Below are positions 1 through 64,000 of a stretch of DNA of 64,000 bases, piece by piece; the first letter of the stretch is position 1, and every line of letters starts with the position of its first letter. The notes under the pieces are model-generated. The model was not told the DNA's origin. It did no database searches and saw only the letters and a program-made list of their open reading frames with translations. The stretch spans positions 62,001 to 126,000 of the forward strand of contig NZ_SZPX01000004.1 in the NCBI RefSeq assembly GCF_005217605.1, written 5' to 3'. The stretch comes from Sulfurimonas crateris. Its GTDB lineage: Bacteria; Campylobacterota; Campylobacteria; Campylobacterales; Sulfurimonadaceae. Made by a program: the position numbers and the translations under genes.

Positions 1-581
1 GTATACTGTGCAAGAGCAACAGCTCCAACCAGTGTCCCGAATATCCCGAACTGTGCAGCTCCGCCTAGAAGTGCAGTCTTAGGATTAGAGAGAAGAGGAC
101 CGAAGTCGGTCATCGCTCCAACACCCATAAATATCAGGATAGGGAAAAACTGATTTGCCAAGCCCATCTCATACATAATCCCCAAGAAACCGTCAGGTCC
201 TGCGATTCCTGCAACTGGAATGTTTGCCAAAAGACCGCCGAAACCTATAGGCAGAAGAAGCAGAGGCTCAAAGCCCTTTGCAATTGCCAGATAAAAAAGC
301 ACAAATGCAATAAGTATCATGATGATTCTACCCCAAGACTTGTGGAAGTCACTCATCTTCTCGCCGTGAGAACTTAGCTCATCCGGATTTGGGCTGACAA
401 AAGCTTTTATACCCGTAGAGTTTACAAAACCCCCTACCATCTCACCGAATGATTGAGTTTGATATGTCTCCTCTTTATGAGTAGAAGCTCCGGATGCAGC
501 ATCTGCCCCAGCGCTTGCATACATCGTTGTAGCGCCTATGAGCATTACAAAGGTAAATAGTTTTATTATGATAAATCTCAT
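1..581 (-). CDS. oadB: Oxaloacetate decarboxylase beta subunit, 3' truncated by window edge
   Basis: This is the N-terminal 193 or so codons of the Na+-translocating membrane subunit of oxaloacetate decarboxylase (OadB/GcdB family). The translation begins with a hydrophobic leader (MRFIIIKLF...) and a short polar stretch, followed by the conserved OadB start with repeated glycine-rich membrane segments such as LLLLPIGFGGLLANIP and FPILIFMGVGAMTDFGPLL. OadB couples decarboxylation of the carboxybiotin made by OadA to Na+ export across the inner membrane. The ATG lies 5 bases after the oadA stop, so the two are cotranscribed. The leader ahead of the usual family start is a little long and could be a signal peptide. 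The gene continues beyond base 1. Confidence 0.9.
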   Translation of the reverse strand, partial: MRFIIIKLFTFVMLIGATTMYASAGADAASGASTHKEETYQTQSFGEMVGGFVNSTGIKAFVSPNPDELSSHGEKMSDFHKSWGRIIMILIAFVLFYLAIAKGFEPLLLLPIGFGGLLANIPVAGIAGPDGFLGIMYEMGLANQFFPILIFMGVGAMTDFGPLLSNPKTALLGGAAQFGIFGTLVGAVALAQY

Positions 582-586
582 ACTTA

Positions 587-2383
587 TTATCCTAGCACTG
601 CTACGACTTGACCTTCGACTACTTTATCATTAGTAGCAACATTGATAGATTTAATAACACCGCCTTTTGGTGCTACGATATCAATCTCCATCTTCATTGA
701 CTCTAGGATCATAATCACATCACCCTCGTTTACGCTTTGACCCGGATTAGCGACTATCTTCCAAACATTGCCCGGAAGAAGTGCTTTTATATCTAAAGAG
801 TTTCCTGATGATTGAGCAGCTTTTGGAGCCGACGTCTCAGTCGCTTCTCCGTTTACCTCTGTGACTTGAATATTAACGTCACCCTCTGCTACTTGAACAC
901 TAAATTTTTGACCGTCAACTACGACAGTATAGCTTCCATTACCCATTTTTGAACTTCCTTCTTCTTTTTTCATTGTTGATATTTTTCTAACATTTAACTC
1001 TCCCTCTCCCTTAAGAAAAGCGATACCTTTATCGTGACAAGCTGCAGCTATGAAGATATTCTCTTCAGTTATCTCGATATTTTCCTCTTTTAGTCTGTTT
1101 ATCCAGTTAGCCAGAGATTTGCTCTCATCTGCATTTGCAAGATCCAGAGCTTTTTCAGTTGTCGGCGGCAATCCAAGTTTTTCAGATGCAATTCTTACAA
1201 CTTCAGGATCCGGTGCAACAGGAGTTTTACCGAAATATCCAAGAACCATCTTTCCATAACCAGGAGCAATCGCGTTCCATGGTCCTTGCATAACGTTGTT
1301 AAGTGCTTGCTGGAAGTAGAATTGAGAGACAGGAGTAACAGATGTACCGTAACCGCCCTTCTCTACAACCTCTGTCATAGCCGCAATAACCTCTGGAAAT
1401 CTATCCAAAATATCATTATCGCGCATCATCTGAGTATTTGCAGTAAGCGCGCCTCCAGGCATTGGAGAGAATGGAATAATAGGAGAGACCATCGTCGCTT
1501 CAGGAGGCATAAAATAGTCTGAGAGACAATTTTGAAGCTCTTTTTCGTATGTTAATATCTTGTTTATCTCTAATCCGCCAAGGTCATAGTCCATACCTTT
1601 TGTAGCGTGAAGCATTGTTAAGATATCAGGCTGGCTTGTTCCGCCGCTTACAGGAGAAGCTGCCATATCAATACCGTCTACACCTGCTTCTAATGCTGCC
1701 ATATACGCAGCAACAGAGACACCTGCCGTCTCATGAGTGTGAAGTCTTAAGTGTGTTCCCTCAGGAATAAGACGTCTAGCCATCTGGATAGTCTCAAACA
1801 CTTTTTGAGGATTTGAAGTTCCTGAAGCATCTTTAAAGCAGATGCTGTTATAAGGTATACCACTGTCTAATATCTCACGAAGTGTTCTTTCGTAAAACTC
1901 AACAGTATGAGCACCGTAGCACCCCGGAGGAAGATCCATCATTGTCACAACGATCTCATGTTTTAGCCCGTGATGTACGATTCTCTCACCTGAATATTTT
2001 AAATTTTCTACGTCATTAAGCGCGTCAAAGTTTCTAATTGTAGTAGTACCATGCTTTTTGAACATCTTTGCGTGAAGATCGATAAGCTCTTTTGAACCAG
2101 TATCTAGCATTACCGTATTGACACCGCGCGCCAATGTCTGAAGGTTTGCGTCTGGTCCAACTATCTTGCGAAACTTGTCCATCATCTCAAATGCATCTTC
2201 TCTTAAGTAGAAATACAGAGATTGAAACCTCGCCCCTCCGCCAAACTCAAAGTGTGTTATTCCCGCAGTTTTTGCAGCTTCTACTGCCGGGAAGAAGTCG
2301 TTCATAAGTACACGACCGCCGAAAACGGACTGAAAACCGTCTCTAAAAGTCGTATCCATTATATCAATAAATTTTTTAGCCAT
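587..2383 (-). CDS. oadA: Oxaloacetate decarboxylase alpha subunit (biotin-dependent carboxyltransferase)
   Basis: A 598-residue cytoplasmic subunit that transfers the carboxyl group of oxaloacetate to biotin. The N-terminal half is an HMGL-like TIM barrel beginning DTTFRDGFQS at about residue 10; the family's usual form is DTTLRDAHQS. A central conserved carboxylase domain follows. The C-terminus is a biotinyl domain with ESMKME, in which Lys564 is the expected biotinylated residue, preceded by an Ala/Ser-rich linker at about 510-525. PycB, the carboxyltransferase half of pyruvate carboxylase, has the same architecture. The flanking oadG and oadB favour the decarboxylase pump. The reaction may serve pyruvate/oxaloacetate balance and a sodium gradient. 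Confidence 0.93.
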   Translation of the reverse strand: MAKKFIDIMDTTFRDGFQSVFGGRVLMNDFFPAVEAAKTAGITHFEFGGGARFQSLYFYLREDAFEMMDKFRKIVGPDANLQTLARGVNTVMLDTGSKELIDLHAKMFKKHGTTTIRNFDALNDVENLKYSGERIVHHGLKHEIVVTMMDLPPGCYGAHTVEFYERTLREILDSGIPYNSICFKDASGTSNPQKVFETIQMARRLIPEGTHLRLHTHETAGVSVAAYMAALEAGVDGIDMAASPVSGGTSQPDILTMLHATKGMDYDLGGLEINKILTYEKELQNCLSDYFMPPEATMVSPIIPFSPMPGGALTANTQMMRDNDILDRFPEVIAAMTEVVEKGGYGTSVTPVSQFYFQQALNNVMQGPWNAIAPGYGKMVLGYFGKTPVAPDPEVVRIASEKLGLPPTTEKALDLANADESKSLANWINRLKEENIEITEENIFIAAACHDKGIAFLKGEGELNVRKISTMKKEEGSSKMGNGSYTVVVDGQKFSVQVAEGDVNIQVTEVNGEATETSAPKAAQSSGNSLDIKALLPGNVWKIVANPGQSVNEGDVIMILESMKMEIDIVAPKGGVIKSINVATNDKVVEGQVVAVLG

Positions 2384-2391
2384 ACTAATCC

Positions 2392-2628
2392 TTAACTTTC
2401 TCTATGAAATTTAATTGCCGCCGTTATTGCCGCAACTACCTTTTTTTGATTGTTCTGAGTGCCGGGTGATGAAGATGAATTAGCGCTCGGCTGAACTTCG
2501 GGGAAAAATTTATGTAAAACTTTTGACATAATTCCCATCAGGAAGATCAAAATTATAAGAAACAAGAACACCGCTCCCATTCCAAGGCCCATAAACTTTA
2601 AGCCCTCTACTACAAGGTTAGTATCCAT
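2392..2628 (-). CDS. oadG: Oxaloacetate decarboxylase gamma subunit
   Basis: A 78-residue protein with one N-terminal transmembrane helix (about residues 12-35, GLGMGAVFLFLIILIFLMGI) and a short polar Ser/Pro-rich tail. This is the normal architecture of OadG, which holds the alpha and beta subunits together and helps bind the metal. It is the first gene of the minus-strand series oadG-oadA-oadB, with 8 bases to oadA. The identification rests on its size, its topology and its position next to oadA; the sequence alone is weakly conserved. Confidence 0.85.
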   Translation of the reverse strand: MDTNLVVEGLKFMGLGMGAVFLFLIILIFLMGIMSKVLHKFFPEVQPSANSSSSPGTQNNQKKVVAAITAAIKFHRES

Positions 2629-2665
2629 ATCAATATACCTCTTTTTTATATTTGGCGGATATTGT

Positions 2666-2671
2666 ATTATA
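2666..2671 (-). promoter_or_regulatory. oadG: Probable -10 box of the oad operon
   Basis: Read on the minus strand this is TATAAT, a perfect sigma-70 -10 hexamer. It lies about 38 bases upstream of the oadG start and is the only good match in the divergent intergenic region on that strand. There is no clear -35 element, which is common in Campylobacterota promoters. Confidence 0.45.
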
Positions 2672-2700
2672 TAAATGTTTAAAAAGCCTTGTTGCTCCTT

Positions 2701-2718
2701 TTTTAATTTAAATTAAAA
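2701..2718. repeat. 18-bp perfect palindrome between divergent oadG and DUF3817 genes
   Basis: TTTTAATTT followed directly by its reverse complement AAATTAAAA. It lies between the minus-strand oad -10 box and a plus-strand TATAAT at 2742-2747 that fits the gene starting at 2775. The position suits a regulator site acting on both promoters, but pure AT palindromes also arise by chance in such AT-rich DNA. Confidence 0.3.
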
Positions 2719-2774
2719 GTCATATTGTTACTTTTTGATTATATAATTCATAAAAATTTTATATAGGTGTAGCT

Positions 2775-3065
2775 GTGAAAAATGAAAATGTCGTCAAATT
2801 CGGACATATAAATACAATAGAGGGATATTCATACTTAGCACTTGTTTTTATTGCAATGCCTATGAAATATTTTATGGATATACCATTGGCGGTAAAAGTT
2901 GTCGGCATGATACACGGAATACTTTTTATACTTTTTTGTATGCTTTTGGCGAAGGCATGGCATGAGGCAAAGTGGCCATTTAAAGAGAGTGTCGTATTCT
3001 TCATAGCTTCTCTCATACCTTTTGGAACCTTTTTCACAAAAGCTAAAATAAAAACTTATGAATAA
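2775..3065 (+). CDS. DUF3817-type small integral membrane protein
   Basis: A 96-residue protein with three predicted transmembrane segments (about 18-35, 40-62 and 72-90). It carries the features I associate with DUF3817/YdzA-like membrane proteins: EGYSYLALVFIAMPMKY near the start, then VGMIHGILFILFC, and PFGTFF near the C-terminus. The start is GTG at 2775. A TATAAT at 2742-2747 gives a leader of about 20 bases. The function of this family is unknown. The gene is divergent from the oad operon and leads into two further small membrane proteins on the same strand. Confidence 0.7.
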   Translation: MKNENVVKFGHINTIEGYSYLALVFIAMPMKYFMDIPLAVKVVGMIHGILFILFCMLLAKAWHEAKWPFKESVVFFIASLIPFGTFFTKAKIKTYE

Positions 3066-3117
3066 AAAAGTTTTCTTTGGCTAGAATAACTTCACTTAAA
3101 TAGAAGGAACTATATTT

Positions 3118-3426
3118 ATGATCGCCGGAGTAAATGAGCAAGATTTTGTAGCATATATGATATTTGGGCTTATTTTAAATTTTCTGTTCTCAATTATGTT
3201 TGGAGTATATCTCAGTAAAAACATAGGCGTTACAGAGATGATGAGATCAAAGGGAGATAAAGAGCAGTCGCTTCTGGTAAGTCTGAGTCTTTTTATCCCG
3301 TATGCAAAGATGTTAATCACTCTTTACAGAGTAGCTATACTGCAAATATTCTTTTTAAACAGAGGGTATTCACATAAAGAGTTCTGGATATATATGACTA
3401 CGAACAGACTCAATAAAGTGGATTAA
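3118..3426 (+). CDS. Hypothetical small membrane protein
   Basis: A 102-residue protein. Residues 10-33 (VAYMIFGLILNFLFSIMFGV) form a clear transmembrane helix, and the segment around 52-75 (LLVSLSLFIPYAKMLITLYRV) could be a second. Between them is a charged loop (MMRSKGDKEQ). The ATG at 3118 follows AGAAGGAA, a good ribosome binding site. It sits 53 bases after the DUF3817 gene and 8 bases before another small membrane protein, so these probably form one transcript. I do not recognise the family. Confidence 0.6.
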   Translation: MIAGVNEQDFVAYMIFGLILNFLFSIMFGVYLSKNIGVTEMMRSKGDKEQSLLVSLSLFIPYAKMLITLYRVAILQIFFLNRGYSHKEFWIYMTTNRLNKVD

Positions 3427-3434
3427 TCTAAATT

Positions 3435-3605
3435 ATGAGCAATTTCAAACTGAAAATAGTACTCACCATTCTGACGGGTATTATTTTTTCGTTTGTTTTC
3501 ATAATCCTTGCTTTTGTCCTTCCAACACAAGAAAAAGAACCAACTATCATAAAAAAGCCTAGTAATATTCTTGAAGAGGTTTCAAAATCTCTTAAAAATA
3601 AGTAA
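3435..3605 (+). CDS. Hypothetical 56-residue single-pass membrane protein
   Basis: A short reading frame starting ATG at 3435 (MSNFKLKIVL...) and ending TAA at 3603-3605. Residues 7-29 are strongly hydrophobic (IVLTILTGIIFSFVFIILAF). A polar Lys/Glu-rich tail of about 27 residues follows, giving a bitopic protein with a basic N-terminus. It starts 8 bases after the preceding membrane gene, in the same direction, and ends 8 bases before the end of the convergent gene at 3613. It fills the gap exactly and its codon use matches the neighbours, which supports a real gene. No family recognised. Confidence 0.5.
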   Translation: MSNFKLKIVLTILTGIIFSFVFIILAFVLPTQEKEPTIIKKPSNILEEVSKSLKNK

Positions 3606-3612
3606 AAAGAGA

Positions 3613-4125
3613 TTAAAGAGAATTTTTAACCTGTATAAGTTTCAGTGTCTCATATGCACATAGAGGATTGAGTTTGACTGCAGATATTTCAAGAGCTTTG
3701 ACGCACAGTCTCATATAGTCCAAGTCATCTTCATTCATTATTATTTTAAGTAGTTTCTCGGCATCTTTAATCCTAAGATTTCTTACAACTCCAAGATTTT
3801 TATGTGCAAGATTTCTGATGTCCATGTAGTCTAGAGGTCTGTTTTCCAGTTTATCCAGTTTTAGTTTGTGTATATATTCGTAAAATGTTACTTTTGCTTT
3901 TAATATCTGAATAATATAGTCTTCTACCAGCTGAAAGACGGTCTCTCTATCCAAAGAGAGCTCTTCGACCGCTTCACCTATTTCATAGCGATACTCAGAT
4001 ATATCCAGATCACTAAAATTTTTTTCAATAAAATTACTGCCTTCGATCAAGAGCCTGTCGATTCTGCGTCGAAGTTCGGCATTCTCAGGCCGTCTTTTTT
4101 CTCTATTGTCATTATTCATAGACAT
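3613..4125 (-). CDS. Hypothetical helical cytoplasmic protein
   Basis: A 170-residue, highly charged protein with no membrane segment or signal peptide. It opens with a basic/acidic stretch (MSMNNDNREKRRPENAELRRR), and the rest is predicted largely alpha-helical, with many Leu/Ile/Glu/Lys heptad-like patterns. Met3 is an alternative start (4119). It lies downstream of htpG on the same strand, 94 bases away with small hairpins between, and converges on the small membrane gene ending at 3605. I do not recognise the family and see no catalytic motif. Confidence 0.55.
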   Translation of the reverse strand: MSMNNDNREKRRPENAELRRRIDRLLIEGSNFIEKNFSDLDISEYRYEIGEAVEELSLDRETVFQLVEDYIIQILKAKVTFYEYIHKLKLDKLENRPLDYMDIRNLAHKNLGVVRNLRIKDAEKLLKIIMNEDDLDYMRLCVKALEISAVKLNPLCAYETLKLIQVKNSL

Positions 4126-4219
4126 AAAATATCATAACTTTCTTTTATTGTTGCAATCCCTTCTCTCAAAAGGGTTTAAATAATATATGAGTGCTACAAA
4201 AGCACCCATAAAATAGGCT

Positions 4220-6112
4220 TTACACAGCCTTAGTTATGATTCTGTTTAGTCTTGTTATAAAGCCTGCTGTATCATCAAGTTCTAGACCTTCAAAAAGTTT
4301 TGCTTGATCTAGTAGAACATGAGCCGCATCGCTTATGAGATTTTGATCCGAAGAGTTTTTCAGCTTTAAGATAAGCTCATGTTTAGGATTTATCTGCAGT
4401 ATTGGAGCAGGTGCCGGAGCAACGGTATTTTGTCCCATCTGCTTCATCATCTGAGCCATCATATAAGCAGGATCCTCTTTATCCTCTTTTAGCTTTACTG
4501 GAGACTCTACAAGATCAAAGGTTACCTCTACAGATTTTACGCTATCACCCAAAGAGTCTTTGAGCTCTTTTACAAGTCCTTCAAACTCCTTAGCGCTCTC
4601 TTGCTCTGCTTTTTTCTCATCTTCATTCTCGCCGAATTTTGCATCACTCACATGAACAAACTTATACTCTTTATACTCTGTGATCATAGGGAAGATAATA
4701 GTGTCAATCTCTTCATTTAGAACAAGTACGTCAATTCCGCGTGATTTAAATCTCTCCAGAGCAGGTGAGTTTTTAAGCATTGAGAGCGAAGTTTTACCGG
4801 TGATGTAATAGATCTCTTTTTTCTCTTCATCTACATTTTTGAGGAAATCCTCAAACATTACAGTCTCATCCGATTTGAGAGTGTTGAACTTCATCAGCTC
4901 CAAGATCTTCTCACGATTGCCATAATCACTATAGAGTCCCTCTTTTAGTACATTTCCAAACTCTTTAAAGAAATTTTCATATTTATCTTTTTCATTCTTA
5001 GCCATCTTTGCAAGTTCGGAGAGAACTTTTTTAACAGATGCGTTTCTAATTTTTGCCATTACCGCATTTGACTGCAATATCTCCCTTGATACATTAAGAG
5101 GAAGGTCTTTAGAGTCGATGACACCGCGCAGGAATCTCATATAAGTCGGCATAAGCTCTTTTTCATCATCCGTGATAAATACACGGTTTATATAGAGTTT
5201 AATTCCCGTCTGATAATCAACTCTGTAGATATCCATCGGCGCTTTTGATGGGATATAAAAGAGAGTCGTGTACTCTATTGCTCCCTCTGCTTTGTTGTGC
5301 ATCCAAGTAAGAGGTTCCTCCGAAGAGTGTGCGATGGAGCTGTAGAAATCTTTATACTCTTCATCTTTTATCTCACTTTTTGATATCGTCCAAAGAGCGT
5401 TTGCACGGTTAATCTGAACGTTCTCTATCTCATTTTTTGACGGCTCTATCTCATTGCCATCATCATCTTTTTTTGCAGGGATATACTTCTCTTTATCCAT
5501 AAAGATCGCAAAAGGGATGTGGTTTGAATACTTTTTAATGATATTCTCAATTCTGTAACTGTCCAAAAACTCTGCATCGTCATCATTTAAATGCATAATA
5601 ATAGTCGTACCGTGAGAATCTCTTGTAGCTTTTTCTATCTCAAACTCGCCATCACCCTTGCTTGTCCAGAGATACGCCTGCTCTTCGCCCGCTTTTTTTG
5701 TTATAACTTCTACAGAGTGTGCGACCATAAAACAAGCATAGAAACCTACACCGAACTGACCGATAAGATTAGAATCTTTTTTCTGATCTCCAGTCATCTG
5801 CTCTAAAAATGCTTTTGTACCTGATTTTGCTATGGTACCCAAGTTGTTCATGAGGTCTTGCTCATTCATGCCAATACCACTATCTTTAATAGTCAGAGTC
5901 TTTGCATCTTTATCAGCAACTATATCTATTCTCGGTGAGAACTCAACGCCTTTATATGCATCGTCCGTTAATACAAGCATATTTAACTTATCAAGCGCAT
6001 CTGACGCGTTGGATACTAACTCACGAATAAATATCTCTTTGTTTGAATATAGTGAGTGTATCATAAGATTTAATATTTGATTTGCTTCTGTCTGAAACTG
6101 ATGTTTTGCCAT
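4220..6112 (-). CDS. htpG: Chaperone HtpG (Hsp90)
   Basis: A 630-residue bacterial Hsp90, the usual length. The N-terminal GHKL ATPase domain shows NASDALDKL (about 35), the ATP-binding DSGIGM (about 77) and GQFGVGFYACF (about 118). The middle domain has ELMPTYMRFLRGVIDSKDLP and NVSREILQ. The C-terminal dimerisation domain ends in an ordinary bacterial tail without the eukaryotic MEEVD. It assists folding of client proteins in the cytoplasm. The gene is monocistronic in appearance. I see no CIRCE-type heat-shock operator upstream. Confidence 0.97.
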   Translation of the reverse strand: MAKHQFQTEANQILNLMIHSLYSNKEIFIRELVSNASDALDKLNMLVLTDDAYKGVEFSPRIDIVADKDAKTLTIKDSGIGMNEQDLMNNLGTIAKSGTKAFLEQMTGDQKKDSNLIGQFGVGFYACFMVAHSVEVITKKAGEEQAYLWTSKGDGEFEIEKATRDSHGTTIIMHLNDDDAEFLDSYRIENIIKKYSNHIPFAIFMDKEKYIPAKKDDDGNEIEPSKNEIENVQINRANALWTISKSEIKDEEYKDFYSSIAHSSEEPLTWMHNKAEGAIEYTTLFYIPSKAPMDIYRVDYQTGIKLYINRVFITDDEKELMPTYMRFLRGVIDSKDLPLNVSREILQSNAVMAKIRNASVKKVLSELAKMAKNEKDKYENFFKEFGNVLKEGLYSDYGNREKILELMKFNTLKSDETVMFEDFLKNVDEEKKEIYYITGKTSLSMLKNSPALERFKSRGIDVLVLNEEIDTIIFPMITEYKEYKFVHVSDAKFGENEDEKKAEQESAKEFEGLVKELKDSLGDSVKSVEVTFDLVESPVKLKEDKEDPAYMMAQMMKQMGQNTVAPAPAPILQINPKHELILKLKNSSDQNLISDAAHVLLDQAKLFEGLELDDTAGFITRLNRIITKAV

Positions 6113-6208
6113 CTTTTGAATCCTTTTAAGTTAAAATTTTAAGAAATATTAGCAAAAAAAGTTAATAATTGCAAATTATATCAACTAACTTAAGTCTATA
6201 TGACTAAA

Positions 6209-6236
6209 CTATATTTAGTATATCTACTAAATATAG
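6209..6236. repeat. 12-bp perfect inverted repeat with 4-base spacer
   Basis: CTATATTTAGTA, spacer TATC, then the exact reverse complement TACTAAATATAG. It lies in the 287-base region between divergent htpG and the universal stress gene, about 97 bases upstream of the htpG start and about 80 bases upstream of a TATAAT at 6318-6323 that fits the stress gene. Its symmetry and position suit a dimeric regulator's operator. There is no T-run on either side, so a terminator is unlikely. Confidence 0.4.
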
Positions 6237-6399
6237 CAGTGATGATATTAAAAGAACTCTGTTATATTTTTTGAGCTATTTTTTTCTAACGTAACAATAA
6301 CTCCAATATAAATTAGATATAATGACGCGAGAACGGTATGTCTTGTTTTATTTATGTCAATATGATAAAACTACAATATTATTTACTTTTGGAGTCACT

Positions 6400-7227
6400 A
6401 TGAAGAAATTCACAACATTGGTCGCTATAGATTTTTCAAAAAGCAGTTATGTCGTTTTAGAAAAAGCGCTTGATTTTACAAACAAAAGAGATGGTGAACT
6501 TCACGTTGTTCACGTGGTAGAGAGCTCATTCTTTTCAAAAAAAGAGGATATAGACGCTGTGCATGAGCGTAGATATACTGAACTAAGCAAGAATTATAGT
6601 GAAATTAAAAAAGAGAACTTTCACTGTGTCAGCGGCAAAATAAAAGTTGAAGTCGCTAACAGTGCAAAGCTATTAGACGCGGATCTCATCATTATGGGCA
6701 ACAGCGGTGAGACACACTTTTTAAATGAATTTATTATGGGTTCACATACAAAAGAGATAATAAAAAATGCTCAGACTCCTATTTTGGTAATGAAAGATGA
6801 GCATGAGCTAGAGTATAAAAACATCTTGGTATTAACCGACCTCTCTGATGACTCTGCTGCTGCAATCAAAAAAGTAGCCAATTTTTTTCCAAACTCAAAA
6901 ATAACTCTGCTTAACCTATTCTATCTTCCGAGTGATGATAAGTTCGGTCTCTTTGGTTTTGAAGAGGATGACCTTGAGAAATACCAAGCTCGCATAAAAG
7001 ATGAGTCTCAAAAAAATATAGACGCTTTCTTGAAATCTTTATCTATGCCAAATGAGCTAGATATATCTGCCTCAGCAATTGTAAGCTCTTTAAATCCTAA
7101 AAAATTCAAAGAAGAGGCTTCGGATATAAGCTACGATATGCTTTCAATCCACGCAACGCAAAATGTAAGCTTTTTTGCTTTTGATATTTTAGAGCAGTCA
7201 GATGTCGATGTTTTTGTTGTAAAATAG
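6400..7227 (+). CDS. Tandem universal stress protein (UspA family)
   Basis: A 275-residue protein with two Usp domains. The first (about 1-137) opens FTTLVAIDFSKSS and contains the nucleotide-binding loop MGNSGETHFLNEFIMGSHT, which matches G-x2-G-x9-G-S/T. The second (about 145-275) opens NILVLTDLSDDS but lacks an intact G-x2-G-x9-G loop (SIHATQNVSFFAFD), so probably only the first binds ATP. The reading frame is open to 6322, but that codon lies in a TATAAT box. The ATG at 6400 has GGAG 6 bases upstream and begins the conserved fold. Likely a cytoplasmic stress or energy-limitation protein. Confidence 0.85.
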   Translation: MKKFTTLVAIDFSKSSYVVLEKALDFTNKRDGELHVVHVVESSFFSKKEDIDAVHERRYTELSKNYSEIKKENFHCVSGKIKVEVANSAKLLDADLIIMGNSGETHFLNEFIMGSHTKEIIKNAQTPILVMKDEHELEYKNILVLTDLSDDSAAAIKKVANFFPNSKITLLNLFYLPSDDKFGLFGFEEDDLEKYQARIKDESQKNIDAFLKSLSMPNELDISASAIVSSLNPKKFKEEASDISYDMLSIHATQNVSFFAFDILEQSDVDVFVVK

Positions 7228-7234
7228 ATAAACA

Positions 7235-7546
7235 GTGCAAGAGGAGTTTATAGAGCAGATAGAGCCAACACCGACACTTCATTCAAAAAAGTGCAGGTTT
7301 ACAGCTCTGGCATTGAGGCTCTTTGTGCAATATACTACGATCTTTTCTGCTCTAGCCTCTTGGTATCTATACGACTACTTTATAGCTCTGCTTGCTTTAG
7401 TTCTTGCTTTTATCATTATGGGCATCATCCGCTCAAAAATTCGCAATACCGCCATACCTTTTTCTCAAAGAGAGTATCAATACAGCGACAGAGAGATCGC
7501 CGAGTGGTACACGGCAAAAATGCTATGCTATGAGGAGAGCGCCTAA
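7235..7546 (+). CDS. Hypothetical two-TM membrane protein
   Basis: A 103-residue protein with a hydrophobic hairpin at about residues 27-65 (LRLFVQYTTIFSALASWYLYDYFIALLALVLAFIIMGI) and a polar C-terminal tail rich in Tyr/Arg/Glu. The proposed start is GTG at 7235, 7 bases after the universal stress protein stop; no better in-frame ATG exists before the hydrophobic part. The two genes are probably cotranscribed. Its last 4 bases overlap the end of the convergent beta-CASP gene. I do not recognise the family. Confidence 0.5.
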   Translation: MQEEFIEQIEPTPTLHSKKCRFTALALRLFVQYTTIFSALASWYLYDYFIALLALVLAFIIMGIIRSKIRNTAIPFSQREYQYSDREIAEWYTAKMLCYEESA

Positions 7547-8940
7547 AGCGCAACCGAGTTTCCAACCTCCATAATATGACTCTCGTGACCAAGCTCATTC
7601 TTTATAGCAGTTGCAAATATCTCCATCTTATCTCTCTCACCGTGAATAAGATATAGTTTTTTTAGATTCTTAATTGAACTCATCCAATCAATTAGCTCTT
7701 TTTGGTCTGCATGAGCTGAAAAGCCGTTGATCGTGTAAGTCTTAGCCTTTACGACTATGTCTTCTCCGTATATTTTTACACTTTTTTGTCCGTCTACTAT
7801 GCTTCTTCCAAGTGTTCCCGTAACCTGGAATCCGACAAATATGACTGCATTTCTGCTGTTCCAAAGCCTGTGCTTTAAGTGGTGCATAATACGCCCGCCG
7901 TTACACATACCGCTCCCTGCAATTATTATAGAACGCTCTTTTACTTTGTTTATAGCCATTGACTGGTCTCTTGTGGTTGTCGTCTCAAGCCACGCAAATG
8001 AAAAAGGATCTTCTCCGTTTCCGGTTGAGTATTCCAACTCATCGCTTAGATGCCCTGGGTATTTATTGTAAAGCCTTGTCGCTTTTATGGCAAGCGGACT
8101 ATCTAAGAAGATTCGGCATTTTGGCAGCTCCCCGTTATCGTGCATCTCATGTAGAAGCCAAAGAATCTCCTGTGTTCTCTCCAGTGCAAAAGATGGTATC
8201 AAGACCGTGCCGTTATCTTTTAGCGTAGTTATAACCGCCTCTTTAAACTCCTCTACACTCTGATCTAGCGGCTTATGTCTGCGGTCTCCGTATGTAGACT
8301 CTATAAAGAGAGCATCAGCTTCCTCAATTTTATCACGCTCATCTATTATCAGCCTCTCAGGAGAGCCCAAATCTCCAGAAAATATAACTCGTTTATGCTG
8401 ATTCTCTTCCTGATAATCTATTATTGCAAAAGCACTTCCCATAATATGACCTGCATTTCCAAAAGAGACTCTTATATGCTGTTTTAATTTATGCTCTTCG
8501 AAATACTCAAGCGTAGTCCATTTTTTTGCAAAGACCATCTTTACGTCATCTTTTGTATAGAGCGGCTCTTGGACACTCTCCTCTTCACCGCGTCTGCGAG
8601 CTTTTTTGCTTATCGTTTTATACTCTTCTTGCAAAATTCCCGCACTGTCTAAAAGCATGATCTTAGCAATATCACGTGTAGCCTTTGTTGCAATTATCCT
8701 GCCTTTAAATCCCTCCTTAAAAAGCTTTGGAACTCTTCCGATGTGGTCGAGATGTGCGTGCGTCAAGATAAGATAGTGCAACTCTGAAGGATCAAAGCCA
8801 AACGGCTCATAATTTTTCTTGCTTCCGCCGTTTCCCTGAAACATCCCGCAATCGATCAAAATTTTTATAGAGCCTACTTTAAGAAGATGACACGAACCTG
8901 TTACCGTCTCAGCTGCTCCGTAAGATATTACTGTAGCCAT
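7543..8940 (-). CDS. Metallo-beta-lactamase/beta-CASP family RNA-processing-type exonuclease
   Basis: A 465-residue protein of the YSH1/CPSF-73-like beta-CASP family. The N-terminal metallo-beta-lactamase core has the zinc motif HAHLDHIGR (about 59-67), with further ligands in GNAGHIMGS (about 160) and SGDLG. The beta-CASP insert follows (VLIPSFALERTQEIL). The C-terminal motifs IAGSGMCNGGRIMHHL and GFSAHADQKELIDW complete the site. Such proteins are predicted to cleave or degrade RNA in the cytoplasm; the bacterial members' targets are poorly known. There is no KH or other RNA-binding tail. It is a single gene between two convergent or divergent neighbours. Confidence 0.85.
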   Translation of the reverse strand: MATVISYGAAETVTGSCHLLKVGSIKILIDCGMFQGNGGSKKNYEPFGFDPSELHYLILTHAHLDHIGRVPKLFKEGFKGRIIATKATRDIAKIMLLDSAGILQEEYKTISKKARRRGEEESVQEPLYTKDDVKMVFAKKWTTLEYFEEHKLKQHIRVSFGNAGHIMGSAFAIIDYQEENQHKRVIFSGDLGSPERLIIDERDKIEEADALFIESTYGDRRHKPLDQSVEEFKEAVITTLKDNGTVLIPSFALERTQEILWLLHEMHDNGELPKCRIFLDSPLAIKATRLYNKYPGHLSDELEYSTGNGEDPFSFAWLETTTTRDQSMAINKVKERSIIIAGSGMCNGGRIMHHLKHRLWNSRNAVIFVGFQVTGTLGRSIVDGQKSVKIYGEDIVVKAKTYTINGFSAHADQKELIDWMSSIKNLKKLYLIHGERDKMEIFATAIKNELGHESHIMEVGNSVAL

Positions 8941-9005
8941 TTATGACTCCTGTTTTTTATAAGGTCATAGATTATATTCAAACTTTTCTATTATGAAACT
9001 TATAC

Positions 9006-9011
9006 TATAAT
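9006..9011 (+). promoter_or_regulatory. Probable -10 box for the Uup-type gene
   Basis: TATAAT, 30 bases upstream of the ATG at 9042, in the 101-base region between the divergent beta-CASP and ABC-F genes. AAGGGA at 9024-9029 is the ribosome binding site. No -35 match is evident. Confidence 0.45.
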
Positions 9012-9041
9012 TGCGTAACAATTAAGGGATACAAAGACTTC

Positions 9042-10985
9042 ATGGCACTCATAGATCTACTAAACATATCAAAACATTACGAAGCTCAAAAAATATTAAC
9101 CGAAATAAATTTTCATGTTGACGAGGGGGAGAGAATCGTAATCATCGGAAAAAACGGAAGCGGCAAATCAACGCTGATGAAAATTGTCAACGGAACGCTT
9201 GAGCAAGACAGCGGCGAGAGGATCATCAGGCAGAATCTGGAAGTAAAGATGCTTGACCAAAAACCTAACTTCAAAGAGAGCCATACAGTTAGGGAAGCGG
9301 TTGAGGCAGGACTTAAAGAGTTAAACTCTGCCAAGCAGAGATACAATGAGCTCTCACTCAAACTTGCGGATGATTTTGAGAACAAAACACTCTTAGAGGA
9401 GCATGAGAAGCTATCACGCTATATTGAGCATCACAACGCATGGAATCTAGATGACAAGATCGAGAGGATAATCCAGCATTTTGATCTAAAGCAGTATGAG
9501 AACAAACTTGTAGTCATGCTTAGCGGAGGGGAGCAAAGAAGGGTCGCTCTTGCATCACTGCTGCTTCAAAAACCGGATATTCTGCTTCTTGATGAACCGA
9601 CAAACCACCTTGACGTATATATGGTCGAATTTTTAGAAGAGCTGCTTTTAAAAGAGAAGTTTACCCTTGTTTTTATATCGCATGACAGATACTTCATCGA
9701 TAGAGTCGCTACAAAGAGCGTTGAAGTAGAGGATTGCTCACTTAGAGAGTATAGCGGCGGTTACAGCAACTATCTTGAACAAAAAGAGGAGTATATGCGA
9801 ACGCTGGAGAAGCAGCATGAAAATCTGCTTGATATTCTAAAGAGAGAAAATGAGTGGTTCTCAAGAGGTGTTAAGGCCAGACTTAAGAGAAACGAAGGCA
9901 GAAAAGAGCGGCTTATGACTCTTAGAGAAGAGGCAAAAACAAACCCCTCCAAGATAAAAAAGATGACTCTGGAGCTTGAGCGCGAAGCAAAACACTTCAA
10001 CCGAGACAAGAGTGTCAACAAACAGAAAATGCTCTTTGAAGTGGAGCATCTAGGACTAAAGCTTGGAGACAAAGAGCTTTTAAAAGATTTTAGCACAAGG
10101 ATCCTGCAAAAAGACGTTATAGCAATAGTAGGACCTAACGGAAGCGGAAAATCAACACTTCTCAAAGCTCTTTTAGGACGCATAGAACCTACAAGCGGAG
10201 CGATAAAGAGAGGGGAGTTTAAGATAGGATACTTCGATCAGCACCGAGAGATGTTAGATGATGAGAAAAATCTTATAGAGACATTCTGCCCGCATGGCGG
10301 AGACAGAGTAAGCGTGCGTGGGCGTGATATGCATGTCTACGGCTACCTGAAAAACTTTCTCTTTCCAAGAGAGTTTTTAGATAAAAAGATAGGAATACTA
10401 AGCGGCGGAGAGAAAAACCGCATCGCTCTTGCCCTGCTCTTTACAAAAAATGTAGATATTCTCATCCTTGATGAACCGACAAATGATTTAGATATTCCGA
10501 CTATCAATATCTTAGAAGAGCAGCTTATAAACTTCAGCGGAGCGGTAATCATCGTTAGCCACGACAGATATTTTGTAGATAAGATCGCCAAAAAACTCTT
10601 CATCTTCAAAGATGACAAACATATCGAAGAGAGCTACCAGAGCTATAGCGAGTATCTTGAACTAGAACGTGAGATAAAAGAGCTTAGCAGCATGGAGCAG
10701 GAGAGCAAACAGGCAGAACCAAAAGCAAGAACGAGCAAGCCAAAAGAGCTGAAACTAACCTACAAAGAGAAGATAGCTCTAGAGAAACTGCCTGTAGAGA
10801 TTGAGAAGCTTGAAGCTAAAATAGATGAGAAAAACAGCTGTCTTGCAGACCCTTTATGTTACGAAAAGATAGGCATTACGCAACTTGCGCGTGAGCTTGA
10901 AGATCTGAAAAATCTTTATGAAGAAAAAGTGGAGGAGCTTTTGGATATTCAGGCTAAAGAGGAGGAGATCAACCTCTCTCTTTAA
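9042..10985 (+). CDS. uup: ABC-F family ATPase, Uup type
   Basis: A 647-residue soluble protein with two ATP-binding cassettes and no membrane domain. Cassette 1 has [10 protein letters not shown] (about 37), [12 protein letters not shown] and [11 protein letters not shown]. Cassette 2 has [10 protein letters not shown] (about 365), [13 protein letters not shown] and [12 protein letters not shown] Lys/Glu-rich interdomain linker lies between them, and the C-terminal 90 residues form a charged coiled coil, as in Uup. ABC-F proteins act at the ribosome or on nucleic acid during translation stress. The 3' end overlaps the convergent DAHP synthase gene by 17 bases. Confidence 0.85.
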
Positions 10986-12315
10986 GCGTGTCTGCAATTA
11001 AAAATGCCAACTCCAGTGCTTGATCGGCATTTAAACGAGGGTCACAGTGAGTATGATAACGAGAGCTTAGATCCTCTTCGGTTACTATAAACGAACCGCC
11101 GATACACTCTGTCACGTTTCTTCCGGTCATCTCCAAGTGAACACCGCCTGCAAACGTACCTTCAGACTTATGGACTTGGAAAAACTGCTTCATCTCTGTA
11201 AGAATAGAGTCTACCGGACGTGTTTTAAAGTTGTTTGATGATTTAATAGTGTTTCCGTGCATCGGGTCACAGCTCCAAAGAACTTTTTTGCCCTCACGCT
11301 CAATTGCGCGTATAAGCTTAGGCATACCATCAGCCACCTTGTTTGCACCCATTCTTACAATTACGTTCAGACGACCTGCCTCATTGTTCGGGTTTAAAAT
11401 ATCGCAAAGCTTTATAAGGTCATCAGGGTCCATTGTAGGTCCTGCTTTAACACCTATAGGATTGTGAATACCCTTCATATATTCAACATGAGCACCGTCG
11501 ATCTGACGGGTTCTGTCACCGATCCACAACATATGCGCAGATGTGTCATACCAATCACCCGTTATTGAGTCTTTTCTTGTAAAAGCCTCTTCATAAGGAA
11601 GCAGAAGCGCTTCATGAGATGTATAAAAATCGGTTTCACGTAGAGTTCTTTGAGTTTTTGACGTAATTCCGCACGCCTCCATAAACTTAAGCGACTTGCC
11701 TATCTCTTCTGCAAGATCTTCATATTTTTTACTTATCTCGCTCTGATGTGTAAAGTCAAGGTTCCACTGATGAACTTTATGAAGATTGGCAAAACCGCCG
11801 GTTGCAAATGCACGTAAAAGATTAAGTGTCGCAGCCGACTGGTTATATGCTTTTATCATTCTCTGGGGATCTGGAGTTCTTGCCTCTGCAGTAAAATCAA
11901 CACCGTTTATAATATCGCCTCTGTAAGAGTCAAGAGTCACACCGTCAATAGTCTCATTGTCGCTTGAACGAGGCTTTGCAAACTGTCCGCCAACGCGCCC
12001 TACTTTGACAACCGGAAGACCGCCCGCATAGGTCATCACAACAGCCATCTGAAGAATTGCTTTGAATGTATCACGGATATTTGTAGCATGAAACTCGCTA
12101 AAACTCTCGGCACAATCTCCGCCTTGAAGTAAAAAAGCCTTCCCCTCTACAACATTTGCCAGCTGGCTTTTAAGCGAACGTGCCTCACCTGCAAAAACAA
12201 GCGGCGGATAATCTTTTAGTTCTGCCAAAACTCTATTTAATTCATCTATATTTGGATATGTTGGCTGCTGCACAATAGGCTTTTGCCTCCAACTAGAAGG
12301 AGTCCAGATACTCAT
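10969..12315 (-). CDS. 3-deoxy-7-phosphoheptulonate synthase, class II
   Basis: A 448-residue plant/actinobacterial-type (class II) DAHP synthase that condenses phosphoenolpyruvate and erythrose 4-phosphate as the first step of the shikimate pathway. Diagnostic segments are [11 protein letters not shown] (about 82), [16 protein letters not shown] (about 105-122), [14 protein letters not shown] (about 270), [10 protein letters not shown] (about 350) and the C-terminal ECIGGS...[11 protein letters not shown]. The enzyme is cytoplasmic. It starts [20 protein letters not shown], the usual N-terminus. Later shikimate and Trp genes (trpE, aroE) lie 7-9 kb away in the same window. Confidence 0.93.
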
Positions 12316-12412
12316 TATAAAACCTTTTTTTCTTTATATTCAAATTTTTTTGATATTCTACATAATAGTAACTAAAATAGCACTGATTACTTAGTTTAAA
12401 AACAATTAAAAG

Positions 12413-12436
12413 AGCATAAAAGCTTTTTTTTATGCT
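12413..12436. repeat. Hairpin in the intergenic region upstream of DAHP synthase and GGDEF genes
   Basis: Arms AGCATAAAA and TTTTATGCT (9 bp, perfect) around the loop GCTTTT. On the plus strand a TATAAT for the GGDEF gene follows at 12445-12450, so the hairpin sits upstream of that promoter. On the minus strand it lies about 98 bases ahead of the DAHP synthase start and could fall in its leader. There is no obvious Trp/Tyr/Phe-rich leader peptide, so attenuation is not supported. Confidence 0.35.
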
Positions 12437-12478
12437 TAAAAGTGTATAATGCACCATATTTTTTAATGGATGCACATT

Positions 12479-13393
12479 ATGGAAAAAAACGATTTAAAAG
12501 CACTAATAGAAGAGATTTATGAAAATCTGCTCGAACGTATTAACTCAGATGAGAAAGCGACAAAAGGGCAGATAATTAGCTACTTAAAAGATGCTATTGA
12601 GGTCGTTTCAAATATCAACGACAAAGATATCGACTCCATAGAGCATGCAAAAGAGGCTTTCAACAACTCCTACAAAGAGCTTGTAAAGCAGAGTTTAACC
12701 TCTTACAAAAACACAAACGACAAGTTTGGAGAGCTCACGCAGCTTAACAAAGAGACTATGGATCAATGCGGCGAGAAGCATATAAACCTTGAGACTCTGA
12801 CAAAAAAATTCAATGAAATCCAGACTCATATGACCGAAGAGGTCAAAAAAGCAAATGAAGTGATCTCTGAGCTCTCGAACAAGGTAAAAGTGCTTGAGCA
12901 GACCTCAAACCTTGATCCTCTCACAAAAGTTCTAAACAGAAGAGCTCTTATATCCTACCTCAAAGATGTATGTGCAAACAAAGATATTCCTTACAGCCTG
13001 CATGTTTTGATGATAGATATCGACAACTTTAAATCTATAAACGACAACTATGGCCATATTACGGGCGATAAGATCCTTATATTTATCTCAAATATCCTTA
13101 GAAAAGCGCTAAGAGACGGAGATAAGATTTTCAGATTCGGCGGAGAAGAGTTTACGATCATACTAAACAGAAATAGCGATGAGCAGTCTGAAGCTATAGC
13201 GAACAGACTCTTGAAGCTAATCAGCTCAAACAACCTAATATATATGGGTCAAAAAATATCTATCACCGCAAGCATAGGATTGACTAAATTCCTACAAAAC
13301 GACACTCCAGATTCACTTATGCAAAGAGCTGACAAAGCTCTGTACGCTTCTAAGAACAATGGCAAAAACATGGTGTCTAAGGTCTGCGAATAA
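12479..13393 (+). CDS. Diguanylate cyclase (GGDEF domain) with helical N-terminus
   Basis: A 304-residue cytoplasmic protein. Residues 1-140 are helical and charged, resembling the coiled-coil N-termini of soluble epsilonproteobacterial diguanylate cyclases, with no recognised sensor domain. Residues 145-303 form a GGDEF domain: DPLTKVLNRRAL, DIDNFKSINDNYGH and the active-site GGEEF. The inhibitory site RxxD is present as RDGD, five residues before GGEEF, so feedback by c-di-GMP is expected. The ATG at 12479 has GGATG about 7 bases upstream; an in-frame ATG at 12470 is the alternative. TATAAT at 12445-12450 is the likely -10. Its stop overlaps the cvpA start. Confidence 0.85.
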   Translation: MEKNDLKALIEEIYENLLERINSDEKATKGQIISYLKDAIEVVSNINDKDIDSIEHAKEAFNNSYKELVKQSLTSYKNTNDKFGELTQLNKETMDQCGEKHINLETLTKKFNEIQTHMTEEVKKANEVISELSNKVKVLEQTSNLDPLTKVLNRRALISYLKDVCANKDIPYSLHVLMIDIDNFKSINDNYGHITGDKILIFISNILRKALRDGDKIFRFGGEEFTIILNRNSDEQSEAIANRLLKLISSNNLIYMGQKISITASIGLTKFLQNDTPDSLMQRADKALYASKNNGKNMVSKVCE

Positions 13394-14043
13394 TGGAATT
13401 CAGCTATTTTGACATTGTAATATCTATCATAATCCTATTTTTAGGACTTAAGGGGATTATAAACGGGTTTTTTAAAGAGCTATTCGGGCTTTTGGGGATT
13501 GTCGGCGGTATTTTTATAGCTTCTAGAGTAGGAGATGATGTCGGGCAGCTTATAAGCGACTCTGTATTTAAGTTTGAGAACAGTGCTGCTATCGGCTTTA
13601 CCGGCTTTTTAGTTACTCTGGCTATTTTTTGGCTTTTAATGGTTGTTGTCGGTCTGATCTTCAAAAAGCTAAGCTCTGTTAGCGGTCTTGGTATATTTGA
13701 CAAGATCCTCGGATTCATCTTTAGTGCAGGCAAGTTCTTCCTTATTGCTGCCGTTATCTCATACGCTGCATATAATATCAAGGCGATGAGAACAAATATC
13801 GACTCTATGATGCAAAACAGTTTTGTATTCCCTGTGCTGGTTGAAGTGGGAAGCGTCATTATGAAACTTGATCCTGCTGAGATATCAGAAGATATAAACA
13901 CTACCATACAAAAAGGCTCTCAAGCGGTTCAAGAGAGCATAAACGAAAACATTAAAGAGTCTACTGCAAAGATCATAGATGACGCGAAGAAGAAGATAAG
14001 CCAGAGCTCTGAGCAGAACTTGTCCACTAAAGAGGAGCAGTAA
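13393..14043 (+). CDS. cvpA: CvpA family membrane protein
   Basis: A 216-residue inner-membrane protein with four hydrophobic helices in the first 150 residues. It begins FSYFDIVISIIILFLGLKGIINGF, the typical CvpA start, with the conserved GxxxGFFKELF segment, and ends in a polar, Ser/Lys/Gln-rich tail that may form a coiled coil. CvpA was named for colicin V production; its general role is linked to envelope homeostasis. The ATG overlaps the GGDEF stop codon (TAATG), and fur follows after 2 bases. In Helicobacter a cvpA homologue also precedes lysS and glyA. Confidence 0.85.
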   Translation: MEFSYFDIVISIIILFLGLKGIINGFFKELFGLLGIVGGIFIASRVGDDVGQLISDSVFKFENSAAIGFTGFLVTLAIFWLLMVVVGLIFKKLSSVSGLGIFDKILGFIFSAGKFFLIAAVISYAAYNIKAMRTNIDSMMQNSFVFPVLVEVGSVIMKLDPAEISEDINTTIQKGSQAVQESINENIKESTAKIIDDAKKKISQSSEQNLSTKEEQ

Positions 14044-14045
14044 CT

Positions 14046-14519
14046 ATGTCTGAGATAACAACCGACTTTAATGATAAAACAGTCGCTTATAAACAGCTTC
14101 TTGAGAATTTCAAAACACTTCTAAAAAAGAACAATCTTAAGTTCACTATTCAAAGAGAGGTTATTTTAGAGACTCTTTACAACTCTGATGAGCACCTGAC
14201 TCCAGAGGCTCTTCACAATCTTATTCAAGAGAAGTTTCCGGACCTAAAGACAGGGATCGCCACCGTATATAGAACTCTCTCTCTTTTGGAGGAGTCGGAT
14301 ATGGTCACCTCTTTATCTTTTGGAGCTCAGGGGAAAAAGTATGAACTCGGAGCAAAGCACCACCACGACCACTTTATCTGCACCGTCTGCGGAACAATTA
14401 TAGAGTTTGTTGATGAGCAGATAGAAGAGAGACAGCATAAGATAGCCCAAGAGCTAGGATTTGAGATGCAGGATCACTCAATGCAGATATACGGCATCTG
14501 CAAAGATTGTAGAAAATAA
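14046..14519 (+). CDS. fur: Ferric uptake regulator Fur
   Basis: A 157-residue Fur-family repressor. The N-terminal winged helix (about 20-95) contains FTIQREVILETLY and TGIATVYRTLSLLEE, the recognition helix. The dimerisation domain has the metal motif HHHDHFICTVCG (about 115-126) and a second CxxC (CKDC) at the C-terminus. The spacing fits Fur rather than PerR, Zur or Nur, though paralogues cannot be excluded by eye. It should repress iron-uptake genes when loaded with Fe2+. It lies between cvpA and lysS in a tight plus-strand operon. Confidence 0.88.
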   Translation: MSEITTDFNDKTVAYKQLLENFKTLLKKNNLKFTIQREVILETLYNSDEHLTPEALHNLIQEKFPDLKTGIATVYRTLSLLEESDMVTSLSFGAQGKKYELGAKHHHDHFICTVCGTIIEFVDEQIEERQHKIAQELGFEMQDHSMQIYGICKDCRK

Positions 14520-14541
14520 CAAACGATTAAAGGAATAACTA

Positions 14542-16056
14542 TTGGTTTTTGACAATAAATTTATACAACTAAGAATAGAAAAAGCAGAACTTCTTAAAAA
14601 AGATGGAATAAACCCCTACTCTAACGACTCAAAAAGAAGTACGACGATCGAGAAATTTTTAAATGTAAACAGTGATATTTTTCACGAAGAGAACAAAAGA
14701 GATGAGAAGCGTCACTACGTAGTGAGCGGGCGTATAAAGTTTTTTAGAGTTATGGGAAAAGCAAGTTTTATAAAGATCGAAGATGAGAGCGGGATGCTTC
14801 AAATCTATGTTGCAAGAGACAATCTAGCAGAAGGTTTTTATAACGATGTGTTTAAGAAAAATATTGAAGTAGGCGACATCGTAGAGGTTGTAGGCTATCC
14901 TTTTGTAACAGGACAAGGAGAGCTCTCACTCCATGCAGATGAGTTAAAACTGCTAACAAAAGCGATATCTCCGCTTCCGGAAAAATTTCACGGTGTAACT
15001 GATAAAGAGATCAGATACAGAAAAAGATATCTCGATCTTATCATGAACGCAGATGTCCGCAAAACATTTAAGATACGCTCTAAAGTTATCTCTCTGACCC
15101 GCCGTTTCTTTGAAGACAAAGGCTTTTTAGAGGTTGAAACTCCTATGATGCACCCGATTGCTGGCGGAGCAAACGCTAAGCCGTTCGTTACACACCATAA
15201 TGCTCTTGGTATAGACAGATACCTGAGAATCGCTCCTGAGCTCTACCTCAAAAGACTTATCGTAGGCGGATTTGAGGCTGTTTTTGAGATAAACCGTAAC
15301 TTTAGAAACGAGGGGATGGATGCTACTCACAACCCTGAGTTTACATCTATTGAGTTCTACTGGGCATACAAAACCTACAAAGATCTCATAGAGATAACAA
15401 AAGAGTACTTTAGATACCTTTTTGACCATCTAGATCTTCCTACACAGCTTCCTTACGGAGATCTGGAAGTTGACTTTAGCAAGTTCAGTGAAGTGCCGCT
15501 TATAGAGTCGCTATTCACTATCGGTGGGGTTCCGCAGGATATAGTAAACGACAAAGAGAAGATTATTGCGTTCTTAAAGAGCAACAATGTTCAAGTAAAA
15601 AATGGTTTAAGTCTGGGTCAACTCCAAGGCGAGCTTTTTGACGAATATGTTGAAGAGAAACTCATCAACCCTACTTTTATTACCGAATACCCTGTTGACA
15701 TATCTCCGCTGGCAAGAAGAAGCGATGCAAATCCTGAAATTACGGAGCGTTTTGAGCTCTTTATTGCAGGGCGCGAGATTGCAAACGCATTTAGCGAGTT
15801 AAACGATCCTGTTGATCAATATGAGAGATTTAAAGCTCAGGTTGAATCAAAAGAGAGCGGCGATGATGAAGCGCACGAGATGGATCTGGATTTTGTAGAA
15901 GCACTTAGCTATGGAATGGCTCCGACCGCAGGACAAGGCATTGGAATAGATAGACTGGTTATGCTTTTGACAAATGAGCACTCGATCAGAGACGTTCTAC
16001 TCTTCCCTGCAATGAAACCGATACATACAGAAGAAAAACAAGAAGAAAACGAGTAA
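14542..16056 (+). CDS. lysS: Lysyl-tRNA synthetase, class II
   Basis: A 504-residue enzyme that charges tRNA-Lys. The N-terminal OB fold (about 60-150, [21 protein letters not shown]) binds the anticodon. The catalytic domain shows class II motif 1 ([21 protein letters not shown]), motif 2 ([14 protein letters not shown]) and motif 3 ([13 protein letters not shown]). The start is TTG at 14542 with AAAGGA upstream. It follows fur by 22 bases and is followed by a strong hairpin terminator, so it is probably the last gene of the GGDEF-cvpA-fur-lysS transcript. Confidence 0.97.
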
Positions 16057-16114
16057 GTAAATGGTTTTATCTGACACGAATGTGTCAAGCTTCAGTGCCA
16101 AAGCGGCTAGCGTA

Positions 16115-16144
16115 GCGAAAGGAATTACTTCCTTTCGCGTTTTT
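16115..16144 (+). terminator. Rho-independent terminator after lysS
   Basis: A 10-bp perfect stem (GCGAAAGGAA / TTCCTTTCGC) with the loop TTAC, followed by G and TTTTT. It is the most GC-rich and complete intrinsic terminator in the window. It sits between lysS and glyA, 22 bases before the glyA ATG, so it also lies in what would be the glyA leader. Confidence 0.85.
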
Positions 16145-16165
16145 AAATTAATAAAAGGATAATAG

Positions 16166-17413
16166 ATGAGTTTTTTACAAGAGTATGACAAAGAGATATT
16201 TGATCTGTGCGAAAAAGAGTTAGAGCGCCAGACTGACCATTTAGAGATGATCGCATCTGAAAACTTTACACTTCCTGCAGTTATGGAAACTATGGGTTCT
16301 GTATTTACAAACAAATATGCTGAGGGTTATCCGGGCAAACGTTACTACGGCGGATGTGAATATGCTGACGGCGTTGAGCAGTTGGCGATTGACAGAGCAT
16401 GTAAGCTTTTTGGATGTAACTACGCAAACGTACAGCCTCACTCAGGAAGTCAGGCAAATGCTGCAGTTTATGCAGGTCTTTTAAAAGCAGGAGACAAACT
16501 TCTTGGTATGGATCTTAGCCACGGCGGTCACTTGACTCACGGAAGCAAGCCAAGCTTCTCAGGACAAAACTACTCAAGCTTTACATACGGTGTTGAGCTT
16601 GACGGTCGTATGAACTATGAGAAGATCATGGATATTGCAAAAGCTGTTCAGCCGAAGATTATCGTTTGCGGCGCTTCTGCTTATGCAAGAGAGATAGATT
16701 TTGCAAAATTCCGTGAGATCGCTGACGAAGTTGGAGCTATACTGTTTGCAGATATTGCCCATGTTGCAGGTCTTGTTGCAGCAGGTGAGCACCCTAGCCC
16801 GTTCCCTCACGCTCATGTCGTAACTACAACGACTCATAAAACTCTTGCAGGTCCAAGAGGCGGTATGATCATGACAAATGACGAGGAGATAGCTAAGAAG
16901 ATGAACTCTGCTATCTTCCCTGCTCTTCAGGGCGGACCGCTTGTTCACGTTATAGCTGCTAAAGCTGTAGGGTTTAAGTACAACCTCTCTCCTGAGTGGA
17001 AAGATTATGCCAAGCAGGTAAAAGCAAACGCGAAAATCCTTGGAGAAGTACTTGTAAAAAGAGGTTACGACCTTGTGAGCGGCGGAACTGACAACCACTT
17101 GGTTCTTCTCTCTTTCTTAAATCGTGATTTCTCAGGTAAAGATGCGGATATCGCTCTTGGAAATGCGGGCATTACCGTAAATAAAAACACTGTTCCTGGC
17201 GAGACAAGAAGCCCGTTTGTTACTTCAGGTATCCGTATAGGAAGCCCTGCTCTGACTTCAAGAGGAATGAAAGAGAAAGAGTTTGAATTTATTGCAAACA
17301 AGATAGCGGATGTTCTTGATGATATTAACAATACAGAGTTGCAGGCAAAAGTAAAAAAAGAGTTGAAAGAGCTGGCTCAAAACTTCGTAATTTATCATCA
17401 ATCAACTTATTAA
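16166..17413 (+). CDS. glyA: Serine hydroxymethyltransferase
   Basis: A 415-residue PLP enzyme that interconverts serine plus tetrahydrofolate with glycine plus methylene-tetrahydrofolate in the cytoplasm. The PLP lysine is Lys225 within [11 protein letters not shown]. Other conserved parts are MIASENF (about 28), [15 protein letters not shown] (about 50) and [10 protein letters not shown] (about 90). The length is typical. AAAAGGATA lies 8 bases before the ATG. It is placed after the lysS terminator, so expression needs either read-through or a promoter overlapping that hairpin. A DUF1882-like gene follows after 14 bases. Confidence 0.97.
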
Positions 17414-17427
17414 GGTCGGTTGTTAAA

Positions 17428-17970
17428 ATGACAGTATCAGATTTAAACCTCATAAAAATGGTAAACGACCACTACTGGATCAAAAGAGACGAAGTAGTGG
17501 AGAAAATTCTGTACAAAGGGCGCACCTTTTACAACAAGTTTGAAAAAGTAAATGCTGTGTTATCCCAGTCTGTCATCAACCAGCATATAAAAGGCGACAT
17601 AACAGTAGCACACTCTCTTATCAACAAAAATAACAAAGTTGAGAATATCGTGATCGACTACAACGGAAGAGACCCTGAGCGTTTTTATCATAAGACACAG
17701 CTTCTTCTTCGCGAAGAGGGCTTTATAAACTTTACCGCCTACAAAACAAAAACAGAGGGTCATCTTCACGTCTATATCCACAAAGGCCATACAACGCTGC
17801 AAGAAGCTATACAGCTTGGCAAAATGATAAGCATGAAGCTCGCGGCAAAACAGCCAAAACAGTGGAGAATGTTTCCAAATCCTGATCTGCCCGATGAGTA
17901 CAATATTCTAACACTTCCTTACGAAGTGTATGCAAAAGAGCGCGGAGCATCTTGGTCAAAGCACATGTAA
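17428..17970 (+). CDS. Conserved epsilonproteobacterial protein, DUF1882-like
   Basis: A 180-residue soluble protein without signal peptide. It contains [29 protein letters not shown] near the N-terminus and a more compact C-terminal part ([18 protein letters not shown], then [30 protein letters not shown]). I recall a DUF1882 family protein at this position, directly after glyA, in Helicobacter. The match is by context and general resemblance. The function is unknown. It is cotranscribed with glyA (14-base gap). Confidence 0.65.
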
Positions 17971-17977
17971 TGGAATA

Positions 17978-18007
17978 GAGTATGCTTTTTGACAAAAAAG
18001 AGTACTC
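17978..18007 (+). repeat. Imperfect hairpin between DUF1882-like and SPOR genes
   Basis: Arms of 13 bases (GAGTATGCTTTTT and AAAAAGAGTACTC) pair with one mismatch and one G-T pair around the loop GACA. No T-run follows, so termination would be weak. It could stabilise the upstream mRNA or attenuate the next gene. Confidence 0.35.
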
Positions 18008-18058
18008 ATAAACAAGTTTTGGGTATTATTATGAGAGAAGAATTATAAAGGAGTGGTT

Positions 18059-18715
18059 ATGGAAGAAAAAAATGAACTAAATGATATTATCTTAAATAAA
18101 GGTGGTTCATCCGCGGGAAATAAAAAGATAATTTTAGCAGTAGCGACACTTGGTGTTGTTTTAATAATTGTTGTTATGCTGATGAACACCCTTACATCAA
18201 GCGGCACTGACAATCTGCCTCAAGCCGTTCTTCCTCCTCAGCCTCAAAAAGAGGTTCAAACACAAAATGACGAGCCTCTTTTTGAAGATGTTACCGTTGT
18301 TCAAGAGAGCGCTCCCGAGAGCACATCGTTAGATGAGATCGCTCAAAAATTAAAAGAGGAGAGCTCAAAAGAGAATCTTCAAACTGTAGAAAAAGAGAGT
18401 GTTGAGCCTGCTCCCGTGGCACCAAAAGTCATAGAGACCAAAAAAGTAGCAGCTGAACCAAAGAGTGTTGCTCCTGCAACTTCGGGTGAGTACTATATCC
18501 AAGTCGGTTCATTTGCAAAGTACGAGCCAAATAAAAAATTTCTAGACTCTATTTTAAACCTTGGGTACAAATATAAATTTCATAAAGTGACCGTAAACTC
18601 TAAGACTTTAAACAAAGTTCTAGTCGGACCTTTTGTCAATGAAGCAGAAGCAAGAAAGGCGTTAATTCCGGTTAGAAAGTCTGTTGAAGCAGGTGCTTTT
18701 TTAACTAGAATATAG
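18059..18715 (+). CDS. SPOR-domain membrane-anchored protein
   Basis: A 218-residue bitopic protein: a short cytoplasmic N-terminus, one transmembrane helix (about 21-44, ILAVATLGVVLIIVVMLMNTL), a long Pro/Glu/Lys-rich periplasmic linker, and a C-terminal SPOR domain (about 145-218, EYYIQVGSFAKYEPNKKFLDSI ending GPFVNEAEARKALIPVR). SPOR domains bind denuded peptidoglycan at the division septum. AAGGAG lies 6 bases before the ATG at 18059, which I prefer over the in-frame GTG at 18053. A comparable gene follows the glyA-DUF1882 pair in Helicobacter. It precedes trpE by 16 bases. Confidence 0.8.
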   Translation: MEEKNELNDIILNKGGSSAGNKKIILAVATLGVVLIIVVMLMNTLTSSGTDNLPQAVLPPQPQKEVQTQNDEPLFEDVTVVQESAPESTSLDEIAQKLKEESSKENLQTVEKESVEPAPVAPKVIETKKVAAEPKSVAPATSGEYYIQVGSFAKYEPNKKFLDSILNLGYKYKFHKVTVNSKTLNKVLVGPFVNEAEARKALIPVRKSVEAGAFLTRI

Positions 18716-18731
18716 CCAGATAAGGTTTTTT

Positions 18732-20135
18732 TTGATTTACTCTAAACAATTTATTCAAGACCAGTTAGCTCCTGTTGCTATCTATGCGAAACTAAAGGAG
18801 ATCTTCAAAGATGAGATCTCCTATCTTTTTGAGAGTGCCGGAGGAAGCGAAGGAAACTACAGCTTCATCTGCATCGGTGCAAGAGAGAGAGTTCAGTATA
18901 TAGACGGAAAAACCATATATACAGATGCTGAAGGTTTAACACACACAAAAGATGAGTCCCCTTTTACTTTCTTAAAAAATTACTACAAAAATATTGATAC
19001 AGACATCTATAAAAAAGCATCCGCTGAGCTGAAAGTAGGTTATGTGGACGGCTTTATAGGCTATATCGGTTATGATATGGTTAAAGTTTTTGAACCAAAA
19101 CTACATAACACAATGGATGATCTTAGAGATGAGCTAAACACTCCTGACCTTGACCTGATACTTCCAAAAATCATTCTTGTTTACTCTCACAAAAACTATC
19201 AACTCACACTTATAAGCACTCAAGAAGAGATGAGCAAAAAATTTGATATGATCGAAGCTGAGCTAAAAAACGCTTACGAATATGTTCATATGAAGCGAAA
19301 TATCGGCAATGACAAAGGAAGCTTTGCATTCTCAAAAGAGCAGTTTTTTGAGATGGTTGAGAAATCAAAAGAGATGATAAGAAGCGGCGACGTTTTTCAG
19401 ATACTTATGACAAACCGCTTTACAAGAAATATACATGTAGATCCTTTTAGCTTCTACAGAATTCTTAGAAGCAAAAACCCATCACCATATATGTTTTTAA
19501 TGGAGTATGAAGATTTTAACATAGTCGGCAGCTCTCCTGAGGTTATGGTAAGGCTAACTGGCGGCGAGCTTCTTCTTCGTCCGATTGCAGGTACAAGAAA
19601 AAGAGGCGCTACAAAAGCAAGAGACAAAGAGCTTGAAGATGAGCTTTTGGCAGACCCAAAAGAGCTCTCAGAGCATCTCATGCTAATCGACCTTGGCAGA
19701 AATGACGTCAGCCGTGTTGCAAAAACTGGAAGCGTAAAAGTTGAAAATATGATGCATATAGAGAGATTTTCCCATGTTATGCATATAGTCTCCGATGTCA
19801 CCGCTACGCTTGCGGACGACAAAGATATGTTTGACCTCTTTATGGCTACATTTACGGCTGGAACTATGACGGGTGCGCCAAAGATAAGAGCGATGGAGCT
19901 TATTGCCGAGTATGAAGGGCTAAAGCGCGGTTTTTACAGCGGAAGTGTCGGCTACTTCGGGTTTGATGGCAATATGGACAGCGCAATTACAATCAGAACT
20001 GCTCTTGTAAAAGATGACAAAGTTGTTCTTCAAGCCGGTGCTGGTGTAGTTGCAGACAGCCAAAACGAATTAGAATATTTGGAAGTTAAAAACAAACTCG
20101 GCGCACTTGTCGCTTCGCTGGAAGATTTAGACTAA
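18732..20135 (+). CDS. trpE: Anthranilate synthase component I
   Basis: A 467-residue chorismate-utilising enzyme that makes anthranilate from chorismate with ammonia supplied by a TrpG partner. The C-terminal catalytic domain has SGDVFQILMTNRF (about 218), GSSPEVMVRL, RPIAGTRKRG, LIDLGRNDVSRV and GTMTGAPKIRAMELI. No trpG or other trp gene is adjacent, so PabB (aminodeoxychorismate synthase) is an alternative that I cannot exclude. The start is TTG at 18732 and has only a weak ribosome binding site. aroE begins immediately after the stop codon, linking two chorismate-pathway genes. Confidence 0.82.
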   Translation: MIYSKQFIQDQLAPVAIYAKLKEIFKDEISYLFESAGGSEGNYSFICIGARERVQYIDGKTIYTDAEGLTHTKDESPFTFLKNYYKNIDTDIYKKASAELKVGYVDGFIGYIGYDMVKVFEPKLHNTMDDLRDELNTPDLDLILPKIILVYSHKNYQLTLISTQEEMSKKFDMIEAELKNAYEYVHMKRNIGNDKGSFAFSKEQFFEMVEKSKEMIRSGDVFQILMTNRFTRNIHVDPFSFYRILRSKNPSPYMFLMEYEDFNIVGSSPEVMVRLTGGELLLRPIAGTRKRGATKARDKELEDELLADPKELSEHLMLIDLGRNDVSRVAKTGSVKVENMMHIERFSHVMHIVSDVTATLADDKDMFDLFMATFTAGTMTGAPKIRAMELIAEYEGLKRGFYSGSVGYFGFDGNMDSAITIRTALVKDDKVVLQAGAGVVADSQNELEYLEVKNKLGALVASLEDLD

Positions 20136-20927
20136 ATGAAATTATTTGCCATCTTTGGCGACCCTGTTGCGCACTCTCGCTCTCCGCTTATGCACAACTC
20201 TGTATTTAAACATCTAAACTACAAAGCCTGCTACACAAGAGTTCATCTGACGGATGGCTCAAAACTAAAAGAGACTTTTTTCTCCCTAAGCCTTAGCGGA
20301 GCAAATATTACCGTTCCTCATAAAGAGGCGGCGTATGAGGCTTGCGATGAAGTAAGAGGCTTTGCCAAAAAAGTTGGAGTCGTAAACACTATCGTAAACG
20401 AAAACGGCAAACTTATAGGCTACAACACCGATGCTGACGGTTTTATGTTTGCCATCAAAGAGTTTGGCGCTATTAAAAATATTTTAGTTCTTGGTGCAGG
20501 CGGAACGGCAAAAGCGCTCTGCGCTAGATTTATGGAAGACGGCATAAAAGTAAGTGTCCTAAACAGAAGCCAAAACAAACTTGCTTATTTTAAAGAACTT
20601 GGTTGTGAGTGCTTTGGCTGGGAAGATTTTGAACTTAAAAAATATGATCTGGTTGTAAATACTACAAGTGCCGGGCTAAAAGATGAAGAGCTACCATGTC
20701 CATCAGGTTTGCTAGAAAACATTTTAGACAACAGCTCATTTGCGGCAGATGCCATCTACGGCAAAGTAACACCGTTTTTAAAACTTGCAAATAGCAAAAG
20801 TATAACATCTAAAGACGGTGCAGACATGCTTCTAGCTCAGGGTATTTTAGCGAATGAGCTTATGGTAAAAAATGAGCTAAAAACAGAAGATATTAAAAAC
20901 TACATGTCAAAGAGTTTCGAACTCTGA
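20136..20927 (+). CDS. aroE: Shikimate dehydrogenase
   Basis: A 263-residue NADP-dependent enzyme reducing 3-dehydroshikimate to shikimate. The substrate domain has GDPVAHSRSPLMHNSVF (about 8), NITVPHKEAA with the catalytic Lys (about 58-67) and NTDADGF. The Rossmann domain has VLGAGGTAKALCARF (about 118). The C-terminal GADMLLAQG is typical. The ATG directly follows the trpE stop. Its last 21 bases overlap the 3' end of convergent hypF. Confidence 0.95.
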   Translation: MKLFAIFGDPVAHSRSPLMHNSVFKHLNYKACYTRVHLTDGSKLKETFFSLSLSGANITVPHKEAAYEACDEVRGFAKKVGVVNTIVNENGKLIGYNTDADGFMFAIKEFGAIKNILVLGAGGTAKALCARFMEDGIKVSVLNRSQNKLAYFKELGCECFGWEDFELKKYDLVVNTTSAGLKDEELPCPSGLLENILDNSSFAADAIYGKVTPFLKLANSKSITSKDGADMLLAQGILANELMVKNELKTEDIKNYMSKSFEL

Positions 20928-23141
20928 GGCAGCGGCTATTGCCTGTCCGTAGGCAATTGAGGCGTCATTGCTTACAAACATCTCAGGCAAGATTACATCA
21001 GGGATTTTTTGCATAATCAGTCTTAAAAGCACTCTGTTTTGAAACACTCCGCCGCCTAAAACCAGTGGCAAATCATACTTTTTGTGCATCTCGCAAATTA
21101 TCTCAACTATCGTGTTAAAAAATTTAGAAACCGCAACACGACTGTTTTCTTCATCTAAAATCTGCCTAAATATTTGGCTGAAATCTATCTCGCCCTCTTC
21201 TATGCCAAAGAGATAACTCTCAAAAATATTTTCATCATAGAGGCTCTCCAAAAGCAGTCCGCTCTCGCCCTCATAACTGCAAACCTGAATAACATCTAAG
21301 ATTGATGCCACTGCATCAAAAAGTCGTCCGCACGAGCTTGAGAGCGGTGTATTTAGACTATTTTTATATGCCGTGTAGAGTGTTTTTTTCTCGGTTGCTG
21401 AGAATGAGCTTGTTGTCGCATTATCTAACGCAAAAGTATCCTCGCCGTATATCTCAAACAAGAAGCTAAGAGCGACTCTCCGCGGCTCTTTTATCGCCCT
21501 CTCACCGCCAAGAAGTTTAAAGTATTTAAAGTGTCCTACTCTCTCATAACTCTCTAAGTCGCAGACAAAAAACTCTCCGCCCCAAAGGTTGCCCTCATCG
21601 CCGTATCCGGTTCCGTCAAAACTGACACCCAGAACTTTTGTCGTTATGCCATTTACGCCCATAGTTGCCAAAATATGCGCGTAGTGGTGCTGAACTTGAA
21701 GCAACTCTATGTCTCTGTTTTGCGCCACCAACTCTTTTGCGTATTTTGTCGACTCATGGTTTGGATGTTTATCACAAACTACCACATCAGGCTCAAACTC
21801 ATAAATCCGCTTCAACGTCTCTATGTGCGATTTGTAATGCTCTATGCTCGACAAACTTCCCAAATCCCCGATGTATGGCGATAAAACAACACTCTGCCCG
21901 ATAGTAATAGCCACACTGCTCTTCTGGTTTGCTCCAAGTGCTAAAATCTTCTTGTCTGTTTTATGAGGAAGTTTAAGATAGAGAGGCGCGTATCCTCTTG
22001 CATCTCTTAGCATAAATGTTTTCTCACCTTCGACAAAGGCTACCGAATCGTCACAGCAGTTCAGTATCTCTCTGTCGTTATCCAAGCAAAAGTCCCAAAT
22101 GCCGCGAAGCCTCATAATCTCATCATAACTTTTGCAAAGCGGCTCATCTGAGACGTTCGCACTTGTCGCGACTATTGGTCTGTTCAACCTTTGTAAAATA
22201 AGATGATGAAGCGGAGTGTATGCCAAAAAAAGCCCTATTTGGTTGATATTTGGAGCGACATGTTGGCTTAGAGCGTTATCTTCTCTTTTTTTAAGCAGAA
22301 CAATAGGGCGTCTGTTTGAGCAAAGAAGCGCCTCCTCTTTTTCGTTTATAGAGGCAATATTTTTTGACATGTAGATATCTTTTACCATCACTCCAAAAGG
22401 CTTTGAGGCTCTTTGCTTTCTCTCTCGCAGAAGTTTCACAGCTTCATCATTCGTAGCATCACAAACCAGATGATAACCCCCTATTCCTTTTACGCACAAA
22501 ATCTTCCCCTCAGTTATAAGCTCGACAGCTTTATCTACGATGTTTTCACTCTCTATCATATTGCCGCTGTTATCAAACAAAGAGAGTTTTGGTCCGCACT
22601 CATGGCATCCAATGGGCTGAGCGTGGTAGCGTCTGTCTTGTGGATTTTTATACTCTTGTGCACACTTTTCACACATTGCAAACTCATCCATAGAGGTATG
22701 TTTTCTGTCGTAGGGAAGATTTTTTATGATGCTAAAACGGGGTCCGCAATTTGTACATGTAATAAACGGATACCCAAATCTGCGGTTGGTTTTATCGTGA
22801 AGTTCACTCTCACATTCACTGCACATTGCAATGTCAGGTGGAATATGGCTGGAGAGATTTTTGGCACCTTCGCTCATCTCTATGCTAAAACCGTCAAACG
22901 ATTTTGTTTTTTTTACTTGAGTTATTTTTATGGAGTCTATTTCACTCAGCGGAGGTTTGTTGTCTCTTATCTTTTTTACTAACTCATCCAGCTCTTCTTT
23001 TGTAGCGTCAAGAAGTATCAGCACACCGTAACCGTTGTTTGATACCTCTCCACTTAGCCCGGATGAAGCGGCAAGATTGTAGATAAAAGGGCGAAATCCG
23101 ACACCCTGCACAACGCCTCTTATCTCAATGCTCCATATCAC
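20907..23141 (-). CDS. hypF: Carbamoyltransferase HypF
   Basis: A 744-residue maturation factor that converts carbamoyl phosphate and ATP to the carbamoyl-AMP/thiocarbamate used to make the cyanide ligands of [NiFe] hydrogenase. The domains in order are: acylphosphatase (GVVQGVGFRPFIYN, about 8-21), two zinc-finger-like CxxC pairs (about 108-185), a YrdC/Sua5 domain (CVKGIGGYHLVCDA) and a Kae1-like carbamoyltransferase (QHHYAHILATMG and SFDGTGYGDEGNLWGGEFFV). The length is normal. It is the last gene of hypE-hypA-hypF on this strand; its ATG overlaps the end of hypA by one base. Confidence 0.96.
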   Translation of the reverse strand: MIWSIEIRGVVQGVGFRPFIYNLAASSGLSGEVSNNGYGVLILLDATKEELDELVKKIRDNKPPLSEIDSIKITQVKKTKSFDGFSIEMSEGAKNLSSHIPPDIAMCSECESELHDKTNRRFGYPFITCTNCGPRFSIIKNLPYDRKHTSMDEFAMCEKCAQEYKNPQDRRYHAQPIGCHECGPKLSLFDNSGNMIESENIVDKAVELITEGKILCVKGIGGYHLVCDATNDEAVKLLRERKQRASKPFGVMVKDIYMSKNIASINEKEEALLCSNRRPIVLLKKREDNALSQHVAPNINQIGLFLAYTPLHHLILQRLNRPIVATSANVSDEPLCKSYDEIMRLRGIWDFCLDNDREILNCCDDSVAFVEGEKTFMLRDARGYAPLYLKLPHKTDKKILALGANQKSSVAITIGQSVVLSPYIGDLGSLSSIEHYKSHIETLKRIYEFEPDVVVCDKHPNHESTKYAKELVAQNRDIELLQVQHHYAHILATMGVNGITTKVLGVSFDGTGYGDEGNLWGGEFFVCDLESYERVGHFKYFKLLGGERAIKEPRRVALSFLFEIYGEDTFALDNATTSSFSATEKKTLYTAYKNSLNTPLSSSCGRLFDAVASILDVIQVCSYEGESGLLLESLYDENIFESYLFGIEEGEIDFSQIFRQILDEENSRVAVSKFFNTIVEIICEMHKKYDLPLVLGGGVFQNRVLLRLIMQKIPDVILPEMFVSNDASIAYGQAIAAASEFETL

Positions 23142-23482
23142 TACTCTAGCTCCAAACTCATCAAATACATCTCTTCGCCATCAAGAACTTTTATGTCAAA
23201 ACTGCCGCATTTTGGGCAGATAAACTCATTTTTCTCAAGCTCTTCCTCCACGCCGCAGACGTTGCAGTGGACTTTTACTTTTTGAAGATTTAAAACCAGC
23301 TCCGCATCATTACATACCGTGCCAAGCCTAAACATCTCGTAAGCTTCACGCAGAAGATGCGGCTCAACTCCGCTGAGAGTGCCGATTTTAACGACAACTT
23401 TTGTCACTTTTTTTGCATTGTTTTTTCTTGCATGCTCCTCGCAGCTATCAATGAGCGATTGAACGATGCTGTACTCATGCAT
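23141..23482 (-). CDS. hypA: Hydrogenase nickel-insertion protein HypA
   Basis: A 113-residue Ni/Zn protein. The N-terminus MHEYSIVQSL supplies the nickel ligand His2; MHEMS is the commoner form. Two CxxC pairs (CNVC and CPKC, about 73-92) bind the structural zinc. HypA works with HypB to insert nickel into the hydrogenase large subunit. In some Helicobacter it also serves urease, but no urease genes occur here. It abuts hypE, whose stop lies one base before the hypA ATG. Confidence 0.95.
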   Translation of the reverse strand: MHEYSIVQSLIDSCEEHARKNNAKKVTKVVVKIGTLSGVEPHLLREAYEMFRLGTVCNDAELVLNLQKVKVHCNVCGVEEELEKNEFICPKCGSFDIKVLDGEEMYLMSLELE

Positions 23483-24475
23483 TTAGCAGATCCTAGGGAG
23501 AAGCTCACCGGTTGGGACGTCCAAAAACCTCTGCGTTCCCCACGCCGAATTTATAATGACTTTTTTAAGATGCTTGTCGGTAACTTTGCCGATGATAGAG
23601 GCATTTTTATTAAATGTTTTTAAAATCTGCTCTGCCCTTTTAGATTCCTCTTTGTTCACTGCGAGCAAAAATGTCCCCTCGTTTGCCAGAGACATCGCTT
23701 CAAACCCCAAAAGCTCACAAAGCCCCATAACTTCATCGCTTGTAACGATTTTTTTCTCATCTATCTCTATACAAATATTTGACTGCCTCGCCCACTCGTT
23801 AAGAGCCGCACTGACACCACCGCGTGTCGCATCGCGCATAGCCGTAATCTTTACGCCCTCATCTATAAGACTCTTCACAACAGGAAAAAGAGAGGTGCAG
23901 TCACTTTTAAGCGCAGAGCTGAGTTCTATGCCCTCGCGAGATGCAAAGATGGTAGCTCCGTGGCACCCGATATCTCGGCTTAGAAGTATGACATCATCCT
24001 CGCTTATGCTGTTTGAACTGATGCCTCTTTGTAAAATCTCCCCGATACCTGTCGTGTTTATAAATATCCCATCCACACTGCCGCGAGGTACAACTTTTGT
24101 ATCTCCGCTCACGACCTGCGCGCCGTTAATTAGCAGCTCTTTTTGCATGGATGAGACTATGCGCTCAAGCTTCTCTACACTAAAACCCTCTTCGATTATC
24201 ACGCTACATGTAAGATATTTCGGCTTAGCACCCATCATGGCAAGGTCGTTGCATGTTCCGCAAACTGCAAGTTTGCCTATGTCCGCACCTGCAAAAAAGA
24301 GCGGAGTGACCGTGAAGCTGTCGGTTGAAAATGCCAAAGTGCCGCCCTCTATCACCGCCGCATCTTCGCTTTTGTCTAGGATGTCGTTTTTAAATGCTTT
24401 GTAAAAAACTTTAGAGATTAGCTCGTTGTTTTCTTGCCCGCCGTTACCGTGTGCTAAGGTTATGGTTTTAGTCAT
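23483..24475 (-). CDS. hypE: Carbamoyl-phosphate-derived cyanide synthesis protein HypE
   Basis: A 330-residue PurM/AIR-synthase-fold protein that dehydrates the carbamoyl group delivered by HypF to a thiocyanate on its C-terminal cysteine. That cysteine is present: the protein ends PRIC. The N-terminus carries AHGNGGQENNELI, with DDAAV-like EDAAVIEG and the AIRS motifs SGDTKVVPRG and MRDATRGGVSAALNE. It is the first gene of hypE-A-F. Its start is 89 bases after the HNH endonuclease gene region, so it must be served by its own promoter or by read-through of the inserted block. Confidence 0.96.
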   Translation of the reverse strand: MTKTITLAHGNGGQENNELISKVFYKAFKNDILDKSEDAAVIEGGTLAFSTDSFTVTPLFFAGADIGKLAVCGTCNDLAMMGAKPKYLTCSVIIEEGFSVEKLERIVSSMQKELLINGAQVVSGDTKVVPRGSVDGIFINTTGIGEILQRGISSNSISEDDVILLSRDIGCHGATIFASREGIELSSALKSDCTSLFPVVKSLIDEGVKITAMRDATRGGVSAALNEWARQSNICIEIDEKKIVTSDEVMGLCELLGFEAMSLANEGTFLLAVNKEESKRAEQILKTFNKNASIIGKVTDKHLKKVIINSAWGTQRFLDVPTGELLPRIC

Positions 24476-24564
24476 AATTTAACTCCCCTTCCACTTATAT
24501 TCTAATATAACTTTGCGTTTTTTTCTACTTAAAAATCTTCTTCTAAAATCTGTTTTTTTGATTT

Positions 24565-25374
24565 CTATTCAGATTCTCTATCGTTGATAAAATTTGATAT
24601 TTCTTCAATGCTAAAATTAGGATTTTTACGATGTATCATAGCATGACAATTAGGGCAAACGGGTCTTAAATCATTTATTGGGTCTAACTTATACTCTTTC
24701 CTTATTTCAGATAATGGTTTGATATGGTGAACATGAATAAAGTTTTTTCCAATATCTCCATATACTTTTTTAAAATCAAAACCACAAACATAACATTGAT
24801 AGCCGTAATAATTTATGCACTTTTGTCTGCCTATTTGATCTCGCTCATAAAAATTGATTGTAACTTGTTTGACACTTCCCTCGACATAAGTTTGATTACT
24901 ATTAGTATCTACTTCGTCTGGATATATAATTTTATTAAGGTTTTCATTTTCTAGAATTTTAATATTGTAGTTTTGTTCTTTTGCAAAGCGAATCATATTA
25001 TCAATATTTCCACTACTATTACCCCATTGGGTAGTAAAATATAATTCCTCTTCATTATAAGGGGTGGAAACACCATAATTTCCTATTCCAAAATATCTTT
25101 CATCTTTTTTTGAATCTTTACCTGCATGGTTGTTATACCAATTATAAAAATCTTTTTTATTGAAAATAACTTTTCTTTTACTCCTCAATCCAGATAATTG
25201 TTTATGAATAGAAGCATTATTAAAGATTTTTTGTAATTCTTCATAGCTTTTGTTCGGATTCACTCTTAAATAATATTTAAAAATGTCATAACAAAGTCTC
25301 CCTAAACCATTTCCATTGTCACCTGCAACATTACCATTTTTTTTATATTCTTTATTGTTAAATACTATTTTCAT
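24565..25374 (-). CDS. Solitary HNH endonuclease
   Basis: A 269-residue protein. The C-terminal 85 residues form an HNH nuclease: CYVCG (about 199), the HVHHIKPLSE core (about 221) and CPNCHAMIH (about 244). This is a ββα-metal finger held by two CxxC pairs, as in McrA-like and restriction-type enzymes. The N-terminal 180 residues have no motif I recognise and may set the target specificity. The gene is visibly richer in A+T than hypE/hypA and has no methylase partner in the window. It sits in a block that splits the hyp genes. Role uncertain: defence-type nuclease or mobile-element remnant. Confidence 0.75.
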   Translation of the reverse strand: MKIVFNNKEYKKNGNVAGDNGNGLGRLCYDIFKYYLRVNPNKSYEELQKIFNNASIHKQLSGLRSKRKVIFNKKDFYNWYNNHAGKDSKKDERYFGIGNYGVSTPYNEEELYFTTQWGNSSGNIDNMIRFAKEQNYNIKILENENLNKIIYPDEVDTNSNQTYVEGSVKQVTINFYERDQIGRQKCINYYGYQCYVCGFDFKKVYGDIGKNFIHVHHIKPLSEIRKEYKLDPINDLRPVCPNCHAMIHRKNPNFSIEEISNFINDRESE

Positions 25375-25591
25375 AACATCTCTCTTGCCCTTTATTTTGT
25401 TTAATCATCATACAACAATCTATGAACACAAAGCTCAAAGTTTAATCTTTTATCATATCTTGCCTAAAATTCTATTTTTCATAGCTTAGGCATATTCTCT
25501 CTAATAATTACCAAAATTTTTATCCGTCTACTTAATATTCTATAAATTACATACTATCTCTATTTTCCAGCAGACTTTATAAAGAATATTT
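25375..25591. other. AT-rich intergenic region with interrupted hairpin
   Basis: The 217 bases between hepT and the HNH gene hold no reading frame. TGCCTAA (25461-25467) pairs with TTAGGCA (25486-25492), with an inner CTAT/ATAG pair. This could end the mntA-hepT transcript on the minus strand, or start the HNH gene's leader. No terminal repeats or transposase remnant were seen. Confidence 0.4.
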
Positions 25592-25957
25592 CTATGATAT
25601 ATGATTTTGCATTATTTTTTTAACAGACTCTTTTATCACAGGCAGTCTTTGAGCAATCACATCTTCGACTATATACAAATCCACGCCTTCATAATCATGA
25701 GCTATAAAATTTCTCAACTCATAGCTCCCCTTTATATCTTGCTTATCAAAAAAAGCCAATACCTCAAGTTCGCCGTTGTGAAGAAGCTTATCAAACTGCT
25801 CGGCTATAGATGTCAGGTGCATTAGTATGGAAGCTCGTGAGTTTTGCTCATCTTCAAGAGCTTTTAAGACCGAGCCCTTTTCACTGATTATCGCATTTAC
25901 AAAGTTAATCTTTTTATCTATAAGTTTTACTCTTTCTATGGCTTTTTGACTAAACAT
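25592..25957 (-). CDS. hepT: HepT-like HEPN ribonuclease toxin
   Basis: A 121-residue DUF86/HepT-family protein. The diagnostic RX4HXY motif is intact as RNFIAHDY (about residues 82-89), which supplies the RNase active site. In MntA/HepT (type VII) systems the partner nucleotidyltransferase inactivates the toxin by adding AMP to the motif tyrosine. The start overlaps the mntA 3' end by 8 bases, the usual antitoxin-first order. The rest of the protein is helical with no other domain. It lies in the accessory block between hypD and hypE. Confidence 0.85.
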   Translation of the reverse strand: MFSQKAIERVKLIDKKINFVNAIISEKGSVLKALEDEQNSRASILMHLTSIAEQFDKLLHNGELEVLAFFDKQDIKGSYELRNFIAHDYEGVDLYIVEDVIAQRLPVIKESVKKIMQNHIS

Positions 25958-26264
25958 ATATAAGTTCCTTTTGTATTGTCTCTTTTAGCGGGCTTTGGCT
26001 GTCGAGGTCAAATATATCTATATTGCGGTGAAATTTTTTTCTTATTTTGTCTTTGATTTTTTCGATAGTCTCAAAATATGAGTAAGAAGAATTATCCGAT
26101 AAGTAATCGTTTTTTTTGGAAATAGCTATGTCTATATCGCTATATACTGTCTGAGTATCCTTTGCAAAACTTCCAAAAAGTGCAAACGCCGTAATGCCCT
26201 CTTTTGAGAACTCTGCTTTTAACTCTTTTAAATAGTGCAATATACTCTCTTTTGTTGCTCTCAT
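25950..26264 (-). CDS. mntA: MntA-like minimal nucleotidyltransferase antitoxin
   Basis: A 104-residue minimal nucleotidyltransferase. The catalytic motif is ALFGSFAKDTQTVYSDIDIAI (about 28-48), that is GS-F-x10-D-x-D with both metal-binding aspartates. The family adds AMP to HepT and so neutralises it. It is encoded directly upstream of hepT with an 8-base overlap, matching the known pair architecture. The start has a modest ribosome binding site (AAGGAAA on the minus strand). Confidence 0.87.
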   Translation of the reverse strand: MRATKESILHYLKELKAEFSKEGITAFALFGSFAKDTQTVYSDIDIAISKKNDYLSDNSSYSYFETIEKIKDKIRKKFHRNIDIFDLDSQSPLKETIQKELIYV

Positions 26265-26287
26265 GCTTTTCCTTTGATATGAAATAA

Positions 26288-26785
26288 TTATATCATATTC
26301 TCTTTGTACATTTTAGGATACTCAAACATCACTAACTTTGCATTTTGGGGAGCTATTTCTGCCCATTTCTTACACTTGAACTCTATCTCTACAATGCCGC
26401 ATGTCGGGATATTTTCATTAAAGCCTGCGAGATTATATGCCAGTTCATTTAGCGATGGATTGTGTCCTACCAAAAAGATGACCTTGTAGCTCTCATCAAG
26501 CCTTTTAACTATCTTGCTAAGTGTCTCTGAAGTCGCTTCGTATATATCATCCAAAAAGAGTATGTTTTTATACCCGACTTCATTGGCTATTATCTCAGCG
26601 GTGCTTTTTGCCCTTTTTGCGGGGCTAGAGATGATGATGTCGGGTATTACGCCCGTTTTTTTGAGTCGCTCACCCATCATCGGAGCATTTGCTTTTCCTC
26701 TTTTGTTGAGAGGTCGCTCAAAGTCATCAAGCGTCTCATCGCCCCAGCTAGATTTTGCGTGTCTGATGATGTAGAGCTTTTTCAT
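26288..26785 (-). CDS. SixA-like histidine phosphatase family protein
   Basis: A 165-residue member of the histidine phosphatase superfamily. The phosphohistidine motif is IRHAKSSWGD (about 6-15) and the second catalytic histidine lies in VGHNPSLNELA (about 102). FERPLNKRGKANAPMMGERL is the usual SixA segment. SixA removes phosphate from histidine of phosphotransfer domains; the substrate here is unknown. It starts 3 bases after the aldo/keto reductase stop, so the two are cotranscribed. Confidence 0.82.
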   Translation of the reverse strand: MKKLYIIRHAKSSWGDETLDDFERPLNKRGKANAPMMGERLKKTGVIPDIIISSPAKRAKSTAEIIANEVGYKNILFLDDIYEATSETLSKIVKRLDESYKVIFLVGHNPSLNELAYNLAGFNENIPTCGIVEIEFKCKKWAEIAPQNAKLVMFEYPKMYKENMI

Positions 26786-26788
26786 CTC

Positions 26789-27808
26789 TCAACCCATCGG
26801 GTACATGATCTCTTGCTGTACCGCCTTTATCTCGCTCATCGTCTCGTCAGATAATGTCATATCCATCGCGGCAAAAGATTCATCAAGCTGCTGGGCATTT
26901 CTTGCCCCGATGATGGTTGAAGCGACAAACTCAAACTGTTTTGAATATGCCACCGCCAAAGTCACGGGAGAGATTTCAAGCTTTTTTGCTATCTCAACAT
27001 AACACGCTGTAGCTTTAAGTGTTTTCTCATTTACAAATCTTGCGACTTGGGAGTTTAAGCGGCTACTTTTACTTGATACATAGTCGGAATATCTCGCATT
27101 TTTAGGGTAAAGCTCGCCGTTATACTTTCCGCTGAGCACTCCGCCAGCCAAAGGAGAGTACGGCAGAAGCGATATCTGCTCTCTTTTGCAAACTTCTGAG
27201 AGCTCATCCAAAAAACGAGGGTTGTTGAGTGAGAAGTTGTTTTGTATGGACTCAAATCTTGCAATGCCCAGCCTTTTTGAAGTCTCGTTAGCTTTTGTAA
27301 GACCGTAAGCCGTGTCGTTTGAAGTTCCGATGTATCGCACCTTGCCCTCTTTTACCAGCTCGTCAAACGCTTTTAATGACTCCTCTATCGGCACGACAGA
27401 GTCAGACCAGTGCATCTGATACAGGTCTATATAGTCAGTTTGCAACCGCTTCAAACTCCCCTCAATCGCTCTTTTTATATGAAATGAGTCAATCGCCGTA
27501 TAACCATGGCGGATGGGCGGAACGAACCAGCCGTTTGCCGCACCTGCAACCTTTGAAGCCACTATTATGCTCTCTCTTGGTTTGCCTTTTAGCCATTTTC
27601 CCACAATAGTCTCGGTTACGCCTGCATATTTTTCATCAGGCGGTACAGGGTATAGCTCGGCTGTATCAAAAAAATTGATCCCTCTATCATAAGCCTTATC
27701 CATGATTTTAAAAGCCTCAGCTTCATCGCTCCAAGAACCAAAGCTCATAGTCCCCAAGCAGATGGGAGTAACTCTCAGCCCTGTTTTTCCTATATATCTG
27801 TATTTCAT
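26789..27808 (-). CDS. Aldo/keto reductase, Tas-like
   Basis: A 339-residue NADPH-dependent TIM-barrel oxidoreductase. The tetrad is visible: Asp and Tyr in FFDTAELYP (about 47-55), Lys in IVASKVAG (about 82), and His in LYQMHWSD (about 132). The C-terminal cofactor segment is ASTIIGARNAQQLDE. The two-Pro insert after Tyr and overall length resemble Tas/YajO-type enzymes. The substrate is unknown. It lies 24 bases downstream of pyruvate kinase and 3 bases before the SixA-like gene, all on the minus strand. Confidence 0.88.
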   Translation of the reverse strand: MKYRYIGKTGLRVTPICLGTMSFGSWSDEAEAFKIMDKAYDRGINFFDTAELYPVPPDEKYAGVTETIVGKWLKGKPRESIIVASKVAGAANGWFVPPIRHGYTAIDSFHIKRAIEGSLKRLQTDYIDLYQMHWSDSVVPIEESLKAFDELVKEGKVRYIGTSNDTAYGLTKANETSKRLGIARFESIQNNFSLNNPRFLDELSEVCKREQISLLPYSPLAGGVLSGKYNGELYPKNARYSDYVSSKSSRLNSQVARFVNEKTLKATACYVEIAKKLEISPVTLAVAYSKQFEFVASTIIGARNAQQLDESFAAMDMTLSDETMSEIKAVQQEIMYPMG

Positions 27809-27832
27809 ATAAAAATCTCCATCTTAAAAATA

Positions 27833-29302
27833 TTACACTTCATAACAATCCAAATCTTTTAAATTTACGAAAAATTTCATCTCCTCATGTCTTAGCGCCC
27901 TTATCATATTTGTGCTGCCGCTCACCCCTGACGGGTCGCCTGCTATGAGGATGTAACTTCTCTCGAAGCTGATTAGATTGCGCTTTATTCCATCGTTTAA
28001 AAGCTGGTTGAGCATCTGTCCGATTGAGCCTTTTTTTACCAAAAATGCGGGAACTACACCCCAGACAATAGTCAGAACTCTTGCCGTTTTTTGCGAATGA
28101 AAGCCCGCGTAAATAGTCTGGTTTGGTCTATATCTTGCGATTTTTTTCGCACTGTTGCCTGAGTTTGTCATAGCAATAATGCCGTCTGTTTTTAGATGGT
28201 TTGATAACCTTGCAGCGGAGTAGTTTATGCTGTCTGTAAAATCATGCATCTCAAAATCTGAAAATTTATAATATGGATAAGTTGACCTCTCGGTCGCTCT
28301 GATGGTTTCCATCATAATTGTCACAGCCTCTACAGGATATTTGCCGACAGTCGTCTCCTCGGAGAGCATAACAGCGTCAGTGCCGTCAAGTATGGCATTT
28401 GCCACGTCACTTATCTCCGCCCTTGTCGCACTCTTGGAGTTTGTCACGGAGAGAAGCATTTGAGTGGCGGTAATCACTGGCTTGCTCATCTCATTTGCTT
28501 TTTTGATGATCATTTTTTGAGCCTGAGGCACTTCATAGTAGGGAATCTCTATCCCCAAATCGCCTCTTGCAACCATTATGCCGTCACTTGCTTCTATGAT
28601 CTCGTCAATATTTTCAACGGCGTCAAACTTCTCTATCTTTGCAAAGATCTGCACATCTCCGCCAAAAGAGCTTACGATTTCTCTGGCTTTTATGACATCT
28701 AAGGCATGCTGAACGAACGATATCGCCATAAAATCAACACTGTTTTTTACGCCCCACTCCATATCTTTTATATCTTTGGGAGTAAGTATATCAAGACCTA
28801 GTCTTGTGTTTGGAAAATTCACCCCTTTAAAAGAGGACAAGATGCCGTTGCTAAGAGCTTCAACCACAATTTTGTCATCTTTTATCTCTACTATTTTTGT
28901 CTTTATCTGTCCGTCACAAAAGAAGATATCGCTATCCGTCTGAAGATTTTGTAAAATTTTTGGCTCGCTGATACTTACTACATAGCTGTTGTTTTGGCTT
29001 TTGTATCCCGTTATGCTGTTTTTTAAAATCTCTATCTTATCGCCGTGCATAATCTCAAAAGCGCCATCCAAAGCCCCTACTCTTATCTTTGGACCGCTGA
29101 TATCCTGCAAAACCCCTATGAAAAGACCAGTCTGCTTGCTCGCTTCTCTAATCTTTTGCAAAACGCTCAGATGATACTCGTGTGTACCGTGAGAGAAGTT
29201 GAGTCTAAAGACATTTACCCCTGCTCTTATCAACTCTATGATTTTTTCCAAGCTGTCTGATGATGGTCCAACGGTTGCTACTATTTTTGTTCTTTTTTTC
29301 AT
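27833..29302 (-). CDS. pyk: Pyruvate kinase
   Basis: A 489-residue glycolytic enzyme transferring phosphate from phosphoenolpyruvate to ADP. Conserved parts are KIVATVGPSSDS (5-16), FRLNFSHG (33-40), DISGPKIRVG, IFAKIEKFDAVENIDEI with the catalytic Lys, VARGDLGIEIP and ITATQMLLSV. KIEKFDAVEN departs slightly from the usual KIENxxGVxN. The C-terminal domain is present. It is the first gene after hypD in the block between the two halves of the hyp genes and is a metabolic gene rather than an accessory one. Confidence 0.95.
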   Translation of the reverse strand: MKKRTKIVATVGPSSDSLEKIIELIRAGVNVFRLNFSHGTHEYHLSVLQKIREASKQTGLFIGVLQDISGPKIRVGALDGAFEIMHGDKIEILKNSITGYKSQNNSYVVSISEPKILQNLQTDSDIFFCDGQIKTKIVEIKDDKIVVEALSNGILSSFKGVNFPNTRLGLDILTPKDIKDMEWGVKNSVDFMAISFVQHALDVIKAREIVSSFGGDVQIFAKIEKFDAVENIDEIIEASDGIMVARGDLGIEIPYYEVPQAQKMIIKKANEMSKPVITATQMLLSVTNSKSATRAEISDVANAILDGTDAVMLSEETTVGKYPVEAVTIMMETIRATERSTYPYYKFSDFEMHDFTDSINYSAARLSNHLKTDGIIAMTNSGNSAKKIARYRPNQTIYAGFHSQKTARVLTIVWGVVPAFLVKKGSIGQMLNQLLNDGIKRNLISFERSYILIAGDPSGVSGSTNMIRALRHEEMKFFVNLKDLDCYEV

Positions 29303-29355
29303 GATTTATAAACACCCTTATATTTTTTTAATAAAATGCTAAGATTCTCAAAACA

Positions 29356-30486
29356 TTATAACAGATTCCCATACTTATAGTACGCGGCACATGCTCCCTC
29401 ACTGCTTACCATACAGCTTCCAAGCGGGCTTGATGGCGTACAGGCTTTGCCGAAGACTTTGCACTCTACGGGGTTTGCCTTGCCCTTTAAAATATCTCCG
29501 CAGATGCAGAGTTTATGGTCATCTATCTTCTCATTTGGCAGTATCTCTTTGTAAAAAACCTCAGCATCAAGATAGCCGTACTCATCTTTTAACTTCAATG
29601 CACTCTTTGCAATGTCGCCGATGCCGCGCCATCTAAAATGCTCTCTTTTCTCAAAGTACATGTTATTTAGTTTTTGCGCCTCTGTATTGCCATCGTGTGT
29701 TACGCTTCTGCTGTACTCGACCTCAACTTCACATCTGCCTTCACTCAACTGTTTTAAAATCATTAAAACCGACTTCATAACATCAACAGGCTCAAAACCG
29801 CTTACAACTAGAGGCTTCTTATAATCGCGGGGAAATTCATCGTAAATCTTGCTTCCGCTGATAACACTGACATGCGCAGGTCCTATGAAAGCGTCTATCT
29901 TGTTTGTCTCATCGTCAAGCAAAACCCTCATCGGCTCAGGAACGGTTACGTGGTTTATGTGAAAGAGGATGTTATTGATGCGCTTCTCTATAACTTGATT
30001 GATAAGTGCCGCTGTCATTGGCGTTGTCGTCTCAAAACCTATGGCAAAAAATATAACTGTTTTATCTGGGTTTTGCGCGGCGATTTTAAGCGTGTCCATA
30101 GGAGAGTAGACAAATCTGACGTCGCTTCCCTTTGCTCTTGCATCTTGAAGCGTTCCGCGGCTTCCCGGGACTTTTATCATATCTCCAAGAGTTATCAGAA
30201 TGACATCTTTTTGCTCAGATAGAACATAGGCGTGGTCTATCCTCTCCTTTGGCATGATGCAGACAGGACAGCCGGGACCGTGAACAAACTTAACATTTTT
30301 TGGCAGAAGCTGGTTTAAACCGTACTTCATAATGGCATGCGTATGTCCGCCGCATACCTCCATGATGTTTACCTCATTTGGTATTTTTTGGGCTTCTTGC
30401 TCTATAAGCTTTGCATAGACTTTTATCGCCTTTGGGTCTCTAAAGCCTAAATAGAGCTCTTTTAACCCCAGCTCTCTACTCATCAT
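29356..30486 (-). CDS. hypD: Hydrogenase maturation scaffold HypD
   Basis: A 376-residue [4Fe-4S] protein that, with HypC, holds the Fe(CN)2(CO) unit during assembly. Conserved motifs are VCGGHTHAIMKYG (about 44, with the iron-ligand Cys), FVHGPGCPVCIMP (about 67), GFETTTPMTA (about 150), and the C-terminal cluster-binding cysteines in CICGDILKG, CKVFGKACTP and LGSCMVSSEGACAAYY. The start overlaps the hypC end by 11 bases. It is the last gene of hypB-C-D; the next gene on the strand is pyruvate kinase, not hypE. Confidence 0.96.
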   Translation of the reverse strand: MMSRELGLKELYLGFRDPKAIKVYAKLIEQEAQKIPNEVNIMEVCGGHTHAIMKYGLNQLLPKNVKFVHGPGCPVCIMPKERIDHAYVLSEQKDVILITLGDMIKVPGSRGTLQDARAKGSDVRFVYSPMDTLKIAAQNPDKTVIFFAIGFETTTPMTAALINQVIEKRINNILFHINHVTVPEPMRVLLDDETNKIDAFIGPAHVSVISGSKIYDEFPRDYKKPLVVSGFEPVDVMKSVLMILKQLSEGRCEVEVEYSRSVTHDGNTEAQKLNNMYFEKREHFRWRGIGDIAKSALKLKDEYGYLDAEVFYKEILPNEKIDDHKLCICGDILKGKANPVECKVFGKACTPSSPLGSCMVSSEGACAAYYKYGNLL

Positions 30487-30718
30487 CGTCCATTCTTCTT
30501 GCTATCTCATCAAACGCTTCTAAGCTAAGCAGGGCATCTTCATTGTCGATTTTGTTCATTATAAAACCTACATGTATAAGTACATAATCCCCCACCGCTA
30601 CACTTCCCTCCTCCATAAGGTCGAGCGAAGCTTCGCGGCTCACTCCCATCGTATCGACAGTGGCTACATTTCTCTCTTTGTCTATCTTTGTTACGCGGCT
30701 TGGGATTGAGAGGCACAT
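30476..30718 (-). CDS. hypC: Hydrogenase maturation chaperone HypC
   Basis: An 80-residue chaperone starting MCLSIPSRV. Cys2 is essential for carrying the iron unit from HypD to the large-subunit precursor HoxH. The OB-like fold segment VGDYVLIHVGFIMNKID (about 42-58) is typical. Its ATG overlaps the final base of hypB, and its end overlaps hypD. Confidence 0.95.
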   Translation of the reverse strand: MCLSIPSRVTKIDKERNVATVDTMGVSREASLDLMEEGSVAVGDYVLIHVGFIMNKIDNEDALLSLEAFDEIARRMDDDE

Positions 30719-31458
30719 TATCTCATCTCTCTTTTAAACTCTATCCAGTTGAGCACTCTCTGCACTGAGGCGTCATCCTTAATGCTCACCTCCAAGATGT
30801 CAACGTTTGGTTTCAGCTTTCTAGCCTCTTTTTTCTCAGCCTCAACGTCAAACTCGATGTATGGCAGAAGGTCTGTTTTTGTTATAAGTACCAAGTCGGC
30901 TTTGCGAAACATCACGGGGTATTTTGCTATCTTGTCATTTCCCTCAGGAACACTTACAAGAACGATGTTGAGATGTGTTCCAACATCATAAGAGGCTGGA
31001 CATACAAGGTTTCCGACATTCTCCACAAAACAGACATCCACCCTATCTAAGTCTATGTGATGAAGCGCTTTATGAACCATAAAAGCATCCAAATGACACG
31101 CACTCCCTGTTTGTATCTGATAGGCATCTATGCCTTTGGCTATTAGTCTCTCTGCATCCCTTGAAGTCTGCAAATCCCCCTCTATAACGGCAAATCTGAA
31201 CTTTGCCAGCTGGGCAAACTTCTCTAAAAGAGCTGTTTTTCCGCTTCCTGGGCTGCTCATAATGTTTATCGCCAAAATATTGTGACTCTCAAAATGTGCT
31301 CTGTTATGAGATGCCTCATGGTCATTTTTATCCAAAATCTTCTCAATTACCTCTATGGTCTTTGCGTCATTTAGCTGAGGGTTTGCATGGACGTTTTGCA
31401 TATCGTGAGTATGTTCATGTGTATGCTCCGTTATACTGCATCCGCAATCTTTGCACAT
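30718..31458 (-). CDS. hypB: Hydrogenase nickel-incorporation GTPase HypB
   Basis: A 246-residue GTPase that delivers nickel together with HypA. The N-terminus MCKDCGCS plus a short His-rich tract (HTHEHTHDMQNVH) gives the high-affinity nickel site (CxxCGC) and a small nickel store. The G domain has SSPGSGKTALLEKF (Walker A, about 72), ENVGNLVCPA (about 157, with metal ligands) and TKTDLLP. It is first of hypB-C-D and divergent from hoxE, with 87 bases between the two start codons. Confidence 0.96.
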   Translation of the reverse strand: MCKDCGCSITEHTHEHTHDMQNVHANPQLNDAKTIEVIEKILDKNDHEASHNRAHFESHNILAINIMSSPGSGKTALLEKFAQLAKFRFAVIEGDLQTSRDAERLIAKGIDAYQIQTGSACHLDAFMVHKALHHIDLDRVDVCFVENVGNLVCPASYDVGTHLNIVLVSVPEGNDKIAKYPVMFRKADLVLITKTDLLPYIEFDVEAEKKEARKLKPNVDILEVSIKDDASVQRVLNWIEFKREMR

Positions 31459-31508
31459 TATCTGCCGCCTTTTTTGTAAAGATTAGACTATTTTAATAAA
31501 TTGTTCCT

Positions 31509-31514
31509 TATAAT
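31509..31514 (+). promoter_or_regulatory. hoxE: Probable -10 box of the hox operon
   Basis: TATAAT, 32 bases ahead of the hoxE ATG, in the region divergent to hypB. Its place argues against the in-frame TTG at 31501 as hoxE start. GAAGGA at 31531-31536 is the ribosome binding site. Confidence 0.5.
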
Positions 31515-31545
31515 AGAGAAAGTTTCCTATGAAGGATATTATGAG

Positions 31546-32019
31546 ATGGATATTAGCGCAGACGATAGATACAGAACACTGGAAAAGAGCATGAAAAAGC
31601 TCTCTTATGAGAAGAACGCGCTCATCGAAGTTCTTCACAGCGCTCAAGAGACATTCGGATATTTGGGTATTGACACGCTCAAATACATCGCCAAAAGATT
31701 AAAACTCCCATACTCAAAAGTTTACGGTGTTGCTACCTTTTACAACCACTTCAGACTAAAACCAAAAGGCAGACATAACATCGTTGTATGTTTGGGAACT
31801 GCCTGTTATATAAAAGGCTCTGACAAGATCCTTGAGAAGATAGAAAAAAGATTTGGCATTAAAGCGGGTGAAACTACATCGGATGAAGCTTTATCGCTAC
31901 TTACTGCGAGATGTTTCGGCTCATGCTCTTTGGCTCCCGTTATAGTCTGTGATGAGCAGATAAAAGGTAAAGTATCGCTTGAAAATCCACTATGCGATAT
32001 TGAGGAGATGATAAAATGA
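31546..32019 (+). CDS. hoxE: NAD-reducing hydrogenase diaphorase subunit HoxE
   Basis: A 157-residue thioredoxin-like [2Fe-2S] protein related to NuoE. Cluster ligands are in [11 protein letters not shown] (C-x4-C) and [10 protein letters not shown] (C-x3-C). [15 protein letters not shown] is the conserved NuoE/HoxE segment. The start at ATG 31546 follows GAAGGA and a -10 box; the frame is open further upstream but that part is not family-like. The TGA overlaps the hoxF ATG. A separate HoxE resembles the HoxEFUYH arrangement of cyanobacteria, rather than the four-subunit Ralstonia enzyme. Confidence 0.9.
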
Positions 32020-33374
32020 TAACATCAACCGCAGAGCTCCAAGAGTTAGCGAGCAAAAAAAGAGAAGAGAATGAAAAAAATCCAAAAGAGATTAGCTCTG
32101 AGCGTTCAACTCCTTTTTACACAAAACAGAGAAGAATCGTTCTTGAGAACGAAGGTCTTATCGACCCTGACGACATAGAGGATTATATAGCTCACGGCGG
32201 CTACATGTCACTTTTTAAAGTGCTAGATGAGATGAGCCCAAAAGAGGTTATCGAAGAGGTAAAAATAAGCGCTCTTCGCGGTCGCGGCGGCGGAGGCTAT
32301 CCGACGGGGCTTAAGTGGGAGAGCGTTTCAAAAGTGATAAGCGAGCAGAAGTACATCATCTGCAACGGTGATGAGGGCGACCCTGGAGCTTTTATGGACA
32401 GAGCGGTTATGGAGGGCGATCCTCACAGAGTATTGGAAGGAATGGCGATTGCAGGTTATGCCTGCGGTGCCAACAAAGGTTATATCTATGTTCGCGCCGA
32501 GTACCCAATAGCGGTAGAGAAACTAAACAGAGCCATAAAACAGGCAACAAAACTTGGGATTTTGGGAGAAAATATCGCTCACAGCGGTTTTAATTTCAGT
32601 GTTGAAATTCGCCTCGGTGCAGGCGCGTTTGTTTGCGGAGAAGCAACCGCACTTATAGCTTCAATAGAAGGGAATCGCGGACATCCAAGGCAAAAACCGC
32701 CTCATCTAAGTGATCACGGTCTTTGGGGTCAACCTACCCTTTTAAACAATGTCGAAACACTAGCAAACATTGCACCGATCATAAAAAACGGCGGGGCATG
32801 GTTTAGAGCAATCGGAACAGAGAACTCAAGCGGAACAAAAGTTTTTGCACTCACCGGGCATATAAAAAACAGTGGACTCGTAGAAGTTGAGATGGGAACG
32901 ACCTTAAGAGAGCTTATTTTTGACATCGGCGGCGGAGTTGAAGAGGGGCGAAAATTTAAAGCTATACAGTCGGGAGGACCTAGCGGAGGGTGTATTCCAG
33001 AGCATCTTTTAGACCTGCAGGTTGATTATGAGTCGCTAAAAAGTGCAGGCTCCATTATGGGAAGCGGCGGACTGATAGTTATAGACGACAGTTCAAATAT
33101 GGTCGAGATCGCGCGCTTCTTTATGGACTTTTGCAGAAGCGAATCGTGCGGAAAATGCACGCCTTGCAGAGTAGGCACAACCGAGCTTACACTTCTTTTG
33201 GATAAGTTTATAAAAAAAGAGGCTACAAAAAAAGATTTTGAACTTCTAAAAGAGATGTGTAAAATGGTAAAGAGTACGAGTCTTTGCGGGCTTGGACAGA
33301 CTGCGCCAAATCCGGTTTTAAGCACAATAAGATACTTTGAAGATGAATATTTGGCAGGAATTTGTGATGATTAG
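32016..33374 (+). CDS. hoxF: NAD(P)-reducing hydrogenase diaphorase subunit HoxF
   Basis: A 452-residue NuoF-like flavoprotein that carries FMN, the NAD(H) site and one [4Fe-4S] cluster. Motifs are [16 protein letters not shown] (about 87-102, NADH), [14 protein letters not shown] (about 115, FMN) and [12 protein letters not shown] (about 376) with [12 protein letters not shown] (about 422) as cluster ligands. It lacks the N-terminal thioredoxin-like domain found in longer HoxF proteins, which fits the separate HoxE. It electronically couples the hydrogenase to pyridine nucleotide. Confidence 0.93.
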
Positions 33375-34083
33375 AGAAAAAGTAAGAGTAAAAAGCTTTA
33401 AAATAAACGATATCTGCGTAACTGGGCAGTCTAACCAGACTATTTTAGAAGTTGCGCGCGACAACAACATCGAGATCCCTACCATGTGTTACATGGAAGG
33501 ACTTAGCTGTGTTGGCTCGTGCAGAATGTGCATAGTGGAGATAAAGGGGAGCCATGAGCCTACCCCCGCATGTACCGCAAAGATAAAAGAGGGGATGGAA
33601 GTAACTACTTCTTCACCCCAGATAGAGGCCGCAAGGAAGATGATACTCTCCATGATGTTTTCCGAGCGCTCTCACGTATGCTCAACCTGCGTTGCAAACG
33701 GAGACTGCGAACTGCAAAACAAGTCGGTAGAGCTTGAACTTGAACACTCCGAAGTGCCGTATCTAAACCAAAGGTTTGAGATAGACGCTTCGCATAAAAA
33801 TTTCGTCAATGACCCAAATAGATGCATACTCTGCACAAGATGTATCCGTGTCTGCGATGAGATCGAGGGCGCACACGCGCTTGATTTGGCAGGCAGAGGG
33901 CTAAATATGAGAATAGTGCATGATATGGATGAGCCGTGGGCTGATTCGCAGAGTTGCACAAGCTGCGGCAAATGCGTCTATGTCTGCCCGACTGGTGCGC
34001 TTTATGAGAAAGATATCAGCGAAGAAGAGGTCATTAAAAAGAGAGATATTATTACGGAGCTTATAAAAAACAGGGGGGAATAA
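33367..34083 (+). CDS. hoxU: Diaphorase iron-sulfur subunit HoxU
   Basis: A 238-residue protein resembling the N-terminal third of NuoG. It has a [2Fe-2S] ferredoxin domain ([16 protein letters not shown], about 39-54), a His-ligated cluster region ([15 protein letters not shown], about 103) and two [4Fe-4S] motifs ([13 protein letters not shown], about 156; [16 protein letters not shown], about 198). The ATG at 33367 overlaps the hoxF stop and has AGGAA upstream; the frame is open for 10 more codons. The next hydrogenase gene, hoxY, is 1.88 kb away behind inserted genes. Confidence 0.92.
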
Positions 34084-34084
34084 G

Positions 34085-34357
34085 CTATTTATCTTGCCAT
34101 TTGAAGATTTCTAAAATTTTTATCTCCGTTTGTTCAATTTTATAGGTTACTGTATAGCCTTGAAATACCATATCTCTGTATGTTTCATCATCGCTATAAA
34201 ATGATTTTTTATACATTTTTGGATTATTTGGGATTTGCTTTATATGGGTTATAAGTTTTGTTTTAAAGGTTTTGGCAGCTGATTTTTTATCTAGGGCGAT
34301 GTAGTTAAGTATATTTTTAAATGATTTTACAAAATGCTCTTCATAAACTATTTTCAT
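34085..34357 (-). CDS. RelE/ParE-type toxin
   Basis: A 90-residue basic protein with the RelE/ParE fold pattern: an N-terminal strand (KIVYEEHFVKSFKNI), a two-helix hairpin, then YRDMVFQGYTVTYKIEQTEIKILEIFKWQDK. The terminal strands resemble the ParE/YoeB branch. It should inhibit translation or gyrase when freed from the antitoxin. It overlaps the upstream antitoxin gene by 4 bases. It is antisense to the hydrogenase operon and ends one base from the hoxU stop. Confidence 0.78.
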   Translation of the reverse strand: MKIVYEEHFVKSFKNILNYIALDKKSAAKTFKTKLITHIKQIPNNPKMYKKSFYSDDETYRDMVFQGYTVTYKIEQTEIKILEIFKWQDK

Positions 34358-34581
34358 AAAGAATCTATATGGCTATCTATCTCTTTTACAAACTCATCAT
34401 GGTCTATATATTTGGCATTTTTTTCTGCTTGGAAAACTCTTTCTTTGGCTTCATCTACATCACTCACTACAAAAGAAGGAGTATCTTCAACAACTTTAAG
34501 TTCGTTTGATGGAAATGTTTGAAACAGAGAAACTATCTGCGCATATATTTCATCTGAAACACTCAATTTTATTGTATGCAT
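34354..34581 (-). CDS. Antitoxin of the RelE/ParE-type pair
   Basis: A 75-residue protein. It starts with a short strand (HTIKLSVSDEIYAQIV), has an acidic middle, and ends in a helical tail (EAKERVFQAEKNAKYIDHDEFVKEIDSHIDSL) of the type that wraps around ParE/RelE toxins. Its position upstream with a 4-base overlap is classical. ATG 34581 has AGAGGG 8 bases upstream, so I prefer it to the GTG at 34590. It should also repress its own promoter, though the DNA-binding fold is not certain from sequence. Confidence 0.72.
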   Translation of the reverse strand: MHTIKLSVSDEIYAQIVSLFQTFPSNELKVVEDTPSFVVSDVDEAKERVFQAEKNAKYIDHDEFVKEIDSHIDSL

Positions 34582-34881
34582 GAAACACACCCTCTACTAA
34601 ATATTTTTATACTGCGATTATAACATTGTTTTTTAACAAACTTAATTAATTGTGTTAGTCCATAACATTTGGCACTAAGGATTATTTTCAATTCAAACTC
34701 ATACTTATTGTAATCATTTATTGCATTAAAAAATAGCACTTGAAAGTGAATAATTAAATCACTTATTACCTCTAGATGTTTTTATAAATATGGGTAAAAA
34801 TTTAAAAAAATAACACATACTTAAAAGATTTGGGTAAAATAATGCAAATAATGCCCATATTCAAACCACAGGTGTAAAAAA
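34582..34881. promoter_or_regulatory. Divergent antitoxin/fic control region with 40-bp-spaced direct repeat
   Basis: These 300 AT-rich bases hold no gene. TGGGTAAAA occurs at 34791-34799 and again at 34831-34839, exactly 40 bases apart (about four helical turns). AATATGGG at 34787-34794 is also mirrored by CCCATATT at 34854-34861. Both repeats lie within 95 bases of the fic start, so they are candidate operators for fic, possibly bound by its C-terminal winged helix. No terminal repeats of a mobile element were seen. Confidence 0.4.
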
Positions 34882-35955
34882 ATGCAAAAAGAGTACATTC
34901 CTCTAAAATTGCCGATACACAAAGAGTTAGAAACAAAGGGTGTTCTCAAAAAAATCATCAGTGCCAACAAAGCACTTGCCGAGCTAAAAGGTGTTGCTCG
35001 TTCTATACCAAACCAAAGCATACTCGTCAATGCGCTCTCACTTCAAGAAGCAAAAGACTCATCAGAAATAGAAAACATCATCACTACACACGATGAACTT
35101 TACCGTGCACATTTGGGCGGCGCAAATATCTCTTATCAAGCAAAAGAGGTACAAAGATACCGTGAAGCACTTTATAGAGGTTTTGAGCTAGTTAAAACTA
35201 ACAATCTGCTGCTCAAAAAACATATTGTAGAGATTCAGCAAATTTTAGAAGAAAATCAAGCGGGTATGCGAACCCAAAGCGGAACAGTGCTCAAAAATGA
35301 AAAAAGCGGCGAAATAATATATATGCCTCCTCAAAATCCAGCAGATATTCAAACTCTAATGGATAACCTAGAACATTATATCAATAATCCAGATTTGGAT
35401 GATTTTGACATACTGGTCAAGATGGCAATTATTCACTACCAATTTGAATCCATTCATCCATTTTATGATGGCAACGGACGAACCGGAAGAATCATCAATA
35501 TTCTTTTCTTGATGCTTTACGGACTGCTTGAACTTCCTATTTTGTATATGAGCTCTTATATCATCAAAACCAAAAATGATTACTATAGACTTCTAAATGA
35601 AGTACGCACAAAAGAGGCATGGGCAGAGTGGACACTATACGTTCTTACAGGGGTGGACGAGACTGCCAAAGACAGTATCAGGCTCATCAACGACATCAAT
35701 ATTCTGATGGAAGACACAAAAGAGAAGCTATCAAAAGAGCTTACAAGATTATACTCCAAAGATTTGCTTGAACTGCTTTTTTCGCATCCTTATACAAAAA
35801 TAAGTTTCTTAGTTGATACACTTGTGATTACAAGAAAAACAGCATCATCATATCTCAAATCGATGGAAGATATTGGAATTCTCAAAAGTATAAAAATGGG
35901 CAGAGATGTCTATTTCATCAATATAGCACTGTTTGAATTATTAAAAAACAAGTAG
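34882..35955 (+). CDS. Fic family AMPylase (class II, self-inhibited) with C-terminal winged helix
   Basis: A 357-residue Fic protein like Shewanella SoFic. An N-terminal Fic_N domain holds the inhibitory helix motif S-x3-E-N at residues 60-65 (SSEIEN), whose Glu blocks ATP binding in class II enzymes. The catalytic loop HPFYDGNGRTGR (192-203) is complete, so target AMPylation is possible. The C-terminal 60 residues look like a winged helix (FLVDTLVITRKTASSYLKSMED). The gene is inserted in the hox operon, 6 bases before hoxY and on the same strand, so hoxY is transcribed behind it. The target protein is unknown. Confidence 0.9.
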   Translation: MQKEYIPLKLPIHKELETKGVLKKIISANKALAELKGVARSIPNQSILVNALSLQEAKDSSEIENIITTHDELYRAHLGGANISYQAKEVQRYREALYRGFELVKTNNLLLKKHIVEIQQILEENQAGMRTQSGTVLKNEKSGEIIYMPPQNPADIQTLMDNLEHYINNPDLDDFDILVKMAIIHYQFESIHPFYDGNGRTGRIINILFLMLYGLLELPILYMSSYIIKTKNDYYRLLNEVRTKEAWAEWTLYVLTGVDETAKDSIRLINDINILMEDTKEKLSKELTRLYSKDLLELLFSHPYTKISFLVDTLVITRKTASSYLKSMEDIGILKSIKMGRDVYFINIALFELLKNK

Positions 35956-35961
35956 GTAAAA

Positions 35962-36516
35962 ATGACAAAAGATTCTCCAAAAAAATTACGCCTTGCAACT
36001 CTTTGGCTTGATGGCTGTTCAGGGTGTCACATGTCGATTTTGGATATGGATGAAAAACTTATAGAGATCGCCGAGTATGTCGATGTCGTTTACAGCCCTT
36101 ATGTCGATGCAAAAGAGTTTCCAAAGGATGTTGATTTAGCCATAGTTGAGGGTGCGCTCAGCAGTGACCATGACATAGCTATGATAAAGAAGATAAGAGA
36201 AAACTCAAAACTCATACTCGCTCTTGGAGATTGCGCGATTACGGGAAATGTCTCGGCTATGAAAAACCTCTTTGGCAGTGATGCGGTTTTAGAGAGGGGT
36301 TATTTAGATTTGGCAGATACAAATAAGAGCAATACGTATCCATCCAAAATTGTGCCCAAACTCCTAGATAAAGTTTTGCCTCTGCATGAAGTTGTACATG
36401 TAGACTACTTTCTTCCAGGTTGCCCTACTCCCTCAGATGCAATATATGAGATGCTTAAAGCGCTCATAGAGGGCAGAGAGATAAATATACACTCCCTTAC
36501 AAGATTTGGAAAGTAA
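35962..36516 (+). CDS. hoxY: NAD(P)-linked [NiFe] hydrogenase small subunit HoxY
   Basis: A 184-residue small subunit binding the proximal [4Fe-4S] cluster. Ligands are in LDGCSGCHMSILD (about 18-30), ALGDCAITGNV (about 91) and FLPGCPTPSDAIYE (about 153). It lacks the signal peptide and the C-terminal cluster domain of membrane-bound small subunits, so it is the short cytoplasmic group 3 type. It lies 6 bases after the inserted fic gene, with only a weak ribosome binding site. hoxH follows after 2 bases. Confidence 0.93.
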   Translation: MTKDSPKKLRLATLWLDGCSGCHMSILDMDEKLIEIAEYVDVVYSPYVDAKEFPKDVDLAIVEGALSSDHDIAMIKKIRENSKLILALGDCAITGNVSAMKNLFGSDAVLERGYLDLADTNKSNTYPSKIVPKLLDKVLPLHEVVHVDYFLPGCPTPSDAIYEMLKALIEGREINIHSLTRFGK

Positions 36517-36518
36517 CA

Positions 36519-37949
36519 ATGGATAGCAAAAAAATCATAATCGACCCAGTAACCAGAATTGAGGGGCATGCAAAGATAACAATCGACCTTGATGAGAGCG
36601 GCAAAGTAGAAGATGCAAAAATACATGTAACGCAATACCGCGGATTTGAGAAGTTTTGCGAGGGCAGAATCTACACCGAAATGCCAGCAATAACCGCCAG
36701 AACTTGCGGTATCTGCCCAGTCAGCCACGTTATAGCATCCACAAAAGCCATAGATGAGATTTTAGCTATAACTCCTCCGCAAGCTGGCATAAACATACGA
36801 AAGATCATAAATCTGGCTCAGATATTGCAATCCCACACGCTAAACTTTTTTCACCTCTCAAGTCCAGATTTTATATACGGTTTTGACGCGCCAAAAGAGG
36901 ATAGAAATATCTTTAAGATGATGCAGACACATCCTCAAATGGCAAGGGACGGCATAAATCTAAGAGCATTCGGGCAAAAGATCATAGAGGAGTTGGCGGG
37001 AAAAAGAATCCACCCCACAGGAATAGTACCAGGCGGAGTGGAGCATAAAATAGAGCAAAGCCAAAAAGAGGCGATACTCTCACAAATCCCGGATATGATG
37101 AAAATAGCGCAAAGTGCGCTAGAGTTTTTTAAAACAAATCTTCATAAGTTTCAAAAAGAGATAGACTCATTTGCTACTTTTTCATCTCTTTTTATGGCGC
37201 TCTCAAATGAGCAAAGAACGCTTGAGCACTACGACGGAGAGCTCTGTTTTATGGACAGCGAGGGAAATATTCTCAAAGATAAAATCAATCCGCAAGATTA
37301 CAGAGAGTTTATCGGCGAAGCGGTGGAAGAGGACAGCTACCTAAAATCTCCATACTACAAACCGCTTGGCTACAAGAATGGAATGTACAGAGTGGGAGCA
37401 CTTGCAAGACTAAACATAGCACAAAGCTGCGGCACTCCTTTGGCGGACGAGGAGCTTAAAAAATTCAAGGCGCTTGGTGGCGGCAAACCTGTTTTAAACT
37501 CATTTTACTACCACTACGCAAGGCTTATCGAAATTATCTACGCCATCGAGAAAATAGAAGAGCTTTTAAATGACGATGAGACGATAAGCGAAAATGTAAA
37601 AGTTACCTCAAAAATAAGCAACCTAAGAGGTGTCGGGTGTTCGGAAGCACCAAGAGGAACACTCTTTCACGACTACCAAGTCACAAAAGACGGCATCATA
37701 ACAGCCGTAAATCTCATCATTGCGACGGGAAACAACAACCTTGCAATGAACGCTGGAGTAAAACAGACAGCCCTTGCGTTTGTGGATAGCAAAAACATAA
37801 CAGACGGCGCGCTAAACAGAGTCGAAGCGGTCATAAGATGTTTTGACCCATGCCTTAGCTGTTCTACGCACGCACTGGGAATAGTCTCGTCTAAAATCGA
37901 GGTGCGCGACCACAACAAAAAAGTGATCCAAGTGATCGAGAGAAACTGA
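36519..37949 (+). CDS. hoxH: [NiFe] hydrogenase large subunit HoxH
   Basis: A 476-residue catalytic subunit. The Ni-Fe site ligands are both present: RTCGICPVSH (L1, about 62-71) and DPCLSCSTH (L2, about 443-451). The 25 residues after that His (ALGIVSSKIEV...) form the extension removed by HoxW after nickel insertion. The size and motifs fit group 3d HoxH, the bidirectional NAD(P)-reducing type. It is cytoplasmic. It overlaps hoxW by one base. Confidence 0.95.
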   Translation: MDSKKIIIDPVTRIEGHAKITIDLDESGKVEDAKIHVTQYRGFEKFCEGRIYTEMPAITARTCGICPVSHVIASTKAIDEILAITPPQAGINIRKIINLAQILQSHTLNFFHLSSPDFIYGFDAPKEDRNIFKMMQTHPQMARDGINLRAFGQKIIEELAGKRIHPTGIVPGGVEHKIEQSQKEAILSQIPDMMKIAQSALEFFKTNLHKFQKEIDSFATFSSLFMALSNEQRTLEHYDGELCFMDSEGNILKDKINPQDYREFIGEAVEEDSYLKSPYYKPLGYKNGMYRVGALARLNIAQSCGTPLADEELKKFKALGGGKPVLNSFYYHYARLIEIIYAIEKIEELLNDDETISENVKVTSKISNLRGVGCSEAPRGTLFHDYQVTKDGIITAVNLIIATGNNNLAMNAGVKQTALAFVDSKNITDGALNRVEAVIRCFDPCLSCSTHALGIVSSKIEVRDHNKKVIQVIERN

Positions 37950-38374
37950 TGAGAGCCGTCATAGGGTATGGCAGCTCTATTAGAGGCGAGGATGCTTTCG
38001 GGCTTGATGTCATAAAAGAGCTGCAAAAACTTCCGCTAAAAGAGACAAAACTATTTTCTGCTCATCAACTCACGCCCGAGACGGTCTTAGAGCTTCAAGA
38101 TGCTGATGAGATAATCTTTATAGACACCTGCCATGATGATAAAAATCCCTACGCTCTGGCTTGCTCTTTGGCTCTGCAGAGCACTCTAAACCTAAGCCAC
38201 CATATCTCGCCAAAGACAATTATCTACATGTTAAGAAGTCTATATGCTAAAAACCCTCACTTTTATATCTACTCCATGATGAGCGGCAGTTTTGATGGCA
38301 TAACCGATAACGTACGCTATAAAGATAGAGTCTCAATGACGACAGATCATATTGTTTCGTTTGGTGGGGAGTAG
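37949..38374 (+). CDS. hoxW: Hydrogenase maturation endopeptidase HoxW
   Basis: A 141-residue HybD/HyaD-type protease that cleaves the C-terminal extension of HoxH. The N-terminal motif GYGSSIRGEDAFGLDV (about 5-20) carries the acidic nickel ligand, with another in DEIIFIDTCHDD (about 51-62). The third ligand probably is His89 in LSHHISP. The start overlaps the hoxH stop, as expected for a dedicated protease. A signal-peptide-bearing hydrolase gene follows after one base. Confidence 0.88.
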   Translation: MRAVIGYGSSIRGEDAFGLDVIKELQKLPLKETKLFSAHQLTPETVLELQDADEIIFIDTCHDDKNPYALACSLALQSTLNLSHHISPKTIIYMLRSLYAKNPHFYIYSMMSGSFDGITDNVRYKDRVSMTTDHIVSFGGE

Positions 38375-38375
38375 T

Positions 38376-39203
38376 ATGAGAAAATCGCTTTTTTCACTGC
38401 TTTTAGTCTCTCTTTTTGCCATAAATATATATGCAAATAATAGAGAAGAGGCTCTTTGCGGCACTTTTTTTGAGCCGTTCGTTTTTTGGATCTGGAGCTC
38501 TATGACGCCCAAACCTGAGAGCAGTATAGTCGCTAATATTCCATTTATAGAGCCAAGCCAATACGTGACGTCTGATGGCAAAACGCTTAGAGGTTACAGA
38601 TACTCCTCAAATAACGGCTACGCAAACACCTCTCCAAAAGGGTATATTTTGGTCGCTATGGGAAATACAATGCTCTCCGATCAGATGGTCGTTATGCTAA
38701 ATAGCTTCTCACAAAGAGGCTACGATGTTTACGTTTACGACTACAGAGGATATGCAAACTCAGAGGGAGCTAGACGCATAAAAGCGATAATAGAGGACTA
38801 CAAAGAGATAACCCAAACGCTAAATAAAAGATACAAAAGAAAACTGCTCTACGGCATCTCGCTTGGCGGTGCGGTAATGTTAAACGTCATAGGCTCTGGT
38901 TTAGAATATGATGCGGCTGTTATAGATTCTGCTCCGAGTTTTCTCTCCCCGTTTGGATGTCCAAAATCCATAGACCCGCTGGAAAATATCCCCAAAGATG
39001 CCAGTAAAATTTTTGTGATCACTGCACAAAGTGATTCTGTTCTTCCTAGTAGCATGACATCCCCGCTAAGAGAGAGTGCAAAAGAGAGAGGTGCCAAAAC
39101 GCTCGATGGGGAGAAGTATGAACATCCGTTCGCCGACAAAGACCTAAATATTCACTATCAGCGGATGGCACTTATTTTAGAGTTTTTAGATACCAAAAAT
39201 TAA
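38376..39203 (+). CDS. Exported alpha/beta hydrolase
   Basis: A 275-residue protein with a Sec signal peptide (MRKSLFSLLLVSLFAINIYA). It has an alpha/beta hydrolase core: DYRGYANSEG (about 125), nucleophile elbow GISLGGAVML (GxSxG, about 161), and a final histidine in EHPFADKD (about 250). It resembles bacterial YqkD/BEM46-like hydrolases. The substrate is unknown. The ATG at 38376, after GGTGGGGA, lies one base after hoxW, so it may be transcribed with the hydrogenase. Its end overlaps the convergent RND gene by 18 bases. Confidence 0.75.
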   Translation: MRKSLFSLLLVSLFAINIYANNREEALCGTFFEPFVFWIWSSMTPKPESSIVANIPFIEPSQYVTSDGKTLRGYRYSSNNGYANTSPKGYILVAMGNTMLSDQMVVMLNSFSQRGYDVYVYDYRGYANSEGARRIKAIIEDYKEITQTLNKRYKRKLLYGISLGGAVMLNVIGSGLEYDAAVIDSAPSFLSPFGCPKSIDPLENIPKDASKIFVITAQSDSVLPSSMTSPLRESAKERGAKTLDGEKYEHPFADKDLNIHYQRMALILEFLDTKN

Positions 39204-41672
39204 CAGCAGTACAGGAAGAAGAAGCAAGTCTGCAACGATAGCCATAAACATAGCTATCATGGTAAGAAGTCCAAAATAGATAGTCGGCAGAAAGTTGGAG
39301 AGCACCAAGATACAAAAACCTATCATAATGATGGTAGAGGTGTAGAACATTGCAGTTCCAATACTTTTGTGCGCCATGAACATAGAAGCTTTCGCGTCGT
39401 TTGTGCGGTTGTAAAGCAGAGAGTATCTGTAGATGTAGTGTATGGTATCGTCAACCGCTATGCCTATGCTGATGGCTGCGATAGTTATGGTCATCATATC
39501 AAGCGGTATGTCCATCCACCCCATAAATCCAAAAATAGTACCTACGGGAATAATGTTTGCGATAATTGCTATGATCGCAATTTTTAGGCTTCTAAAGAGT
39601 GCTAAAAACATTAAAAATAGTATGAGAACAACCACTCCAATTGTCTTGATCTGCGAATCGAAGAGTGACTGAAGCATATTGTTGTACATGATCAAAAGAT
39701 TTGCCATCTTGTGCTCTTCATACTCTGGATCTAGCATCTCTTTTAGATCCATATTTATCTTTTTTATAAGTAGATCTCTTTGAAGATTCGGCATAGAGTC
39801 GATGATTCTGGTACTTATCCTTACCTGATTCTTTTCTATATCAACGTAAGGTGTCAGTATGATCTTTCTATACTTATCAGGCAGCTCTTTGTACATAAGT
39901 GCAAGTGTAAGACCGTCAGCCTCTTTTCCGTCATTTAAGACCTTTAAAATCTCTCCTGTCGTTGAGAGCGAGAGCACTTTTCCCACTGCCTCAAGAGAGT
40001 CAAGGTACTCATGAACCTCTTTTATCTTGTGCATCTTGGTTTGCGTAAACCAGTACTTCTCTTTGTCCTCAACACTCTCCTCGAACTCATCTGCGAAGGA
40101 ATCTAGCTCTTCATCTTCACCTGATCCCGCCACCTCAACAGAGGCTACCTCATCACTGCTCTCTTTAAATGTCAAGATGACATCAAGCGGCGTAGTCCCG
40201 CCTAGTTTTTGGTCAATTAGAGCCATTCCCTTATATATCTCGGTATCTTGTTTAAAGTAGTCTATAAAACTGTTCTCAACTCTGAGCTTAGTAGCACCGG
40301 ATATGGAGAAAATCACAACAAACAGGGCTGAGATAAGAATTGTTTTTCTATAGTGAAAGGCGAAATGCGCTACCTTAGCAGTAAATGGAGCGCCGCCTTT
40401 GCCAAATTCGAGAGACTCTTTTTTCTCAAAGAGAAGCAAAATTATCGGAAAGAGAATGTATGTAAGAACAAGAGATACGATTATTCCCACACTCATCATC
40501 CAGCCAAAGTTTATAACAGGCAAGATGGAGCTAAAAACCAGAGAACTAAATCCTGCAATGGTAGTGATTACAACGAAGAAAGATGGCTTTGCCATAGAGA
40601 GAACAGTGTCTAGTGTTATATCCATCTGTGTATCATGTTTATCATGGGCATATAACTCTTTATATCTCACTATTAGGTGCACCACCAGAGACATATTCAT
40701 GATAAGTTGCAGTGAGATATAATTTGAGGAGACAACGGTTATCTCCCATCCAAAAAGCCCTAAAAAGCCGCTTGTTACAATAAGCGAGGTGGTGCAGATA
40801 AAAAGCGCTATGATAACCCACTGTACCTTTTTTAGAAGGATATATAATATGACTATAAGAAGCACTACTATAAGTCCGCCGAAAGTTTTGAGGTCATATT
40901 TTACAAACTCGACCATATCATCGGCGATCATCTCGACTCCGCCTAAATGGAGCTTAACGCTGCTGTGCTCCTGCTCAAAATTTTTAAGGATCTCTCTTAG
41001 TTTTACTATTACTTGATGGGTCTCTTCTCTTAAAATATCTCTATACTCTTTAAGCTCTATCTGGGCCTTTTTGTACCCCTCTCTCTCCGCTTTACTAAGT
41101 TCCTTTTGCTTTTTAAGCTTTACAAATCTGTCTCTGTTGTCTATAAGAGAGAAGTACTTCTCATCTCTTTTAAGGTTTACCATCAAAGCGGTAGTTCCAA
41201 AGTCATCGCTTACAAGGTTCTCTTTATAGACCGCACTTGTCAAGAACTCCTGTTTGACAAGCTTTTTGTCAATATTTTGAGATTCCAGCGTGGGTATATC
41301 TTTTAAAAGCTCTTTTAGCGGAATGGGCGGAGACTGTAAAAGAGGAACGTTTACTATGGAGTTAATGCTCTCTACTATCTCTAGCGTCTCTATCTGAGAG
41401 CTTAGCTCCTTAATGTTTGCAATATTCTCATCGCTTAAAAGATCATCTTGTGTAGTATATGTGACAACCAGAAAGTTCGGTGCTTCAAAACGCTTGAGCA
41501 CATCTCTTGTATATTCAAGATCTTTGTCATCCTCAAGCAGAAGTGTCTCGGCACTTGCATCTATCTCAAGTTTGAAGGCAAAAAGAGCCATTATGAGTAT
41601 GAAAACACTCATAAGAGCTAAAACGATTTTTGGGTATTTTAAAATGTAATTTTGGTATATGGTGTTTAACAT
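39186..41672 (-). CDS. RND superfamily (MMPL-type) lipid or hydrophobe transporter
   Basis: An 828-residue inner-membrane protein with the two-fold RND plan: a first TM (about 15-33), a large periplasmic loop (about 35-235), five or six TMs (about 240-420), a second TM (about 445), a second loop and a final TM bundle (about 690-828). The acidic residues of AISIGIAVDDTIHYIYRYS lie in the last bundle. Its length fits single-gene MMPL/HpnN-like exporters rather than AcrB. It is the last gene after mlaA and mlaC, so it probably moves phospholipid or a related lipid between the membranes. Confidence 0.85.
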   Translation of the reverse strand: MLNTIYQNYILKYPKIVLALMSVFILIMALFAFKLEIDASAETLLLEDDKDLEYTRDVLKRFEAPNFLVVTYTTQDDLLSDENIANIKELSSQIETLEIVESINSIVNVPLLQSPPIPLKELLKDIPTLESQNIDKKLVKQEFLTSAVYKENLVSDDFGTTALMVNLKRDEKYFSLIDNRDRFVKLKKQKELSKAEREGYKKAQIELKEYRDILREETHQVIVKLREILKNFEQEHSSVKLHLGGVEMIADDMVEFVKYDLKTFGGLIVVLLIVILYILLKKVQWVIIALFICTTSLIVTSGFLGLFGWEITVVSSNYISLQLIMNMSLVVHLIVRYKELYAHDKHDTQMDITLDTVLSMAKPSFFVVITTIAGFSSLVFSSILPVINFGWMMSVGIIVSLVLTYILFPIILLLFEKKESLEFGKGGAPFTAKVAHFAFHYRKTILISALFVVIFSISGATKLRVENSFIDYFKQDTEIYKGMALIDQKLGGTTPLDVILTFKESSDEVASVEVAGSGEDEELDSFADEFEESVEDKEKYWFTQTKMHKIKEVHEYLDSLEAVGKVLSLSTTGEILKVLNDGKEADGLTLALMYKELPDKYRKIILTPYVDIEKNQVRISTRIIDSMPNLQRDLLIKKINMDLKEMLDPEYEEHKMANLLIMYNNMLQSLFDSQIKTIGVVVLILFLMFLALFRSLKIAIIAIIANIIPVGTIFGFMGWMDIPLDMMTITIAAISIGIAVDDTIHYIYRYSLLYNRTNDAKASMFMAHKSIGTAMFYTSTIIMIGFCILVLSNFLPTIYFGLLTMIAMFMAIVADLLLLPVLLLIFGI

Positions 41673-41675
41673 TAT

Positions 41676-42278
41676 CTATGACTGCTTAGCCAAAGCGTCC
41701 ATCAGTTCGCCTATGCTCTTAGTACGTAAAAACTCTTTAAACTGTGCTCTGTCAGTCTTTAGGATGCTTACTCCCAGTATCTCCACATCGTAAACGAGCC
41801 AATCCTCTTTGCCTTGTATGCTCTGACTTGGCTTGTGGAACTTGTAGACTATCTCAAGCTTCTCCTCTTTTCCTACTAGGTCTGTAAAGAATGCCATTCT
41901 GTTAGATTTTGGCTGTTGTATCTTATTTATTTCTACCTTCTCACCCTCATAAGCGTCTATCTTCGCGGAGTATGACTGCTTCATACGCTCTACATAAAGC
42001 TCTACAAACCTTTTTGCATCACTTGCAGAGAGCTCTTTCCAAGTGCTGCCAAGGCTTAGTTTAGCCATTAGCTCAAAATCGAACATTGGCGATATAGATT
42101 TGACTATATCCGCGTTTCTCTGCTCTTTTGTGATGTTCTTGTTCTCTACTATGACTATTATCTCATCTATCTTGTTTAAAAAGCGGCTCTTAAGCTCACT
42201 CTGCTCATCTGCTTGAAGGTTATAAGATAAAATGAACGGTGCAAGGACCGCCAAAATTTTTTTAAAGATACTCTTCAC
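41676..42278 (-). CDS. mlaC: MlaC-like periplasmic phospholipid-binding protein
   Basis: A 200-residue MlaC/Ttg2D-family protein with a signal peptide (KKILAVLAPFILSYNLQA). It has the family pattern: an N-terminal helix region, FDFELMAKLSLGSTWKELSASDAKRFVELYVERM (about 70-103), and the β-sheet segment EIVYKFHKPS...WLVYDVEILGVSI. It should shuttle phospholipid between MlaA at the outer membrane and an inner-membrane partner. Genes on both sides (mlaA 2 bases upstream, RND transporter 3 bases downstream) support that. Confidence 0.88.
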   Translation of the reverse strand: MKSIFKKILAVLAPFILSYNLQADEQSELKSRFLNKIDEIIVIVENKNITKEQRNADIVKSISPMFDFELMAKLSLGSTWKELSASDAKRFVELYVERMKQSYSAKIDAYEGEKVEINKIQQPKSNRMAFFTDLVGKEEKLEIVYKFHKPSQSIQGKEDWLVYDVEILGVSILKTDRAQFKEFLRTKSIGELMDALAKQS

Positions 42279-42280
42279 TA

Positions 42281-43066
42281 CTACTCCTTGATCTGTTTAT
42301 CTCTATACTGCTCATACATATCTCTCAAATATGGATAGAGGTCTACCGCATCCCTTTTGATGTCATCATACCAATCTATGTTCAATGAGACGTAGTTCAC
42401 TTTTTCAAGCGTTTTTGCTCCAAGATACTCTGCAGGCGTATCTGTCAAAGTATCGTAGTTTCTCTCGGTATAATCAAGAGGGCTTAGGTACGAATCAGGA
42501 TACATTCCAATAAGGTCTCTTAGATTTGATGGTCCTAAAAGAGGCAGAACTATATGAGGGCCACTGCCCACTCCGTAAAATCCCAATGTCTGTCCGAAAT
42601 CCTCGTTATGAGGTTCAAGCTCGCAATATTTCTTTGCCACGTCGAAAAGCCCAAGAACTCCTGCTGTTGAGTTAACAACAAAACGAACGCTCTCCTCAGC
42701 TGCATTGCGCATTTTTCCCTGAAGCACGTTATTTACAAAACGCATCGGGAAGTAGAGGTTTTTGAAAAAATTATCCACACTCTCCCTGATATCTTCGTGC
42801 AAAACCCACTTGTAGCCTTCTGCAACTGGTTTAATTGCATATTCATAAGCCTTGTCATTAAAAGTTGTCATAGCTCTGTTGTAGCCGCTAAAAGGGTCAT
42901 AGACCTCTTCTACCTCAAACTCATCCGCAAAACCTTCAAGTTCACCGTTAAAGTCACCACTCTCTTGCTCAATAGCAACCTCACTCGGTTTTTCCACCGA
43001 CTTTGAACTACAACCCGTCAATGTTATTACAAAAGTAATAGCAAAAGCAAAATAAACAGATCTCAA
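42281..43066 (-). CDS. mlaA: MlaA/VacJ outer-membrane lipoprotein
   Basis: A 261-residue lipoprotein with the lipobox LTGC (Cys19). The mature part has an acidic linker, then the VacJ domain: YDPFSGYNRAMTTFNDKAYEY (about 56), FPMRFVNNVLQGK (about 103), FGQTLGFYGVGSGPHIVLPLLGPSNLRD (about 155-182). MlaA takes misplaced phospholipid from the outer leaflet and passes it to MlaC. The gene begins 1 base after recR, on the minus strand, and heads the mlaA-mlaC-RND set. Confidence 0.93.
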   Translation of the reverse strand: MRSVYFAFAITFVITLTGCSSKSVEKPSEVAIEQESGDFNGELEGFADEFEVEEVYDPFSGYNRAMTTFNDKAYEYAIKPVAEGYKWVLHEDIRESVDNFFKNLYFPMRFVNNVLQGKMRNAAEESVRFVVNSTAGVLGLFDVAKKYCELEPHNEDFGQTLGFYGVGSGPHIVLPLLGPSNLRDLIGMYPDSYLSPLDYTERNYDTLTDTPAEYLGAKTLEKVNYVSLNIDWYDDIKRDAVDLYPYLRDMYEQYRDKQIKE

Positions 43067-43067
43067 A

Positions 43068-43637
43068 TCATACCTTTACTCTATCCGTCAAAGCCCTCGT
43101 CAAAGACAAAATATCAATATTTTCCAAACTTACTCCGGTCGGAACGCCCTGAGCAATTTTTGAGTAGTTTATATTAAAATTACTTAATTTATCTTCAATA
43201 TATAACATAACAGCATCATTTGCAATGGATGGCGTTAACGCAAAGACTATCTCATTGATTCCTGAGGAGACCAGTTTTTCAAGCTTTGAGAAATCAAACT
43301 CCGCCAACGACTCCAAGACAAAGTATCTTCCGCCAAAGAGCGCGTTCTCTTCTAGAAGCAATATATCTTTTGCGTTCTCGACTATGCACAAAAGCGTCTC
43401 ATCTCTGCTATCGTCACAGCAGATGAAACAGAGTTCATCTTCGCTCATCCCGCCGCATGAAGAGCACTGTTTAAGGGTTCCAAGAGCCTCTTCTATCGCA
43501 TGAGAGATCTTCATACCCACAAAACTATCTTTCATGACCATATGGTAAGCGAGCCTTGTTGCCGATTTCTTCCCGATAGTCGGGAGCTCCTGCAGGGCAT
43601 CTACAAGCTTGTTAAACTTCTCTAAAGAACCGTTCAT
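43068..43637 (-). CDS. recR: Recombination protein RecR
   Basis: A 189-residue recombination mediator. It has the N-terminal helix-hairpin-helix (LPTIGKKSATRLAYHM, about 18), a zinc finger (CSSCGGMSEDELCFIC, about 58-73) and a Toprim domain (LLCIVENAKDILLLEE, about 82). It works with RecO/RecF-type factors to load RecA at gaps. The zinc finger ends CFICCDDSRD. The ATG overlaps the final base of mltA; mlaA follows after 1 base. Confidence 0.94.
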   Translation of the reverse strand: MNGSLEKFNKLVDALQELPTIGKKSATRLAYHMVMKDSFVGMKISHAIEEALGTLKQCSSCGGMSEDELCFICCDDSRDETLLCIVENAKDILLLEENALFGGRYFVLESLAEFDFSKLEKLVSSGINEIVFALTPSIANDAVMLYIEDKLSNFNINYSKIAQGVPTGVSLENIDILSLTRALTDRVKV

Positions 43638-44728
43638 TAAGAGTTCTCTTTTGGCAGAAGTATCCAGAGTTTTAGAGGTGCTTTTAGTCTGCCTGCAACC
43701 TCTTTTGCTTCCTCTCCATATCCCATAAACATATCCGCTCTCACGCTTCCCTTTATGGCACCGCCCGTATCTTGAGCCATAACGACGCGGTTAAACTCTA
43801 CAACTTCATCTTGCGCACTTAAATAGAGCATGCTTCCAAGAGGAATATATTTTCTATCTACCGCAATTGAGCGTGTAGGCGTAAGCACGACTCCAAGCGA
43901 ACCGCTTGCCGCATGCTCTTTTTCTCTAAAAAAGACCATAGACTTATTGTAGTTAAGTACTTCATCTATCCTTGAAGGGTTCTGCTGTAGCCACGCTTTT
44001 ATGCTTTGAAGCGAAATATTTTCTAAAGGTATCTCACCGATATTTACAAGATATTTCCCTATCGAGGCGTATTTGTGCCCATTTTGGTTCTCATACCCGA
44101 CAAAAATAGCACTTCCATCATCAAGAGTAACTCTTCCCGATCCTTGAACTTCCAAAAAGAAGAGATCGATCTTTGAATCAGTATAGCAGATCACCTCTGC
44201 ATCAAGTTCATTCTCTACAGCATCTTTTCTCTCATGGTAAGGCACAAGCCTGTTGCCTACAAGTTTACCTCTTAATCTGTAACTTTTAAGTTCCGGATAC
44301 TGCTCGCTAAGATCAACGATCACCAGATCTTTTGGAGTTCTGTAAAGAGGGTAGATATATGGCTCTTTTTTACTCAGTGAACCTTTTAGTTCAGGTTCGT
44401 AGTAGCCTGTTAAAAGCCCCTCTTGCGAGCTCTCTGGAAGAGCGATTTTATAAGGGGTAAAATAAGTAGTTAAAAACTCTTTTGCATCTGTTACGTCTGC
44501 TGCTCTGATGCACAGATCAGCGTAGATCTCTTTTGTTTTAGCCGTTTTACAGCTTTGCACAAATGACTCCAGAGCGTTTGCATAATCCTCCCCGTGCCAA
44601 TTTGGAAGCTGGCTAAAGTCACTCTTGTAAAGATCGGTCTCAGGCATATTTGAAAAACATACCTGAGGCTCTTTTGAGCAGCCTGTAAAGAGTAAAAATG
44701 CGCTTAAATAGAGTATTAAATGTTTCAT
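43637..44728 (-). CDS. mltA: Membrane-bound lytic transglycosylase A
   Basis: A 363-residue outer-membrane lipoprotein with lipobox FTGC (Cys17). The MltA domain contains [14 protein letters not shown] (about 105) and the C-terminal 3D domain, with [38 protein letters not shown] and the catalytic Asp in [18 protein letters not shown] (about 318). It cleaves peptidoglycan to 1,6-anhydromuropeptides. It is first of the minus-strand series mltA-recR-mlaA-mlaC-RND, all overlapping or separated by 1-3 bases, and divergent from dnaJ. Confidence 0.93.
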
Positions 44729-44804
44729 AAGAGGGATTATACATAGATTAAATTTAAAACGTTATAATTGCAAAAAAATTTTAGACGTTAGGATAGAAAA
44801 AAGT

Positions 44805-45929
44805 ATGCAAGATTTAAGCTATTACGAAATATTAGAGGTCTCAAGAGATGCGGACCAAACTACGATCAAAAAAGCTTACAGAAAAATGGCAAAAATTTAT
44901 CATCCCGACAAAAATCCGGGTGACAGCGAAGCCGAACACAAATTTAAATTGTGCAACGAAGCTTATCAATGTCTAAGTGACGACAAACAGAGAAGCATTT
45001 ACGACAGATACGGCAAAGAGGGACTTCAAGGAATGGGCGGCGGCAGAGGCCGCTCATCAGCAGGTTTTGATGATCTAGGTTCGATATTTGAAGAGATGTT
45101 CAGCGGTTTTGGAGGCTCATCACGACGCCGTCAAAATCCGGCAGATATGGAGAAGTACCCGCTTGATATGAACGTCGATATGACAATAAGTTTCAACGAA
45201 GCGGTATTTGGCTGCGAAAAAGATGTTGAGTTTAAGTATAAAAACTCTTGTAACAGCTGTAAGGGTACCGGTGCAAAGGATGGCAAACTTTCAACTTGTC
45301 ATCAATGTAGAGGACAGGGTCAAGTCTTTATGAAACAGGGTTTTATGACATTCTCTCAAACCTGCCCTGTTTGTCACGGAAGCGGTTCTGCGCCATCAGC
45401 ACCTTGTGGTAGCTGCGACGGTAGAGGATACCATGAAGAGAAGGGCAACGTAACCATCAAGATCCCAAAAGGGATCGACAGCGGTAACCGCCTTAGAGTC
45501 TCAGGAAAAGGAAATATCGGTAAACGTGGAGATAGAGGCGATCTTTACGTCACTTTTAACGTAAGACCGGATAAGCACTTTCAAAGAGACGGAAATGACG
45601 TCTACATCGCAATTCCTGTCTTTTTTACTCAGGCAGTCTCGGGAGAGAGCCTCACTATCCCTTCACTAACTGGCGAGCTGGAGCTTAAACTTGATGTAGG
45701 CACAAAAGACAAGCAGCAGTTCCTCTTTAGAAATGAGGGCATAGAGGATGTTCACGGTCACGGCAAGGGAGATCTCATTGCACAGGTCAACATCACCTAC
45801 CCTAAAAAACTCACAGATGAGCAGCGTGAACTTCTTAGCAAGCTCCAAGAGTCTTTCGGCATAGAGTCAAAACCGCATGAGAGTGTTTTGGACTCTGCCA
45901 TCGAAAAGATGAAAAGCTGGTTTAAATAG
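44805..45929 (+). CDS. dnaJ: Chaperone DnaJ
   Basis: A 374-residue type I Hsp40. The J domain (about 4-70) has YHPDKNPGD with the HPD motif. A Gly-rich region follows, then the zinc-finger region with four CxxCxGxG-like repeats: [24 protein letters not shown] and CGSCDGRG (about 148-210). The C-terminal substrate-binding domains follow. It stimulates DnaK ATPase. TATAAT at 44763-44768 is a plausible -10. dnaK is not in the window. No CIRCE element was seen upstream. Confidence 0.95.
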
Positions 45930-45943
45930 AAAGTTTTTTTAAA

Positions 45944-47242
45944 CTAAAAGTTATAGGCAACCTGAGCGACAAAACCCACTGCATTATCATCCGTAATGTA
46001 GCCGTTCTTTGTTGCTGCCTCTCTTATGTAGCCTCCGCTCATAAAATAGCCTGCTCCCACAAGAAAATTGATACTTTTTGAGTATCTGTAAGTCGTAAAA
46101 ATATCGATCTCATCCCCGTAGTGGTCATTTTGCATAGATGCTATCGTATAACTCATCCACTTGTTGCTTTGCTGATGGGCATAAAGTTTATGATACTCGA
46201 TCTTGATACTTGTTTTAGAATCGGGTGTCAAAATTGCAAAGAGCTCATAATCTTTGAGATTATTCCACTGCACAAGATTAAGTCTTCCGTAATACTTGTC
46301 GCTTGCTCCAAATACGGCATCAAAGGTCTCCCTCTCTTTCGTATTTGGGTCATCGCCGCTTGCGTACGAGTGACCAAGACCGACTTTAGTATTTAAAGAT
46401 TTAAAATTGTAACCTCCCTCAAGATGATAGCCAACAGCATCAATGTAGACCTTCTCATCTGTCACTTTCGTATAATCACCAAAAGATTTTATATAGGTCA
46501 TATCATAAAAAAATCTATTTATATCCCTGTCGTAAACTCTTGCTCCTGCATAAAAATTCTCCAATGAGTTGTAGAGCTCATTTTTCCTCTCATTTGTTTT
46601 ATATGCAAATATCGGCTCGATCGCAGCACTTTTTTTATAAGCATAATGTCCGTACACTCCGCCGCCGTAATAGCCGTGACGATGGTTCAGACTAAAGTCG
46701 TCAGGATCGTGAAGCATGGTAGCGCCGTAGAAAAAATCTAAAAAATTATCTCCCTCTTTTAGCGAAACTTTCACTGCATCCCATATCCATTTTCCTGAGT
46801 TTTTCCACTCTCCTGGACCAAAAACTCTTGAATCACCGTACGAGATGCTCTGTCTTCCTACAGTAACGGTCATCTTCTTGTTTTTATACTCCAGAAATGT
46901 TTTGCCAAGCTCAAAACTGTCTGTCTGTGAGCTGTTGACCTCTCCAAACTCTCTATTGTAGAAGTCATCGCTCTTAAATCCCCAGTCAATAACTCTTGAG
47001 TCCTGCATTGAGAGTTTTGCACTCCAGTTATCGTTAAACTTATATCCAACTCCAAATCGAACTCTTGTCATAAGATAGCTATCACGGCTCTCTCCGATCA
47101 TTGGCTTTGTTCCGTAATATTTCTCGTTCATATTATCAAAACTCTCAAAGCGCAGCCTCACCTCTGCATCATAATCAAACTCAGCATATAGCGATGAAGC
47201 GATCAGCGACAAAAGAGAGAGTTTTGCGGTTCTTTTGTTCAT
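45944..47242 (-). CDS. Outer-membrane beta-barrel porin-like protein
   Basis: A 432-residue protein with a short signal peptide (KLSLLSLIASSLYA) and many alternating amphipathic strands rich in Tyr, Gly and Asp. It ends in a terminal Phe (VAQVAYNF), the usual BAM recognition signature. The segment GRQSISYGDSRVFGPGEWKNSGKWIWDAVKVSL resembles alginate-export/AlgE-type barrels. The substrate is unknown. It is a single gene between convergent dnaJ (15 bases) and a divergent aldolase-fold gene. Confidence 0.78.
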   Translation of the reverse strand: MNKRTAKLSLLSLIASSLYAEFDYDAEVRLRFESFDNMNEKYYGTKPMIGESRDSYLMTRVRFGVGYKFNDNWSAKLSMQDSRVIDWGFKSDDFYNREFGEVNSSQTDSFELGKTFLEYKNKKMTVTVGRQSISYGDSRVFGPGEWKNSGKWIWDAVKVSLKEGDNFLDFFYGATMLHDPDDFSLNHRHGYYGGGVYGHYAYKKSAAIEPIFAYKTNERKNELYNSLENFYAGARVYDRDINRFFYDMTYIKSFGDYTKVTDEKVYIDAVGYHLEGGYNFKSLNTKVGLGHSYASGDDPNTKERETFDAVFGASDKYYGRLNLVQWNNLKDYELFAILTPDSKTSIKIEYHKLYAHQQSNKWMSYTIASMQNDHYGDEIDIFTTYRYSKSINFLVGAGYFMSGGYIREAATKNGYITDDNAVGFVAQVAYNF

Positions 47243-47398
47243 AATTTTACTTTAGAATTAATATAGGTGTTTTAAAAACGATTTTATACTATATGTTTCT
47301 TTTTTAGATGCTTGAATTGAGGTTGAATACTTTAATGGTGTTGTTTTAAAGTAGGGTTTGTGATAAACTTTTATATCTTAATAAAAGAGCAATTTTAA

Positions 47399-47989
47399 AT
47401 GAACAAAGAACATCTAAAAAAGAAACTATACGCACTCGCCCTCTCAATGTTTAGAAAAGATTTTTTCGGCATCTATCACGGTTCCATCTCTGCAAAAACT
47501 GAATCAAACCGCTTTCTCATCAACACAAAAGAGGCTATCTTTGACGCTCTTGATAGCAGCTCTCTTATAGAGCTTTATTATAAAAAAGATTACAGATGGA
47601 ACCAGGCGAGTATTGACTCAAATATTCATCACAGCATCTACTCCCAAATATCGGATGCTAAATTTATCTGTTTTAGTATGCCCCCTTTTACGACGGCATA
47701 TTCGCTGGATCACAATATTATTACCCCAAAAGATTACTTTGGATACAAAGAGCTGGGCTCTATTGAGATAGTAGACCCGAGAAGTTTTGATGATTGGTAT
47801 GAGAGAGCAAGCAGTGAAATCGCCTACTATTTTCAGAGTAAAAAAACGGACATTATGGTCATAAGAGGCTATGGGGTCTACACTTTTAACAGAGATATTC
47901 ATGAGATGGCGAAGAAGATCGCCATCTTAGAGAAGAGCTGCAGACTCCTTCTGCTTGATAACACAAAAAACGATACCGCATTTGATTAA
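47399..47989 (+). CDS. Class II aldolase/adducin-fold protein lacking the zinc histidines
   Basis: A 196-residue protein with the class II aldolase layout: FGIYHGSISAKTESNRFLIN (about 23-42; usual GNISVR...ILIT), FICFSMPPFTTAYSL (about 91) and MVIRGYGVYTFNRDIHEMAKKIAILEKS (about 160). In active members the second segment has H-x-H and the third has RGHG; here the three zinc ligands are Phe, Met and Tyr. It is therefore probably not an aldolase and may be a binding or structural protein. It is monocistronic, ahead of a hairpin-rich gap. Confidence 0.7.
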   Translation: MNKEHLKKKLYALALSMFRKDFFGIYHGSISAKTESNRFLINTKEAIFDALDSSSLIELYYKKDYRWNQASIDSNIHHSIYSQISDAKFICFSMPPFTTAYSLDHNIITPKDYFGYKELGSIEIVDPRSFDDWYERASSEIAYYFQSKKTDIMVIRGYGVYTFNRDIHEMAKKIAILEKSCRLLLLDNTKNDTAFD

Positions 47990-48048
47990 AATTCTCGAAA
48001 AACTTGTTTTTCGTAGCTTTAGGGGGTTGTAGGGACTTTAGTCCATGC

Positions 48049-48076
48049 CAATAAAACGGACAAGTTCGTTTTATTG
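48049..48076. terminator. Bidirectional hairpin between aldolase-fold gene and bioA
   Basis: A 10-bp perfect stem (CAATAAAACG / CGTTTTATTG) with an 8-base loop, 6 bases from the bioA stop. Two smaller hairpins precede it: CGAAAAA-CTTG-TTTTTCG at 47996-48013, and GGACTTTAGTCC. The genes converge here, so it may stop transcripts from both sides. Confidence 0.55.
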
Positions 48077-48081
48077 CATAG

Positions 48082-49383
48082 CTATAGAAGTAGACTCTTT
48101 ATTGCCTCATAAGCAGTATCCATCATCTTGTCGCACTCATCTTTTGTGATGATATATGGCGGCATAAAGTAGACTATATGACCGAGCGGGCGTAGCAAAA
48201 CACCGTTATCAAGCCCATATTGATAGACCATAAGCCCTATTCTCTCTTCGGGTTTGTACCCTTTTAGCTCCACTGCGCAGATCATACCTGTCTGTCTGAT
48301 TGACTCTACGTTTTCAAGATTCTTAAACTTTGAGAGTTTGTCTCCCATATACTCGGCTGTCTCTCTGTTCTTTTCTATAACGTTATCTCTCTCAAAAATA
48401 TCAAGCGTCGCATTTGCAGCGGCGCACGCAAGAGCGTTGCCTGTATAACTATGAGAATGCAGAAATGCTTTGTGCTCGTTATAGTCACAATAAAATTTGG
48501 CATATATCTCATCTGTTGTTAGTACTACAGATAGCGGCAGGTAGCCGCCTGTAAGCCCTTTTGAGAGCACTATAAAATCAGGTGTTATGTTAGCGCTCTG
48601 GCATGCAAACATCTCTCCCGTTCTTCCAAAACCTACCATCACTTCATCGGCTATCATGTGAATGTCGTAACTGTTGCAAATGTCACGCACCAAGACCAAA
48701 AACTCTTTATGGTACATATGCATAGAACCTGCGCCCTGGACAAGAGGTTCAAGTATAATGGCGCTTATCTCATCTGCTCTCTCTTCACACAACTCTCCAA
48801 AAAGCAGGGCTGCTTCTCTTGCTGATTCTATGCTCATATCTTTTGGAACGGGTGTCTGAATGCTTCTTATAAGAAGCGGCTCATAAGTATCTTTGTAAAG
48901 TTTTACATCGCCCACACTAAGTGCGCCTATTGTCTCACCATGGTAGGAGTTGCCAAGAGAGACAAAAACCTTTTTATCAGCTCCGCTGTTCTTGTGTGCA
49001 TGAAAGCTCATCTTCAGGGCGACTTCAACGGCACTTGAGCCGTTATCGGCATAGAAACATTTACTAAGCCCTTTTGGCGTTAGTTTAACTAACCTCTCAG
49101 AGAGTCTAACCACCTGTTCATGGGTAAACCCAGCCAAAATAACATGCTCTAACGTCTCTAACTGCTCTTTAATTTTTTCGTTTATATAACTGTTAGTATG
49201 CCCGAAAAGATTTACCCACCAGCTGCTGACTGCATCTATATATGAGTTGCCGTCAAAATCTTCCAGATATACTCCATGTGCCTTTTTAATGGGGATCAAA
49301 GGGAGTGTTTCATGGTCTTTCATCTGCGTACATGGATGCCACAAAACCTCCAAGTCTCTATTTTTTAACTCTAAATTATTCAT
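48082..49383 (-). CDS. bioA: Adenosylmethionine-8-amino-7-oxononanoate aminotransferase
   Basis: A 433-residue class III aminotransferase making 7,8-diaminopelargonate from KAPA for biotin synthesis. Typical parts are LWHPCTQMKDH (about 14), VSSWWVNLFGH (about 54), FYADNGSSAVEVALKM (about 110), DEVMVGFGRTGEMF (about 247) and the PLP lysine in VLSKGLTGGYLPLS (about 276). The biotin made would also serve OadA in this window. It lies 3 bases downstream of an unknown gene on the same strand. Confidence 0.93.
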   Translation of the reverse strand: MNNLELKNRDLEVLWHPCTQMKDHETLPLIPIKKAHGVYLEDFDGNSYIDAVSSWWVNLFGHTNSYINEKIKEQLETLEHVILAGFTHEQVVRLSERLVKLTPKGLSKCFYADNGSSAVEVALKMSFHAHKNSGADKKVFVSLGNSYHGETIGALSVGDVKLYKDTYEPLLIRSIQTPVPKDMSIESAREAALLFGELCEERADEISAIILEPLVQGAGSMHMYHKEFLVLVRDICNSYDIHMIADEVMVGFGRTGEMFACQSANITPDFIVLSKGLTGGYLPLSVVLTTDEIYAKFYCDYNEHKAFLHSHSYTGNALACAAANATLDIFERDNVIEKNRETAEYMGDKLSKFKNLENVESIRQTGMICAVELKGYKPEERIGLMVYQYGLDNGVLLRPLGHIVYFMPPYIITKDECDKMMDTAYEAIKSLLL

Positions 49384-49386
49384 ATA

Positions 49387-49737
49387 CTATTTTTTCAACT
49401 CTACGGCTTCATACTCAGGAGTAAACTCAAGGTTTGTACATGCCAAGAGTCCGTGAAGCTCCATCTCCGCTCCGCTTACGTCAAAGAGCTCTTCACCATC
49501 CTTTGAGAGAAAAATAAACTTCTCGTACTTATGGTTGTCTCTGTCGATATATTTTGAGTAAACAACATAAAATGCATCTTTAAACTCCGGCATTTGTGAG
49601 CAGGTTTTAATATACTTCTCACACTCTTTATCTATACTCTTTATCTCTAATACGTCTGATTGAATCGTATTTAGCAATACTTCGGGCAATTTTGGCAACT
49701 CTTCTTTAATATTTGAATACTTATCTATATTGCTCAT
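49387..49737 (-). CDS. Hypothetical conserved protein upstream of bioA
   Basis: A 116-residue soluble protein, MSNIDKYSN..., rich in Glu and Lys, with no signal peptide. A possible β-rich C-terminal part is FIFLSKDGEELFDVSGAEMELHGLLACTNLEF. ATG 49737 has AAAGGA 7 bases upstream, so I prefer it to the in-frame start at 49779. It is 3 bases from bioA and so cotranscribed. I do not recognise the family. Confidence 0.55.
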   Translation of the reverse strand: MSNIDKYSNIKEELPKLPEVLLNTIQSDVLEIKSIDKECEKYIKTCSQMPEFKDAFYVVYSKYIDRDNHKYEKFIFLSKDGEELFDVSGAEMELHGLLACTNLEFTPEYEAVELKK

Positions 49738-49888
49738 ATAAAATCCTTTCTCTAACTCTTTGTATGTAAATCTTACCACCTTTTCATTAATATTCTTATT
49801 AGTAATTATTATCCCAAGCTCTCTTTATCAAGGTTTAATACGAATTTACATAAAATTACGAAAATATCATAAATAAGGCTTGAAATCG

Positions 49889-51352
49889 ATGATCACATGG
49901 ATGCAGAGACATAAAAAATATCTCATAATAACTATTTGGATTTCCACAATCGCTTTTGTCGGTGCCGGCTTTGTCGGATGGGGTCAATACAGCTACGGAG
50001 ACAAAGCCGGAGCAGTTGCCAAAGTTGGCAGTGTCGAGATAACAATGGGCGAACTTCAAAAAAGTTATTCAAATCTTTACAATCAATACTCACAGATGTT
50101 TCAGGGAGAATTTGATGAGGAGAAAGCAAAAAGTTTCGGTCTTAAATCACAAGCTCTTCAGTTTTTAACACAGCAGGCACTCGTGCTCAATCTGGCTAAG
50201 TCTTATGATCTTCAGATAAGCGACGCAGAGCTGCTAGATGAGATCAAAAAGCAGGATTTTTTCCATAAAGATGGTGTTTTCGACAAAGAGATATACAAGC
50301 AGGTTCTATCAAGAAACAACCTAAGCATCAAAGAGTATGAAGCTGACGTAAGAAAAGAGCTTCTCATCAAAAAAGCACTTAGCCTTCTGCCTGCCGTGGC
50401 ACAAGAGAGTGAGTATGAAATCTTAAATACTGCCATGAACATCGCAGATAAGATAGAGTATAAACTATTAGATGCAAGCCAAATAAACATTGACACTTCA
50501 GATGTAGCAATAAAGCCTTTTTGGGAGATGATGAAGAGCAGTTTTATGAGCGAAGTAAGCTATGATGTAAAGTTCATCAAACAGCCAAAACTATCACTTG
50601 AGTTTGACGATGCAACTATCATTCAATACTATGATGAGAACAAACTAAACTTTAAAGACAGCGAAGGCAAAATACTCCCGCTGGAAGATGCAAAAAGCAT
50701 GGTTGTTAGCGAGCTAAATGCTAAAGAGACTAAAAAAGAGGCTCTAAGAGGATATATTGCATACAAAAAGGGAGAAGCTAAAGATTTAGAGGTAAAAGAT
50801 GCGACTATCTCAATATCAAACAACCCTTTTAGCAAAGACGCTATTGACGTAGTATCAAACCTGACTCCTCTATCTCCTTTCTCTAAGCCTGTAATGGTCG
50901 GAGAGGATTACTTTACGTTCGAGCTTTTAAAAGTCAACCAGTCACAGCCAAAAAGCTATGAAGAGGCTAAAAGCGAAGCGATAGCTATGTATGTTGAGCA
51001 AGAGAGAAAAAGAAGGGTCTCAGAGCTTGCAAAAAACTCTTTTGCTACATTTAAAGGCAAAACGACCGATTTTATAACGGTTAATGATTATAACAAGCTA
51101 ACGGATCTAAGTGAGAGTGACGCTAACGAGTTCTTGAACACTCTTATTACAAAAAATACGAAAAGAGGCTATATTACTTTGGATAGCGGAAACATTGTTA
51201 TGTATAACATCTTGGAACAAAAACTGCTTGAAAACGATAACAGCAATCAAGGTGATGTTATTGCCAGATTGAAAAGTGCTATGTTTAACGAAGGGTTGAT
51301 AAAAAACCTGCAAAACAAGTACAAAACCGAGATTTTTATCGAAGGACTCTAA
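49889..51352 (+). CDS. PpiD/SurA-like periplasmic folding chaperone
   Basis: A 487-residue protein anchored by an N-terminal signal-anchor (MITWMQRHKKYLIITIWISTIAFVGAGFVGWG). It then has a SurA_N-type helical chaperone domain (about 40-170, with ALVLNLAKSYDLQISDAELLDEI) and a parvulin-like part that is poorly conserved. It probably assists folding of outer-membrane or periplasmic proteins rather than strong prolyl isomerisation. ATG 49889 gives the usual MITWMQ start for this family; the in-frame TTG at 49880 is the alternative. ftsA follows after 1 base. Confidence 0.8.
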   Translation: MITWMQRHKKYLIITIWISTIAFVGAGFVGWGQYSYGDKAGAVAKVGSVEITMGELQKSYSNLYNQYSQMFQGEFDEEKAKSFGLKSQALQFLTQQALVLNLAKSYDLQISDAELLDEIKKQDFFHKDGVFDKEIYKQVLSRNNLSIKEYEADVRKELLIKKALSLLPAVAQESEYEILNTAMNIADKIEYKLLDASQINIDTSDVAIKPFWEMMKSSFMSEVSYDVKFIKQPKLSLEFDDATIIQYYDENKLNFKDSEGKILPLEDAKSMVVSELNAKETKKEALRGYIAYKKGEAKDLEVKDATISISNNPFSKDAIDVVSNLTPLSPFSKPVMVGEDYFTFELLKVNQSQPKSYEEAKSEAIAMYVEQERKRRVSELAKNSFATFKGKTTDFITVNDYNKLTDLSESDANEFLNTLITKNTKRGYITLDSGNIVMYNILEQKLLENDNSNQGDVIARLKSAMFNEGLIKNLQNKYKTEIFIEGL

Positions 51353-51353
51353 G

Positions 51354-52718
51354 TTGAGCAGAACTGTTTTAGCCATAGATATTGGTTCGACAAAGATATG
51401 TGCAATTATCGCAGAGATAGCTGACGATAACTCCATAGCTATAACAGGAGCGGGAACTTGCAAAGCGCAAGGTCTCAAAAAAGGAAGCATAACAAACATA
51501 GAGCTTGCTTCAAGATCTATAAAAACAGCGCTAAATGACGCAAAAAGAGTCTCAGGCAGCGAAGTAAACACTGCAATAGTCTCTATTTCAGGCGCTTACA
51601 CAAAGAGCCTAAACTCCAGCGGTATCGTAAACATTCAAAACAAAGAGGTCAGTTTTAAAGAGATAGAGCGTGTAATGCAGACATCTCTTTACAATGCCAA
51701 TATTCCAAACGAGTATGAAGTACTTCATGCACTTCCATATAACTTCAAAGCAGATGACCAAGACTACATAGAAGATCCGCTTGGGATGAATGCTTCAAGA
51801 CTTGAGGTCGAGACACATATCATCACAACACAAAAATCAAACCTTAATAACTTAAGAAAAGCTGTCCGTGGTGCGGGTGTCGAAGTTGAGAACATTGTAC
51901 TAACAGGTTACGCATCTTCAATAGCTACACTTAATGATGATGAAAAAGAGCTTGGTGTTGCAGTTATTGATATGGGCGGAAATACAAGCAATATAACCAT
52001 CCATTCAGGCAACTCCATAAGATACAACGACTTTTTGGGCGTAGGCTCAAACCACGTAACAAGTGATCTTTCAATGGCACTTCACACTCCTCTAAATATT
52101 GCCGAGAGCGTAAAATTAAACTACGGCTCACTTCTAAATCCTAGCAGCGACCTAATAGAGCTCCCGATAATAGGCGATGAGAACACTACACACGAAGTCT
52201 CTTTAGAAGTCGTACACAATGTTATCTATGCAAGAGTTGAAGAGACTTTGATGATACTAGCTCAGTTTATAGAAAACAGCGGATTAAAAGATAAAATTGG
52301 TGCAGGAATAGTTCTTACAGGCGGATTTTCCCAAATGGAAGGGATGAGAGAGCTTGCCGTTGCAACGTTTGGTTCAGTGCCCGTACGTCTTGCAAAACCA
52401 AAAGAGATGGACGGTCTTTTTGACAACCTTCGCTCAGCAGAGTACTCAAGTGCCGTAGGTCTTGTTATGTACTCGGCATCCGCATACACTCAGTATGAGA
52501 TAGATGTAAATAAAAGAGTTAGACACTCAAATGAGGTTCATACGGGTCATGCAAGTATAAACCTTACCCAAGAGCCTGATGTCTCTACACCTCACCTCCA
52601 AGAGCAAGGGAGTGAGAAAAAAGAGGGGATGGTCTCTATATCCATGAAGAAGAGTAAAAAAGAGGATGAGGCCGGAGCCTTCAATAAATTTTGGAACTGG
52701 GCAACACAGTTATTTTAA
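51354..52718 (+). CDS. ftsA: Cell division protein FtsA
   Basis: A 454-residue actin-like protein. The N-terminal phosphate-binding loop is VLAIDIGSTKICAIIAE (about 4-20), with the 1C domain after it, GVAVIDMGGNTSNITIH (about 200-216) and VLTGGFSQMEGM (about 320). The C-terminus ends in an amphipathic helix (FNKFWNWATQLF) that ties FtsZ filaments to the membrane. The start is TTG at 51354 with GAAGGA 7 bases upstream. The order ppiD-like, ftsA, ftsZ is common in epsilonproteobacteria. Confidence 0.95.
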   Translation: MSRTVLAIDIGSTKICAIIAEIADDNSIAITGAGTCKAQGLKKGSITNIELASRSIKTALNDAKRVSGSEVNTAIVSISGAYTKSLNSSGIVNIQNKEVSFKEIERVMQTSLYNANIPNEYEVLHALPYNFKADDQDYIEDPLGMNASRLEVETHIITTQKSNLNNLRKAVRGAGVEVENIVLTGYASSIATLNDDEKELGVAVIDMGGNTSNITIHSGNSIRYNDFLGVGSNHVTSDLSMALHTPLNIAESVKLNYGSLLNPSSDLIELPIIGDENTTHEVSLEVVHNVIYARVEETLMILAQFIENSGLKDKIGAGIVLTGGFSQMEGMRELAVATFGSVPVRLAKPKEMDGLFDNLRSAEYSSAVGLVMYSASAYTQYEIDVNKRVRHSNEVHTGHASINLTQEPDVSTPHLQEQGSEKKEGMVSISMKKSKKEDEAGAFNKFWNWATQLF

Positions 52719-52727
52719 GGAGAGAGT

Positions 52728-53846
52728 ATGGAACCGTTTTTAATTGAAGAAGCACGTGGCATAAATGGAGCAAGGATTGTAGCTGTCGGTGTCGGCGGCG
52801 GTGGCGGAAATATGATCGGTCATATGATCAAAGAGGGTGTTACAGGCATCGAGATGATCATGATAAACACCGATGCTCAAGCACTAAAAGAGACTGTCGG
52901 TGCATCTACGATCCAGATCGGTGTAAAACTTACAAAAGGTCTTGGCGCAGGAATGAAGCCTGAGATCGGCAAAGAGTCTGCATTAGAGAACTACGATGAG
53001 ATAAAAAAGGCTCTTGAGGGAGCAGATATAGTATTTATCTCTGCAGGTCTTGGCGGAGGAACTGGAACGGGAGCGGCACCTGTTATTGCAAAGATCGCTA
53101 AAGAGGTTGATGCTCTGACAGTCTCAATCGTTACAAAACCTTTTATGTTTGAAGCGCCAAAAAGACTAAAACTTGCAAAAGCAGGACTTGAAGAGCTTAA
53201 AAAAGAGAGCGACTCTATCGTAGTTATTCCAAATGACAAACTACTCTCTATCATTGACAGAAAACTTGGCATCAAAGACAGCTTTAAAATAGTTGACAGT
53301 GTTTTGGCTCAAGCGGTAAGCGGAACAGCAGGCGTAATTCTCTCTACGGGTGAAAATGATATCAACCTTGACTTTGCCGACTTAAAAACTGTTATGAGCC
53401 ACAAAGGTATGGCGCTTATGGGTGTCGGTGAGCATGAAGGCGAAAATGCTGCTTACGAGGCTATCAAAGCGGCTATCGAGTCTCCTCTTCTTGATAATGT
53501 CTCTATAAACGGAGCTATGGGTGTATTGGTTCACTTCCATATGCATCCAAACTTCCCTATGATAGAGACATCAGAGGCGATGATCGTGGTTCAAGAGAGT
53601 GCGCATGAAGATGCAGATGTAATCTTCGGTACATCTACGGATGAGACTCTTCCTGAGAACTATGTAAAAATAACTATTATTGCAACAGGTTTTGAGAAAG
53701 ACCTAAACTCCGGTTCAAACAATGAAAACTTTGTAAACGAGACTCCTTCTCCAGTTACAAAAATACGCCCAAGGTTAGTTGTTGGCGGTGATCTAGACGG
53801 AAGTCATTTAGACATCCCTTCATATATGAGACAGCAGCAAGATTAG
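52728..53846 (+). CDS. ftsZ: Cell division protein FtsZ
   Basis: A 372-residue tubulin homologue that forms the cytokinetic ring. The GTP-binding signature GGGTGTGAAPVIA is at about 107-119, with the T7 loop later and NTDAQAL (about 45). The C-terminal peptide, LDIPSYMRQQQD, is a short conserved tail for binding FtsA and other partners. AAGGAGAG lies 6 bases before the ATG. It ends the ftsA-ftsZ operon; a hairpin follows within 10 bases. Confidence 0.98.
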   Translation: MEPFLIEEARGINGARIVAVGVGGGGGNMIGHMIKEGVTGIEMIMINTDAQALKETVGASTIQIGVKLTKGLGAGMKPEIGKESALENYDEIKKALEGADIVFISAGLGGGTGTGAAPVIAKIAKEVDALTVSIVTKPFMFEAPKRLKLAKAGLEELKKESDSIVVIPNDKLLSIIDRKLGIKDSFKIVDSVLAQAVSGTAGVILSTGENDINLDFADLKTVMSHKGMALMGVGEHEGENAAYEAIKAAIESPLLDNVSINGAMGVLVHFHMHPNFPMIETSEAMIVVQESAHEDADVIFGTSTDETLPENYVKITIIATGFEKDLNSGSNNENFVNETPSPVTKIRPRLVVGGDLDGSHLDIPSYMRQQQD

Positions 53847-53854
53847 TTTCTCAA

Positions 53855-53878
53855 CAAAACTTAAATAATTAAGTTTTG
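53855..53878 (+). terminator. Hairpin after ftsZ
   Basis: A 10-bp perfect stem (CAAAACTTAA / TTAAGTTTTG) around the loop ATAA, starting 9 bases after the ftsZ stop. The T-run lies inside the stem's 3' arm, so it is not a textbook terminator, but it would separate ftsZ from the next gene. Confidence 0.5.
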
Positions 53879-53914
53879 CTGTTGTGCACTACTATTTACA
53901 AAAAAGAGAAAAAA

Positions 53915-54349
53915 ATGAAATTTTTATTTGTGATGATGTCTATACTGTTTTCTGTTTATGCTGCAGACATACCGCTGCAAAGCAGAGAAATTTCGCCCCA
54001 AAATATGAAAAAGCAAAACAAAGAGATCGCTAAATTGGCTGCCCAAGAGTTGTCAAAAGCTTTGCCTTCAAGAATAGACAAATACACAGAACTTACAAGC
54101 ATCAAGGCAGACGATACTACGCTTGTCTATATATTTGAAATTGACATATCTCCAAAAAGTGATGAAAGTGTAAAAAAAAATGACCACAGTAGAATGAAAG
54201 AGGCAGTAACTTTGGGCGTTTGCAGAAATTCAAAACGCTTTTTAGATGCAGATATTTCAATTCAGTATATTTACAACAGCGCTCATAGCAAATCAGAACT
54301 GTTTAGGTTTGATATAAATAAAGAGGTATGTTTTAATACTTTGCAATGA
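53915..54349 (+). CDS. Small exported protein of unknown function
   Basis: A 144-residue protein with a clear signal peptide (KFLFVMMSILFSVYA, cleavage likely before ADIP). The mature part is charged, helical at first (KKQNKEIAKLAAQELSKALP) and then β-rich, with two cysteines (TLGVCRNSKRF and KEVCFNTLQ) that could form a periplasmic disulfide. It resembles no family I know. The ATG overlaps no neighbour; its stop overlaps the Crp/Fnr regulator start by 4 bases, so the two are translated together. Confidence 0.65.
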   Translation: MKFLFVMMSILFSVYAADIPLQSREISPQNMKKQNKEIAKLAAQELSKALPSRIDKYTELTSIKADDTTLVYIFEIDISPKSDESVKKNDHSRMKEAVTLGVCRNSKRFLDADISIQYIYNSAHSKSELFRFDINKEVCFNTLQ

Positions 54350-55014
54350 ACAAAAGCATCTCCACCAAGGAAGTTATCTCCTCTTTAGATTTTTTTTCAA
54401 CTCTTGATAAAGATCAGATAGAGTTTTTGTCATCTATCTCAGTAATACACAACTACTCAAAAGAGTATGTCGTATATTATGAAAAAAAGCAAAACGACTC
54501 TCTTTTATATCTTTTAAAAGGCTTGGCAAAAGCATATAAAATAGATAAACACAACAACGAAATATTTTTACACTACATATATGAAAACTCTCTAATAACT
54601 GAAATATCAAGCACAAAACAAGATATTCTTAACTCATTTGCAAATGTAGCGCTTCTAAAAGATTCTCAAATACTACAAATCAATTATAAAAAGTTTAAAG
54701 AAGAATTTTTAGATAAAGGGTGCTTATGTTCTGAAATTATCAATGAAATTATTTTAAAATCCCAGCAGCTGCAATCACTTGTAAACAGAGAGTTTATCTT
54801 TAACTCTACCGCAAAAGTTGTTATGATGCTTCATGATAACCTTGATATATTCAACAATTTAAAAAGAGCAGAGATATCACTTATTCTTCACATTCAGCCG
54901 GAGACCCTCTCAAGGGTTTTAAACAGACTCAAAAGAGATAAGATCATAGATTCTAACAATGGAAAAATTATGATTTTAGACAAAGAAGCTCTTGTTTCTA
55001 TTTACGAGGAGTAA
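54346..55014 (+). CDS. Crp/Fnr family transcription regulator, candidate nos activator
   Basis: A 222-residue regulator with an N-terminal cyclic-nucleotide-binding-like β-roll (about 15-120), a dimerisation helix, and a C-terminal winged helix. The recognition helix reads PETLSRVLNRLKRD (about 183-196); the E..SR pattern is that of FNR, which reads TTGA-type half-sites, whereas CRP has E..GR. The N-terminal FNR [4Fe-4S] cysteines are absent; one CLC pair lies at about 126-128. Its signal is unknown; nitrous oxide, NO or a heme ligand are guesses. It lies two genes upstream of nosZ. Confidence 0.82.
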   Translation: MNKSISTKEVISSLDFFSTLDKDQIEFLSSISVIHNYSKEYVVYYEKKQNDSLLYLLKGLAKAYKIDKHNNEIFLHYIYENSLITEISSTKQDILNSFANVALLKDSQILQINYKKFKEEFLDKGCLCSEIINEIILKSQQLQSLVNREFIFNSTAKVVMMLHDNLDIFNNLKRAEISLILHIQPETLSRVLNRLKRDKIIDSNNGKIMILDKEALVSIYEE

Positions 55015-55017
55015 AAA

Positions 55018-55959
55018 ATGAAAAAAATTAAAATTGTGGGTGCACTTATCTTTACTCTTTCAATTACGCTTGCTATTATTTTTGGCTATACGTCAAAAAA
55101 TATTTCTGAACATAATGATTTTATAAATGCAATAAATAAACAAAAAGATTTTACGCAGGAGATATCTAAAAATATTTTCTATATCTATAAAAATCCGACT
55201 AGCTCTGCAAAAACATTGGATGACTCTATCAAAAAATTTTTAGATGTCATGAATACTAGAAATGAAAATAGTAAAACAAATGAAAATATTGCAAAGCTAT
55301 GGAACTCTTTTTACCTTAATGTACAGACATTCAGAGATCAGTTCAAAAATAGATCGATCTACTCAAATATTTTATTTGAAAAAAGTGTAAAAGAGATTTA
55401 TAACACTAATTTAAGGCTCATTTTAGAGTTTAACAATATTGTTCAAAAAGAGAAAGAGAGCTTTGAGGAAAAACAGCAGTTTTACAAATATCTTCAATAT
55501 TTACTTTTTACTCTTCTTGTACTTCTTCTTCTGTTTTTATTTACCGAGTTAAAAACAGTTATCGCTTTTGTACAAAAATTTCTATCTGCCTCAAAAGAGA
55601 TTATTTCAAATAGCTCGATCAAAGAACTAAAACCTATTGAAATAGAGAATGCTGGTACAGACATAATCCAGGCAAAAGACAATTTTAATTCACTCGTAAA
55701 AAAGATAAACGACTCAATAGAGTACTCCGGCAACTCAATAGAGTACGCACACGAATCATTAAAGGTTACAGAGAGGCATATAGAGGATTTAGTAGAGTTG
55801 ATATATGATATGAACGACAAAACAAGAGACAAAGAGTTAAGAAAAAAAGAGGATGCCGTCATACAATCTCTTGAAGAGCTGAGTTCAACAGCCGTTAAAC
55901 TAAAAAATCTAAAAAAAGACCTAGATTCTCTTATTTTATATTCTAAACTTAAAAATTAA
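55018..55959 (+). CDS. Orphan two-TM sensor-like protein without output domain
   Basis: A 313-residue protein. A first TM (about 5-23) and a second (about 160-183, YLLFTLLVLLLLFLFTEL) enclose a periplasmic helical domain of about 135 residues, like the ligand-binding bundles of NIT/PilJ-type sensors. The cytoplasmic part (about 184-313) is coiled coil (SIEYSGNSIEYAHESLKVTERHI..., then SLEELSSTAVKLKNLKKDLDSL) and has no histidine kinase, GGDEF or MCP signalling tip. GAGGAG at the end of the preceding regulator gene gives its ribosome binding site. Direct contact with the regulator is an inference. Confidence 0.65.
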   Translation: MKKIKIVGALIFTLSITLAIIFGYTSKNISEHNDFINAINKQKDFTQEISKNIFYIYKNPTSSAKTLDDSIKKFLDVMNTRNENSKTNENIAKLWNSFYLNVQTFRDQFKNRSIYSNILFEKSVKEIYNTNLRLILEFNNIVQKEKESFEEKQQFYKYLQYLLFTLLVLLLLFLFTELKTVIAFVQKFLSASKEIISNSSIKELKPIEIENAGTDIIQAKDNFNSLVKKINDSIEYSGNSIEYAHESLKVTERHIEDLVELIYDMNDKTRDKELRKKEDAVIQSLEELSSTAVKLKNLKKDLDSLILYSKLKN

Positions 55960-55969
55960 AATTAATTCA

Positions 55970-55993
55970 AAAATTTGACTAAGGTCAAATTTT
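55970..55993. promoter_or_regulatory. nosZ: FNR-like operator upstream of nosZ
   Basis: A perfect inverted repeat of 10-base arms, AAAATTTGAC and GTCAAATTTT, around TAAG. The core TTGAC-N4-GTCAA fits the Fnr/Dnr half-site spacing. Its centre (55981.5) lies 41.5 bases before a +1 predicted from the TACTAT -10 at 56011-56016, the class II activator position. The Crp/Fnr-type gene at 54346 is the obvious candidate to bind it. Confidence 0.7.
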
Positions 55994-56010
55994 CAAGCTC
56001 TTGATTTTAT

Positions 56011-56016
56011 TACTAT
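56011..56016 (+). promoter_or_regulatory. nosZ: Candidate -10 box of the nos operon
   Basis: TACTAT, 32 bases before the nosZ ATG. The FNR-like palindrome covers the -35 position, so no separate -35 is expected. AAGGAG at 56037-56042 is the nosZ ribosome binding site. Confidence 0.5.
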
Positions 56017-56047
56017 TTTGTTATCAATGGAATTTAAGGAGAGTATT

Positions 56048-58648
56048 ATGAAAAGACATTTCACTAAGTTTTCTTCAGTGTTACTGAGCGTTTCGCTAGC
56101 CGCAAGCGGTTTGGTTGCTAGTGGCGGTGAGCTTGCTGAAGTTATGAAGAAAAGGGGTTTAAGTGAGCTTGATGTAGTTCGTGCTGCAAAAACTTACAAC
56201 CCCTCTGGTGTAAAAGATGAGTTTGTTGTTTTTAGTTCCGCGGGTCAAGCAGGACAGGTGATTGTATACGGTGTTCCGTCTATGAGAATTTTAAAATATA
56301 TCGGAGTTTTTACTCCTGAGCCTTGGCAGGGATATGGATTTGACGAAGAGTCTAAAAAGGTTCTAAGACAAGGAAATATCAGAGGAAGAGAGATCAACTG
56401 GGGAGATACTCACCACCCTGCTCTCTCAGAAATAGATGGAAAATATGACGGCAAATGGCTTGCTATCAATGATAAGGCAAATCCTCGTATCGCTATTATC
56501 GACTTAGCAGACTTTGAAACAAAACAGATTGTTGTTAACCCTGTTTTCAAATCTGCTCACGGTGGAGCTTTCTTTACTCAAAACAGTGACTATATCATTG
56601 AAGCATGCCAATATGCAGCTCCATTTGATAATAACTACCATCCAATCGAAGACTACAAAGAAGCATACCGCGGTGGTGTTACAATGTGGAAGTTTGATCA
56701 CAAAAAAGGGAAGATTCAAGAGAAAGAGTCTTTTACAATTGAGATGCCTCCATATATGCAAGATTTAAGTGACTCCGGAAAAGGCGTTTCTGACGGATGG
56801 GGATTTACAAACTCTGTAAATACTGAAATGTATACAGGTGGGATCGAAGTAGGTATGCCGCCAAATGAAGCAGGTATGAGTAGAAATGATACTGACTTCT
56901 TACATGTATATAACTGGAGAAAACTGGGAGAACTTGCAAAAGATCCAAAAAATGTAAAAATCATTAATGATCACAAAGTTATTCCTATGGAAATCGCGGT
57001 TAAAAACAATGCACTATTCTTAATTCCTGAACCAAAATCTCCGCATGGTGTTGACGTATCTCCTGATGGTGAATACATCACGGTTTGTGGTAAACTAGAT
57101 ACGCACGCTTCTGTTTTTAAATGGAGTAAAATCAAAAAACTTATTGACAGTAAAGAGTATGCTGGAAAAGATCCATACGGCATTCCTATCTTAGACATGA
57201 AAAAATCTCTTCACGGTCAAGCAGAACTTGGTCTTGGGCCATTACATAATCAATACTCAAACGTTGATGGTGAAATTTATACTTCACTTTACGTTGATAG
57301 TCAAATCGTAAAATGGAACTATAAAACTCTTAAAGTACTAGATAAAGTAAATGTTCACTACAATGTAGGACACCTTTGTGGGATGGAGGGTAAATCTGCT
57401 GATCCTCAAGGAAAATATATTATTTCACTCAACAAATTAGCAATTGATAGATTTCAAAATGTTGGACCACTTCATCCACAAAATCACCAGCTAATTGATA
57501 TTAGTGGTAAAAAGATGGACCTTCTTGTAGACATGCCTCTTCCTCTTGGAGAGCCACACCAAGCAGTTGCTATTAGAGCTGAAAAACTTCACGGACATGT
57601 AAGATATCCAATGGGTACAAACTCTAGAACTGACTCAATCCACGAGGGTAAAACACTTGCAGGTCAAGAGAGAATTGAAAGAGATGGAAACAAAGTCAAA
57701 ATTTATGCGACTGTTGTTCGTTCACACATCAATCCCGAGAGAATTACTGTAAACAAGGGCGATGAGGTAACTATGTACCTAACAAACCTTGAGCGTGCTC
57801 AAGATGAGGCACACGGTTTTACGATTGGCCATTATAATGTTCATGCGTCGCTTGAGCCTGGTAAAACTGCAAGTATTAAGTTTACTGCTGACATAGAGGG
57901 AGTTTTTCCTTACTACTGTACAGAATTCTGTTCTGCTCTTCACTTAGAGATGATGGGTTACCTGATGGTAAAAGACCCGAACAAAAAGTACGAAAGTGCA
58001 CAAAAAATGAAAATGCAAACAATGACTCCTGCAGAGTTAAAAGCTGAATATGACAAAACTGTTGCAACGAATGCCGCAACTGATGCTGTTATACAGTCGG
58101 TCGTTAAGTTCTTAAAAGACAATAACTTTGATAAGCATAAAGTTGTTGCGGATCTTGTTACAGATGCCTTTGATCAATACGGTCAAATTCCTGCACAGAA
58201 AAAACTAGCTGATGAAGCAGTTAAAGCCGGTGATCTGGAAAAAGCTATCCTTTTTGAAAATATGATTTGGCAACTTATGGTCAAAACAGCCGATGTCGGG
58301 ATCAGAGCAAAAGATGCCCTTGTTAGAATCATTGCTACAAAACAGTCAGCTGCAGCTGCTAACGGTGAAAAAGCATTTGGAGAAGGCGGATGTGGCGGTT
58401 GTCACGTTATCGGCAAAGTCTCTTCCGGTCCAGACTTAACAGGTGTACTTGAGAGACACGGTAAAGATAGTCGAAAATGGGTAAAAGATTTTATTATGAA
58501 TCCTGAAAAAATGTATGAGGATCCATATGTTAAAGGTATGATTGATTACTTTAACCTTAAAATGCCTAATCAGCACATGAGTGAGAAAGAGACTGAAGAT
58601 ATCATAGAGTATCTTAAATGGGTAGATGAAAACGCAAATCTTTTCTAA
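56048..58648 (+). CDS. nosZ: Nitrous-oxide reductase NosZ, clade II, with C-terminal cytochrome c domain
   Basis: An 866-residue periplasmic copper enzyme reducing N2O to N2. The leader (MKRHFTKFSSVLLSVSLAASGLVA) has no twin arginine, as in Sec-exported clade II NosZ. The β-propeller carries CuZ histidines, such as DTHHPALSE (H122, H123). The cupredoxin domain holds CuA in CTEFCSALHLEM (C624, C628, H632, M635). A C-terminal class I cytochrome c domain has CGGCH (C782, C785, H786) and a likely Met ligand in PNQHM. The ATG at 56048 has AAGGAG upstream; the frame is open 30 bases further. Confidence 0.98.
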   Translation: MKRHFTKFSSVLLSVSLAASGLVASGGELAEVMKKRGLSELDVVRAAKTYNPSGVKDEFVVFSSAGQAGQVIVYGVPSMRILKYIGVFTPEPWQGYGFDEESKKVLRQGNIRGREINWGDTHHPALSEIDGKYDGKWLAINDKANPRIAIIDLADFETKQIVVNPVFKSAHGGAFFTQNSDYIIEACQYAAPFDNNYHPIEDYKEAYRGGVTMWKFDHKKGKIQEKESFTIEMPPYMQDLSDSGKGVSDGWGFTNSVNTEMYTGGIEVGMPPNEAGMSRNDTDFLHVYNWRKLGELAKDPKNVKIINDHKVIPMEIAVKNNALFLIPEPKSPHGVDVSPDGEYITVCGKLDTHASVFKWSKIKKLIDSKEYAGKDPYGIPILDMKKSLHGQAELGLGPLHNQYSNVDGEIYTSLYVDSQIVKWNYKTLKVLDKVNVHYNVGHLCGMEGKSADPQGKYIISLNKLAIDRFQNVGPLHPQNHQLIDISGKKMDLLVDMPLPLGEPHQAVAIRAEKLHGHVRYPMGTNSRTDSIHEGKTLAGQERIERDGNKVKIYATVVRSHINPERITVNKGDEVTMYLTNLERAQDEAHGFTIGHYNVHASLEPGKTASIKFTADIEGVFPYYCTEFCSALHLEMMGYLMVKDPNKKYESAQKMKMQTMTPAELKAEYDKTVATNAATDAVIQSVVKFLKDNNFDKHKVVADLVTDAFDQYGQIPAQKKLADEAVKAGDLEKAILFENMIWQLMVKTADVGIRAKDALVRIIATKQSAAAANGEKAFGEGGCGGCHVIGKVSSGPDLTGVLERHGKDSRKWVKDFIMNPEKMYEDPYVKGMIDYFNLKMPNQHMSEKETEDIIEYLKWVDENANLF

Positions 58649-58672
58649 AAACCTATCTTTAGAAAAAATTAA

Positions 58673-58707
58673 AAAAAGGGAGGGGAATTTTATTCTTCTC
58701 CCTTTTT
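58673..58707 (+). terminator. Strong hairpin between nosZ and nosB
   Basis: A 15-bp stem, AAAAAGGGAGGGGAA with TTCTTCTCCCTTTTT, two G-U pairs in the middle, and the loop TTTTA. It begins 25 bases after the nosZ stop. The T-run forms the 3' arm. It should end or attenuate most nosZ transcripts before the accessory genes. Confidence 0.75.
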
Positions 58708-58757
58708 GCATTTATAACAATCTTTCATTATTTAAGATTATAATAATAATATTGTTA

Positions 58758-58804
58758 TATAATATATTCTAAAATAAAACTTGAGGATTATTCTTAATCT
58801 TCAA
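58758..58804 (+). promoter_or_regulatory. nosB: Candidate nosB promoter and leader hairpin
   Basis: TATAAT at 58758-58763 is a good -10, 79 bases before the nosB start. It is followed by an inverted repeat, TTGAGGATTA at 58781-58790 and TAATCTTCAA at 58795-58804, with one G-U pair. This repeat falls in the predicted 5' leader. AAAGGA at 58823-58828 is the nosB ribosome binding site. Confidence 0.45.
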
Positions 58805-58836
58805 ACTTTATTTTTTATATACAAAGGATTTTCACA

Positions 58837-59619
58837 ATGAATAAAAGTTTGATAAAATCAAGAGTGTTTGCCGTTTTAGCTTTGTTGATCTTAACCTTTT
58901 CTTTTACACTTCCAATGTTAGCGTTTCATGGAGCACTAAACCAGATAGAGGATAATAAAGGAGATGAGATCTCATCTCTTAGTAAAATAGTTTGGAATTT
59001 TTATAATCAAGGTCGATACAAAAGTGTTACTACACCTGAAGAAGCGCATAACGATTTAGAAAAAATGATAGCATATAGTGCGGAGATAGGTCCTGCCTCT
59101 ATGCCTATTTGGGCAGTTTCTCTTGAAGCACCAAATTATCCTAAAGATGCTTTTCCAGAGGGTATTCCCGTATTTTTCCATTTTGACGGTTACAGCGGAG
59201 AAGTTCATGAGATGAATACTATTAACCATTATGTCGGGATGGATCCTATGTGGGTGGGCGGAACTATAGAGAGAGAGATAGGTGTATATGCTCTTTTAGC
59301 ATTATCTTTGGGCATAATATACTTTATGATTTATAACTCTAAAATTTTAACTTATCTGATGTTGGTTCCTGCATCTCTTCCGCTACTCTTTATTGCCGAT
59401 TATTCATTTTGGCTCTATTGGTTTGGACATAATCTTCATGACTGGGGAATGTTCAAAATCAAACCTTTTATGCCGACGGTTTTCGGGGACGGAAAGATCG
59501 CACAGTTTATAACACACTCTTATCCCTCAATAGGTTTTTATCTTATTATAGCTATTGGCCTACTTAGCTTGCTTGCGTTTTTTGCAAAACAAAAAGCTCT
59601 TAAAGAGATAAACAACTAA
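58837..59619 (+). CDS. nosB: NosB membrane protein of the nos cluster
   Basis: A 260-residue inner-membrane protein: a TM near the N-terminus (about 13-31), a periplasmic domain of about 110 residues with Trp/Pro-rich parts (GPASMPIWAVSLEAPNYP and VGMDPMWVGGTIEREIG), and four C-terminal TMs (about 147-255). It matches the NosB of epsilonproteobacterial clusters by place and topology. Its exact role is not established. It is probably needed for N2O reductase function. nosD follows after 1 base. Confidence 0.85.
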   Translation: MNKSLIKSRVFAVLALLILTFSFTLPMLAFHGALNQIEDNKGDEISSLSKIVWNFYNQGRYKSVTTPEEAHNDLEKMIAYSAEIGPASMPIWAVSLEAPNYPKDAFPEGIPVFFHFDGYSGEVHEMNTINHYVGMDPMWVGGTIEREIGVYALLALSLGIIYFMIYNSKILTYLMLVPASLPLLFIADYSFWLYWFGHNLHDWGMFKIKPFMPTVFGDGKIAQFITHSYPSIGFYLIIAIGLLSLLAFFAKQKALKEINN

Positions 59620-59620
59620 C

Positions 59621-60838
59621 ATGTTTAAGCTTCTTTTTGCTTTATTAACTCTATTTTTGCCACTGTTAAGCGCAAATGTATTGCAAAAAGCAATTGACGA
59701 TGCCCCTGTTGGTTCTATCTTAAAGCTTCCTGCAGGAGTCTACAAAGGCAGTGTTGTCATAAATAAGCCTTTAACAATCGTAGGAAAAGAAGATGGCGTA
59801 GTCATTGACGGTGAAGGCAAAGGAACCGTTATAACCATAAAAAGTTCTTATGTGACGCTTAAAAACTTAAGGATTACCGGTAGTGGGGACAGACATGAAA
59901 ACATTGATGCTGCTATCGCTATATCTGAAGCAAAGCAGTGTGAAGTTAGCGACTGCACCATAGATGATTCTCTTTTTGGAATAGACATGGAGATGGTTAG
60001 CAACTCAATCATCTCCAACAACACAATAACATCAAAAGATTTTGACTTAGGACTAAAAGGAGACGGTTTAAGACTGTGGTACAGTCACGACAACATCATA
60101 AGAAAAAATTCTCTTATCCACTCTCGAGACATGGTTGTCTGGTATAGTCACGGAAATCTTATAGAGGAGAATATCGGCGAGCATTGCAGATATTCGTTGC
60201 ACTTTATGTATGCCGGCAAAAATTATGTAAAAAATAATAGCTATAAATACAATTCTGTAGGAATATTTTTTATGTACTCAAAAGATACTGTTGCAACAGG
60301 CAATTTTATAAAAAGCTCTTTAGGCACTACGGGAATGGGGATAGGTTTAAAAGAGGTGACTAACTTTACGATAAAAGACAATACTGTCTTGTACTGTGCT
60401 CAGGGAATATATATTGACAGATCTCCATTTGAACCTGACACAAATAACTGGATAGAGAACAATAAAATATTGTACAACTCACAAGCACTTCACTTCCACT
60501 CTTTAAGTGAAGACAACATTATTAAAAACAACATAATCATGGGAAATATTGAAGATGTAGTAAATGATGGCAGATCAAGCAGAACTTACAATAATGAGAT
60601 TAGCCAAAATTACTGGGATAACTACGAAGGCTTTGACAAGAATGGCGATAACATAGGCGATACCCCGCATAAAGTCTATAGATATGCGGATCAGCTCTGG
60701 ATTCACAACCCTGATGTCAAGTTTTTCTACGGTTCGCCCGTTATCTCTTTGCTAAATTTTTTAGCAAAACTGGCACCATTTACAAAGCCGCTTTTTTTAT
60801 TTGAAGATGCAAAACCCATAGTTAAGATAGAAGGATAA
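59621..60838 (+). CDS. nosD: NosD, copper-site assembly beta-helix protein
   Basis: A 405-residue periplasmic protein with a signal peptide (KLLFALLTLFLPLLSA) and a right-handed parallel β-helix of CASH-type repeats. Examples are NITVKNLRITGSG-like segments, DNIIRKNSLIHSRDMVVWYSHGN and TGNFIKSS. The C-terminal segment has SQNYWDNYEGFDKNGDNIGDTPH, typical of NosD. NosD works with the NosFY ABC transporter to supply sulfur or copper for the CuZ site. It starts 1 base after nosB and ends 3 bases before nosG. Confidence 0.93.
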   Translation: MFKLLFALLTLFLPLLSANVLQKAIDDAPVGSILKLPAGVYKGSVVINKPLTIVGKEDGVVIDGEGKGTVITIKSSYVTLKNLRITGSGDRHENIDAAIAISEAKQCEVSDCTIDDSLFGIDMEMVSNSIISNNTITSKDFDLGLKGDGLRLWYSHDNIIRKNSLIHSRDMVVWYSHGNLIEENIGEHCRYSLHFMYAGKNYVKNNSYKYNSVGIFFMYSKDTVATGNFIKSSLGTTGMGIGLKEVTNFTIKDNTVLYCAQGIYIDRSPFEPDTNNWIENNKILYNSQALHFHSLSEDNIIKNNIIMGNIEDVVNDGRSSRTYNNEISQNYWDNYEGFDKNGDNIGDTPHKVYRYADQLWIHNPDVKFFYGSPVISLLNFLAKLAPFTKPLFLFEDAKPIVKIEG

Positions 60839-60841
60839 ATT

Positions 60842-61582
60842 TTGGAAAAAGTCAAAACAGATAAAAGAGAATTTATAAAATACTCTACATTAGGGATATT
60901 GGGACTTGTTTTAGGTGGAGGCATGGTATTTAGCCCCTATGTATTAAGAGCGGAGAACAGATTGAGACCGCCAGGGGCAGTGGATGAAAAGAAATTCTTA
61001 GCGCTGTGCATAAAGTGCGGTCAATGTCTTCAAGTCTGCCCTTACCACTCTATAAAACTTGCCGATTTCCTCAGCGGTCATGGTGTGGGAACACCGTATA
61101 TTGATGCAGATGAGAGAGGTTGCTATGCTTGTAGCGCGGTACCTTGTGTTCTTGCATGCCCAAGCGGAGCACTGGATCATCATACTGAAAAACCGGAAGA
61201 TATCAAGATGGGAATTGCTGTACTAGAGTTTCCGGATACTTGTCTTGCAATAAGCAGTACACCTGTTCCTAAAGGGTACAATGAGAAGATGCATAAATTT
61301 ACCGACTCTGTAGTAAATATACACGAGTTAGAAGAAAAACTACTCGATAAATTCGATCAGTTTGAGGGCAAGCAGTGTACTTTATGCGCTGATATGTGTC
61401 CTATTCCAAATCCGTTAAGTGCTATAGCTATGGTAAGTGACAGTGGCGGCGGAAATAGACCAGAGATCTATGACGGGTGTATAGGATGCGGTGTGTGTCA
61501 AGAAGTTTGCCCGACTACGATTGCGTCAATTGTAGTTAAACCAAGAGTAACTTATGAAGAGTACTACTTAAACAAAAAATGA
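60842..61582 (+). CDS. nosG: NosG, NapG-like polyferredoxin
   Basis: A 246-residue protein with four [4Fe-4S] motifs: CIKCGQCLQVCPY (about 57), CYACSAVPCVLACP (about 95), CTLCADMCPIPNP (about 180) and CIGCGVCQEVCP (about 216). The N-terminus DKREFIKYSTLGILGLVLGGGMVF resembles a Tat leader, but only KR precedes the hydrophobic stretch. It should pass electrons with NosH from menaquinol to the cytochromes. The start is TTG at 60842. It closely resembles NapG; the nos neighbours decide the name. Confidence 0.9.
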   Translation: MEKVKTDKREFIKYSTLGILGLVLGGGMVFSPYVLRAENRLRPPGAVDEKKFLALCIKCGQCLQVCPYHSIKLADFLSGHGVGTPYIDADERGCYACSAVPCVLACPSGALDHHTEKPEDIKMGIAVLEFPDTCLAISSTPVPKGYNEKMHKFTDSVVNIHELEEKLLDKFDQFEGKQCTLCADMCPIPNPLSAIAMVSDSGGGNRPEIYDGCIGCGVCQEVCPTTIASIVVKPRVTYEEYYLNKK

Positions 61583-61590
61583 GGCCTTAA

Positions 61591-62229
61591 ATGAAAAATT
61601 GTAATTTAAAATCTAAAAGTTTATTATATATTAGCGGGATCTTGTTTCTTGCTCTTTTTACAGGTTGCAGCCAAGAGAGTAATAAAAAAGAGAGTGCAAA
61701 CGCAGAATCTGCCACGAATAGTTCAAAAACGGGCAATTTACAGAGTATTGAAGTCATTGAAAACAAAAATGCGCTGGCAGTTAAAGTTGAAGAAAAAAAG
61801 CATGATAAAAACCAAAGTAAATCATATTACTATGACTACAATATACAGAGTGAATATGATCTAAACTCTATACCTGCCAATGAGGATGCTTCGGTGAGAA
61901 CAAAGCCAAGAACTGCCGTTGATGCAAATATATATGTTAGAAGCCCTTATGAAAACGTACAGGTTTCAATGCTTGTAAAACAGCTAAGCAAAGAGTTTAT
62001 CGTAAAATGTTCTGCTTGTCACAATGACTATGCAAACGGTGTTATAGGTCCCTCTCTTCTTGGAAAAGACTCTGGGTATATTTTTAATAAAATTGCAGAG
62101 TTTAAAAAGGACTCATCTAAAAATGTATTAATGAACGGTCTTATCAGCCAAATGGATGATGAAGAGATAAGAAAACTTGCCAATGAAATATACGAATTTA
62201 ACAAAATGATAAATGAGATGAGGAAGTAA
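61591..62229 (+). CDS. nosC1: NosC1, monoheme c-type cytochrome lipoprotein
   Basis: A 212-residue lipoprotein with lipobox FTGC (Cys26). A low-complexity Ser/Asn/Lys linker (about 28-105) leads to a C-terminal class I cytochrome c domain with CSACH (about 141). The final helix segment is ILQMDDEEIRKLANEIYEF-like, with the methionine in LMNGLISQM probably the axial ligand. It is expected to carry electrons in the periplasm to NosZ. nosC2 follows after 2 bases. Confidence 0.85.
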   Translation: MKNCNLKSKSLLYISGILFLALFTGCSQESNKKESANAESATNSSKTGNLQSIEVIENKNALAVKVEEKKHDKNQSKSYYYDYNIQSEYDLNSIPANEDASVRTKPRTAVDANIYVRSPYENVQVSMLVKQLSKEFIVKCSACHNDYANGVIGPSLLGKDSGYIFNKIAEFKKDSSKNVLMNGLISQMDDEEIRKLANEIYEFNKMINEMRK

Positions 62230-62231
62230 GT

Positions 62232-62726
62232 ATGAAAAATACGATAGCAGCAATAGCAACAATCTTAGTATTTGGTCTAATGGCATGGACATTCTCAAAA
62301 GGAGGAGCTTACCATGGCGGTGAACACGCCAAAGGGATAGGAAGCTTTACAGATGCAACTGTTACAACACAAGTGACACCGGCAGAAAAAAGTGATGAGG
62401 AAAAAGATGCAGAGCAAATAAAAGCACTAAAAGAAAAAGCAGGAAATATCGGAAACTTCAAAGTAAGTGATGAGTACAAAAGTAAATGTGCAGCATGTCA
62501 TGGAGCAAACGGTTCTGGTGAACAAGACGGTAGAAAACTTATGGGACCAAAACTTTATGGTCAAAGTGCCGATAAGATATACAAAGACTTAACCGATTTT
62601 AAAGCAAATAGAAAAGAGAATGTAATCATGAGAGGATTACTAATTAACACCAGTGAAGAAGAGCTAAGAAAATTTGCAGATGAAATTGGAGAATTTCCCT
62701 CACGCGCAGCTCAGAGTAATCAATAA
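62232..62726 (+). CDS. nosC2: NosC2, monoheme c-type cytochrome
   Basis: A 164-residue protein with an N-terminal TM (AAIATILVFGLMAWTFS) as membrane anchor or signal. A charged linker follows, then a class I cytochrome c domain with CAACHGANGSGEQDG (about 87) and NVIMRGLL (axial Met, about 134). It resembles NosC1 in the heme domain (shared FKxxxKxNVxMxGL and EEExRKxAxEIxEF), so the two probably arose by duplication. It precedes nosH by 35 bases. Confidence 0.87.
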   Translation: MKNTIAAIATILVFGLMAWTFSKGGAYHGGEHAKGIGSFTDATVTTQVTPAEKSDEEKDAEQIKALKEKAGNIGNFKVSDEYKSKCAACHGANGSGEQDGRKLMGPKLYGQSADKIYKDLTDFKANRKENVIMRGLLINTSEEELRKFADEIGEFPSRAAQSNQ

Positions 62727-62761
62727 TGTTTAACGACCAGCTGTAAAAAATGGAGTTTTAA

Positions 62762-63667
62762 ATGGATAAGTACAATAACAGAGAAACGATTAAACACTCT
62801 TCGTTTTGGTCAACATTTTTTGATAGAACAAAAGATGGTAAAAAAAAGTTTAGTTACAGGATGAAGAGATGGATTTTAATCATTTCCATTCACCTGCTCT
62901 TTTTTCTATCTTTTCATGTAGATATTCAGATGCTGGAGGGAACGCTGAGCGGTTCGAGGTTTTTAGGTTTTCATCTTATAGATATTTTTACTACAATAGA
63001 GCTTTTTCTAGCTACGTTCGAGCTGCCTGTAAATATGATAATAGGCACCGCGACAATTGCTGTTTTTTATCTTCTTGTCGGCGGAAGAAGCTACTGTGCA
63101 TGGGTTTGTCCATATGGTATACTAAGCGAAATCGGCGAAAAATGGCATGACACTCTTGTAAATAAAAAAATTATCAAAGAGAGAAAGTTTGATCACAGAG
63201 TCAGACATATTTTTTGGGCTATATTTTTGAGCCTCTCTTTTATTAGCGGCTATTTGGTGTTTGAGACATTTAACGTTGTGGGAATTTTAAGCCGTATGAT
63301 CGCGTATGGATGGAGTTTGGCACTTCTATGGGTTGTTGTTGTTTTGGCTTTTGAGGTTTTTTACTCCCGAAGAGCTTGGTGTACCTACATATGCCCGATT
63401 GGAACCACATACGGTTACCTAGGTAAAATCTCGGCACTCAGAGTAGAGTGGAATGACAACTGCGACCACTGTATGGTTTGCCATGACGTATGTTTTGAAA
63501 ATCAGGTTTTAGAGATTACAAAAGCAAAATATGACAAACAAAGAGAAGAAAAGGGTATAACAAGAGAGTATATTACAGGTGCAGACTGTACTCTTTGCGG
63601 AAGATGTATTGATGTTTGCCATACAGATGCGCTAAACTTTGATTTTAGACTTAAGAGCCTGGTGTAA
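62762..63667 (+). CDS. nosH: NosH, NapH-like membrane ferredoxin
   Basis: A 301-residue inner-membrane protein with four or five TMs (about 38-56, 75-108, 145-165, 175-200). It has two CxxxCP motifs, CAWVCPYGILSEIG (about 112) and CTYICPIGTTYGYLG (about 211), and two C-terminal ferredoxin motifs, CDHCMVCHDVC (about 235) and CTLCGRCIDVCHTDAL (about 277). NapH/NosH pass electrons from menaquinol to NosG. It is followed by nosF after 3 bases. Confidence 0.92.
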   Translation: MDKYNNRETIKHSSFWSTFFDRTKDGKKKFSYRMKRWILIISIHLLFFLSFHVDIQMLEGTLSGSRFLGFHLIDIFTTIELFLATFELPVNMIIGTATIAVFYLLVGGRSYCAWVCPYGILSEIGEKWHDTLVNKKIIKERKFDHRVRHIFWAIFLSLSFISGYLVFETFNVVGILSRMIAYGWSLALLWVVVVLAFEVFYSRRAWCTYICPIGTTYGYLGKISALRVEWNDNCDHCMVCHDVCFENQVLEITKAKYDKQREEKGITREYITGADCTLCGRCIDVCHTDALNFDFRLKSLV

Positions 63668-63670
63668 AAA

Positions 63671-64000
63671 ATGATAACTATTTCAAACCTTACAAAAAAA
63701 TTCGGCGAGCATATATCCCTTGAGAGTGTGAGTTGCGAGTTTAACAAAAATGACTCCATAGCACTAATGGGCGCTAACGGTGCGGGAAAAACAACCCTTA
63801 TCCGCGCAATCCTCGGATACTACCATCCAGATTCGGGAAAAGTTCTTGTAGATGGTTTTTGTCCGATTAAAGAGAGGGTAAAGGTGTTGCAAAATGTCAG
63901 TTTTGTACCGCAACTTCCCCCTCCCATAAAATTAAATATCCAAGAACTGATGCAGTATATCTGTATGAGCACAGACATAGACAAAGAACTCATCGAACAC
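63671..64000 (+). CDS. nosF: NosF ABC transporter ATPase, 3' truncated by window edge
   Basis: The first 110 residues of an ABC ATPase: MITISNLTKKFGEH, Walker A GANGAGKTTLIRAIL (about 37-51), and the Q-loop segment VSFVPQLPPPIKL. The signature and Walker B lie beyond the window. NosF with the membrane protein NosY powers NosD-dependent CuZ assembly. Its place after nosH matches the Wolinella-type nos order, in which nosY and nosL come next. Confidence 0.9.
   Translation, partial: MITISNLTKKFGEHISLESVSCEFNKNDSIALMGANGAGKTTLIRAILGYYHPDSGKVLVDGFCPIKERVKVLQNVSFVPQLPPPIKLNIQELMQYICMSTDIDKELIEH

Follow-up and report, generated by a model that had tools for sequence, protein, structure and literature searches.

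Among the known biological sinks for the greenhouse gas N2O, NosZ is the main one; Campylobacterota that carry clade II nosZ are common where conditions are sulfidic and low in oxygen. In Wolinella, the regulators NssA, NssB and NssC mediate the responses to nitrate, NO and N2O, with Nap, Nrf and NosZ being raised, and the three share targets (PMC6682613). The consensus of the Nss site is TTGA-N6-TCAA; work on Nitrosophilus reported a negative correlation between nosZ and an Nss-like regulator and suggested negative control, the predicted sites overlapping the start (PMC11539149). How the Nss regulators sense nitrate, NO and N2O was named in a 2021 review as a matter for further study (PMC8139620).

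Here, we describe a nosZ locus of Sulfurimonas crateris in which a predicted Nss-type operator precedes nosZ, and genes for a Crp/Fnr regulator, a membrane protein and an exported protein lie upstream. The window (the whole stretch of DNA that was analysed, 64,000 nucleotides) contains the following features of this cassette:

53918-54349, + strand: exported 143-residue protein, with a 4-base overlap (ATGA) into the start of the regulator gene
54346-55014, + strand: Crp/Fnr-superfamily regulator, Nss/DNR-like, with recognition segment HIQPETLSRVL, Cys126 and Cys128
55018-55959, + strand: membrane partner, modelled with two transmembrane helices, a NarQ/PilJ-like four-helix periplasmic domain and a two-helix cytoplasmic hairpin
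55123-55158 (residues 36-47 of the partner): N-box remnant INAINKQKDFTQ, without the nitrate G-x-x-R
55960-55967, + strand: AATTAATT block, roughly -63 to -56, which may be a UP-like element
55970-55993: predicted Crp/Fnr (Nss-type) operator, palindrome AAAATTTGAC-TAAG-GTCAAATTTT, centre 55981.5 = -41.5
55974-55989: conserved operator core TTTGAC-N4-GTCAAA within the nosZ palindrome
56011-56016, + strand: nosZ promoter -10 hexamer TACTAT, with the TAnnnT spacing kept in relatives
56023, + strand: predicted nosZ transcription start (A), placed from the -10
56036-56041, + strand: nosZ ribosome-binding site AAGGAG
56048-58648, + strand: nosZ, clade II (Sec-dependent) nitrous-oxide reductase with a C-terminal cytochrome c domain

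The palindrome upstream of nosZ and its conservation

The encoded NosZ scores 894 bits against TIGR04246 (cut-off 625) and also matches a Cytochrom_C domain. The palindromic arms and 4-base spacer that an earlier note on this DNA had reported upstream of the gene were found exactly there, at 55970-55993, and the coordinates agree with its placing of the centre 41.5 bases upstream of the start predicted from TACTAT (55981.5 versus 56023). The arms are present in full as it described them, yet only the inner 6 bp of each (TTTGAC/GTCAAA) are conserved. The motif TTGAC-N4-GTCAA occurs once in the window, where 0.07 occurrences were expected, and a search of the 2.2-Mb genome for the whole 24-mer gave no further match with up to three mismatches allowed. 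Chance alone would give 0.1 inverted repeats with perfect 10-bp arms and a 4-base loop in 64 kb; the window holds three besides the nosZ palindrome. Directly 3' of ftsZ, at 53855-53878, we observed a perfect 10-bp inverted repeat, CAAAACTTAA-ATAA-TTAAGTTTTG, which perhaps separates ftsZ from the nosZ cassette.

The usual gene order in 35 fetched regulator-bearing loci (own genome and one duplicate counted in) is exported gene, regulator, membrane gene and nosZ, often with ftsZ just before. TTGAY-N4-GTCAA is positioned 65 to 115 bases 5' of the start codon in every nosZ upstream region that was read from regulator-bearing loci. The comparison of regulator-carrying relatives suggested in the earlier note returned the core of the palindrome in 41/41 distinct nosZ promoters; aligned on the dyad, these keep TTTGAC/GTCAAA constant save for one C-to-T, and a TAnnnT -10 begins +29.5 from the dyad centre in all 41 (23/41 for the next-best offset). 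Positions from about +13 to +21 are far more variable than the core and the -10, so the conservation of the latter two does not reflect mere relatedness. The AATTAATT block is conserved in the 41 promoters though intergenic, with its central TTA at 80-100%.

Within the family, nosZ is present in 13/13 genomes with a nosZ-type regulator versus 0/13 without one (Fisher 1e-7, but the genomes are related), the 26 members counted being those covered by both the regulator and the nosZ searches. The extra nosZ copies of three genomes (G069, G073 and G075) lack regulator and site alike, and among the phylum's other pair-less nosZ genes no perfect site was detected within 300 bp, the best reaching 9/10. 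A divergent second nosZ that lacks both the pair and the site occurs in some Sulfurimonas genomes (L144, L145 and L146). In G031, the site is kept although the regulator/membrane pair and nosZ sit on separate contigs, as expected for action in trans, while G163 carries the pair without an adjacent nosZ.

The regulator and its napA-linked paralogue

Both PF13545 and PF00027 score above cut-off in the regulator, which thus has the sensor and HTH domains of the Crp/Fnr fold. A profile search puts DNR closest to it among solved structures (E 4.5e-13), and DNR (3dkw) is also the best Foldseek match of the regulator model (pLDDT 88.6). In the tree, a 70-row clade with support 100/100 holds the window regulator together with the NssA-like L183 from G354; taking L183 as NssA rests on our presumption that G354 is the W. 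succinogenes genome. The earlier note had described the regulator as cysteine-free, which is wrong, since Cys126 and Cys128 are present; these are, however, its only cysteines, so the note was right that the FNR cysteine cluster is missing. An FNR-type Fe-S regulator is ruled out by this count, there being no four-cysteine cluster. A Cys at 126/128 is retained in 36/44 relatives.

The recognition helix reads PETLSR, the FNR-like E..SR that had been claimed for it. We found that its Glu is replaced by Ala (PATLSR) in 28/52 nosZ-type regulators, fragments counted (e.g., L018, L023, L024, L026 and L156), and that TTGAC-N4-GTCAA is unchanged in all 20 Ala-type regulators that could be paired with a site; a reading of specificity based on Glu is therefore incomplete. 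A third, distant Crp/Fnr regulator, clustered with NosL-like proteins, is located about 8 kb past the window end (G000 C4:133776-134405; L062 9777-10406).

Upstream of napA, this genome has paralogues of both the regulator and the membrane protein, as well as TTGACTTAAGTCAA. The recognition segment of this NssA-like paralogue (G000 C5:67662-68318) is HIQPETLSRVL, identical to that of the nosZ-linked regulator, and the napA site is a perfect TTGAC-N4-GTCAA at a spacing similar to that of the nosZ site. At the level of sequence, the operator pattern TTGA-N6-TCAA precedes the N-oxide reductase genes nosZ and napA. The flanks after GTC differ consistently between the two, being AAAT(T/C)T(A/T)T in nosZ sites and mostly AAAGATTTT in napA sites. 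Across the whole genome, the perfect intergenic sites are those of nosZ and napA only, the other two lying inside genes, and sites with at most one mismatch number 58 versus 38 for a reversed-pattern control, which is little above the control. A large regulon was rejected on these two counts.

Just 3' of the napA -10 there is a second conserved inverted repeat, GTTAATGGACACCTTAAC (L061 about 6464-6484; napA promoters L160-L175), a candidate for a further operator or for a leader element. In G354, two tandem TTGAC-N4-GTCAA motifs (L222 1664-1693) are found about 70 bases 5' of a permease-like gene, near the NssA-like pair.

The membrane partner

Among 71 NssA-like regulators drawn from 298 Campylobacterota genomes, 64 are followed immediately, on the same strand, by a PilJ-type membrane gene, which in 63 cases lies within 80 bases, and this pairing spans several families. 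The window partner is a divergent homologue (2e-32) of the napA-linked PilJ protein (L061 5328-6338), which contains a PilJ domain (PF13675, E 4.3e-16) and an exact N-box, INIAGKQRMLTQ, matching the pattern described for nitrate-binding PilJ domains (PMC6381276). The nitrate-binding motif G-x-x-R (PMC8199190) is present in 25/25 napA-type partners versus 0/43 readable nosZ-type partners, in all of which Lys takes the place of the Arg; the window protein reads N-x-x-K. In NarX, Lys at this Arg abolishes ligand sensitivity, and NarQ R50K was crystallised in the apo state (PMC7247690).

The model of the window partner has a middling pTM (0.52). NarQ accounts for seven of its ten best Foldseek matches (prob 0.99-1.00 but E 0.04-0.2), chemoreceptors are also among the matches, and comparison with 6xyn gives VIA Z 12.6, a value that unrelated helical bundles also reach; since bundles of this type match one another readily, these fold matches are weak by themselves. 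Neither domain search nor model revealed a HAMP, kinase or receptor signalling domain, and the protein ends in a short coiled hairpin. In the literature searched, we found no PilJ partner of Nss regulators and no PilJ protein gating a Crp/Fnr protein.

The exported protein and the origin of the nosZ cassette

The exported protein is encoded in 44/45 nosZ-type cassettes versus 0/27 napA-type or N-box-intact ones. Its family has invariant Cys102 and Cys138, and nosZ is present in all 22 genomes of the 298-genome sample that carry a homologue. The family (window 53918-54349; L253-L258) also tracks nosZ in families where the genes lie apart; in L254, the gene follows two genes after a NosD-like gene.

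The tree places the nosZ-type regulator clade inside the napA-type regulators, and its sister, L138 (G386), is nosZ-linked with a partner whose N-box is intact. By sequence, the nosZ-linked pair descends from a napA-type pair. Since the loss of G-x-x-R and the exported protein are both confined to nosZ-type cassettes, the loss of the pocket coincides with the gain of the exported partner.

Proposed mechanism and alternatives

From the site with its conservation and spacing, the linkage and pairing of the genes, the loss of G-x-x-R, the gain of the exported protein and the descent from the napA-type pair, all of them shown by the sequences, we infer a mechanism of binding, activation, membrane-protein gating and signalling. 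The palindrome would be the operator of an NssA-like Crp/Fnr activator, most likely the product of the regulator gene that lies two genes before nosZ, and a dimer of this activator would bind at -41.5, the classical class II activator position, and activate nosZ by touching RNA polymerase. We consider it highly probable that the palindrome is an operator with class II activation of nosZ, and the earlier note is supported where it described a class II Crp/Fnr site before nosZ with an adjacent Crp/Fnr regulator devoid of the FNR Fe-S cluster.

Having no Fe-S sensor, the regulator may have its activity set through the co-encoded, NarQ-like but kinase-less membrane protein. This partner is more likely the place of signal input than the regulator itself; for its gating the regulator, we see a chance that falls just below even. 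In the ancestral napA-linked pair, the sensor would bind nitrate through the N-box, while the nosZ-linked copy would have lost the nitrate pocket and taken a new input instead, perhaps via the exported protein or a ligand such as N2O, although N2O as the signal of the nosZ-linked system seems to us doubtful; N2O and NO, two of the signals considered in the earlier note, are candidates at most. Taken as a whole, an explanation comprising a neighbour-encoded activator, class II activation of nosZ, gating by the membrane partner and a changed input is fairly probable. More generally, an NssA-like regulator and its PilJ-type partner may constitute a transmembrane system whose kinase-less, NarQ-like sensor exerts direct control over a Crp/Fnr activator, the napA pair reading periplasmic nitrate and the nosZ copy, with its pocket lost and an exported partner recruited, reading another signal, possibly N2O; we put this forward as a tentative proposal that could well prove wrong.

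Several points count against the explanation: the Ala at the recognition Glu in many nosZ-type regulators, the negative correlation seen in Nitrosophilus, the failure of the literature search to turn up a PilJ protein that gates a Crp/Fnr protein, and the middling membrane model with its weak bundle matches. In addition, the napA-linked paralogue, with its identical recognition segment, could bind the nosZ site. It might do so mainly or jointly with the neighbour, nosZ and napA then forming one regulon with no dedicated regulator, which we regard as unlikely but deserving serious weight. The perfect napA site at similar spacing and the HIQPETLSRVL common to both regulators fit such a regulon, as do the shared targets of the Wolinella Nss regulators (PMC6682613), and the earlier note's idea of a regulator dedicated to nosZ is doubtful, given that the core site recurs at napA, where the paralogous regulator has an identical recognition segment. 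However, the outer bases of the two kinds of site differ consistently, and the nosZ site is intact in four genomes (G001, G019, G039 and G053) in which no NssA-like regulator other than that of the nosZ-type cassette was found.

Alternatively, the membrane protein could be a co-transcribed taxis or energy sensor with no part in gating, the Crp/Fnr protein sensing its ligand directly in a DNR-like manner. DNR, the nearest solved structure, is thought to sense haem/NO directly; to our knowledge, it has no membrane partner and DNR-type regulators do not need one, and the chemoreceptor matches of the partner point the same way. Yet the partner follows 64/71 NssA-like regulators in several families, and it terminates in the short coiled hairpin with none of the output domains searched for. 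We hold direct sensing without gating to be rather unlikely.

Far less credible is a repressor site, or repression of nosZ by the bound protein, because the centre is fixed at -41.5 in 41/41 promoters, where class II activators classically bind. The argument for it comes from Nitrosophilus, with its negative correlation between an Nss-like regulator and nosZ and its sites overlapping the start (PMC11539149). That the palindrome serves as a terminator or RNA hairpin separating the membrane gene from nosZ is scarcely conceivable and was rejected: the window copy does fold at -8.9 kcal/mol (z -2.97), but the inner bases hardly vary and variants of the outer arms are almost never compensatory (0/33 at offsets 8.5, 9.5 and 11.5), a pattern that favours a protein site over a hairpin, and no terminator was found.

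With class II activation by an NssA-like regulator as the preferred reading, its pairing with a kinase-less NarQ-like protein names a concrete sensor candidate for the Nss regulators and provides a testable idea of nitrogen-oxide sensing in Sulfurimonas. The partner at napA is by its sequence nitrate-competent and the one at nosZ has no pocket, a difference that shows where specificity changed.

Comparison with known systems

The closest likeness is to NssA, NssB and NssC of W. succinogenes and NssR of C. jejuni, Crp/Fnr proteins of the same phylum that lack the FNR cluster, use TTGA-N6-TCAA-type sites and have nap and nosZ as targets. The NssA-like gene of G354 (presumably W. succinogenes) falls in the same clade and has a membrane partner, a gene without mention in the Nss literature searched. 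Unlike in the Nss systems, it is a copy of the napA-linked NssA type that is linked to nosZ in Sulfurimonas; in G354, the gene beside nosZ encodes a distant Crp/Fnr protein without a membrane partner.

DNR of Pseudomonas aeruginosa, a regulator of denitrification, is likewise an Fe-S-free Crp/Fnr protein and the best solved-structure match, the likeness being structural only. With E. coli FNR, the system shares the TTGAY-N4-RTCAA core, the class II position and the E..SR recognition helix, but the regulator has no four-cysteine cluster and about half of its nosZ-type relatives have Ala for the recognition Glu. Finally, the partner may resemble the nitrate sensors NarX/NarQ and McpN (PilJ domain) in its modelled fold, and the napA-linked paralogue has the exact N-box; the partner differs from them in that no HAMP, kinase or chemoreceptor output was found and in that the nosZ-linked copy has lost G-x-x-R, with Arg changed to Lys.
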